Origin: Deltaproteobacteria bacterium
GTDB lineage: Bacteria; Desulfobacterota_B; Binatia; UBA9968
Direction: 5' to 3'
NCBI GenBank assembly: GCA_005879255.1
Contig: VBKY01000177.1
Span: forward strand, 1-35,581
Length of the DNA: 35,581 bases
Made by a program: the position numbers and the translations under genes. The notes beneath the pieces were generated by a model. The model was not told the origin of the DNA, ran no database searches, and was given only the letters and a program-made list of their open reading frames with translations. Positions 1 through 35,581 of this stretch are shown here, in pieces; within the stretch, counting starts at the first letter, position 1; the number at the start of each line of letters is the position of its first letter.

Positions 1-811
1 CTTCCGGGTCATTCACCTCGACCCGGTCCGTCCACGCCAGCGGTTCGACCACTCGCTCCTCGGCCAATCGCCAGATGTCGCCTGGAAAGGTCGCCGCCTT
101 GTTCATCAGCTCGTAGCGGTTATCGAATATGAAATTGCCATAGAATTTGTTGCCATGCGGTTCGATTGACTTGCGCGTCACCGTCCGACCGCCGCGCCGC
201 CAGAAGACCGCGTTGACCTCTTTATGCTGATCGAGATACTTGATAATCGCGTCGGCGACGCTCTTACCGCCGAAGCGCCTGCCGAGATCGATCAGCTCCT
301 GCGAGCTGTCGTCCTCGCGTTGGAATACCGCCTTGTAAAGATCCGGCCTTCGCTCCTTTAGCCATTTTTTTGGAACCTCTGCATCGCCAAACCGTTGCAA
401 GATCCACGAGCGCGCTTCCATGTAACCTTGCTCCGAGGTGAACCAGCGGTTGGCCTTCACGGCTTTCACCGCTTCTTCCTTGCTCACGCCAAGCAATTGA
501 TATTCCGGAACGATCTGAATCTTAACGCCGCGCTCTTCGTAGGCGCGCTTGATCGCTTGCAGGATCATCTCTTCGGCCATAGGTTCGGCGAAGATTGCAA
601 CCGTCTGTCCTTTCTCGACCAAACCTAACGGCGTCCGCCCACCCGTCTGACGCACCGCCGCGCGCGCGAAGGGCATGACATCCTCGATCGATTTCGGCGG
701 CCTCACGTAGGACGGAAAACGCGGCGCGGGATATTTACCCTTCTCCTGCGCTGCGCCGAGACCAGCAAGCAAAAACAATGATATCGCTACCAACGCAATT
801 TTAACGGACAT
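1..811 (-). CDS. Secreted NicX/M29-like protein, copy 1 (3' end outside window)
   Basis: Open from an ATG at 811 to the window edge, so the C-terminus is missing. An AAGAGG-type ribosome site lies just upstream. The protein begins with a signal peptide ending near GLGAAQ, followed by a conserved stretch (YPAPRFPSY, MPFARAAVRQTGGRTPLGL) and a Rossmann-like segment of the kind that opens leucyl aminopeptidases of family M29 and NicX-type dihydroxypyridine dioxygenases. It is a clear paralogue of the next gene, sharing long identical runs such as QAIKRAYEERG and EVPKKWLKERRPDLY. The family assignment rests on the general N-terminal pattern and is tentative; substrate unknown. It is expected to act in the periplasm. 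The reading frame here is continuous across the point where copy 2 is broken, so it serves as the reference for that lesion. Confidence 0.75.
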   Translation of the reverse strand, partial: MSVKIALVAISLFLLAGLGAAQEKGKYPAPRFPSYVRPPKSIEDVMPFARAAVRQTGGRTPLGLVEKGQTVAIFAEPMAEEMILQAIKRAYEERGVKIQIVPEYQLLGVSKEEAVKAVKANRWFTSEQGYMEARSWILQRFGDAEVPKKWLKERRPDLYKAVFQREDDSSQELIDLGRRFGGKSVADAIIKYLDQHKEVNAVFWRRGGRTVTRKSIEPHGNKFYGNFIFDNRYELMNKAATFPGDIWRLAEERVVEPLAWTDRVEVNDPE

Positions 812-827
812 ATAATCCTCTTAAACT

Positions 828-859
828 TTGAACTCTTGAACCTTTGAACGATTGAACGT
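828..859. repeat. Four phased TTGAACNN octamers
   Basis: TTGAAC starts at 828, 836, 844 and 852, an exact 8-base period with variable last two bases. It fills much of the short gap between the two paralogous genes. A related array occurs at 32794-32822, so this is a dispersed class of repeat. Function unknown. Confidence 0.8.
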
Positions 860-876
860 GCAAATGTGCGACAACG

Positions 877-2563
877 CTATTTTTTCTTAGGATAAAAATA
901 CTCGTACGCTCCCGCATTCACTTTCTTCATGACTTCGGCAAAGGTCTTCCACGGGTCCTTGGCATAGTCTTCGTATTTGCCCGGTGCGTTGATGCCCGGA
1001 ATGTGCGGCACCCAGTCCTCATTAAGAATGTCGTTGGGATCGCCGTAGCGCGACGCCAGAGCTCGTAGCTCGGGACTTCGGTAAGCCGTCAACTCACCTT
1101 TGTCGATGATCGTAAGCCAGGTGTTTTTTGTCCCGCGCACGCGCGCGCGATAGGTGAGCAGCATGTTGTGAACATGCCACCAGTGATCTTTAGGCAGGCC
1201 GTGTTGTTTCGGAAAGTCGATCCAGGCCTTCGATTCTTCGGGCTTGTCCGGATCGTGTACCACGCTGCCGCCGAATCCCCAGTGTATCACGCCGGAATTA
1301 TTCCGCTCTGATTGATTATTGCCTTCCATGTTTTCATCGGGGCGCTTGAAAAATTTCGGATTGGTGCCCAAACCGGCTTCGTAGAACCACCAATAACCGG
1401 GTCTGTCCTGATAGGGATAATTAAGCTCGTTGATTTTGGGATACTTCATGAACTCGCGCCAAAGCTCGCCGTAGGTCCCGCCGCCTTTGACTTCGGTCAC
1501 ATAGCCGTCTTTCACATGGACTTCGATGCGTGGGTAGGAGCCGGTGTGATTGCTGGTACCCGCGAAAACGCCGTTCACTTTAATCAGCAGCGGCGGATTC
1601 CATTTCTTTTGCAACGCGGGATAGTCTACGGAGGAATAAGGGAAACGGCCCGTCGCCTGATAGGGCGACAAAAACAGATGACCCTGAAGGTATGCTGCTG
1701 ATCCCCATATCTTCGCCTGCTCCTCGGTCAGCTCAAATGACATCTGTGTTCCTTCGGGATCATTGGCCTCGACGCGATCGACCCACGAGAATGCTTCAAT
1801 GACGCGCTCCTCCGCCAGTTTCCAGACGTCCCCGGGAAAGGTCGACGCCTTGTTCATCAGCTCGTAGCGGTTGTCGAAGATAAAATTACCGAAGAACTTC
1901 GGGCTATGCTGCTAGCAGGCGCGCCGTGCGCGGTCGCCCGCCGCGCCGCCAAAAGACCGCTTTGATATCGGCATGCTGATCCAAATATTTAATCATCGCT
2001 TCAGCCACTGTCGGGCCGCCGAACTGTTTCGCCAGTTCGCGCTCTTTTTGCGGCGCATCGTCGCCTTTCGCATAGATCGCGTTGTACAGGTCAGGGCGGC
2101 GTTCTTTCAGCCATTTCTTCGGCACCTCGGCGTCAATGAACAGGTCGTCGAGCCAGTGCCGCACTTCCATGTAGCCTTGCTCTCCCGTGTACCAGCGCGA
2201 AGAGCGAATAGCTTTCAGCGCATCTTCTTTATTGACTCCGAGTAGTTCATGTTCCGAGACGACGTAAATTTTGATCCCGCGTTCTTCGTAGGCGCGCTTG
2301 ATCGCTTGCATCACCATTGGGTCCGCGCCGACTTCCGTAACGATTAACGCCGCCGTGCCCTTTTCGGCCAGACCGAGCGGCGTGCGGCCACCGGTCTGGC
2401 GTACCGCCGCGCGAGCAAAAGGCATGATATCGTCGATCGATTTCGGCGGCTTCAAATACGAAGGAAAACGCGGCGCGGGATAGTTGGCTTTCTCTGCCGC
2501 ACCAAGCGGCGAAACCAAGACAAGTGAAAATAGCAAGACGAGAATGGTCATCGTCGCCTTCAT
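877..2563 (-). pseudogene. Secreted NicX/M29-like protein, copy 2, frameshifted
   Basis: Paralogue of the gene at 1-811. It starts at ATG 2563 behind a GGAGG site, with signal peptide ending near SPLGAAE. The first frame runs to a TAG at 1904-1906 after FWRRGGRP; the second frame carries the rest, including KFFGNFIFDNRYELMNKA upstream of its first ATG at 1857, and ends at 877. Aligned with copy 1 at the DNA level, the segment between RRGG and the conserved His-containing stretch is 34 rather than 36 bases, a net loss of two. Together the halves would give a protein of about 560 residues. The C-terminal half has several His-rich stretches (VIHWGFGG, HWWHVHNM) that could bind metal, as in M29/NicX proteins, but this is inference. 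It may be a true pseudogene or a consensus error. The duplication suggests divergence of paralogues. Confidence 0.7.
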
Positions 2564-2641
2564 GAAAGCCTCCGTATGAATCGCAGCATCCGCTGCAGCA
2601 GCGAGTAGCTAGAGAAATTTTTTTCGAAACGATTTTGAAAT

Positions 2642-2899
2642 CTAGTGGCTTTGAAGATGGGTTGTCAAGCGGATTTCACCTGCAAATTCGAATGTCCATC
2701 CGAGCTTTTTCATAATTTCAGAAACAGCGATCTGAGATCGCATCAAAAAGGACCATTCCCACGGTGATTCAGTCGTCATCGAGTTCCCGGTCTTTCCATC
2801 TTGAAAAATGTACATGTCGCCGAACGGTTGGCGCGGCACACGCCGGCACGATTTAATTTCATTAGCTGGAATTGTTGCAGGGATCGCTTGCATGACCAA
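2642..2899 (-). CDS. Small hypothetical protein, doubtful
   Basis: An 85-codon frame in the 378-base gap between the paralogue pair and the transglycosylase gene. The translation has a fairly natural mix with several Trp and Phe residues (SPWEWSFLM, MKKLGWTFEF) but no family I recognise, no signal peptide and no convincing ribosome site. It could be a remnant of a longer gene or chance. Nothing else was seen in this gap. Confidence 0.25.
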   Translation of the reverse strand: MVMQAIPATIPANEIKSCRRVPRQPFGDMYIFQDGKTGNSMTTESPWEWSFLMRSQIAVSEIMKKLGWTFEFAGEIRLTTHLQSH

Positions 2900-2941
2900 A
2901 TCTAATCGAGTATCGTCCGCGGGTTCCTAAGTTTTTTCGCT

Positions 2942-4357
2942 ATGTGGGCACGAACAAAACATTTTGCCCTCTTCCTGGTAGTTACTGGGAGTTTTGGATG
3001 TTCCGCCACCGAGCGTTTGTACTATCGCACGGTGACATCGACGGTGGAAATGCCCCAACCAAAACCTCCGGCAAATAATTTTCCCTACGAAACCATCGAC
3101 CCTTCACTGCCAGATTTAGCCGCCAGCGATGTCGCCGATCAGCCAGTTGTCCAAGAGAAGCTGCCGCTCGGGACCGCGCTCGAAGTCAAACCAATCACGT
3201 CGATCACTTCGACTGAACAAAAATCGGAACAGCCGGAAAATCGACAGAAAACTGCACAATCGACGAATTCAGCGGCACCACCGGCACAAGCCGGGCGCGA
3301 TCTCAGCGCGGACAATCGGTTGCTCGATTTATTGGAAAAAGATCTGGACAAGGCGGTGGAGCAGCCCAAGGAACGCCGTCGCTTGCAGTTTTCGAAAGAA
3401 GTCGTTGACAACCCAAAGGTGCGTTATTTTGTCAAATATTATTCGACCACAGGCAGAAGCCGCTTTCAGGAACTGCTTGGGCGCTCCGGCAGATACATGC
3501 CGATGATCGCGAAGGTGCTGAACCAGGAGGGCTTGCCGGAGGAACTCGGCTATCTCGCTTTACTCGAGAGTGAGTTCCTCGTGACCACGACCTCACGCAA
3601 CGGTGCCGTGGGTTTGTGGCAGTTTGTCGCAACCACCGCCCGCCGATACGGCCTGCGCATTGATGAGTGGATCGATGAGCGGCGCGATCCGGTTAAATCG
3701 ACGCGGGCTGCCGCCGCTTATCTCAAGGACCTGCACACCTATTACGGTCGATGGTTTTTGGCGACGGCGGCTTATAATGCGGGACCCGGAACCATCGACA
3801 AGGCACTGCAGCAAAGTGGCGCTAAAGATTTTTGGAGCATTAAATCAAAAAGCCAGTTACGCGAAGAGACACGCAATTTCGTGCCGAAATTTGTCGCGAT
3901 AACTCTGATAGCGATGGACCCCAAGAAATACGGTCTGGACGATGTGCGTCACGAAACACCTTTGGATTATGAGGAAGTCGAGCTCAAGGCGCCGCTCAAG
4001 TTAGCGGATCTGGCGACGCTAGCGGAAACAGATGTTGCGACGATACGCGATCTCAATCCAGCCTTGCTGCGGCCATCCACGCCACCCGGCGACAGCAACT
4101 TCCGTGCGAATTTGCCCGTCGGAAAAACGCTGGTCTTTTTGGCCAAAGCCAACGAAAAATTGTTGGACGGAGACACGGAACCGAAGGAGATCGTCACTCA
4201 TGAAGTAAAAAAAGGCGAAACGCTTTTCTCCATCGCGCGCCATTACGGTCTCGAAGTGCACGCCCTGATGGCCTTCAACGGCCTCACCACGTCGCAAATA
4301 CGGATTGGTCAGACACTACGAATTTTGTTGGAAGGAATCCGTGGAACGTTCCGCTAA
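2942..4357 (+). CDS. mltD: MltD-like lytic murein transglycosylase with LysM
   Basis: Cleaves the glycan strand of peptidoglycan between MurNAc and GlcNAc, from the periplasmic side of the envelope. The N-terminus is a short hydrophobic segment ending at Cys20 (VTGSFGC), a weak lipobox that suggests an outer-membrane lipoprotein. A low-complexity linker of roughly 100 residues rich in Pro, Gln and Ser follows. The SLT domain spans about residues 165-320, with the catalytic Glu209 in LLESEF and the typical GAVGLWQF and AAYNAGPGTI motifs. A degenerate LysM-like stretch comes next (around DLATLAETD), then a clear C-terminal LysM from about 420 (VKKGETLFSIARHYGLEVHAL). 471 residues suits the MltD/DniR group. 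It converges with citrate synthase, three bases between the stops, with no obvious terminator. No strong ribosome site is visible at the ATG. Confidence 0.92.
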   Translation: MWARTKHFALFLVVTGSFGCSATERLYYRTVTSTVEMPQPKPPANNFPYETIDPSLPDLAASDVADQPVVQEKLPLGTALEVKPITSITSTEQKSEQPENRQKTAQSTNSAAPPAQAGRDLSADNRLLDLLEKDLDKAVEQPKERRRLQFSKEVVDNPKVRYFVKYYSTTGRSRFQELLGRSGRYMPMIAKVLNQEGLPEELGYLALLESEFLVTTTSRNGAVGLWQFVATTARRYGLRIDEWIDERRDPVKSTRAAAAYLKDLHTYYGRWFLATAAYNAGPGTIDKALQQSGAKDFWSIKSKSQLREETRNFVPKFVAITLIAMDPKKYGLDDVRHETPLDYEEVELKAPLKLADLATLAETDVATIRDLNPALLRPSTPPGDSNFRANLPVGKTLVFLAKANEKLLDGDTEPKEIVTHEVKKGETLFSIARHYGLEVHALMAFNGLTTSQIRIGQTLRILLEGIRGTFR

Positions 4358-4360
4358 AAT

Positions 4361-5647
4361 CTATTGGCGCTTGTCCATCGGCAAGTAATCCCGTTTCTCT
4401 GCACCCAAATAGATTTGCTTCGGCCGCGCTAACTTCTGATCCGCGTCGGTTAACATTTCGTCCCACTGGGCAATCCAACCGGAGGTTCGAGGGATCGCGA
4501 ACAGCACCGGGAACATGTCCATCGGCAGTCCCATCGATTGGTAGATCAACCCAGAATAAAAGTCGACGTTCGGATAGAGTTTACGCTTGATGAAATAGTC
4601 ATCCGATAGCGCGATCCGTTCGAGCTCAAGCGCGATATCGAGTAATGGGTTGCGTCCTTTGACTTCGAAAACTTGATCGGCGATGTGTTTTATAATTTTG
4701 GCGCGCGGATCATAGTTCTTGTAAACCCGGTGGCCGAAACCCATCAAACGGCCCTCGCCACCTTTCACTTTTTTTATAAACTCAGGCACCTTGTCCTTGG
4801 AGCCAATTTCCATGAGCATCCTGAGCACGGCTTCATTGGCGCCTCCATGCAGTGGACCATAGAGCGCCGCCGCCGCCGCGGCCACCGCCGAATAAGGGTC
4901 CACCTGCGAGCTGCCTACCCCCCGCATCGCATTAGTGCTGCAGTTCTGCTCATGATCAGCGTGGAGAATAAAGAGAATATCAAGAGCGCGTTCGAGTACA
5001 GGGTTCGGCTTGTACTTGAGCTCGGTCATCTTAAAAAGCATGTTGAGAAAGTTTCCCGTATAGCTTAAGTCGTTGTCGGGATAAGAATAAGGCTGACCCA
5101 GACTATGCCGATAGGCAAACGCCGCCAACGTCGGCATTTTGCTGATCAGCCGATAGGTTTGATCGTGGCGCGACTTGACGTCGAAAATTTTCTTGGCGTC
5201 CGGATAGAACGTCGACAGCGCTCCCACCGTGCTGAGCACCATTCCCATCGGATGGGCATCATGATGGAAGCCGTCGATGAGTTTTTTTATGTTTTCGTGG
5301 ATGATCGAGTGATAGGTTATGTTGTGGCTCCATTCTTCGAGCTGTAATTTGTTCGGCAGCTCGCCATAGAGGATCAAATAGGCGGTCTCCAAATAGGTGC
5401 TGTTTTCAGCGATCTGCTCGATCGGGTAGCCGCGGTAGCGCAGGATCCCTTTGTCGCCATCGATGTAAGTAATTCGACTCTGGCAGGACGCGGTGTTCAT
5501 GAAGCCCGGGTCGTAACTGACGAGTCCATCATCTTCCGTAACTTTGATCTGGAACAAGTCGGTCGCTTTGATGGCGCCGCTCTTGATCGGAATTTCGTAC
5601 TGTTTACCGGTACGGTTGTCGATAACGGTTAAGGTCTCTGATGCCAT
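4361..5647 (-). CDS. gltA: Citrate synthase (type II)
   Basis: Condenses acetyl-CoA with oxaloacetate to citrate at the entry of the TCA cycle, in the cytoplasm. 428 residues, the length of the bacterial hexameric type. Catalytic residues are present where expected from the E. coli enzyme: His267 in GPLHGGANEA, His306 in MGFGHRVYKNYDPRA and Asp362 in NVDFYSG. His229 in LHADHEQN is also conserved. The N-terminal extension of about 60 residues typical of the type II enzyme is present. Start at ATG 5647 is supported by an AAAGGCAG ribosome site. The SixA-like gene lies 70 bases upstream on the same strand and may be co-transcribed. Confidence 0.97.
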   Translation of the reverse strand: MASETLTVIDNRTGKQYEIPIKSGAIKATDLFQIKVTEDDGLVSYDPGFMNTASCQSRITYIDGDKGILRYRGYPIEQIAENSTYLETAYLILYGELPNKLQLEEWSHNITYHSIIHENIKKLIDGFHHDAHPMGMVLSTVGALSTFYPDAKKIFDVKSRHDQTYRLISKMPTLAAFAYRHSLGQPYSYPDNDLSYTGNFLNMLFKMTELKYKPNPVLERALDILFILHADHEQNCSTNAMRGVGSSQVDPYSAVAAAAAALYGPLHGGANEAVLRMLMEIGSKDKVPEFIKKVKGGEGRLMGFGHRVYKNYDPRAKIIKHIADQVFEVKGRNPLLDIALELERIALSDDYFIKRKLYPNVDFYSGLIYQSMGLPMDMFPVLFAIPRTSGWIAQWDEMLTDADQKLARPKQIYLGAEKRDYLPMDKRQ

Positions 5648-5717
5648 AGTATCTGCCTTTCGCGTCTCGCTCGCACGTCTCTTTTTAGACTATCGCCCTC
5701 CCCCGGTCAACTGCGTG

Positions 5718-6176
5718 TCAGTGAGTTGACGGCGCCAAGTGCCAATCGATTTTCCACTGCGCTGCCGTCTTGGAGCAACAAACTATGGCCGCAGGTTCAA
5801 AATTAATAACGGTAGCTTCCCTATCGCCGCGGACCAGCAATGCGGCAAGCCGGCTCATGTAAGGCAGGTGTCCGACTAACATGATCGGGTCCGTGGCTGC
5901 TTCCAGCTCCGCTTTCCCGGCCAAGGGATCATCCTCGGGTAACAAGCCGGCAATTGCCTTAACGCCAGACGGCGGCATCAAATACTTGGCCAGGATCTCC
6001 GCGGTTTCTTTCGCTCGCAAAATCCCCGAATGATAGATCGCTGAAACTCGAACCTGGCGCTCGCGAGCCAGCCGCCCGATCTGCTCAACGGCTTCACGTC
6101 CGGCCGGAGACAGCGGGCGTTCCGAATTCTCCGCTGCCGGGACCGCGTCTCCGTGCCTGACCAAATAAGCAATCAC
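5718..6176 (-). CDS. sixA: SixA-like phosphohistidine phosphatase (histidine phosphatase family)
   Basis: Member of the histidine phosphatase superfamily. The RHG signature is at residues 7-9 (YLVRHGDAV), with His8 the phosphate-accepting residue. The SixA-like ERPLSPAGREAV and the second conserved His in MLVGHLPYMSRLA are present. SixA removes phosphate from histidine on HPt domains or PTS proteins; whether this one has that target is unknown. I chose GTG at 6176 because it starts at the beginning of the conserved domain and has GAGAGG about ten bases upstream. The frame stays open to an ATG at 6251, but that extension has no family counterpart. With this start the protein has 152 residues, close to E. 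coli SixA. The gap of about 200 bases to the divergent transporter operon probably holds promoters for both sides. Confidence 0.85.
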   Translation of the reverse strand: MIAYLVRHGDAVPAAENSERPLSPAGREAVEQIGRLARERQVRVSAIYHSGILRAKETAEILAKYLMPPSGVKAIAGLLPEDDPLAGKAELEAATDPIMLVGHLPYMSRLAALLVRGDREATVINFEPAAIVCCSKTAAQWKIDWHLAPSTH

Positions 6177-6380
6177 AACTGGCGAAGACCTCTCGATCCA
6201 ATGCGCAGGAGCTCGGCGATATATATGCGGTAAGCGGTATTGCCGAAGCACGAACTGCGCGGCGACTGCATCGTCGCGCTATCACACTCGTGCGTTGAAC
6301 TGTGGTTGCAAAAAGCCTTTGTTCATATAGTATGCCGGGCAACGAATTGCAATCTGTCATCTGACGCACGCTCGGCAGCC

Positions 6381-7109
6381 GTGATCGAATTTCGCAAGGT
6401 CAACAAGTGGTTCGGCACGCTTCACGTCCTGAAGGACATCGATCTCACCATTGAGGTGGGACAGGTCGTCGTGGTCTGCGGCCCGAGCGGTAGCGGAAAA
6501 AGTACGCTCATCCGCTGCATCAATCGACTCGAAACGATCCAATCCGGAGAAATCACCGTCGACGGTTTATCGCTATCCGACGCACGTCTCGATGCGGTGC
6601 GGCTGCGCACCAACGTCGGTATGGTCTTCCAGTCTTTCAATCTCTACCCGCACATGACCGTTCTGCAAAATATTACTTTGGCGCCGATTAAGGTGAAGGG
6701 TCTACCGACAAGTGAAGCGGAAAAAATCGCCGTAGCGCTCTTAGAACGAGTCGGCATCCCCGACAAATCCCGCGTCTTTCCGGCGAACCTTTCTGGCGGC
6801 CAGCAGCAACGCGTCGCCATCGCGCGCGCCCTGGCGATGAAGCCCAAGATCATGCTATTCGACGAGCCGACCTCGGCCCTCGATCCGGAAATGATCAATG
6901 AAGTCCTGGAAGTCATGACAGATCTCGCACGTGACGGCATGACCATGGTTGTGGTAACCCATGAAATGGGATTTGCCCGGCGCGTCGCGCACGGGATCGT
7001 CTTCATGGACGAGGGGCGAGTCATCGAAGTCAACGAACCGGAAACATTCTTCGCCGCTCCCGAGTCGCCGAGAGCGCAACAATTTCTGAGCAAGATTCTT
7101 TCGCACTGA
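6381..7109 (+). CDS. gltL: Polar amino-acid ABC transporter ATPase (GltL/GlnQ type)
   Basis: ATP-hydrolysing subunit of the transporter encoded by the next three genes. It has a Walker A GPSGSGKS, Q-loop QSFNLYPHMTVL, signature LSGGQQQRVAIARAL, Walker B MLFDEPTSALDPE and switch His in VVVTHEMGFAR. GTG at 6381 gives a 242-residue protein beginning IEFRKVNKWFG, exactly as GlnQ/GltL proteins begin. The frame is open back to 6240, but the extra N-terminal residues are unlike any ABC domain and would overlap the divergent promoter region. No clear ribosome site is seen at the GTG. The gene order here (ATPase first) differs from the gltIJKL order of enteric bacteria. The stop is ten bases before the binding-protein gene, so the four genes form one operon. 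Confidence 0.93.
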   Translation: MIEFRKVNKWFGTLHVLKDIDLTIEVGQVVVVCGPSGSGKSTLIRCINRLETIQSGEITVDGLSLSDARLDAVRLRTNVGMVFQSFNLYPHMTVLQNITLAPIKVKGLPTSEAEKIAVALLERVGIPDKSRVFPANLSGGQQQRVAIARALAMKPKIMLFDEPTSALDPEMINEVLEVMTDLARDGMTMVVVTHEMGFARRVAHGIVFMDEGRVIEVNEPETFFAAPESPRAQQFLSKILSH

Positions 7110-7119
7110 GGAGAACCAG

Positions 7120-7977
7120 ATGAAACGATATCGATGTTTATGGCTCATCGTGATTTTCTATTTTGCGAGTTCCGACTTCATCAGTGCGGAAACTACACTC
7201 GAGAAGATCGACAAGAACGGCGCACTAATCATCGGAACGCGCACCGGCTCGCCACCTTTTGCTTACGTCAATAAGAATAATGATTGGGTGGGCTTCTCCA
7301 TCGGTCTGGTCGAGAAAGCGATCGTTCCGGTGATCAGTAAGAAACTCAACAAGCAGATCAAGCTCGAGAAAAAGGAATCGGCGCCACAGACGCGCATCCC
7401 GCTCTTGACTTCGAACGCGGTCGATCTGATTGCCGAAACCATGACCGACACTCAATCGCGCCGCGACAGCGTCGATTTCAGTTTGACGTTCTTCGCCACC
7501 GGTGCCCAGTTTCTGGTGAAGAAAGGCGCGCAGATCAAAGGCATTCAAACCATCGCGGGCAAACGCATTGCCGCACAGCAAGGCTCCACCAACGCAAAAA
7601 TTATACGCGACCGCGTGCCGAGCGCGAAGCTCATCGAATTTCCAGACCAACCGGCGGCTTTTCAAGCACTAGCCCAAGGCCAGGTACAAGCCTACACGAA
7701 CGACGGAATTCAGCTTGCGGGCCTGCGCGCGAAGGCCCCCAAGCCCGATGAATGGGTAGTGGTCGGTGAATTTTTCTCCTACGAACCCTACGGCATGGCC
7801 ATGAGAAAAAACGACTCCGACTTTCGCCAGGTCGTCAACGTCGGTCTCATGGATGCGATTGCATCGGGCCTGTACTTTGAGATCTACGACAAATGGTTCG
7901 GCCCCAAAGGCGAAGTCCCCTACCCCTTATCTCCCGAAACCAAGCGCTTTCTGCAGATGCAGGTCGTGCCCAAATAA
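7120..7977 (+). CDS. gltI: Polar amino-acid ABC transporter periplasmic binding protein
   Basis: Periplasmic receptor of the polar amino-acid transport family. A signal peptide of about 23 residues (cleavage near DFISAET) is followed by the typical GALIIGTRTGSPPFAYV opening of family 3 solute-binding proteins. Residues expected to grip the alpha-amino acid are seen in SAPQTRIPLLTSNAVDL (Arg) and in the second lobe near QQGSTNAKI. 285 residues is normal. A strong GAGGAGAA ribosome site precedes the ATG. From its neighbours, which match GltJ and GltK, glutamate or aspartate is the likely ligand, but glutamine or another polar amino acid is possible. Confidence 0.9.
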   Translation: MKRYRCLWLIVIFYFASSDFISAETTLEKIDKNGALIIGTRTGSPPFAYVNKNNDWVGFSIGLVEKAIVPVISKKLNKQIKLEKKESAPQTRIPLLTSNAVDLIAETMTDTQSRRDSVDFSLTFFATGAQFLVKKGAQIKGIQTIAGKRIAAQQGSTNAKIIRDRVPSAKLIEFPDQPAAFQALAQGQVQAYTNDGIQLAGLRAKAPKPDEWVVVGEFFSYEPYGMAMRKNDSDFRQVVNVGLMDAIASGLYFEIYDKWFGPKGEVPYPLSPETKRFLQMQVVPK

Positions 7978-8048
7978 ATGTCGGGGGCAAGGGGCGCCTT
8001 GCCGCGACACACGCCTAGCGCCTAATGCCGGTTGCCCGCGGCGTCTAG

Positions 8049-8774
8049 ATGAATTACCAATTTCACTGGAACGTTCTATGGACCGGACAAACGGGCGGCT
8101 GGCTGCTTCAGGGACTCCTGACCACTCTGCACCTCTCTATTCTCGCCTGGTTGCTCGCAGTGATGCTGGGAATTACTTCCGGCGCGCTACGCACCACGGC
8201 GATTTCACTGTTGCGCTGGCCAGCCGGTGTGTACGTTGAATTCTTCCGCAATGTACCCTTGCTCGTTTGGATGTTTTTTTGGTACTTCGGCGTGCCACCG
8301 CTCTTGCCGCAAGCGCTGCAAGAGTGGCTATTCGAGCATGGAGTTGAGTTTTGGGCCGGCGTTTTCGCTCTCGGCGTATATCACGGGGCGCGATTTGCCG
8401 AGGTGATTCGCGCGGGCATTCAGTCGATTCCCAAGACGCAGTTCGAAGCTGCGCTCTCGACGGGACTAACAGTATTGCAAACGTACCGTATGATCATTGT
8501 TCCCATCGCGTTACGGCTGATTGTTCCACCCGCGACCAACGAAACTCTCAATCTGTTGAAGAACTCCTCGGTTGCTTTGACCATCGGCGTCGCCGAATTG
8601 ACTTTTCAAACCCGCCAAATCGAAACTTACACGGCCAAAGCATTCGAAGCATTGGCTGCAGGAACGATCATCTATTTAGTTCTCTGCCTCACCATCGCCA
8701 GGCTGATGGCACGGGTTGAACGTCGCGTAGCCATTCCCGGTCTCATTGCCCGGGGCAGCACGGACGCCGCTTGA
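8049..8774 (+). CDS. gltJ: Amino-acid ABC transporter permease (GltJ type)
   Basis: Inner-membrane permease of the amino-acid transporter. The N-terminus NYQFHWNVLW resembles GltJ, followed by transmembrane helices and the family segment YVEFFRNVPLLVWMFFWYF. The cytoplasmic EAA loop (EVIRAGIQSIPKTQFEAALSTGL) couples to the ATPase. 241 residues, about five membrane helices. It lies 71 bases after the binding-protein stop, with no obvious ribosome site; that short gap holds nothing else recognisable. It is expected to form a heterodimer with the next gene product. Confidence 0.92.
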   Translation: MNYQFHWNVLWTGQTGGWLLQGLLTTLHLSILAWLLAVMLGITSGALRTTAISLLRWPAGVYVEFFRNVPLLVWMFFWYFGVPPLLPQALQEWLFEHGVEFWAGVFALGVYHGARFAEVIRAGIQSIPKTQFEAALSTGLTVLQTYRMIIVPIALRLIVPPATNETLNLLKNSSVALTIGVAELTFQTRQIETYTAKAFEALAAGTIIYLVLCLTIARLMARVERRVAIPGLIARGSTDAA

Positions 8775-8776
8775 AG

Positions 8777-9451
8777 ATGGATTTTCAAGTCATTGTCAGG
8801 AACTTCAACTTTCTCATCCTCCAGGGTTTTTTCGGAGTCGGCGCCTTCGCCGGCGGCACTCTTCGACTCGCATTGCCAGCCATTGTCCTCGGTTTCATTC
8901 TAGGCACATGCATTGGAGTGGCACGTTTGGCGCGTTCGCGGTGGATTAATCTACCCGCCTTGATCTACGTCGAACTCTTTCGCGGCGTACCGCTAGTCAT
9001 GGTGATTTTCTGGTTTTGGTTTATCGTGCCCATGTTGGCCGGCAAATCACTTCCAGAGTACAGCGTCGCTCTCACTGCGTTTGTCATTTTCGAAGCCGCC
9101 TATTTAGCTGAAATTGTCCGGGCAGGAATTCAATCGGTTGCCCGCGGCCAGGTCGAGGCCGCTACCGCCACGGGACTGACCCGCGCTCAGATGATGCGCC
9201 ATGTGGTTTTACCGCAGGCGTTACGCAACATGATTCCCGCTTTGGTGACGCAATTCATCGTGCTGTTAAAGGACACTTCGTTGGCGTCGATCATCGGCTA
9301 TGTCGACCTCACCAAAGCCGCGCAGATCGTCAACAATCGAGAAATCCGCCCATTCGAATTATATCTATTCATCGCCGTCGTGTATTGGCTCTGCAGTTAC
9401 GCGATGTCAAAGCATGCGAGCTATCTCGAGTCACGGATCGGCAAACAATAG
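8777..9451 (+). CDS. gltK: Amino-acid ABC transporter permease (GltK type)
   Basis: Second permease of the transporter. It contains YVELFRGVPLVMVIFWFWFIVP and the EAA loop EIVRAGIQSVARGQVEAAT, both typical of GltK. I use ATG at 8777, two bases after the preceding stop; a TTG at 8771 that overlaps the stop is the alternative and would add two residues. 224 residues. The gene closes the four-gene transporter operon; the next gene belongs to a different pathway and has its own candidate promoter. Confidence 0.91.
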   Translation: MDFQVIVRNFNFLILQGFFGVGAFAGGTLRLALPAIVLGFILGTCIGVARLARSRWINLPALIYVELFRGVPLVMVIFWFWFIVPMLAGKSLPEYSVALTAFVIFEAAYLAEIVRAGIQSVARGQVEAATATGLTRAQMMRHVVLPQALRNMIPALVTQFIVLLKDTSLASIIGYVDLTKAAQIVNNREIRPFELYLFIAVVYWLCSYAMSKHASYLESRIGKQ

Positions 9452-9499
9452 TTTCGCATCAGGTTCGGTACACCGAGATTCGCGGCAACCTAGGTTTCG

Positions 9500-9529
9500 T
9501 TGACGCATGTCCCGGGAATAGATTAAAAT
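9500..9529 (+). promoter_or_regulatory. Candidate sigma-70-type promoter for the FkbM gene
   Basis: TTGACG at 9500-9505 and TAAAAT at 9524-9529, separated by 18 bases, about 120 bases before the GTG start of the methyltransferase. Each box differs from the E. coli consensus at one position. Sequence-only prediction; the host's own promoter preference is unknown. Confidence 0.35.
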
Positions 9530-9649
9530 TCGGGTTTTGAATGGCTATAATCGGCGATTCGTTGTTCGAAAGACAGGCTTGAGGCTCTATTTGTCACGCT
9601 TCCGAAAATCCATAGGACAGAAAAATCACTGAAAATTGAAGGGATCAAG

Positions 9650-10615
9650 GTGCTCCACTTGAAGGCGCTCAAACTATCACTTGTGGCATTTCTAACCTTG
9701 AGTTTCTGCGTCGTGAGCCTCTACCTCGTCGATCGCGAACGATTCTATTTTAATTACCGCTGCTGGCAGCAAGCCGTTACGCTCTCATCATGTTTTCGTC
9801 ATGGTCATTTTGACTTCGTCGCTGATTTAGATGGGGTTCGTTATGAAGGCAACACGGGCAATTTCGTCGATAGCTATATTTTCTTTTATGGCGCGTTCGA
9901 GAGGCCGATTTTATATTTCCTGCGGGATACGATGAAATCGGCGCACTCCGATCACGGAGTCTTCTTGGATATCGGGGCCAACACCGGGCAACATTCCCTA
10001 TTCATGTCCAAGTACGCAAAAGAAATCCACGCATTTGAGCCGTGGCAGCCTGTTATCAAAAGGTTTCAGCGAATGGTGGAGAACAATCACATCAAAAATA
10101 TCGTGATCCACCCTTTCGGGTTAGGCAACGAGAATTCGAAGAAGCCGTTTTATAAACCACCCGATTTCAATCTTGGAACGGGCTCCTTCGTTGAGGACTT
10201 CAAAGAGAGTAACTCCTATGCGGGGGAACTCGATATTCGTATTGGCGACGACGCGCTTGAAAAAGCGCGCATAACGTCCGTAGCTCTGATTAAAATGGAT
10301 ATTGAGGGTTACGAAAAGCTGGCATTAAAAGGTCTGCATCGAACGATGCAAGTATATCGACCCATCGTTGAATTTGAGCTTACCATCGATGCCAAAAGTG
10401 CCGTGAGCATAAAAAGCAAGGATGAGCTGGTTTCTCTTTTTCCCGAGGGATACGAGTTTTTGGTTTTTTCCGATAAAAATAACGCGTCTACGGGAGAGTA
10501 TTTCTTAGAACCGATCACTGAGGCACTGCGGTTCGACAAGGCGCAAGCGTACGATATGGTCGCCTATCCGATAGAAAAGAAAAAGGCCATTCCGTTAAAA
10601 AGCCCTCAACCCTAA
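9650..10615 (+). CDS. FkbM-family SAM-dependent methyltransferase, membrane-anchored
   Basis: Predicted O-methyltransferase of the FkbM group, which methylates sugars, glycolipids or secondary metabolites. The SAM-binding motif I DIGANTGQHS is near residue 107, the acidic residue after motif II is in HAFEPW, and the family segment IKMDIEGYEKLALKG is present further on. A single hydrophobic helix at residues 8-27 suggests anchoring to the inner membrane. Start is GTG 9650, preceded by GAAGGGA. The 321 residues are somewhat richer in Lys and Asn than the neighbours, and the DNA looks more AT-rich, which could indicate separate ancestry. It sits alone between the transporter and the ornithine-cyclodeaminase gene, with no other glycan genes beside it, so its acceptor cannot be guessed. 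Confidence 0.85.
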   Translation: MLHLKALKLSLVAFLTLSFCVVSLYLVDRERFYFNYRCWQQAVTLSSCFRHGHFDFVADLDGVRYEGNTGNFVDSYIFFYGAFERPILYFLRDTMKSAHSDHGVFLDIGANTGQHSLFMSKYAKEIHAFEPWQPVIKRFQRMVENNHIKNIVIHPFGLGNENSKKPFYKPPDFNLGTGSFVEDFKESNSYAGELDIRIGDDALEKARITSVALIKMDIEGYEKLALKGLHRTMQVYRPIVEFELTIDAKSAVSIKSKDELVSLFPEGYEFLVFSDKNNASTGEYFLEPITEALRFDKAQAYDMVAYPIEKKKAIPLKSPQP

Positions 10616-10871
10616 CGTCCTTTTTTCGGCCGACGCCGGGAAAATATGGTTCCTTTTCAAGGACGGAAGGCAGGCGTTTTTTCTCGATCATTGCTAATTC
10701 ACTTTCCGCTTTTGACGATCATGTGAAGTCGGCTCCTTCCATATTGACGCCCTCACTGCCGCAGGCTAGAGTCAAATAACATCACACTTAGCCACCGCTG
10801 CGAGTCGATTTCCTTTGGCACTGCCGACAGCGGTCGGCTCGTCACTATCTTTTTCTTGCCCTTGAGCCAAA

Positions 10872-11822
10872 ATGCTTTTCCTAAAGAACACGCCTATCAA
10901 CCAGATCCTCTCGTTGCATGAGATGATCGAGACGATTGAGGACACGCTTAAGGAACTCGCGGCGGGTCGCGGCTTTGACTTGCCGCGCCGTCGAATCCAT
11001 CATCCGAATCAGATGATTTTCGGCCTCCTGCCGGGCTCCGTGCATGGCGCCATGGGTGCTTACCTTCAGACTGATTTGGATCGGCAGATTCATCACGAGA
11101 CGGTGATCTTATACAGCGTCGAGACGGGTGAACCACTTATCCTGTATCAAGACTGTTCGATCAATGAGTATCGAACCGGCGCCGCCGGTGCCATTGGCGC
11201 CAAGTATTTGGCCCGCGCCGATGCCGGCAGTGTGGTCGTATTTGGCAGCGCAGTCCATGCGAAAACTCAGCTCAAAGCAGTTGCCGAAGTCAGAAACCTG
11301 ACGCACGCTGTGGTCTTCAGCCCAACGCCGGCGCACCGAAAGTCCTTTGCCGAAACACTTAGCCAAGAGCTTAAGTTTCCCGTCGTGGCAGTGGCAAACG
11401 CTGAAGAAGCGGTGGAAAGCGCCGATATCGTCATTACCGCGACTAGTTCGCGGACGCCGGTTTTCGATGGCAACTGGGTGAAACAAGGCACCCATATTAC
11501 ATCCATAGCCAACGGCGATAAGACACGGACTCGGCGGGAAATCGATGAAACCACGATCCGCCGAGCTAACCCAATTTTTGTGACTTCCAAGGAGACCGTG
11601 TGTGTCAACGAGAGCGATGTCTTTCGCGCGGTCAGGGACCGAGTGACTTCCTGGGATCGGGTTCACGAAATATCCAGTCTGCTACTCGGCACGGTTGCCG
11701 GCCGAACTGACGATAGGCAAATTACTCTCTTTAAACTCCAGGGAACTGGTATAATGGACGTCGCGATTGGACTGCGGGCCTACGAAAAACTGAAAAGCAG
11801 CAAGCTGGTGCAGCAATTATGA
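10872..11822 (+). CDS. Ornithine cyclodeaminase / mu-crystallin family protein
   Basis: NAD(P)-dependent enzyme of the ornithine cyclodeaminase, alanine dehydrogenase and ketimine reductase group. The substrate part carries EYRTGAAGAIGAKYLAR, a family hallmark, followed by the dinucleotide-binding segment SVVVFGSAVHAKTQL, where the usual GxGxQA reads GSAVHA. IVITATSSRTPVF and ITSIANGDKTRTRREID match later conserved parts. 316 residues is normal. The actual substrate (ornithine, alanine, a cyclic ketimine) cannot be read from sequence. It lies 27 bases before sthA and probably shares its transcript; a link through NAD(P)H balance is possible but not shown. Confidence 0.85.
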   Translation: MLFLKNTPINQILSLHEMIETIEDTLKELAAGRGFDLPRRRIHHPNQMIFGLLPGSVHGAMGAYLQTDLDRQIHHETVILYSVETGEPLILYQDCSINEYRTGAAGAIGAKYLARADAGSVVVFGSAVHAKTQLKAVAEVRNLTHAVVFSPTPAHRKSFAETLSQELKFPVVAVANAEEAVESADIVITATSSRTPVFDGNWVKQGTHITSIANGDKTRTRREIDETTIRRANPIFVTSKETVCVNESDVFRAVRDRVTSWDRVHEISSLLLGTVAGRTDDRQITLFKLQGTGIMDVAIGLRAYEKLKSSKLVQQL

Positions 11823-11849
11823 TCTTACCCAAAGAGAGAGGACAAAAGC

Positions 11850-13274
11850 GTGGCCCACTATGACATGTTGGTGATCGGCTCCGGCCCGGCCGGTCAGAAG
11901 GCGGCAATTCAGGCCGCGAAGGTCGGCAAGAAAGTCGGTATAATCGAACGCAAAAAAGTTGCCGGTGGCATTTGCATCAACATCGGCACTATTCCGAGCA
12001 AATCATTGCGCGAGGCGGTCATGTTCCTTTCCGGTTTCCGCCAGCGCAATCTCTATGGCGCCAGCTACCGGGTCAAAAAGGACATTACCTTCGAGGACCT
12101 CGCCCAGCGTTGCGACCATGTGGTCAAAGCCGAGCAAGAGATCATCCAAAACCAACTGATAAGAAATTCCGTTGATTTCATCATCGGCACGGCCTCTGTG
12201 ATCGACCCGCACCGCATCGCGATCAAGCAGGATTCCGAATCCAATGAACACACGGCGGATTACATCGTGATTGCCGTGGGAACCGAGGCCGCCCGCCCGC
12301 CGGAGATTCCCTTTGATGGCGAAACCGTTATCGATAGCGACGGATTGCTTTCGCTAAAACAGCTGCCAAAATCCTTGACCATCGTGGGCGCCGGAGTGAT
12401 CGGCTGCGAGTATGCATGCATCTTGGCCACCCTCGGGATTCCGGTCGTGTTGGTGGAGCGGCGACCCCGGCTGCTCGAATTCGTCGACAGCGAGATCATC
12501 GAATCGCTACAATACCAGATGCGCAATATCGGCGTTACCTTGCGCCTCAACGAAGAGGAATTGCCCGACAAATCCGTCGTGCTGCAACTTAAGAGCGGCA
12601 AGCAAATCCGCGCGCCATTGCTTGTGTATTCGGCGGGTCGGATCGGCGCGACCAAAAACCTCGGCCTCGAACAGATCGGCATTCAACCCGATGACCGTGG
12701 CCGTTTGAAAGTCAATGAAAACTTTCAAACCGCGCTTCCGCACATATACGCGGTCGGCGATGTGGTGGGTTTCCCGGCGCTCGCTTCGACTTCCATGCAG
12801 CAAGGACGCCACGCCGCTTGTCATGCCTTCGGTTTGGCTTGCGAGACTTCCTCTCATCTTTTGCCTTACGGCATCTACACGATCCCGGAAATCTCGATGG
12901 TCGGGCGCAATGAAGACGAGCTCACGCGCGACGGCGTGCCGTATGAGATCGGCGTTGCCCGCTACCGCGAGATCGCCCGCGGTCAAATCATCGGCGACAC
13001 CGTCGGCATGCTCAAGTTACTTTTCCACAGCGAAACGCGAGAGCTTCTCGGCGTGCATGTGATCGGCGAAGGCGCCACGGAACTGGTCCATATCGGCCAG
13101 GCGGTGATCGCCCATGGCGGCAAGCTTGACTACTTTATCGATACAGTTTTCAATTACCCAACATTAGCCGAGTGCTACAAAGTCGCCGCTCTCGCAGCGC
13201 TGAACAAATTTTCCAGCAATGGCGCCGCCAGCTGCAACGTTGAGATGAACGAGCGCCAACAACGCAGCGAATAG
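11850..13274 (+). CDS. sthA: Soluble pyridine nucleotide transhydrogenase
   Basis: FAD protein that moves hydride between NADPH and NAD+ in the cytoplasm. N-terminal FAD motif VIGSGPAGQKAA, then GGICINIGTIPSKSLREA: the second Cys of the disulfide reductases is replaced, leaving the GTIPSK form diagnostic of SthA. The second nucleotide-binding motif is VGAGVIGCEYA, and the C-terminus carries YGIYTIPEISMVG, HVIGEGATELVHIGQA and FNYPTLAECYKVAAL. 474 residues. GTG start at 11850 is preceded by AGAGAGAGGAC. It converges with the PPOX gene, 81 bases between stops, with nothing recognisable there. Confidence 0.94.
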   Translation: MAHYDMLVIGSGPAGQKAAIQAAKVGKKVGIIERKKVAGGICINIGTIPSKSLREAVMFLSGFRQRNLYGASYRVKKDITFEDLAQRCDHVVKAEQEIIQNQLIRNSVDFIIGTASVIDPHRIAIKQDSESNEHTADYIVIAVGTEAARPPEIPFDGETVIDSDGLLSLKQLPKSLTIVGAGVIGCEYACILATLGIPVVLVERRPRLLEFVDSEIIESLQYQMRNIGVTLRLNEEELPDKSVVLQLKSGKQIRAPLLVYSAGRIGATKNLGLEQIGIQPDDRGRLKVNENFQTALPHIYAVGDVVGFPALASTSMQQGRHAACHAFGLACETSSHLLPYGIYTIPEISMVGRNEDELTRDGVPYEIGVARYREIARGQIIGDTVGMLKLLFHSETRELLGVHVIGEGATELVHIGQAVIAHGGKLDYFIDTVFNYPTLAECYKVAALAALNKFSSNGAASCNVEMNERQQRSE

Positions 13275-13355
13275 AAACCTGCCATTCCTACAGCAGAGGA
13301 CGGCTCCGGTGCCGACGAAATGAGCCGCTTCGCACTGACGTGTCTGCCCAGGTCA

Positions 13356-13751
13356 TCACCCCGAGGTTGAAACCTTATCCGGCCGAATCTTGTAGATCAC
13401 TCTCACTTCCGCGGGACTTCGAAAGGGATAGCGCTCTTTGCCCAGATATTTTTTTGCCAGCGCGTCAATGTGGGCGTCGGCGCCGTTTTCGGTGATCTCG
13501 GCTACCTCTCCTCGAATGGCAAGATAGCGATAAGGATTATCCGGGTCCTGGATGGAGAGTGCGACCCGCTTGTCGCGACGCATGTTCTTGTCTTTCACTC
13601 GTCCTTTCGCGGAATTTACTCGAACATAGGCGCCGTCGTAATCGACCCACACGGGCGTGACCTGAGGGCTTCCATCAGCCATCAACGTAGCCAAGTGAGC
13701 GAAAGCAACCTTTGAAAAGAGATCCTTGAATTGCTCGGGAATCGTCGCCAT
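13356..13751 (-). CDS. PPOX-class, probably F420-dependent, flavin-fold oxidoreductase
   Basis: Small split-barrel protein of the pyridoxamine-phosphate-oxidase-like superfamily, closest in style to the Rv1155-type F420-binding group. Recognised from FAHLATLMADGSPQVTPVWVD, followed by DKNMRRDKRVALSIQDP and RYLAIRGEVAEI. ATG 13751 is chosen because a perfect AGGAGGA lies upstream and the family starts there; the open frame continues to 13790. The product has 131 residues. It lies 32 bases downstream of the gph-like gene on the same strand and is probably co-transcribed. Cofactor (F420, FMN or heme) is inferred from family only. Confidence 0.85.
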   Translation of the reverse strand: MATIPEQFKDLFSKVAFAHLATLMADGSPQVTPVWVDYDGAYVRVNSAKGRVKDKNMRRDKRVALSIQDPDNPYRYLAIRGEVAEITENGADAHIDALAKKYLGKERYPFRSPAEVRVIYKIRPDKVSTSG

Positions 13752-13783
13752 GATTGTCCTCCTATCCTGATTGAGCTCCTGGT

Positions 13784-14431
13784 TCAGCAAAAATAGTCTG
13801 ACAGCTCCGCGATACTATCGATCATAACATCCGGTTTTGCGGCAATTAAGTCATCCTTCGTACCCAGACCGTAGGTAACGCCACACGTGATAACTCCGGC
13901 GCGTTTGCCCGCTTCGATGTCGGTATCGCCGTCGCCGACTATCAGCGCCCTTGCGGCGGGAACCTGAAAACGCTCCAAGACCGAATTTAGCAACGCTGGA
14001 TGCGGTTTTTTTTCGGCAGCGCTGTCGCCCCCCAAGATAGCATCGAATTGATTTTCGACGTCCAAGCCGCGCACCACCGCCACTGTGAGCCGGTGCATTT
14101 TGTTGCTCACCAACACGCGCCGCTTGCGGCGAAAATGATCAAGTACATCGTGAACGCCCGGATAAAGAACCGTTCTGTCGAGCAGGTGCATCTCATAGCG
14201 TTCGAGGAAGATGCCCATGACTTCGTGAAAATGATCCGGATATTCCTCCGGCAGCGAATATTTGAGCATGTGCTCCACACCTCGTCCGACGTGGGCGTAG
14301 ACTACCTGTTCCGCTAGCGGCGCGAGGTTGAAATGCGATCGGGTGTAATTAACCGCGTCGGCGAGATCGTGCCCGGTATCCGCGAGCGTGCCATCGAGGT
14401 CGAACATGATCAGATCCACCGGTCTTTTCAT
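13784..14431 (-). CDS. gph: Phosphoglycolate phosphatase-like HAD hydrolase
   Basis: HAD phosphatase with all catalytic motifs: motif I MFDLDGTLADT (Asp11 and Asp13), motif II RVLVSNK, the Lys of motif III in EKKPHPALL and motif IV ALIVGDGDTDIEAGKRAG. The helical cap after motif I and the overall 215 residues fit Gph, which dephosphorylates 2-phosphoglycolate in the cytoplasm. Other small phosphomonoesters are possible. No strong ribosome site. It is divergent from the binding-protein gene at 14558, with 126 bases between the starts. Confidence 0.85.
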   Translation of the reverse strand: MKRPVDLIMFDLDGTLADTGHDLADAVNYTRSHFNLAPLAEQVVYAHVGRGVEHMLKYSLPEEYPDHFHEVMGIFLERYEMHLLDRTVLYPGVHDVLDHFRRKRRVLVSNKMHRLTVAVVRGLDVENQFDAILGGDSAAEKKPHPALLNSVLERFQVPAARALIVGDGDTDIEAGKRAGVITCGVTYGLGTKDDLIAAKPDVMIDSIAELSDYFC

Positions 14432-14557
14432 CGTGAATGATTGAAATTGAAATCCATCGCGAAGTCAACGCGGCGGCAAGAGTCTTTGCTCCAAGTGCAT
14501 GACTGTTGTAACTTGGTTTGCATCGTCCCGTACTGACAACTTACGCGGAGGTCATGA

Positions 14558-15556
14558 ATGAGCCGAAAACATTGCCTTCTTGTCGCCACATTTGCGATTA
14601 CGTTCTTTTGGTTGGCGGCACAGCGATCTACCGCCGCAGATAAGTTAAACACCTCGTATATCTCAACCACCCCCGGTTCATCCTCCGTCCTGTGGGTTGC
14701 CAAAGACGCAAGAATTTTCGATAAGCACGGCATCGATGCCACGATTATTTTTATTTCCGGAAGCGTGCGCGGCATTCAGGCGATCCTCGCGGGCGAGATT
14801 CCGATCGGCGAAGGCGGCGGACCCGGCCTGGCCAGCGCACGGCTCGCCGGTGGCGACGTCGTGGCCATCGCCGGCAACGTCAACGTACTTCCGTATTATC
14901 TCGTTTCACATCCGAGCATCAAAAAACCCGAGGACTTGCGAGGCAAAATCGGCGGCACTCATATTGCCGGCACCACAGCCGAGTTCGCGCTCAAAGTAGG
15001 GCTCAAAAAAATCGGCTTGGATCCGCTAAAGGACGTCAATCTGCGTGTCATCGGTGGCGCCATCGAGCGTATGGTCGCGCTCGAGAAGGGCATCGTCCAA
15101 TTCACGGTGGTTACCGAGGCCGGCAAGGCTATCGCGGAGAGGCTCGGCTATCCCACCGTCGTCGACATGGTCTCGCTGCAAATTCCGTTTCCTCAGAACG
15201 GTATCTACACATCGACAAAACTGATCCGAGATAATCCTGAATTTGTGCGGCGCTACCTGCGCGCCTACGTCGAAGCGATCCATTACTTTAAGACCCACAA
15301 AGACGAAACGATCAGGATCATGCGCAAGTATTCCCGCCTCGAGGATCGAAGAGTTCTTGAAGAAGCTTGGGACTGGCACTCGCGTTTTATGCCCGAAGCG
15401 CCGTATCCGCCGGCCGACGGTTATCAGCTGGTTCTCCAAGATATCGCTGAGAAGAATCCGAAGGCGGCGCAAGCCAACGTGAAAGATTACATCGATACGC
15501 GCTTTGTCAAGGAGTTGGAAGATTCGGGGTTCATCAAAGGATTGTACCGCAAGTAG
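14558..15556 (+). CDS. NMT1/THI5-like ABC transporter periplasmic binding protein
   Basis: Periplasmic receptor of the SsuA/TauA/ThiY-like class. Signal peptide to about residue 27 (RSTAADK), then the typical start of the first lobe with LWVAKDARIFDKHGIDATIIF, and KPEDLRGKIGGTH in the hinge region. The C-terminal part has FVRRYLRAYVEAIHYFKTHKDE, common in this family. GGAGG precedes the ATG; an earlier ATG four bases upstream is out of frame. 332 residues. No ATPase or permease gene is adjacent, so the transporter partner is elsewhere or the protein works alone. Ligand unknown; sulfonates, nitriles, aromatic acids and pyrimidines are ligands of relatives. Confidence 0.88.
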   Translation: MSRKHCLLVATFAITFFWLAAQRSTAADKLNTSYISTTPGSSSVLWVAKDARIFDKHGIDATIIFISGSVRGIQAILAGEIPIGEGGGPGLASARLAGGDVVAIAGNVNVLPYYLVSHPSIKKPEDLRGKIGGTHIAGTTAEFALKVGLKKIGLDPLKDVNLRVIGGAIERMVALEKGIVQFTVVTEAGKAIAERLGYPTVVDMVSLQIPFPQNGIYTSTKLIRDNPEFVRRYLRAYVEAIHYFKTHKDETIRIMRKYSRLEDRRVLEEAWDWHSRFMPEAPYPPADGYQLVLQDIAEKNPKAAQANVKDYIDTRFVKELEDSGFIKGLYRK

Positions 15557-15578
15557 GTGTGTCAGAATTATATTGACA

Positions 15579-15672
15579 GTTCCAATCGTTCCACAGGTTC
15601 CAGCCGTTCCAGTCGTGCGAAGAGCGCTTCCGAAACTATTGGAACGGTTGAAACTCCTGGAACGAATGGAAC
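15579..15672. repeat. 33-bp-arm inverted repeat built from 9-bp GTTCCANNN units
   Basis: Left arm 15579-15611 and right arm 15640-15672 are reverse complements at 27 of 33 positions, with a 28-base spacer. Each arm is four 9-base units: GTTCCA starts at 15579, 15588, 15597 and 15606; TGGAAC/TGAAAC starts at 15640, 15649, 15658 and 15667. It fills the gap between two convergent genes, so the RNA hairpin could end transcription from both sides, although no T-tract follows directly. It may equally be a mobile or microsatellite-derived palindrome. Confidence 0.8.
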
Positions 15673-15676
15673 GCTT

Positions 15677-16132
15677 TTAGAGCTTTTCCCGCGAAGCTTC
15701 GAGCGCCTGATGCATCGGCTCGATGTCGATGACCAGCGACGATAGCTGCAACTTTTCTTCGCGGAGCTTTTCCGGCACCTGGCACACCACTTCCTCTTCT
15801 AAAACGTGATAGACGGGGATCTTGAGTGCGACGCCGGCAAGAGGTCCGGCGTAACTCGGGTCGCCCTCGGTCACCGTTTCGGCAAAGACTTCGACGCCGT
15901 TGGCTTCGCCGTTGCCCAACACGACTGTCAAATTTTCCGGACCATACTGATCCGCCAGGCGCTTGATGACTCCTTGGTTTTCAAAGTTCATCGCGCCTGC
16001 GGCGGTTCAGACGAAACACTCAGTCACCTGGAAAACCACCTCGTAGCCGGCCCCCTCGAGGCATTCGGCGATGATTGGTCCAGGCACGCCATCCCGTTCG
16101 CCGATGGCGATAATTTTTTTTCCTTTAACCAT
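15677..16132 (-). CDS. grdA: Glycine/sarcosine/betaine reductase selenoprotein A (UGA-decoded)
   Basis: Protein A of the glycine reductase complex; it carries the carboxymethyl-selenoether intermediate between protein B and protein C. Reading from ATG 16132 (CGGAGGT six bases upstream) gives [19 protein letters not shown], then ECFV, an in-frame TGA as codon 42, then [11 protein letters not shown] and the rest of the protein to a TAA at 15677. C39-x-x-U42 matches the CxxU redox motif of known GrdA, and [18 protein letters not shown] and [15 protein letters not shown] match the family body. Length 151 with Sec, close to the 157 or so of clostridial GrdA. A plain ORF call would start at Met48 (15991) and lose the active site. 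It lies ten bases after grdC. Confidence in family and Sec decoding is high; catalytic role in this host depends on genes not in the window. Confidence 0.93.
16007..16009 (-). other. Selenocysteine UGA codon of grdA
   Basis: TGA on the minus strand at codon 42, in the conserved context C-F-V-U-T-A-A-G-A-M. Bacterial SECIS elements lie just 3' of the UGA. Here a short CGCC-GCA-GGCG inverted repeat (16004 down to 15994) is visible, but it is too small to be called a SECIS with confidence without folding. Confidence 0.9.
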
Positions 16133-16142
16133 CTGACCTCCG

Positions 16143-17603
16143 TTAAACTTCATTGCGATCGACGAGAAAAGAGCAGCCGTCCGAAAGTTGCGTCATGCGG
16201 CCCAGGAACAAGCTTCCTTTAGCGATCAGTAAAGCGTTGCTAATCGTACCGCTCTTCAAGGCCTCCAACGCGTGTCCTAAGTAAACAATTGCAGAGGGGA
16301 TATGCCCCTGCGTCGGCGCATAGCCTACCATGCCCCGCGCGCGGACAAAATCCTGCATCTGGTTCTTGCCAATCAGGCCACGCATCACGGCAAGCGCCGC
16401 CAGCGTCAAATAATTTGTTCGCGGCACATCACCGCTACCCGAGGGCACGGTGATTTCCGGATTGTGCAGCTCCACCCCATAGCGGTCGACGTCGGTCAAA
16501 TTCATCCCCATCTTCGCCAGCGGCTTTTCCGCCAGATATTCCGCCATCGCCTGAGGTAATGCTCCCGCGCGCACCGGGTGAAACGCAGCGGAATCCAGCC
16601 GCATGCAAGTTTGATTGGGCTTCGCTGGAGCGAGGATAACGGCGAAGCTGCCGAGAACATCCTCCAGCACGGGCATGTTATTTTTGAGATGAGATTCGAA
16701 TTTCATGCCGAGCTTGGCCAGCGATCCGCCCGCGACCACTGCTACCTTCCGGGCGACTCCGGAGTGAATCAAGCTCGCACCATGCACCATTGCGTACATC
16801 GGCCCAGCGCAGAATGCTTTCACATCCGACCCCGCCGCGTTGATGCAGCCGACATCCTCGGCGATCGCTTTGGCTAAATTTCCGCCGCCGCGATTATAGC
16901 GGTCGCCCACGGCCTCTTCCGAGCAGCTGATCACGTAATCGATTTCCCCGGGGTCGACGCCAAGTCCACTCAGGGCCGAGCGTAATGAATGCCCGGCGGT
17001 AACTTTAGCCGACAAATTCTCCAGCAGCACGTCAGCGGTCAAATTGGTGTCCTCGGCGTGGCCGGATTCGAAGGCGCCTATCAACCGCTCGCCAGAATAT
17101 AGAGGTAGCGCACCCTTTTCACAGAGCACTTGAATTTCCGCCAACGGTCGCCGCTTTGGCGCTCGGCCGATCGCATGCCGGGCACCGCGCTCGCGACACC
17201 AATTTTCTTCTAACGCAACGAGATCAAACTGATCCGCGCCCGCGAGCAGCGCGTAAAACTCGTCTTGATCGACAAGGTCGCCGAACCGGCCCATCGGAGT
17301 CGCGCCTTCGATCAGTCTTTCATACCACGGCTTGGGCAGATCGCCGAGTTTTTCGGGCGCGATATTGCCGATGTAAACCTGATGCGGCGCGTAAGCCGTC
17401 ACCGCATCGAAATCGCGCAGCCGCTTTGCCAACTGCTCGCCCAGCGCGGGGTTGGCGCGAATTTCGCGCGACGGCTTCGAACCATAACGCACCAAGTCGG
17501 GCACATGCGCCAGCGAATAGAAAACACCTTCAATCCCAACCCGCGATGGTCTCACGTTTTCTTTGAATTCACTCACGCCTGTGGCCTCGTCCCTCTCGCC
17601 CAT
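16143..17603 (-). CDS. grdC: Glycine reductase protein C beta subunit (thiolase/FabH-like fold)
   Basis: Protein C releases the acetyl group from selenoprotein A and yields acetyl phosphate. Strong matches to Grd[12 protein letters not shown] near the N-terminus, [19 protein letters not shown] with a thiolase-type Cys265, [30 protein letters not shown] and [19 protein letters not shown], ending with [15 protein letters not shown] [16 protein letters not shown] place the start at ATG 17603, two bases after the macro-domain stop, giving 486 residues against about 510 in clostridia; a GTG about 24 bases further in is possible. The open frame continues upstream to 17837 but that part only overlaps the macro gene. 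grdA follows directly. GrdD, the other protein C subunit (PlsX-like), is not in the window. Confidence 0.93.
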
Positions 17604-17605
17604 TC

Positions 17606-18160
17606 TTACCCGGTAAACGCGTGATGTTTCAAGAACACCTCGGCATCGGCGGCGCCGAAGAACACGAGGCGCACTTCCTTCAGTGATTGGTCTGTGCTGA
17701 GGAATTGCTCGATCGCTCGTGACGATACGTTCGCGGCCTCGTTCAAGGGATAGCTGTAGACACCGGTCGAAATCGCCGGAAACGCAATAGTCGCTAGGCC
17801 ATTCTCCGTCGCCAGCATCAATGAGTTGTGGTAACAAGCCACCAACAATTCCGCTTTGTCCTTGCCACCGCGTCCATATACCGGGCCAACCGTGTGAATC
17901 ACGTGCTTGGCGGTCATTTTTCCTGCGGTAGTGATCACGGCCTGTCCTGTAGGCAGGCCATCCGGGTAGCGAAGTCGGCGGATTTCTTTACACTCGGCTA
18001 ATATCCGTGGCCCGCCGGCACGATGAATCGCCCCGTCGACTCCGCCTCCGCCCAACAAGCTGCTGTTAGCCGCGTTCACGACGGCGTCCACCTGTTCTTT
18101 CGTGATATCGCCGACTCTGATGAGTACGCGGCTAGCCAGGAATGTTTGTAACGCTGCCAT
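17606..18160 (-). CDS. Macro-domain protein (O-acetyl-ADP-ribose deacetylase type)
   Basis: Binds or hydrolyses ADP-ribose derivatives. Hallmarks: VGDITKEQVDAVVNAANSS, then GGGGVDGAIHRAGG, TGQAVITTAG, HTVGPVYG and IAFPAISTGVYSYP, with C-terminal VRLVFFG. ATG 18160 is supported by an AGGGAGG site; the frame stays open to 18217. 184 residues, close to YmdB. It ends two bases before grdC, so it is probably translated from the same message. Why an ADP-ribose protein should travel with glycine reductase genes is not known; chance operon fusion is possible. Confidence 0.92.
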   Translation of the reverse strand: MAALQTFLASRVLIRVGDITKEQVDAVVNAANSSLLGGGGVDGAIHRAGGPRILAECKEIRRLRYPDGLPTGQAVITTAGKMTAKHVIHTVGPVYGRGGKDKAELLVACYHNSLMLATENGLATIAFPAISTGVYSYPLNEAANVSSRAIEQFLSTDQSLKEVRLVFFGAADAEVFLKHHAFTG

Positions 18161-18936
18161 AGCGCCTCCCTGATCCTGTATCACGATCGACCGAGTCAGA
18201 GTTGCACCGTGAAGCATGACGGTAGAGCATAGCGCAACACCCCACTAGCGCCTCCTGACCTCAATTTTATTCTTATGCAGATCTGGTCTATTCACCCTCG
18301 ACGAATTGATCGCCAATGCGAGACCACAGCAAGTAACATCAAAAGTATTGCCAGCGCATCACTGAGCGCAGAATGTCTCGAAGCAGGTGATTGAAGAGCC
18401 GCAGGCAGACACTTGAAGTTTAGAAACGTGTTAGTGCTTCATTTCCTTCATTTCGATGACATAAGTCAATACCTGATCCTTCACTGGCAGGATAGACCCA
18501 TTTGCCACTCGTTGTTTGTTTCTCCGCCTACCCCGACTTATGATGTCAATGGCCGTTCACATTTCAAATCGACGTCGTCGCTCACCCGCTGCCGACGCCC
18601 GATGAACCAATACACGAGGCCAAAAAGCTCACATCCACAAGGTAGATCGAGGAGCGTTAAGCAATTCGATCCAAAGGATCCCATCCCAACGACGTGTGTG
18701 AAGTAATATTGTCTCAATGCAGTATGCCCTCTTTGTATGAATGCTTGACCATAGTCGAGGCTCAGCATGGCAATGTGCGTCATTTCCAGCTTGGCATGAT
18801 GTATTTTCTCTATGCCGTTTTTCTTGGCGTTTTGGGCCGCTTGGGGTGCGTGTTGGGCGGTGCTGCGCTCAGCTTTGCGGTGGTAGCGATAAAAAGCCAA
18901 TTGCCCGGCGTTTCATCAATCATGAACCGCGCTTTG
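18161..18936. other. 776-base gap without a confident gene
   Basis: Open frames exist on both strands (for example 18538-18900 minus, 18694-19068 plus), but none shows a recognisable domain, a good ribosome site or a convincing protein composition. No tRNA, hairpin terminator or repeat was recognised. The first bases must hold the promoter for the macro-grdC-grdA run. The gap may contain gene remnants. Confidence 0.4.
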
Positions 18937-20178
18937 TTATATCCGAACGGACGGCGACGCCAACGCCGAGCGGCGCCAGACTTCCATAGCCATCAGACCA
19001 AAAAGAATCGGCAACGGAAGCGCCCACCAGGCGAGCATCCATGCGCTCAGAAGCACATTCGGCACTAATGGCAGAAACCATGCGATCAGAAGAGCTAAGA
19101 GCACGCGGTGCCGCACCGGATATGGATTTTTTTCTTTCAAGACTTGGTTCAGCATAATAGTTAGAGGGATCGCAAGCAGAGTGCCGTCATAGGAGTATAA
19201 ATGAAAGCTTACGAGCGCCGTCATTACCACAGCAAGCGCGAAGCGCAGATTAAACAACTCATTCTGTTCTTCCGCATTTCGCGGCCACACCTGCAAAGTT
19301 ATAACATACGTTAGTATGGAAAGACCCAATGTCAGCACGTTCGTTGCTTCAGTTATCCCGCCGAGCTGCAATATCATGTACACCAGTCCACGTAAGTTCG
19401 TCATGAGTTCCGGCCAGACGACGTGACCGCGCTGAATCATCGGCAACCACAACGAAAGTAATCTTATCAGGCCGTCCCATCCCACCATCGCCAGTGAGAT
19501 CGCGCCAAGCAACAGCCCCGTGGACAAGAAACCAAATATTGACGACCAACGGCGGTGCAGTACGAAAATCCCGACCAACGGTAGAACGAATTGCGGTTTG
19601 TACAGACCCAAGGCCAACAGGCCACCGGCTATGGCGTAGCGTTTGCGCTTGAGGCTCACAAGAGTTTCGACCAACAGAAAAGTCGTGATTACCGAATCTT
19701 GACCCATTTTGAGAGCTGTTATGGTCGGGTAATAAGCAAACAGCATCAAGGCAAACAGAGACCGGTGCCTGGCCTCGACAAAAGGAAATAGGCGGAGCAA
19801 GATTACCGCAAGCAATAAGGTATTGACCGCCGCCCAGAGCGCGTGGGCGACGGGAAACGAAAATTTGGCCGGTATCAAAAGCGCCAACAGCTCGTAAGGG
19901 GGATGATTGAACGGCAAAGCCCGGTCCCTCCTATAGCCGACGCCAAATTCTTTTTGGTATTCCCTTTGAACCTCTAGATCATATAATTGCGCGCCGTTTC
20001 CATCATTGATGATCTTGGCGCCGCTGTAGTACAGCACGAAATCGAAATAACCGTCCCGGATATCTTCCAGTTGAGTCCAGACGACTGCGCACTGGGCGAA
20101 CAGAGAAAATATCAGTAGGGGAACAAAGGTTAATTTGAACGCCCGATGCCGCTCAGGCGCGCTAGGCGGGCAATTCAT
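18937..20178 (-). CDS. GT87/DUF2029-family polytopic membrane protein
   Basis: Multi-helix inner-membrane protein of the GT-C glycosyltransferase type. After a first helix comes a periplasmic loop with YFDFVLYYSGAKIINDGNGAQLYD, the acidic family signature (DF..yy.ga..l..G...lYd), then FNHPPYELLALLIPAKF and about nine further helices. Relatives transfer mannose from polyprenyl phosphate to lipids or glycans in the envelope. 413 residues is usual. No sugar-activating gene is nearby, so the substrate is unknown. It sits downstream of the HAD-like gene on the same strand, but separated by 452 bases, and is probably transcribed separately. Confidence 0.78.
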   Translation of the reverse strand: MNCPPSAPERHRAFKLTFVPLLIFSLFAQCAVVWTQLEDIRDGYFDFVLYYSGAKIINDGNGAQLYDLEVQREYQKEFGVGYRRDRALPFNHPPYELLALLIPAKFSFPVAHALWAAVNTLLLAVILLRLFPFVEARHRSLFALMLFAYYPTITALKMGQDSVITTFLLVETLVSLKRKRYAIAGGLLALGLYKPQFVLPLVGIFVLHRRWSSIFGFLSTGLLLGAISLAMVGWDGLIRLLSLWLPMIQRGHVVWPELMTNLRGLVYMILQLGGITEATNVLTLGLSILTYVITLQVWPRNAEEQNELFNLRFALAVVMTALVSFHLYSYDGTLLAIPLTIMLNQVLKEKNPYPVRHRVLLALLIAWFLPLVPNVLLSAWMLAWWALPLPILFGLMAMEVWRRSALASPSVRI

Positions 20179-20630
20179 TGGCTGTGGATGTTCTCAAGGT
20201 GTTGTGTGACAGAAAACCGCTCGATTCCTAACCAAACAGCGCCATCTTTTCTAATGCTACCAGCAATTCATCATATCCATGAATGAGAACCGTAGATTGC
20301 TAGATCTGCCAAAGTTACCTTGACACCGAGTCAGGCGGCCGAAGGCATCAGGACGCGGGCTAACAACCAGTACAATCTTAATCGTGCCATTTCTTCACTC
20401 CCACGCTGCACCATTCGAAAATCCCGTTAAACAATTTCCGATTCGTCCAAAAGAACAACGGATGCTTACGCTCTGGCTGGCGCACATCTTTACACGGGAG
20501 TTCTGCGCAGGATTACCTCCACGACAAAAACAAAAGCGGGCGGCCAGAAAATTTCGCCGGGACATCTTTCGGGGAATTTTGGCTAAAAATCCGTTTGGCG
20601 CCATAGGACGCGAATAACGATCGGGATCTT
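20179..20630. other. 452-base gap without a confident gene
   Basis: Two overlapping short open frames on opposite strands (about 70 codons each, 20384-20617) lack domains and ribosome sites. A TTGACA at 20320-20325 has no good partner box downstream. No repeat or RNA gene recognised. Confidence 0.4.
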
Positions 20631-21365
20631 TTAGCCCAATGGCGTGAGCTCCTTTAGCTTAGGCAGCAGCTCATCGTAGCTCTGGATGAGCGCCTTCGGC
20701 CGCGCTGCTTTGAGGGTTTCTTCGTCGTTGTACGAATGCTCCGTCGAGTGCGCGAAGGAAATCACTTCCAGATAGGTGTCGCCAACTTTGCAGCCATCGG
20801 CGTTGTTGGCGGCCTTGATGTACGTGGCCGTGCCGCTCAGCAGAATGATGCGCATATGCTTTGGTCTGTGCTTGCGATAAAGATAATAGAGTCCCTGTTC
20901 CTTGGCGTAATAGGTTTCATCGCGATCGACGATTTCTTCGAAATATCCGCCCATGCCGGCCTTCTCCATCGCCTGGTGCTTGTAGCGCCTTCCGCCGGTG
21001 GTCATAAGAATATTGCGCAAGCCCGCTGTCTTCGTCTCTGCAAGGGACTTTTCTATGCCCGGAATGAAGTCCGGAGGGTTGACGTCATATCCATGACTTT
21101 GGGCGATCTCTAGCGCTTGCCTGCGAATCTCGACACGCTTCGTCTCATTGAACGGGAGCGAGCGGTCTTTTTCGTACTCCTTGGCAAATATCAGCGGAAT
21201 GAGAAAAAGATCGAACGGGCCGTCGGCGATTTTTCTCAGTTGCTCGAAGCTAAGCCGCGGCAGGTTGTAGCGCGGCAAGATCTCATTGGCGATCACATAA
21301 ACGCGTTGGATGTCGGTCTCCACCGTATCGGACATCGTGCGGACCAAGAATGTATCGACTGCCAT
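20631..21365 (-). CDS. HAD-fold protein lacking catalytic aspartates
   Basis: 244 residues with the outline of a Gph-like HAD protein: N-terminal segment FLVRTMSDTVETD at the place of motif I, a cap with LPRYNLPRLSFEQLRKIADGP, motif II NILMTTGG, and IVDRDETYYAKEQG and MRIILLSGTATYIKAANNADG where motifs III and IV lie. The motif I nucleophile and second Asp align with Arg9 and Met11, and the GDxxxD of motif IV reads GTATY, so phosphatase activity is unlikely. It could act as a binding or regulatory protein. ATG 21365 has GGAGGG upstream. It is the last gene of the long run that begins with the MFS transporter. Assignment to HAD rests on the pattern and is moderate. Confidence 0.65.
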   Translation of the reverse strand: MAVDTFLVRTMSDTVETDIQRVYVIANEILPRYNLPRLSFEQLRKIADGPFDLFLIPLIFAKEYEKDRSLPFNETKRVEIRRQALEIAQSHGYDVNPPDFIPGIEKSLAETKTAGLRNILMTTGGRRYKHQAMEKAGMGGYFEEIVDRDETYYAKEQGLYYLYRKHRPKHMRIILLSGTATYIKAANNADGCKVGDTYLEVISFAHSTEHSYNDEETLKAARPKALIQSYDELLPKLKELTPLG

Positions 21366-21424
21366 AGTCCAAGCCCTCCGATAAATCGATCTTAGTGAAC
21401 GTTAGTGAATCCCGCAAGAGGATC

Positions 21425-21706
21425 TCAGTCGCTGCCTTTCTCGAACGGGAGTCGATATTTACGTTCCGTGTTACACTTCTTACAGCTCGGCACGAGATTT
21501 CCTTTGGTCGATTTGCCGCCTCGACTGACGGGAACCAAATGATCCATGGTCAGTTCTCTGGGTGGAAACTTCGCGCTGCAATGATAACAGAGGCCCGCAG
21601 CGCGCTTGCGCTTCCACCATTGACTCGCGCGCAGCTCGCGAGCCTTCTGCCGCTCGCGGCGAATCTGTTCTTCGGAGACTTCAACAAAGAATCGCCAAAA
21701 TTCCAT
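21425..21706 (-). CDS. HNH endonuclease-domain protein
   Basis: 93 residues. A basic, Trp- and Arg-rich N-terminal helix is followed by a zinc-bound HNH unit: Cys40-x-x-Cys43, then DH at 55-56, Asn70 in KGNLVPSC and Cys75-x-x-Cys78. That is the full McrA/HNH_5 layout. Stand-alone HNH proteins of this size are common in bacteria and phages and mostly of unknown role; DNA nicking or cleavage is the family activity. It starts six bases after the stop of the binding-protein gene, with no ribosome site of its own, so translation may be coupled. No phage or restriction genes are nearby. Confidence 0.88.
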   Translation of the reverse strand: MEFWRFFVEVSEEQIRRERQKARELRASQWWKRKRAAGLCYHCSAKFPPRELTMDHLVPVSRGGKSTKGNLVPSCKKCNTERKYRLPFEKGSD

Positions 21707-21712
21707 ATTGAT

Positions 21713-22654
21713 TCACTTCGCAACCGCGCCGGTGAGAAAGCTGGTGTCGATCACCCGACGAGGGTCGAGTTCCTTTTCCTTGTCGGTCCGAAGGCTTCCG
21801 ATGATCGTTTGCACGCCGCCGGTGGTCGGCACTGGTTCCTCGCGTATCCGTTTGCGCAGATTCTCGTAAACGATTCTGAGCTCGGCGTCGCTCTGCTTCG
21901 AGAATTTCCGCAGGTAGGGGATCGCCGCTTCGGGATGACTGCGATAGAACTTGATGCCATCCACATAAGCCCTCATGAACCGATCCACAAACGGGCGGTT
22001 CTCTGCGATCAACGATCCCTTGGTGACAAGGGTATAATGGGCATACTCCACGTCAAGATCAGTAAGATCCGCCATGACGTTCAAGCCCATCCGTTGCACC
22101 TCGACGATCTGCGGTGGCGACAGCAAACTGGCCTGCACATGCCGTCCTTGAAGCGCGGCCAACCGCGCCATCGTCAACCCGACTTGGAGCAAGCGAACAT
22201 CTTTATCCGGGTCGAGGCCCCAGCGCCGCAGCGCTTCCCGGGTCGCAAACTCGTCGCCGGAGCCCAAGCGACTGATAGCCAGGGTCTTGCCTTTAAGATC
22301 CTGAGGTTTTTGCAAGTCCGGCAAAGTGACCATGACGTAATTGAAACGATTTATGAAAACGGCAACGATCTTTAGATCGATGCCGCTGGCCACGGCGGCT
22401 ACCACCGGCACAGCCCCCACGTGGGCAAAGCTTACTTCGCCGGCGATCAAAGACTGTACGACCGTCGCCGAACTCCCGACCTGGATATTTTCCACGTCGA
22501 ACCCGTGTTTCCGGTAAATACCGCCGTTAATGGCGACTTGAAGATGGTCAGAGGTGCCGCCGATGTTGGCAACGCGGATCTTAGTCAGTGGCTGGGCATG
22601 AACAAGTTCAAATGGAAGCAAGAAAGTTAAAACGATCAGCGCCAACACTTTCAC
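21713..22654 (-). CDS. NMT1/THI5-like periplasmic binding protein (start uncertain)
   Basis: SsuA/TauA-like receptor. From GTG 22654 the protein starts MKVLALIVLTFLLPFELVHAQ, a complete signal peptide, followed by TKIRVANIGGTSDHLQVAINGG, GIYRKHGFDVENIQV and LPDLQKPQDLKGKTLAISR, all typical. Later parts carry FVDRFMRAYVDGIKFYRSHPEAA. The frame stays open to an ATG at 22918, but that stretch contains a REP-like palindrome at 22781-22836 and reads as junk, so I reject it; a TTG at 22669 is another option. None of the starts has a good ribosome site. No ABC ATPase or permease lies next to it. Ligand unknown; the neighbouring HyuAB-type genes suggest a substrate of that enzyme. Confidence 0.82.
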   Translation of the reverse strand: MKVLALIVLTFLLPFELVHAQPLTKIRVANIGGTSDHLQVAINGGIYRKHGFDVENIQVGSSATVVQSLIAGEVSFAHVGAVPVVAAVASGIDLKIVAVFINRFNYVMVTLPDLQKPQDLKGKTLAISRLGSGDEFATREALRRWGLDPDKDVRLLQVGLTMARLAALQGRHVQASLLSPPQIVEVQRMGLNVMADLTDLDVEYAHYTLVTKGSLIAENRPFVDRFMRAYVDGIKFYRSHPEAAIPYLRKFSKQSDAELRIVYENLRKRIREEPVPTTGGVQTIIGSLRTDKEKELDPRRVIDTSFLTGAVAK

Positions 22655-22780
22655 CAGCCGAGGAACCAATCGATTTTTTCGAGGGCCCGAGGTTTTCTTC
22701 TGCTCGACGGAGGAAGAAAAAGGTGGGGGTGATGACCTTCTCCCGTCGAAGGCTGCGTCGTAATCTCCCAGACAGGGGTT

Positions 22781-22836
22781 TGTCATCCCGAGCGCACGCG
22801 AGGGATCTAAGATTTCTCGCTGCGCTCGAAATGACA
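22781..22836. repeat. REP-like palindrome
   Basis: Arms TGTCATCCCGAGCGCA (22781-22796) and TGCGCTCGAAATGACA (22821-22836) are reverse complements at 14 of 16 positions, with a second inner inverted repeat GCGAG/CTCGC. This kind of TGTCATTTCGAGCG palindrome is widespread in intergenic DNA of many metagenome bacteria. It lies in the gap between the isochorismatase-like gene and the binding-protein gene. Confidence 0.8.
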
Positions 22837-22956
22837 GAAAAGAACTGAATACGATATTTGCGCAATTGCGAAACAGTCTAACGAGAAGGAAGGAAACTTC
22901 CTGAGTTGCAGTGCACATATCGTACGTTCAGTTTGTCCTAAAGAAACCGAATCAAT

Positions 22957-23511
22957 CTAGGCAAACTCGATCATCCTCAACTTAGTGAAGCGGAACTGCT
23001 TGTGCGCCGACGCCGGCAAGATCGTCATCTGACGGATCGCATACTCATGTTCGTATTGACGTCTGGCGTTGACGCCGTCCAAAGGGATGACGACATCATA
23101 ACGATAAATTCGCGCCGCGGTCGTCGCCGTATAGAGCACGGCAAAATTGGTCGCCGAGCCGACGATAACTAGGTCCCGGCAATTTGATTTGTCCAACTCC
23201 CCCTTGAGCTCGCCGCCCATGAATTTGTCGAAACCGTCGGGATATAAGACCGGTTCGCTTTGACGCCGCTCGAGCGGCGCCGCGACTTCGCCCATCGGTG
23301 TCCCTCTACCGGCAGCGGAGATGGTGTAGAGAATCGGCACGGAAGTTTTTCTCGCCCTTTCCAGAAATTCTGCCAGTGGTTCCATCAATCGCGCGCAAAC
23401 CTCATTCGGGTTTTCGCACCGCGCACTCAAATCCAGCACGACGATTGCCGTCTTTTTGCTGTCCAATTTCAGCCGCTCGGGCTGTGGTCGGTTAGGGCCT
23501 TCCTGGGTCAT
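22957..23511 (-). CDS. Isochorismatase-fold (cysteine hydrolase family) protein lacking the catalytic Cys
   Basis: 184 residues from ATG 23511, which has GAGGAG seven bases upstream; the frame extends six codons further to a TTG. The fold is recognised from KTAIVVLDLSARC (Asp27 of the triad), the Lys in GFDKFMGGEL (Lys96), and IVGSATNFAVLYTATTAARIYRYDV. In active members the last motif reads TNxCV; here the Cys position is Ala124 (codon GCC), so covalent catalysis is not expected. Its start overlaps the end of the gamma-like gene by 20 bases, pointing to co-translation. It may be a regulatory or structural partner, or bind a ureido-type product released by the Hyu-type enzyme; both are guesses. 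Confidence 0.85.
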   Translation of the reverse strand: MTQEGPNRPQPERLKLDSKKTAIVVLDLSARCENPNEVCARLMEPLAEFLERARKTSVPILYTISAAGRGTPMGEVAAPLERRQSEPVLYPDGFDKFMGGELKGELDKSNCRDLVIVGSATNFAVLYTATTAARIYRYDVVIPLDGVNARRQYEHEYAIRQMTILPASAHKQFRFTKLRMIEFA

Positions 23512-23764
23512 CTGGATGCTCCTCGACAAAATCAGTATCCAAAAGCACGGCGCACGACGGGCAGCAAATCTGCCGGAGCAGATAGTCGCCGCTCAAGACC
23601 GACATCAATCCACCGGCTTTGGTCGGCGGCAACAGACGAACCTTGCCGAACCGGCGCCAATCCTGATCGGCGTGGCAGAAGCGATACTCACACTTGCCGC
23701 AGTGGATCCACTCAACGCCATCCAAGACCGCGACCGCCAAATTCTCCCGTAGAGGATGAGTCAT
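23492..23764 (-). CDS. Acetone-carboxylase gamma-like zinc-binding protein
   Basis: 90 residues. Six Cys in two clusters, C22-x-x-C25...C30 and C67 C68-x-x-C71, around a Trp-rich body (HCGKCEYRFCHADQDWRR; QICCPSCAVLLDTDF), as in the small gamma subunits encoded after the large hydantoinase/acetone-carboxylase subunits. Known gamma subunits are often longer (about 160 residues), so this is a compact form. It begins two bases after the HyuB stop and overlaps the next gene by 20 bases. Likely a structural or metal-holding subunit of the HyuA-HyuB complex; the assignment rests on Cys pattern and position. Confidence 0.75.
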   Translation of the reverse strand: MTHPLRENLAVAVLDGVEWIHCGKCEYRFCHADQDWRRFGKVRLLPPTKAGGLMSVLSGDYLLRQICCPSCAVLLDTDFVEEHPDDPGRP

Positions 23765-23766
23765 TC

Positions 23767-25590
23767 TTATGCCCGCAATCGCTCACGCTTCAAACCAAGC
23801 CGCAGCTTTTGTGTCGCGGCAATATCCGGCGCCGCGCCATCGATCACCACGCCGTAAATTTCTTGCGCTTCCTCGCGCGAAACGATGCCGGCTTCGACAT
23901 CGCTCAACACCCGTTCAGGCTCGCGTTCCAACGGATCGCCGTAGCCGCCGCCGCTCGACATGCGCATGTAAAGAACGTCATTCTTGCCGATGTCGAACTC
24001 GCAATAGGGCAAGAGCTTGCTCGTGCCACCGAGCTCTGCTAACTGGTCGGGTGAAATATCTTCTGCGATGGTTTCTTCGACGCGGGCGCCTTCGGTTAGC
24101 ATGAGCAAGCTCGGCGCACCGGGATAACCGCCAAACATTCCCTGGCCGGAGTTTCTCAGCCCGGCCACTCCCAGCGCGACACCTTTGATTTTTCCTTCGG
24201 GAGCATCGTGAACCGTCAGCGCCGATTCGCCGCCGGTGCCGCCGCGAAACTTGCCCGCGCCAGCGCCGCCTTTGGTATTGCGCCGAAACAGATAGAGCAG
24301 CGGAAAATTCGCTTCGAGCCACTCGATGTTGTGGCAGCTAAGCCCGCGCCCGGTATCGTCGCCATCTTTGTAAGAACGCGCGCCGGTGCCGTCCAGCGCG
24401 CCTTCGGAAAGCGTCGAGACGTAATACTTGCCATGCTGATTGACGCCAGCGTGGCGCGCCAATCGGTGGCCGGCGTTGAGCGCCATCACCTCGCCGCGCC
24501 ACTTTTCGCTGGTGGCGAGCATCTGCATGATCGCTGAGTTGGCAACAAACTTTACCGTCGCGCCGCCTGACGTCGTGTTCAGTGAAACCGACGCGGGCGG
24601 CGTCGGATTCACCACCGTGCCTGGAGGCGCGACCACGTCAATGGCTTTCAGCGCGCCGTGGTTTTTAGGCAGATCGTACGCCAGCGTGCACAGGATCGCT
24701 TCGTAGCACGCGCCAAACGTCGCGTGGTACGGCAAGTTGATGCCCTTCTTCGCTTGCGGGCTGCTGCCGGTGAAGTCGAAAAACAAGCGGTCGTCTTTTT
24801 TGTTGAGAGTGACATAGACTTTCCAAGTGTCGCCGGCGTGAATGCTGCCGCTATCGCTCCAGGTGCCGTCCGGGATTTCCGCAATGCGCTTTCTCAGAAT
24901 CGTTTCGGAATAATGCAACATCTCCTGCGATACCGCGGTCACCAGCTCGGGGCCGAACTGTTCGAACAGCGCCTGCATCCGCGATTTGGCGACGTTGTTC
25001 GCCGCGATCTCGCACTTGAGATCGAGCCCAACCATCACCGGTTGGCGGGTCATATTAATGAAGGCGTCGAAAAGATCTTTGCGCAGCTCGCCCCGGTCGA
25101 CCAATTTGATGCCGGGAATGCGAATCCCTTCGTGGCATATTTCCGTCGCCCCGGGAGAGTTACCGCCGGGCGACATGGCGCCGATATCCATCACATGGAC
25201 AAAGGTCGCGCTCCAGCACATCAGTTTGCCGCGAAAGTGAATCGGCGAAATCATGTAGACATCCGACTGATGGATCGCTGCCAGGTAAGGATCGTTGAGC
25301 AGAAATATGTCGTCCGGGTTGATGCCGCCGCTATTCTCGAACCGCTCGATGATTCTTTTCACGGCGAAACCGGCGCAGGCGACATGCCAGCCCATGGAAT
25401 CGCCGGCCGACAGCACGTCGCCATTGGCGAGATAAAGCGACGCCATGTAGTCGTGCATCTGCGTTGTGTTCACCGTGCCGCCGACGCGCTCCAGCGCCGT
25501 ACCCATCTCTTTGGCGATCTGGTAAAGCCGGTGCGAGAGAATTTCAAAAGTTATCGGGTCGACGCTGCTGACAATCGGGTTTACTGCCAT
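23767..25590 (-). CDS. hyuB: Hydantoinase B / acetone-carboxylase alpha-like subunit
   Basis: Large subunit of the HyuB/oxoprolinase family. Starts with SSVDPITFEILSHRLYQIAKEMGTAL, followed by GDSMGWHVACAGFAVKRIIE, HQSDVYMISPIHFRGK, and ends with SSGGGYGDPLEREPERVLSDVEAGIVSREEAQEIYGVV, all hallmarks. 607 residues, a little longer than the 500-600 of stand-alone N-methylhydantoinase B and shorter than acetone carboxylase alpha (about 770). Together with HyuA it hydrolyses cyclic amides or carboxylates ketones with ATP. The start is three bases after the HyuA stop. With a gamma-like gene following, a carboxylase-type complex is as likely as a hydantoinase. Confidence 0.9.
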   Translation of the reverse strand: MAVNPIVSSVDPITFEILSHRLYQIAKEMGTALERVGGTVNTTQMHDYMASLYLANGDVLSAGDSMGWHVACAGFAVKRIIERFENSGGINPDDIFLLNDPYLAAIHQSDVYMISPIHFRGKLMCWSATFVHVMDIGAMSPGGNSPGATEICHEGIRIPGIKLVDRGELRKDLFDAFINMTRQPVMVGLDLKCEIAANNVAKSRMQALFEQFGPELVTAVSQEMLHYSETILRKRIAEIPDGTWSDSGSIHAGDTWKVYVTLNKKDDRLFFDFTGSSPQAKKGINLPYHATFGACYEAILCTLAYDLPKNHGALKAIDVVAPPGTVVNPTPPASVSLNTTSGGATVKFVANSAIMQMLATSEKWRGEVMALNAGHRLARHAGVNQHGKYYVSTLSEGALDGTGARSYKDGDDTGRGLSCHNIEWLEANFPLLYLFRRNTKGGAGAGKFRGGTGGESALTVHDAPEGKIKGVALGVAGLRNSGQGMFGGYPGAPSLLMLTEGARVEETIAEDISPDQLAELGGTSKLLPYCEFDIGKNDVLYMRMSSGGGYGDPLEREPERVLSDVEAGIVSREEAQEIYGVVIDGAAPDIAATQKLRLGLKRERLRA

Positions 25591-25593
25591 GCT

Positions 25594-27696
25594 TCAACCT
25601 CCTAAATGGATTCTGATGTTGCGATACTGGTCCATGACGGCGCGGTCGCGCGGATTGACCACCACTGTGGTGACCGGTGTCTCGACGATGACCGGACCGG
25701 CGAATTCGGCCCCTGGGTCCATCCTGGTAAAATCGTAGACGCGCGTGGAAACGAATTTTCGCTCCTCTTCGAAATAAACCTCACGCTCACCCTTGAGTGC
25801 CCGGGCGCCATCCGATTTATGCAACGGCTCGGCCTTGATATCGGGCTTATTCAATAAGCCGCTGGCAGTGAGCCGAAAGGTCAAGATTTCCTTTCCCGCT
25901 TCACGGTAGCCCGACCCTTGGCCAAAAGCTTTTTCGTACATCTCGTCAAACCGCGCGTAAAGCCCTTCCAGATCCGTTTTCGTGATCGCCGCCGCCCCGG
26001 GCGCGAACGCCACGTTGAGCTCATGAACTTGGTAACGATACCGCATGTCGACGCTCCGGCTGACGTGAATATCTGTTTCGGTGAAACCCGCGGCGTTGAG
26101 ATCCTCAAGCGCCCGCTGCCACAAGCCCTCGAAATTTTCATTGACCCGCGCCGGCGCCACCGGCACGACGACGTGATCCGACTTGCCGTACTCGTATACC
26201 ACGTCGGAACTGATCAGGCCCGTCGCGCCGTGCACCGACGCGGTCAAAGGTATGACCACTTGCCGAATACCCAGCTCCGCCGCATACCGGCCAGCGTGCA
26301 CAGGCGCCGCGCCGCCAAAGGCGAATAGGACGAAGTTGCGCGGGTCATGCCCTTTCTCGACCGTCGCTTTGCGAATCAGATCGCTCATGTGCGAATTGGC
26401 GATGCGATAAATGCCGCTGGCGGCTTCCACTTCACTCATCTTGAGCGGCTCGGCGATTTTTTTGCGGATCGCATCCAGCGTTTTCGTTTTGGTTAACTTC
26501 ATGCGGCCGCCGAGGAAATAGTTTTCGTTGAGATAGCCCAAAACCAGATCGGCATCGGACACCGTCGGCTCCGTACCGCCGAGATCGTAACAGACGGGTC
26601 CCGGCGACGCGCCCGCGCCGCGCGGCCCGACTTTGAGCAAACCGGTTTCCGGATCGATCCAGGCGATGCTTCCGCCGCCGGCGCCGATGGATTCGACCCA
26701 GATTTTGGTCGAGAGAATGCTGTAGCGCAAGATGACCGGTTTGTAGTCGCGCTCGATGACGCCGTCGCGCACGATACTGACTTTGAAGGTCGTGCCGCCC
26801 ATATCGGTGGCGAGAATATTCTTTTCGCCGATATGCTCGCCTAAAAACCGCGTGCCGACGATGCCCGCTGCCGGGCCGGACTCGATGACCCCGACAGCGT
26901 TCTTGCAGGTCGCCTCGATACCCAATACCCCGCCATAAGCTTGCATGATCAGTGGCTCGCGCTTGAGTCCTTTGCTTTTGAGAGTGCTCTGCAGGTTTTG
27001 CAGGTAATTGGAAATTTTAGGACCGATGTAGGCATTGAACACCGTGGTGGCGGCGCGCTCGTACTCGCCGAGATACGGCGCGACTTCACTGGAGAGCGTA
27101 AAGAAGAGCTTGGGATATTTTCTCGTCAAAATTTCCGCCAGTAGCTTTTCGTGGGCGTCGTTGACGATCGACCAAAGAAAGCAGACGGCGATCGATTCCA
27201 CGCCTTTAGACACCAATCGGTCGATGGCTTGTTCCGCGGCTTCAACATTGAGCCGAATCAGCTCCTTGCCCTTGTAATCGATCCGCTCCGGCACTTCTTC
27301 GACCAGTTTGCGCGGCACGAACGGCTCAGGCTTGTCGAGTGCCGAGCGATGGGCGATTTCGTTTTCGGTAAGACCTTCAGCGATCTTGCCGCGCATCATG
27401 TGCAGACTGTCGCCGAACCCCTTGGTCATAATCAGCCCGGTCTTAGCGCCCGCCCGCGTGATCAGGGTGTTATCGCCGATCGTGCAGGCGTGAAAAAATA
27501 ACCGCGTGCCGCTCAACAATTCGTCGGCGCCTCCCAGCCCGAGATTTTGCGCAGCGTCGCCAGTCGCGTTCAATGCCCCTTGGGAAAAATCCACCGGCGT
27601 CGATAGCGATTTGCCGATCGTTACTCGACCTTCCTCATCGACCACGACGCAATCGGTAAATGTCCCGCCGATATCCACGCCGACAACGTAATTCAT
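25594..27696 (-). CDS. hyuA: Hydantoinase A / acetone-carboxylase beta-like subunit
   Basis: ATP-binding subunit of the hydantoinase/oxoprolinase/acetone-carboxylase group. N-terminal phosphate motif GVDIGGTFTDCVVVD, the second ATPase motif LATDMGGTTFKVSIVRDG, ESIGAGGGSIAWID with GPRGAGASPGPVCY and FVLFAFGGAAPVHAGRYA. 700 residues is standard. It activates the substrate by phosphorylation, with HyuB completing the reaction. ATG 27696; it lies 64 bases after the upstream binding-protein gene. Substrate not predictable from sequence. Confidence 0.92.
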   Translation of the reverse strand: MNYVVGVDIGGTFTDCVVVDEEGRVTIGKSLSTPVDFSQGALNATGDAAQNLGLGGADELLSGTRLFFHACTIGDNTLITRAGAKTGLIMTKGFGDSLHMMRGKIAEGLTENEIAHRSALDKPEPFVPRKLVEEVPERIDYKGKELIRLNVEAAEQAIDRLVSKGVESIAVCFLWSIVNDAHEKLLAEILTRKYPKLFFTLSSEVAPYLGEYERAATTVFNAYIGPKISNYLQNLQSTLKSKGLKREPLIMQAYGGVLGIEATCKNAVGVIESGPAAGIVGTRFLGEHIGEKNILATDMGGTTFKVSIVRDGVIERDYKPVILRYSILSTKIWVESIGAGGGSIAWIDPETGLLKVGPRGAGASPGPVCYDLGGTEPTVSDADLVLGYLNENYFLGGRMKLTKTKTLDAIRKKIAEPLKMSEVEAASGIYRIANSHMSDLIRKATVEKGHDPRNFVLFAFGGAAPVHAGRYAAELGIRQVVIPLTASVHGATGLISSDVVYEYGKSDHVVVPVAPARVNENFEGLWQRALEDLNAAGFTETDIHVSRSVDMRYRYQVHELNVAFAPGAAAITKTDLEGLYARFDEMYEKAFGQGSGYREAGKEILTFRLTASGLLNKPDIKAEPLHKSDGARALKGEREVYFEEERKFVSTRVYDFTRMDPGAEFAGPVIVETPVTTVVVNPRDRAVMDQYRNIRIHLGG

Positions 27697-27760
27697 GTGT
27701 TCCGTGCTGGCTTGCTCCTAATGAGCCTTAAATAACCCAATTCCTTTGCGTCCTTCGTCC

Positions 27761-28762
27761 CTAACACCCGTAACCATCCCGGCACTTGATGCCCAGTTCT
27801 CTCTGCGCTTCGCGCAAGAAACTGACGTCGGCGACCTGGGAGATCGCCACCTTGTCAGGGTCGATGCCCAAACGGGGCGCCGTCTGTTGCAAGAAAATCT
27901 TCATGCCTTTTTCCGTAAAGCCGCCCGGATCGTTGGGATACATGAACTGGAGCACCTGCGTCGTCGCTTCACGAGCAATATCCAAATTGAGCTTTAGGTC
28001 CCTCGCTGCGATCTGCGCCGCCTCATCGGGCCGTTGGCGAATCAACAACATCGCCTTGAGATGCGCCCGCAGCCAGCGCTTGATCAGATCCGGATTTTCC
28101 CGGATGAGTTTTTCATTGACCGCGGTTCCCGAAAACGGCACCGGAAACACATCGCCGGAGTGCATCAAGATGCGAAACCCCTTGCGTACTAATTCCGCCG
28201 CGATATCCGGGTTATTCGCGGCGGCCGCAACCTGTCCCTGATCCATCGCGATCATCCGAGCTTTCGCATCGCCGATCGCGATGAACTTGACGTCGCGAAC
28301 CGGATCGAGGCCGAGCTTGGCAAGGATCAACCGCGTGGCCATATCATTAGTCGCGCCAGGGCTTGAGATCGCGATGGTCTTTCCTTTCAGGTCGTCAGCC
28401 GTGCGAATTTCGGGCCGCACGGTGAACTGAAACGTCGAAGTATTGTAGATGAAGTAGATCGCTTTCAACGGCGCGCCGCGCAGCGTCGCGGTGATCGCGG
28501 GGCCGGCAACGCCGAAATGCACCTCGTTGGCGATCAGCGCCGGCACCGATACGCGCGAGTTCATGACGATGACTTTGAGATCGAGCCGCTCGTCGGTGAA
28601 ACATCCCTTGGCCCGCGCAACGTACGTCGGCAAGTAGCCGAAATCCGGCGTCGAGATCGCTTGATAGGCGGGAATCAAGTTCTTCGCGGGCTGCGCAAAA
28701 CACATGCTTGGACCAAAAACTGAAAGCGCAAAAAGCATCGTGACCACGAGACGCCGCATCAT
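27761..28762 (-). CDS. NMT1/THI5-like periplasmic binding protein
   Basis: 333 residues with signal peptide (cleavage near MCFAQP), then GYLPTYVARAKGCFTDERLDLKV, RTADDLKGKTIAISSPGATND and LILAKLGLDPVRDVKFIAIGD, the SsuA/TauA-like pattern. C-terminal LIKRWLRAHLKAMLLIRQRPDEAA is typical. ATG overlaps the stop of the preceding binding-protein gene by four bases (ATGA), so the two are translated together. No permease or ATPase is close by. Position directly before hyuA suggests it senses or delivers that enzyme's substrate. Confidence 0.88.
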   Translation of the reverse strand: MMRRLVVTMLFALSVFGPSMCFAQPAKNLIPAYQAISTPDFGYLPTYVARAKGCFTDERLDLKVIVMNSRVSVPALIANEVHFGVAGPAITATLRGAPLKAIYFIYNTSTFQFTVRPEIRTADDLKGKTIAISSPGATNDMATRLILAKLGLDPVRDVKFIAIGDAKARMIAMDQGQVAAAANNPDIAAELVRKGFRILMHSGDVFPVPFSGTAVNEKLIRENPDLIKRWLRAHLKAMLLIRQRPDEAAQIAARDLKLNLDIAREATTQVLQFMYPNDPGGFTEKGMKIFLQQTAPRLGIDPDKVAISQVADVSFLREAQRELGIKCRDGYGC

Positions 28763-29826
28763 TTCGCCCCCGGGAAGATTTCAAGATATTTTTTGCCCAG
28801 CGCAGCATAGCGCCGGCCGATATCGAGGGCATCGGGCATCCGCACGTCCAGGCCTTTCAATGACTGAGTCTCGCGCGCCGACACTTTGGGATGCGCCGGC
28901 ATACGGTCATGGGCGGCGAGAATTTTCTGGCCTTCTTCTGAAAGCAGATAATCGATCAGCAGGGCCGCAGCATGCGGGTGCGGCGCCGTACGCGTCATAA
29001 AGAGAAAGCTCGGGCGTAGAAATAAGGGTTGCACCGGCGCGAACCATACCGGCGCGCCTTGCTGAGACATGCTTAGTATCGAGTTCAGGTTCGTTTCCAC
29101 GGCGAGATCGTATTCTCCGGCCGCCACCAATTGCGTGAGCAAACGCCGGCCGCGCACATGGTGCAAGTTTTGCTCGTTGAGCCCGCGCATTAATTTCATC
29201 GTGGCGTCATCGCCCATATGTTGCAGCAATGCACCAAACCAGAAATACGACTGGCTGTCCATCGCCAGCTTGCCCTTCCAGCGCGGGCGGAGGAGATCTT
29301 CCAGTCGCCGTGGAGTGTCGTCTTTACTGACTAACCGCGTATTGTAGGCAGGGACGAGAACGTTGATGAGGTATATGTGCCAAACATTTTCTTTGTCACG
29401 AAACGATTCCGGATAAGCTTCGCGCTGCGGCGAGCGGTAGCGCGCCATGACGCCCCTGTCGATCAGCATCAGGATGCCGAGCTCGCCGCTCAAGATCACG
29501 TCGGCCGCCAACTTCCCGGCGCGCGCTTCGGCGTCAACGCGCGCGATGATCGAGGCGCCGGAAAAGCGCGCCACCTGCGCGTTGACACCGGGATATTTTT
29601 TCATGAAGCCGGCGGTCAACGCGCTGGCGACAACTTGATCCAGATTAAGATAAATGATCGCTTCGCCTTCGGCCCGCGCGCCTTCAACTAGCCGCGCCTG
29701 CCGTTCTGCGGCGGGTAAAGAATCCAACAAGGCGATTTTTGACTCAGCGATTTGCGCGGCGCTGTGGTGGTATGCGCACGGGAAGAAACCGAGTAGCACG
29801 AGAAGAAAAATCAGGCGACGGCCCAT
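28759..29826 (-). CDS. Fe3+/spermidine-type extracellular solute-binding protein
   Basis: 355 residues. Signal peptide to about residue 23, then ARLVEGARAEGEAIIYLNLDQVVASALTAGFMKKYPGVNAQVARFSG, the usual opening of AfuA/FbpA/PotD-type receptors, and DVILSGELGILMLIDRG. LLIDYLLSEEGQKILAAHDRMP near the C-terminus is a family hallmark. It is a different class from the neighbouring NMT1 proteins. It starts nine bases after the small membrane protein and overlaps the next gene by four. Iron, polyamine, thiamine or an organic anion are the ligands of relatives; none can be chosen here. Confidence 0.88.
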   Translation of the reverse strand: MGRRLIFLLVLLGFFPCAYHHSAAQIAESKIALLDSLPAAERQARLVEGARAEGEAIIYLNLDQVVASALTAGFMKKYPGVNAQVARFSGASIIARVDAEARAGKLAADVILSGELGILMLIDRGVMARYRSPQREAYPESFRDKENVWHIYLINVLVPAYNTRLVSKDDTPRRLEDLLRPRWKGKLAMDSQSYFWFGALLQHMGDDATMKLMRGLNEQNLHHVRGRRLLTQLVAAGEYDLAVETNLNSILSMSQQGAPVWFAPVQPLFLRPSFLFMTRTAPHPHAAALLIDYLLSEEGQKILAAHDRMPAHPKVSARETQSLKGLDVRMPDALDIGRRYAALGKKYLEIFPGAK

Positions 29827-29835
29827 AGTTCGGCG

Positions 29836-30024
29836 CTACTTGTACCACCTTTTGAGATTTTTGAGATAAACGCCGAAGCCCAGCGCCACGACAAAATACA
29901 AGCCGCTACGCCATGCCGCCCAGCTGTCGCCCTTTGAATAGTTGTCGAATTCCCAAAAAGCGAAGAAAACAAAAAACACCACCGCACTGCTAATGAGAAT
30001 CTTATGGGCAGTCAAAAGTCTCAT
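29836..30024 (-). CDS. Small two-helix membrane protein
   Basis: 62 residues from ATG 30024, seven bases after the MFS stop and nine before the binding-protein start. Two hydrophobic helices (ILISSAVVFFVFFAFW and GLYFVVALGFGVYL) flank a short polar loop with FDNYSKGDSW; the C-terminus is basic (KNLKRWYK), a cytosolic anchor. No family recognised. The open frame reaches 30108, but the added part only overlaps the MFS gene and is Arg/Cys-rich. Its tight packing between two genes supports it as a real gene. Confidence 0.6.
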   Translation of the reverse strand: MRLLTAHKILISSAVVFFVFFAFWEFDNYSKGDSWAAWRSGLYFVVALGFGVYLKNLKRWYK

Positions 30025-30031
30025 CCGACCA

Positions 30032-31468
30032 TCAACGCGCAGGCGCCGGCTGCAACACCGGCACCGGCCGACTATCGTAGCGCACAAAGTAGAGATAATA
30101 GAGCACAAACGCCGTCGCCAACACGCCGCCGCCGATCAAGTAAGCGGTTTGCCAATCGCCCATGGCCATCAATGGCCCAGCTAATCCGGCGCCGATCCCC
30201 ATGGGAAACTCGACGAATGCGTGCATGATGCCGTTGGTCGTGCCACGCTCGCGCTCTTTTACGACCTCCATGGCAAACAGACTATAGATCGGATCGGAAA
30301 TTCCTTTGTTCGGATACGGTCCGCCGACGAGAAGAATCGTGATCACGTAAAGTACACCGGCCCACACGATATTTTGCGACATTCCCAGCAGAACCAACGC
30401 CGGGATACCGAGCAGTTTCACCAGGGTCACCGTGCGCACTCGTCCCCAGCGCTGGACGATCAGCGGCGTGAATAACGTCAGCAGCGCGGAAGCAATGGAA
30501 CCTGCGGCGAAGATCATGCCGATCTGCGTCGTCGTCGCGTTGAGATGTTGGTCGAAGAAAAGATTATAGAACGGCGCCGAAAAACCCATGGCGAAGCCGA
30601 CCAAACCCTCGGTCATCGCGAGCATGCCGATGCGCCCATAGCTCTCGATGCCCTTGACCCAGCGGCGAATGTCGATGGGTTTCCATTCCTCGCGAATTAA
30701 ATAGATCGGAATCACCGAGCACAGCATGATCGGAACAGCACAAAGCAACGCACCGCGAAGAGCCGGCGCGCTCTCGGGGCTCACGTGAAAAAGCGACGCG
30801 AACAATAACGGCAACAAGCCGCCGGCCAGGTTACCGACGCTCGCCGCGCCTACTTGGATGCCGCCGTTGAGGCTGAACAGATGCACGCGTTCATCCTCCC
30901 GACTTTGCTCCACCATGAACGGCGGTCCGACGATGGCGTGGCCCCCTTCGAAAAGTCCGATAATGCCGGCGAGAACCAGTAGCAATGTTGGGTCGGTGAC
31001 GAAAATGACCGTTGTGGTGGCGAGCAAATTGCCGCTGTAGCCGATCAAGAAAACCCGTCGCCGTCCGAATAAGTCGGAAAGGATGCCGGAGGGAATGACG
31101 GATAGACCATGACAGGTCCAATTGATCGCAGCGAATTGAGCCACAAAGAGCATGTCGAAGCCGACGGCAAGCAGGTACAGATTGAACAGCAGGCGGAGCA
31201 AGCTCACCGACAACCCGCTGAACGGACTGCGCAAAAGCAGCAAGCGCGCATTGCGGCTGAAACCGCTGAAGCGCTCGCCGATGAGCGTGCCTTTCTTGGC
31301 TTGTCGAACTAAGACGAAGGCAATGACGAGCAGCAGCGCGCCGGCAACCAGCCAAACCCATAACGGCGCCACGAACCTCGACCCGCTCGGGTCATGTTCG
31401 CCGTGCGCCCAGGCAAGTGAAGATGGTAAGAGAAAACAAAGTGCGATTGGGTTTGCCCAGCGCTTTAT
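30032..31468 (-). CDS. MFS transporter with N-terminal signal-like segment
   Basis: Major facilitator superfamily permease. It shows an N-terminal helix ([18 protein letters not shown]), then 12 helices with the A-motif-like loop [17 protein letters not shown] and the mid-protein [15 protein letters not shown]. The first usable start is GTG 31372, but the frame runs upstream through a very good signal peptide, [20 protein letters not shown], then HGEHDPSG. An AAGGAGG at 31476-31482 sits seven bases before an ATA at 31466-31468, exactly where ATG is expected, and a stop lies just upstream. I therefore place the start at that ATA, as a rare start or an ATG changed by mutation or error. Substrate unknown. 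It is the first gene of the run that includes the binding proteins and HyuAB. Confidence 0.8.
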
Positions 31469-31482
31469 TATCTTTCCTCCTT
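31466..31482 (-). promoter_or_regulatory. Strong ribosome site followed by ATA instead of ATG
   Basis: On the minus strand AAGGAGG (31482 to 31476), then seven bases, then ATA (31468 to 31466) in frame with the MFS gene. TAA in the same frame overlaps the ribosome site, so no earlier start is possible. Confidence 0.75.
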
Positions 31483-31606
31483 AGGATCGCGAACTGAGCG
31501 CATCATAGGACGAAGTTTTCCGGCTGTGCAAGGTATTTTAGCCACCAACATTTGCCGGCAGCGCATCGAGAGGGTAGGATGCGCGGACGATCAGAAAGGA
31601 AAGAAC

Positions 31607-31987
31607 ATGAACAAAGAAACCGTTGTCACGGATAAAGCGCCAAAAGCGATCGGCCCCTACGAACAAGCGATCAAAGTCGGAGAATTCGTCTACACCGCCG
31701 GACAGATTCCCATCGATCCCAAGACGGGGAATTTCGTAGAAGGTGGCATCCCAGCACAAACGCGCCAGGTGCTGGAAAATCTCAAAGCCGTGCTGGAAGC
31801 CGCGGGCTCTTCGCTGGATCGCGTCGTCAAGGCCACGGTGTTTTTGAAAAACATGGCCGACTTTGCCGCCATGAATGAGGTCTATGCTGAATATCTCGGC
31901 AAAGCGAAACCGGCGCGCTCGACGGTCGCCGTGGCGGAATTGCCCCGCGGCGCACTCGTAGAGATCGACTTCGTTGCGTTCGTGTGA
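31607..31987 (+). CDS. ridA: RidA-family enamine/imine deaminase
   Basis: Hydrolyses reactive 2-aminoacrylate and similar enamines made by PLP enzymes, protecting the cell. 126 residues from ATG 31607, behind GAAAGGAAAG; the frame opens earlier (31526) but the family starts here. Motifs: [25 protein letters not shown] and the C-terminal [23 protein letters not shown] with the conserved Arg and Glu. It is divergent from the MFS gene, with 138 bases between the starts. Confidence 0.95.
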
Positions 31988-32068
31988 GGCCGGTTGATGA
32001 TCTAATGAACGACGCGGCAGCAAACTGCGGGCAAAAGACGTTAATTAAAATTTTCCCCGACTGTTGTC

Positions 32069-32188
32069 ACCCCCGAATGTATGAATCGGGGGTCCAGTCA
32101 GAGTTTTGCCTGGATTCCCGCTAGAAACATGCGGGAATGACGTACTTTGGTACGGGATTCGTTTTGCACAGCAAGCTGTGGAGAATCC
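32069..32188. repeat. Cluster of REP-like hairpins
   Basis: Four inverted repeats in 120 bases: ACCCCCGA/TCGGGGGT (32069-32076, 32086-32093), ATTCCCGC/GCGGGAAT (32114-32121, 32131-32138), CGTAC/GTACG (32141-32145, 32150-32154) and a nested GGATTC/GAATCC (32155-32160, 32183-32188) enclosing CACAGC-AA-GCTGTG. The second is the widespread ATTCCCGC...GCGGGAAT type. The cluster lies between the convergent ridA and zf-TFIIB genes and could act as terminator for both. Confidence 0.8.
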
Positions 32189-32202
32189 AAACCCGTAGAG
32201 AT

Positions 32203-32775
32203 TCAAACTCCGATCAGCATGCGCGCGAGCGTCTGGAGCACCAGTTTCACGGCATTTTTTACCGAGTCTTGGATGGTCTCGTTGCTCTCTTCTTCTCCGC
32301 GCGGATACGCGAACATTCCCTTGGTCCCCGTGACCACCCACGCCTTCGGATTTTGGATAACTTCGGTTAATTTCCCGGCAAGTTTAGCTTGGCCCATCTT
32401 GTTGGCGCGAACCTTTTGCTGCGCCGCTTTGTATTTAGTGAACTGGCCGCGATTGAGCCAGATACCGTCGCACTTTAAGCAACGGCGAAGTTGGATGTCG
32501 GGTGGCAGAGCAGGATCTTTCGCAAAGAGCAGCAGTGCCGTGCATCTTGGACAGTAAAGTTGCCTTTTGTCGTCGATGGGCTGAATCTCGCGAAGCAATC
32601 CTTCATCCGCGGGCTCCAATCGGGCCGCTTCCTCAGCTTGGATCGGAAACAGTTCCCACTTGTCACACCAGATGCCGCCGCATTTCGGGCATTGGTCTAA
32701 AATGATTAACTGGCCCGGATTGGCGTGGGCCGTGACCTCATTCATCTCACGATCGCACTGCGGACAATGAATCAC
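32203..32775 (-). CDS. Double zf-TFIIB zinc-ribbon protein
   Basis: 190 residues with two zinc ribbons of the zf-TFIIB type: C4-x-x-C7 with C29-x-x-C32 (CPKCGGIWCD), and C75-x-x-C78 with C99-x-x-C102 (CLKCDGIWLNRGQ). A Lys-rich linker and a hydrophobic C-terminal stretch (VKLVLQTLARMLIGV) follow. The role of this family in bacteria is not established; it commonly accompanies membrane and protease genes. GTG start at 32775 has TAAGGGG upstream and lies 14 bases after the M48 stop. Confidence 0.88.
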   Translation of the reverse strand: MIHCPQCDREMNEVTAHANPGQLIILDQCPKCGGIWCDKWELFPIQAEEAARLEPADEGLLREIQPIDDKRQLYCPRCTALLLFAKDPALPPDIQLRRCLKCDGIWLNRGQFTKYKAAQQKVRANKMGQAKLAGKLTEVIQNPKAWVVTGTKGMFAYPRGEEESNETIQDSVKNAVKLVLQTLARMLIGV

Positions 32776-32789
32776 TGCGGCCCCTTAGC

Positions 32790-33745
32790 TCACTTGAACG
32801 TTTGAACTTTTGGACCTTGAACCACTGATTGAGGAATACCTGCCATCTGATAGAGCAACATGATGCGCCGGTTGATCGGCGGATGCGTCGTCAGCAAATT
32901 AGCCAGCCCGCCGTCCTGATCGTCGAGCCTTCGCCGCAGGGGATTGACGAAAAACAGATGAGCCGTGCCGCGGGTGGCTTTTTGAAACGCCATGCCGGCG
33001 TCACGTATCTTCCTGCGAGTGTATTGCGCGGCGGTGGCGTCGGCCAAGTATTCGCGTTGCCGAGACACGGCCATAGCGAGTATCTGGGCGAACAGCGGCG
33101 ACAGCGCGATCAACAGCAACAGCGGAATAAAAAGTAACGGGCTTTTACTTCCCAATCGCCGGCCGGAGCGCGAACTGTAGAAGCCACGTTGTCCCCAGTC
33201 GGCAAGAATAGCGATGCCGCCGACGAGAATGCTGACCAGCGTCATAAGCAAGACATCTTCGTTGCGAATATGCGACATCTCGTGCGCTATCACGCCCTGC
33301 GTTTCCTCTCTATCTAACAGGGTTAGCAGGCCGGTCGTCACGCAGATTGTCGAATTTTTCTCGTTGGTGCCCGTGGCGAAGGCATTGGGCGCCGGATCGT
33401 AGATCACGTAAAGCTGGGGCATCGCCGATCCCGACGCCAAAGCCACTTCCGTGACGATATTGCGCAGTTCCCGGTGCTCGGGAATTTGCACGCGCCGTCC
33501 GCGCTTACGATGATACCGCTCCCGCCGTCATACGCGGTCAGCGTCATAAGCGTCGCCATACCGAGCGAGAATATCGTAGCGACAGGAAACGCCGGGCCAA
33601 CTCGCGTGAACGCATCGAAATAGAGGTAATCGATAGCGCCACCAATGAACAGAAAAAATAAAATGAAAAAACCCACGATCGCGGCGCTCCAACGCTGATT
33701 GTGCGCTTGGCGGGCGGCGAAGTCGAGTAACCGCGGCGTATCCAG
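32790..33745 (-). pseudogene. M48/HtpX-like membrane zinc protease, frameshifted
   Basis: Two frames make one M48 protease. The upstream frame gives the N-terminal part from about LLDFAARQAHNQRWSAAIVG, with two membrane helices, through AYDGGSGIIVS. The downstream frame continues RRVQIPEHRELRNIVTEVALASG, and contains the zinc motif HEMSH, PNAFATGTNEKNS and the third-ligand segment REYLADATAA. The frames join best if one base is missing near 33501. No ATG, GTG or TTG lies in the first frame between the LemA stop and the conserved start; CTG 33745 is the only near candidate. Intact relatives degrade misfolded membrane proteins. It is paired with LemA, as often seen. The C-terminal codons are formed by a TTGAAC-type repeat. 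Confidence 0.75.
32794..32822. repeat. Phased TTGAAC-type octamers
   Basis: TTGAAC at 32794 and 32802, TTGGAC at 32810 and TTGAAC at 32817: period 8, 8, 7. Related to the array at 828-859. It overlaps the last codons of the M48 gene. Confidence 0.7.
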
Positions 33746-33759
33746 CGTTGGGCCCTTGG

Positions 33760-34317
33760 CTATCGCGTGAGCGTGAGATTCACTTTCGGCACCGCGGTCT
33801 CCGCTTCGGGCACCGAAAAGAATTCGCTCGGCTGAAACTTGAAAAAGCCGGCGAGCATGTTCGACGGGAAGACTTGCTGCTTGGTATTGTACTGCGTCAC
33901 CAGGTCGTTGTAGTACTGGCGCGCGAAGGCGATCTGATTCTCTGTCGTCGTTAACTCTTCCTGCAAGTCCAAAACGTTTTTGCTGGCCTTGAGCTCCGGG
34001 TAGTTTTCCATCAGCGCAAAAACTTTTCCCAACGACTGTGTCAGCGCGGCCTGTGCTTCGGCGGATTCTTTCACTCCGGTGGCTGCCATCGCTTTGCTGC
34101 GCGCGTCGATCACTTTTTGCAGCGTATCCTGCTCGTACTGCATGTACCCTTTGACCGTTTCGACGAGATTTGGAATCAGATCGTAACGCCGCTTGAGCTG
34201 CACGTCGATTTGTCTCCAGGCATTTTGAACCCGCAGCCTGAGTGCGGTTAGCGTGTTGTAAGTCGAAATGATCCAAATCCCGAGAACAAAAACGATTGCC
34301 CAGATAACAAAGATCAT
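33760..34317 (-). CDS. lemA: LemA family protein
   Basis: 185 residues from ATG 34317, which overlaps the stop of the upstream gene (ATGA) and has GGAGGGG nearby. One N-terminal membrane helix (MIFVIWAIVFVLGIWII) is followed by the helical body: YNTLTALRLRVQNAWRQIDVQLKRRYDLIPNLVETVKGY, AYYNDLV-like ARQYYNDLVTQYN, and FPSNMLAGFFKFQPSEFF near the end. Cellular function is not established; LemA genes often sit next to M48 proteases or TPM-domain proteins, as here. Confidence 0.93.
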   Translation of the reverse strand: MIFVIWAIVFVLGIWIISTYNTLTALRLRVQNAWRQIDVQLKRRYDLIPNLVETVKGYMQYEQDTLQKVIDARSKAMAATGVKESAEAQAALTQSLGKVFALMENYPELKASKNVLDLQEELTTTENQIAFARQYYNDLVTQYNTKQQVFPSNMLAGFFKFQPSEFFSVPEAETAVPKVNLTLTR

Positions 34318-35278
34318 AAGGCGCGCGCCCCTCCCCAATCGTCGCGGAACAATATCGCGTTGGTGATGTCGCGCGCCCGCGCCGCGCCGGTCATAACCAT
34401 CACACGCTGCATCTCTTCGGCCAAAATAGCGAATATTCTCGCGACACCGTTGGCGCCGAGCGCGAGCGCCTTGATGATGTCGCCACCGTTTCGAATGCCG
34501 CTATCGAGTAGCACGGGGACTTTTCCGCCCGCGGCGTCAACAACTTCCGGTAGAGCTTCCAACGCGGCGCGGTTAAAGTCCAGAATGCGGCCGCCGTGAT
34601 TCGAAACCACCAACGCATCGGCGCCGGCGTTCACCGCCGCCCGCGCGGCATCCGCGCCCATGATGCCTTTGACCACGACCGGCAGGGAAACCTGTTGCTT
34701 CATCCATTCGATATCCTTGGTTGTCGACTTATGTCCTCTGCGCGGCTTGCCGTCTTTTGTGGATAACCGCACTTCGTCACCGATCTTTACCGGCTTGACG
34801 GTATCCATGGTAATGACCACCGCGGCAAAGCCAAGATCCTCTGAAAGCTTGGCGTACTCGGAAACCTCTTCCTTACCGCGATTCATGTAGGCCATAAACA
34901 CCAGAGGCGATCGCGCCAATCTTTGGGACTGAACTTAGCCGCTTGGCTCACCAACATCATCGCTCCGGCCCGATCCGTGCCCTCGGCCACTTCGCGCTCT
35001 GCGTCTTTTCCAATTAAGCTAAAACTTCCCACCGGCGCCGTGATCGCCGGGATCGGCAGGGTGTGGCCGAAAAGTTCCACGGAAATCTCTGGGTCGGCCA
35101 CGTCGTGAAAAATCTTCTGGCGAAAAAGATACTGGCGGAACGCGCGCGAATTGCGATGAAAAGTAGCCTTTGTTTCCGCCGCGCCATTGAAATGTTTCCA
35201 TGCTTCCGCCGGTGCCTTTTGGCGCATAATCTCTCGCAGCTCGCGGAGTCCCATCTGTTCGAGTGGTTTCTCAATCAT
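34314..35278 (-). pseudogene. FMN-dependent alpha-hydroxy-acid oxidase, frameshifted and with a loop deletion
   Basis: Family of lactate/glycolate/mandelate oxidizing flavoproteins. The first frame (from ATG 35278) has FGHTLPIPAITAPVG and ends after AAKFSPKD; the second frame resumes at LARSPLVFMAYMNRG, so one base is missing near 34920. The second half has LPVVVKGIMGADAARAAVNAGADALVVSNHGGR and DSGIRNGGDIIKALALGANG. After GANGV the usual LIGRP...GLA segment, which holds the FMN phosphate, is absent (about 19 residues), and the text jumps to ARIFAILAEEM. Two independent lesions make it likely non-functional. Its stop overlaps the LemA start. It begins seven bases after the VOC stop. Confidence 0.8.
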
Positions 35279-35285
35279 ACGCGCC

Positions 35286-35581
35286 TCAATTGGGTGAGGC
35301 GAGTTCCCAGCAATTGGTGCCGGGATCTCTAAAACAAAACGACGTCGAGGAACCGTTCTGTCGCAGCGGGAAGAGCTCGCTCACGCCCAGTTCTTTGCCC
35401 ACCGTCCTGAATTCTCGATGGGCGTCCTTGACTGCGTCGTTCGACTCGACGGTCAGCGTGTTGCGAAAGTTTGGCGAGAAAACTTTGAATTCTTGGCGCT
35501 GGGCGCAGACGACGTAGGTTTTCGTGCTCGGGTGTTTGATGTAGATCACTTTGCTGCTGAACCGATGCACTTCCAAGTCCA
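35286..35581 (-). CDS. VOC/glyoxalase-like protein (5' end outside window)
   Basis: The frame is open to the window edge, so the N-terminal part is missing. The visible 97 or so residues end with TSFCFRDPGTNCWELAS, the C-terminal metal-ligand strand of the vicinal-oxygen-chelate fold (FxDPxGNxWEL), whose Glu is a ligand. LTVESNDAVKDAHREF before it suits the helix of a VOC module. Substrate unknown. It is the first visible gene of a run with the hydroxy-acid oxidase, LemA and M48 genes. A TTG at 35576 is probably not the true start. Confidence 0.7.
   Translation of the reverse strand, partial: DLEVHRFSSKVIYIKHPSTKTYVVCAQRQEFKVFSPNFRNTLTVESNDAVKDAHREFRTVGKELGVSELFPLRQNGSSTSFCFRDPGTNCWELASPN

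Follow-up and report, generated by a model that had tools for sequence, protein, structure and literature searches.

A selenoprotein GrdA beside grdC in a deltaproteobacterial contig, and a predicted glycine-reductase-type complex without GrdD in its relatives

The window, that is, the whole stretch of 35,581 nucleotides that was analysed, carries on its minus strand a gene for selenoprotein A (grdA), which lies behind grdC and a macro-domain gene. The features on which the text relies are the following:

15677..16132, minus strand: grdA, selenoprotein A, 151 aa with selenocysteine (Sec) at codon 42, supported by Pfam and NCBIfam models, constraint and a conserved TGA
16007..16009, minus strand: TGA of Sec42 in the CxxU motif CFVU, from the window translation and cross-sequence comparison
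15952..16005, minus strand: candidate bacterial SECIS hairpin directly after the TGA, from folding and comparison
16137..16141, minus strand: GGAGG, likely ribosome-binding site of grdA, read from the sequence
16143..17603, minus strand: grdC, component C beta, starting at ATG 17603 (486 aa) or GTG 17576 (477 aa), with a thiolase/KAS III fold and without the C-terminal tail seen in Firmicutes GrdC
17606..18217, minus strand: protein with a macro domain (O-acetyl-ADP-ribose deacetylase family), next gene upstream of grdC

The sequence-only reading had proposed a complete GrdA from ATG 16132 to TAA 15677, with the in-frame TGA as Sec, and translation verified the position, the reading frame and both ends of the gene. 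Once TGA is translated as U, the context of U42 in the 151-residue protein is TECFVUTAAGAM. The CxxU motif and its C-F-V-U surroundings had been taken as those of GrdA, and both family models agree: Pfam GRDA matches residues 3-146 (1.7e-54, 184 bits vs a cut-off of 22) and NCBIfam NF040748, the selenoprotein A equivalog, scores 188.5 bits vs a cut-off of 130. The GRDA match spans almost the whole protein, and a likely ribosome-binding site (GGAGG at 16141-16137) precedes the ATG. A standard gene call, as had also been noticed, yields an ORF of 104 aa from ATG 15991 and loses the 47 N-terminal residues.

grdC, whose stop codon has its last base at 16143, is separated from the grdA ATG by 10 bases, and the macro-domain gene ends 2 bases ahead of the grdC ATG. 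The window GrdC reaches 547 bits against NF040746 (cut-off 450). The order macro-grdC-grdA was also found at loci L002, L003, L009 and L151, and at L001 a phosphorylase gene sits within it. In the draft genome with L002, the GrdC sequence (3073-4495) falls into two ORFs, and GrdA at the same locus is intact. The spacer that follows grdA in the window (15560-15676) contains many repeated GTTCCA/TGGAAC-like words in both orientations, possibly a terminator or a repeat element. Elsewhere in the window, substrate-binding proteins surround hydantoinase genes (22957-27696), and a gene at 34314-35278 looks frameshifted, since FMN-dependent dehydrogenase is matched there by each of two ORFs that overlap in different frames. 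A Pfam scan of 38 window proteins showed no GrdB, GrdD or GrdE. At L003, an acetate-CoA ligase (ADP-forming)-like gene (10492-12564) lies directly 3′ of grdA; as it was seen in L003 only, we rejected this ligase as a fixed partner of the grd genes. In L138 and L143, the 690-aa protein next to grdA is hydantoinase A and not acetate-CoA ligase.

Several lines of evidence bear on whether the TGA is decoded. When codons 1-41 of the window grdA are compared with L001, L002, L003 and L009, synonymous changes (17 to 23.5) far outnumber non-synonymous ones (6.5 to 7); two of the four pairs are synonymously saturated, and the two computable ones have dN/dS values of 0.043 and 0.072. The stretch ahead of the TGA is under purifying selection. 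Across sequences, codon 42 is TGA in 14/14 (the window and 13 loci, 9 of these Firmicutes; L014, which spans just the final 20 residues, stands outside this count). Exactly one internal TGA is present in 31/32 GrdA matches, the 31 coming from 29 genomes, of the class to which the relative G003 belongs (hereafter the class); the remaining match, from G028, reaches 22 bits and is probably spurious. A protein-database search found 998 relatives of GrdA, and among the 120 matches listed 109 are truncations of 104 aa and 5 are full-length. Position 42 of these five is W in P0003, P0004 and P0006, which probably reflects TGA read under code 4, and G in P0002 and L in P0005, by real loss or error. 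The accessible part of PMC1794560 states that no Cys form of GrdA was known.

The Sec insertion system that this gene implies is supported in relatives, namely in five draft genomes reached through GrdA. SelA, SelB and SelD are each over cut-off in 4/5, SelD with an in-frame TGA of its own, and tRNA-Sec is over the Rfam cut-off in 3/5, ARAGORN confirming the tca anticodon in those three. The three sel genes share one contig in G001, G004 and G005. In G003, tRNA-Sec is present and SelA, SelB and SelD are not over cut-off, consistent with an incomplete draft; in G002 and G005, SelA, SelB and SelD are present and no tRNA-Sec is over cut-off. The competing explanation, a genuine stop codon or an error of assembly at this TGA, with either the 104-aa ORF or no protein produced, could point to the G and L found at position 42 in two of the five full-length database relatives. 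It is very improbable in view of the conserved TGA, the constraint on the codons ahead of it and the Sec machinery of the relatives. Altogether, the window GrdA is a genuine selenoprotein of a known family.

The hairpin after the TGA is a plausible, though not proven, SECIS as judged from folding and comparison. A 66-nt fold from just ahead of the TGA has -28.5 kcal/mol (z -4.5; 0/200 shuffles as good), and six close relatives give -26.5 to -29.6 for 66 bases; folding is weaker in GrdA of other class members and of Firmicutes. Folds of 50 nt that start at the TGA are unremarkable (z -1.45 to 0.77 in six GrdA sequences, -1.34 for the window). In a consensus of seven sequences, only 2 of 22 pairs are broken and 1 shows a compensatory change, too few changes to decide. 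The 3′ arm is nearly free of synonymous change in five sequences, and synonymous constraint after the TGA is weak, the observed value being reached by 474/20000 shuffles.

In a GrdA tree, with rows of at least 140 columns and the pattern [QE]CFVU, the window and five class rows are grouped with full support; class and Firmicutes rows are split by one weak branch (78/89), and long branches warn against further reading. The taxon label in the tree is Myxococcota, and the names of GrdC relatives begin with Candidatus Binatia, Candidatus Limno, Candidatus Eisen and Terriglobales. The presence of GrdA outside Gram-positive anaerobes, where its reductase chemistry had been held up as rare, is not a novelty: PMC1794560, in the part available, already records it in Syntrophus, Desulfuromonas and Treponema. 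The presence of glycine reductase in the Desulfobacterota ancestor is not supported in the available part of PMC12827605.

Among the 145 class genomes, strong GrdB matches (E below 1e-80) occur in 33, including 28 of the 29 genomes with GrdA, and weaker matches in other class genomes are partial. GrdC is over cut-off in 27/145, all within the 29 with GrdA; G120 and G134 contain GrdC fragments. The five close relatives all possess GrdB with GrdE adjoining, and the grdE-grdB pairs sit at loci other than grdC-grdA. The 8.3-Mb genome G140 has at least 13 GrdB-family matches, each above 378 bits (13 of 24 candidates scored), and at L139 several GrdB have GrdE and substrate-binding proteins as neighbours; the B components are expanded here. 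In L169-L176, genes with a thioredoxin-like start (cluster c5, 7 loci) and for luciferase-like flavin enzymes (cluster c7, 6 loci), both named from their sequence starts, recur close to grdE-grdB.

GrdD acts in the release of acetyl phosphate on component C of glycine reductase. In a profile search it was over cut-off in 0/145 class genomes (best 28.1 bits) and in 0/5 close relatives; the control, which consists of Firmicutes only, recovered it in 5/5 GrdA-bearing genomes at 516-590 bits. The weak matches of the search, down to 18-28 bits, are by length and place probably PlsX. Since matches of only 18-28 bits still appeared, a diverged GrdD should have been seen. Among the titles and opening lines of abstracts listed from the open-access literature, we found no report of a GrdD-less complex.

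GrdC is altered as well: in the class its C-terminus comes about 30 residues sooner than in Firmicutes (13/13 class vs 8/8 Firmicutes; the 13 were chosen, the split GrdC of L002 was left out and GrdC was found in 8/9 Firmicutes loci). Cys265, Asn381 and His434 are invariant across 36 GrdC sequences and look thiolase-like, and Cys265 is a candidate nucleophile. That the class regained a FabH-type histidine (H380, Q in Firmicutes) was considered and rejected in view of these thiolase-like residues, and the H/Q change is merely recorded.

Component B differs too. While UGTCTRCG is found in 9/9 Firmicutes GrdB, UxxCxxC is missing in 29/30 distinct class GrdB, and UGTSTRSG is the motif in the best-matching GrdB of every one of the five close relatives. 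In a longer set, 0/32 class GrdB have both cysteines; the 30-sequence count kept only the pattern around U, the 32-sequence set also HGG, and some GrdB, such as L029 and, for the 32, L123, are uncounted. L123 (G138) has a GrdB that keeps both cysteines (UGTCTRCG), and in G138 there is no GrdA match and only a GrdC fragment. The motifs published for GrdB or GrdF, as given in the accessible part of PMC9751293, match 0/32 class GrdB, the GrdB motif matching 9/9 Firmicutes. With their TGA translated, five GrdB of the class are over the cut-off of the general family TIGR01918. Substrate-specific cut-offs were missed by all five GrdB of relatives scanned, for glycine (TIGR01917, 397-446 of 602 bits), sarcosine (GrdF, NF040794, 417-501 of 800) and betaine (GrdH, NF040795, 375-447 of 775), and by the five GrdE for sarcosine (GrdG, NF040793, 194-269 of 780) and FarE (NF053623, 116-225 of 675). 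Among GrdE ORFs of 400-470 aa, two cysteines common to Firmicutes (9/9) are both missing from the class (0/28), with another cysteine nearby in 4/28. From the description in the available text of PMC10838667, we infer that these two columns are the pyruvoyl processing cysteines. Classical glycine, betaine or sarcosine reductase chemistry, which the sequence-only reading had implied, does not simply follow from relatives that have no GrdD over cut-off, no such pair of GrdE cysteines and mostly no UxxCxxC, and that miss the substrate-specific cut-offs.

Compared with the glycine reductase GrdABCDE of Clostridia (for instance C. sticklandii), the system shares a CxxU GrdA, a GrdC adjoining GrdA, GrdE-GrdB pairs and Sec in GrdB. 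It differs in that GrdD was not found in the relatives, their GrdE is without the two conserved cysteines, their GrdB are mostly UxxSxxS, UxxCxxS or UxxSxxC, GrdC is without its C-terminal tail and the order is grdC-grdA, with a macro-domain gene added in the clade of the window. The nearest precedent is the fluoroacetate reductase FarEB of Cloacibacillus porcorum (Synergistota). As described in the accessible part of PMC10838667, FarB is without CxxC after Sec and FarE, like GrdI, is without the two cysteines for pyruvoyl formation, which is also the state of the B components of the relatives, L123 being the CxxC exception; there, too, several B components feed one GrdA. However, according to the same text the FarEB host genome has grdD (grdABCDEX), and the GrdE of the relatives fall short of the FarE model. 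Betaine reductase GrdH/GrdI offers a further likeness, as GrdI is described as no pro-protein in what is available of PMC10838667, yet the GrdH cut-off is missed by the five GrdB scanned. As predicted from its genes, the complex of the relatives is an altered glycine-reductase-type enzyme without GrdD, whose component B resembles FarEB in what is missing.

The reading that we favour, with a little better than even confidence, is that this GrdD-less complex converts alpha-substituted acetates that form no Schiff base into acetyl-CoA through GrdA and GrdC; we infer that the substrate is no primary amine and that the acetyl group goes to CoA. In such a scheme, component B (GrdE and GrdB) would bind the alpha-substituted acetate, the carboxymethyl group would be taken by the Sec of GrdB and then handed to Sec42 of GrdA, and reduction would leave the cysteine of GrdC, a thiolase-like protein, carrying an acyl thioester. 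The acyl group would most likely go to CoA because there is no GrdD, giving acetyl-CoA and not acetyl phosphate. Acetyl phosphate could still be formed, since acetate kinase is over cut-off in 17/30 grd genomes, including 4/5 close relatives; these counts also led us to reject a loss of acetate kinase together with GrdD. Against the favoured reading stand the acyl-CoA ligase-like neighbour, found at one locus only, the GrdB of G138 (L123) with its two cysteines, the draft state of the relatives, which come with no completeness figure, and the fact that an unrelated protein could have replaced GrdD. More tentatively, with odds that we would put below even, a GrdC-GrdA hub might serve many non-pyruvoyl GrdE-GrdB adaptors throughout this soil and sediment class, turning alpha-substituted acetates other than primary amines into acetyl-CoA directly from GrdC without GrdD.

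An ordinary glycine, sarcosine or betaine reductase that still makes acetyl phosphate, with an unrelated or much diverged protein in place of GrdD, would account for the acetate kinase genes and for a GrdA that keeps the family motif and cut-off. We consider it rather unlikely: a diverged GrdD should score at least as well as the 18-28-bit matches, no unlabelled ORF family occurs in more than 7 of 41 clustered loci (as delimited by a crude ORF caller), and the absence of GrdD goes with the missing GrdC tail.

The hydantoinase genes suggest another route, in which hydantoinase A/B and an N-carbamoylsarcosine amidase-like hydrolase would turn N-methylhydantoin into sarcosine for reduction by the Grd complex. 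An isochorismatase-family gene, hydantoinase B and hydantoinase A lie at 22957-27696 on the same strand as grdA, grdA is adjoined by hydantoinase A in L138 and L143, and Clostridium FS41 connects N-methylhydantoin and N-carbamoylsarcosine with sarcosine and its reductase, as far as the accessible part of PMC4417704 goes. This route is nonetheless improbable, clearly more so than a replaced GrdD. The GrdF and GrdG cut-offs are missed by far in five sequences each. According to the available text of PMC10838667, sarcosine binds as a Schiff base, whereas GrdE of the relatives is without the two cysteines. Moreover, matches of the hydantoinase include acetophenone carboxylase and caprolactamase as well, all under cut-offs, and the genes are at least 5 kb from grdC.

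What is new here is the variant of the complex without GrdD seen in relatives, GrdA itself being of a known kind. The selenoprotein is cut short in most database records among the matches listed (109/120), and filters built on clostridial motifs would miss the component B of this class, as none of the 32 GrdB matches the GrdB or GrdF motif. Genomes with Sec-GrdA, GrdB, GrdC and GrdE and without GrdD allow the part played by each subunit of component C to be tested, and they hint at a second outlet of the enzyme, acetyl-CoA.
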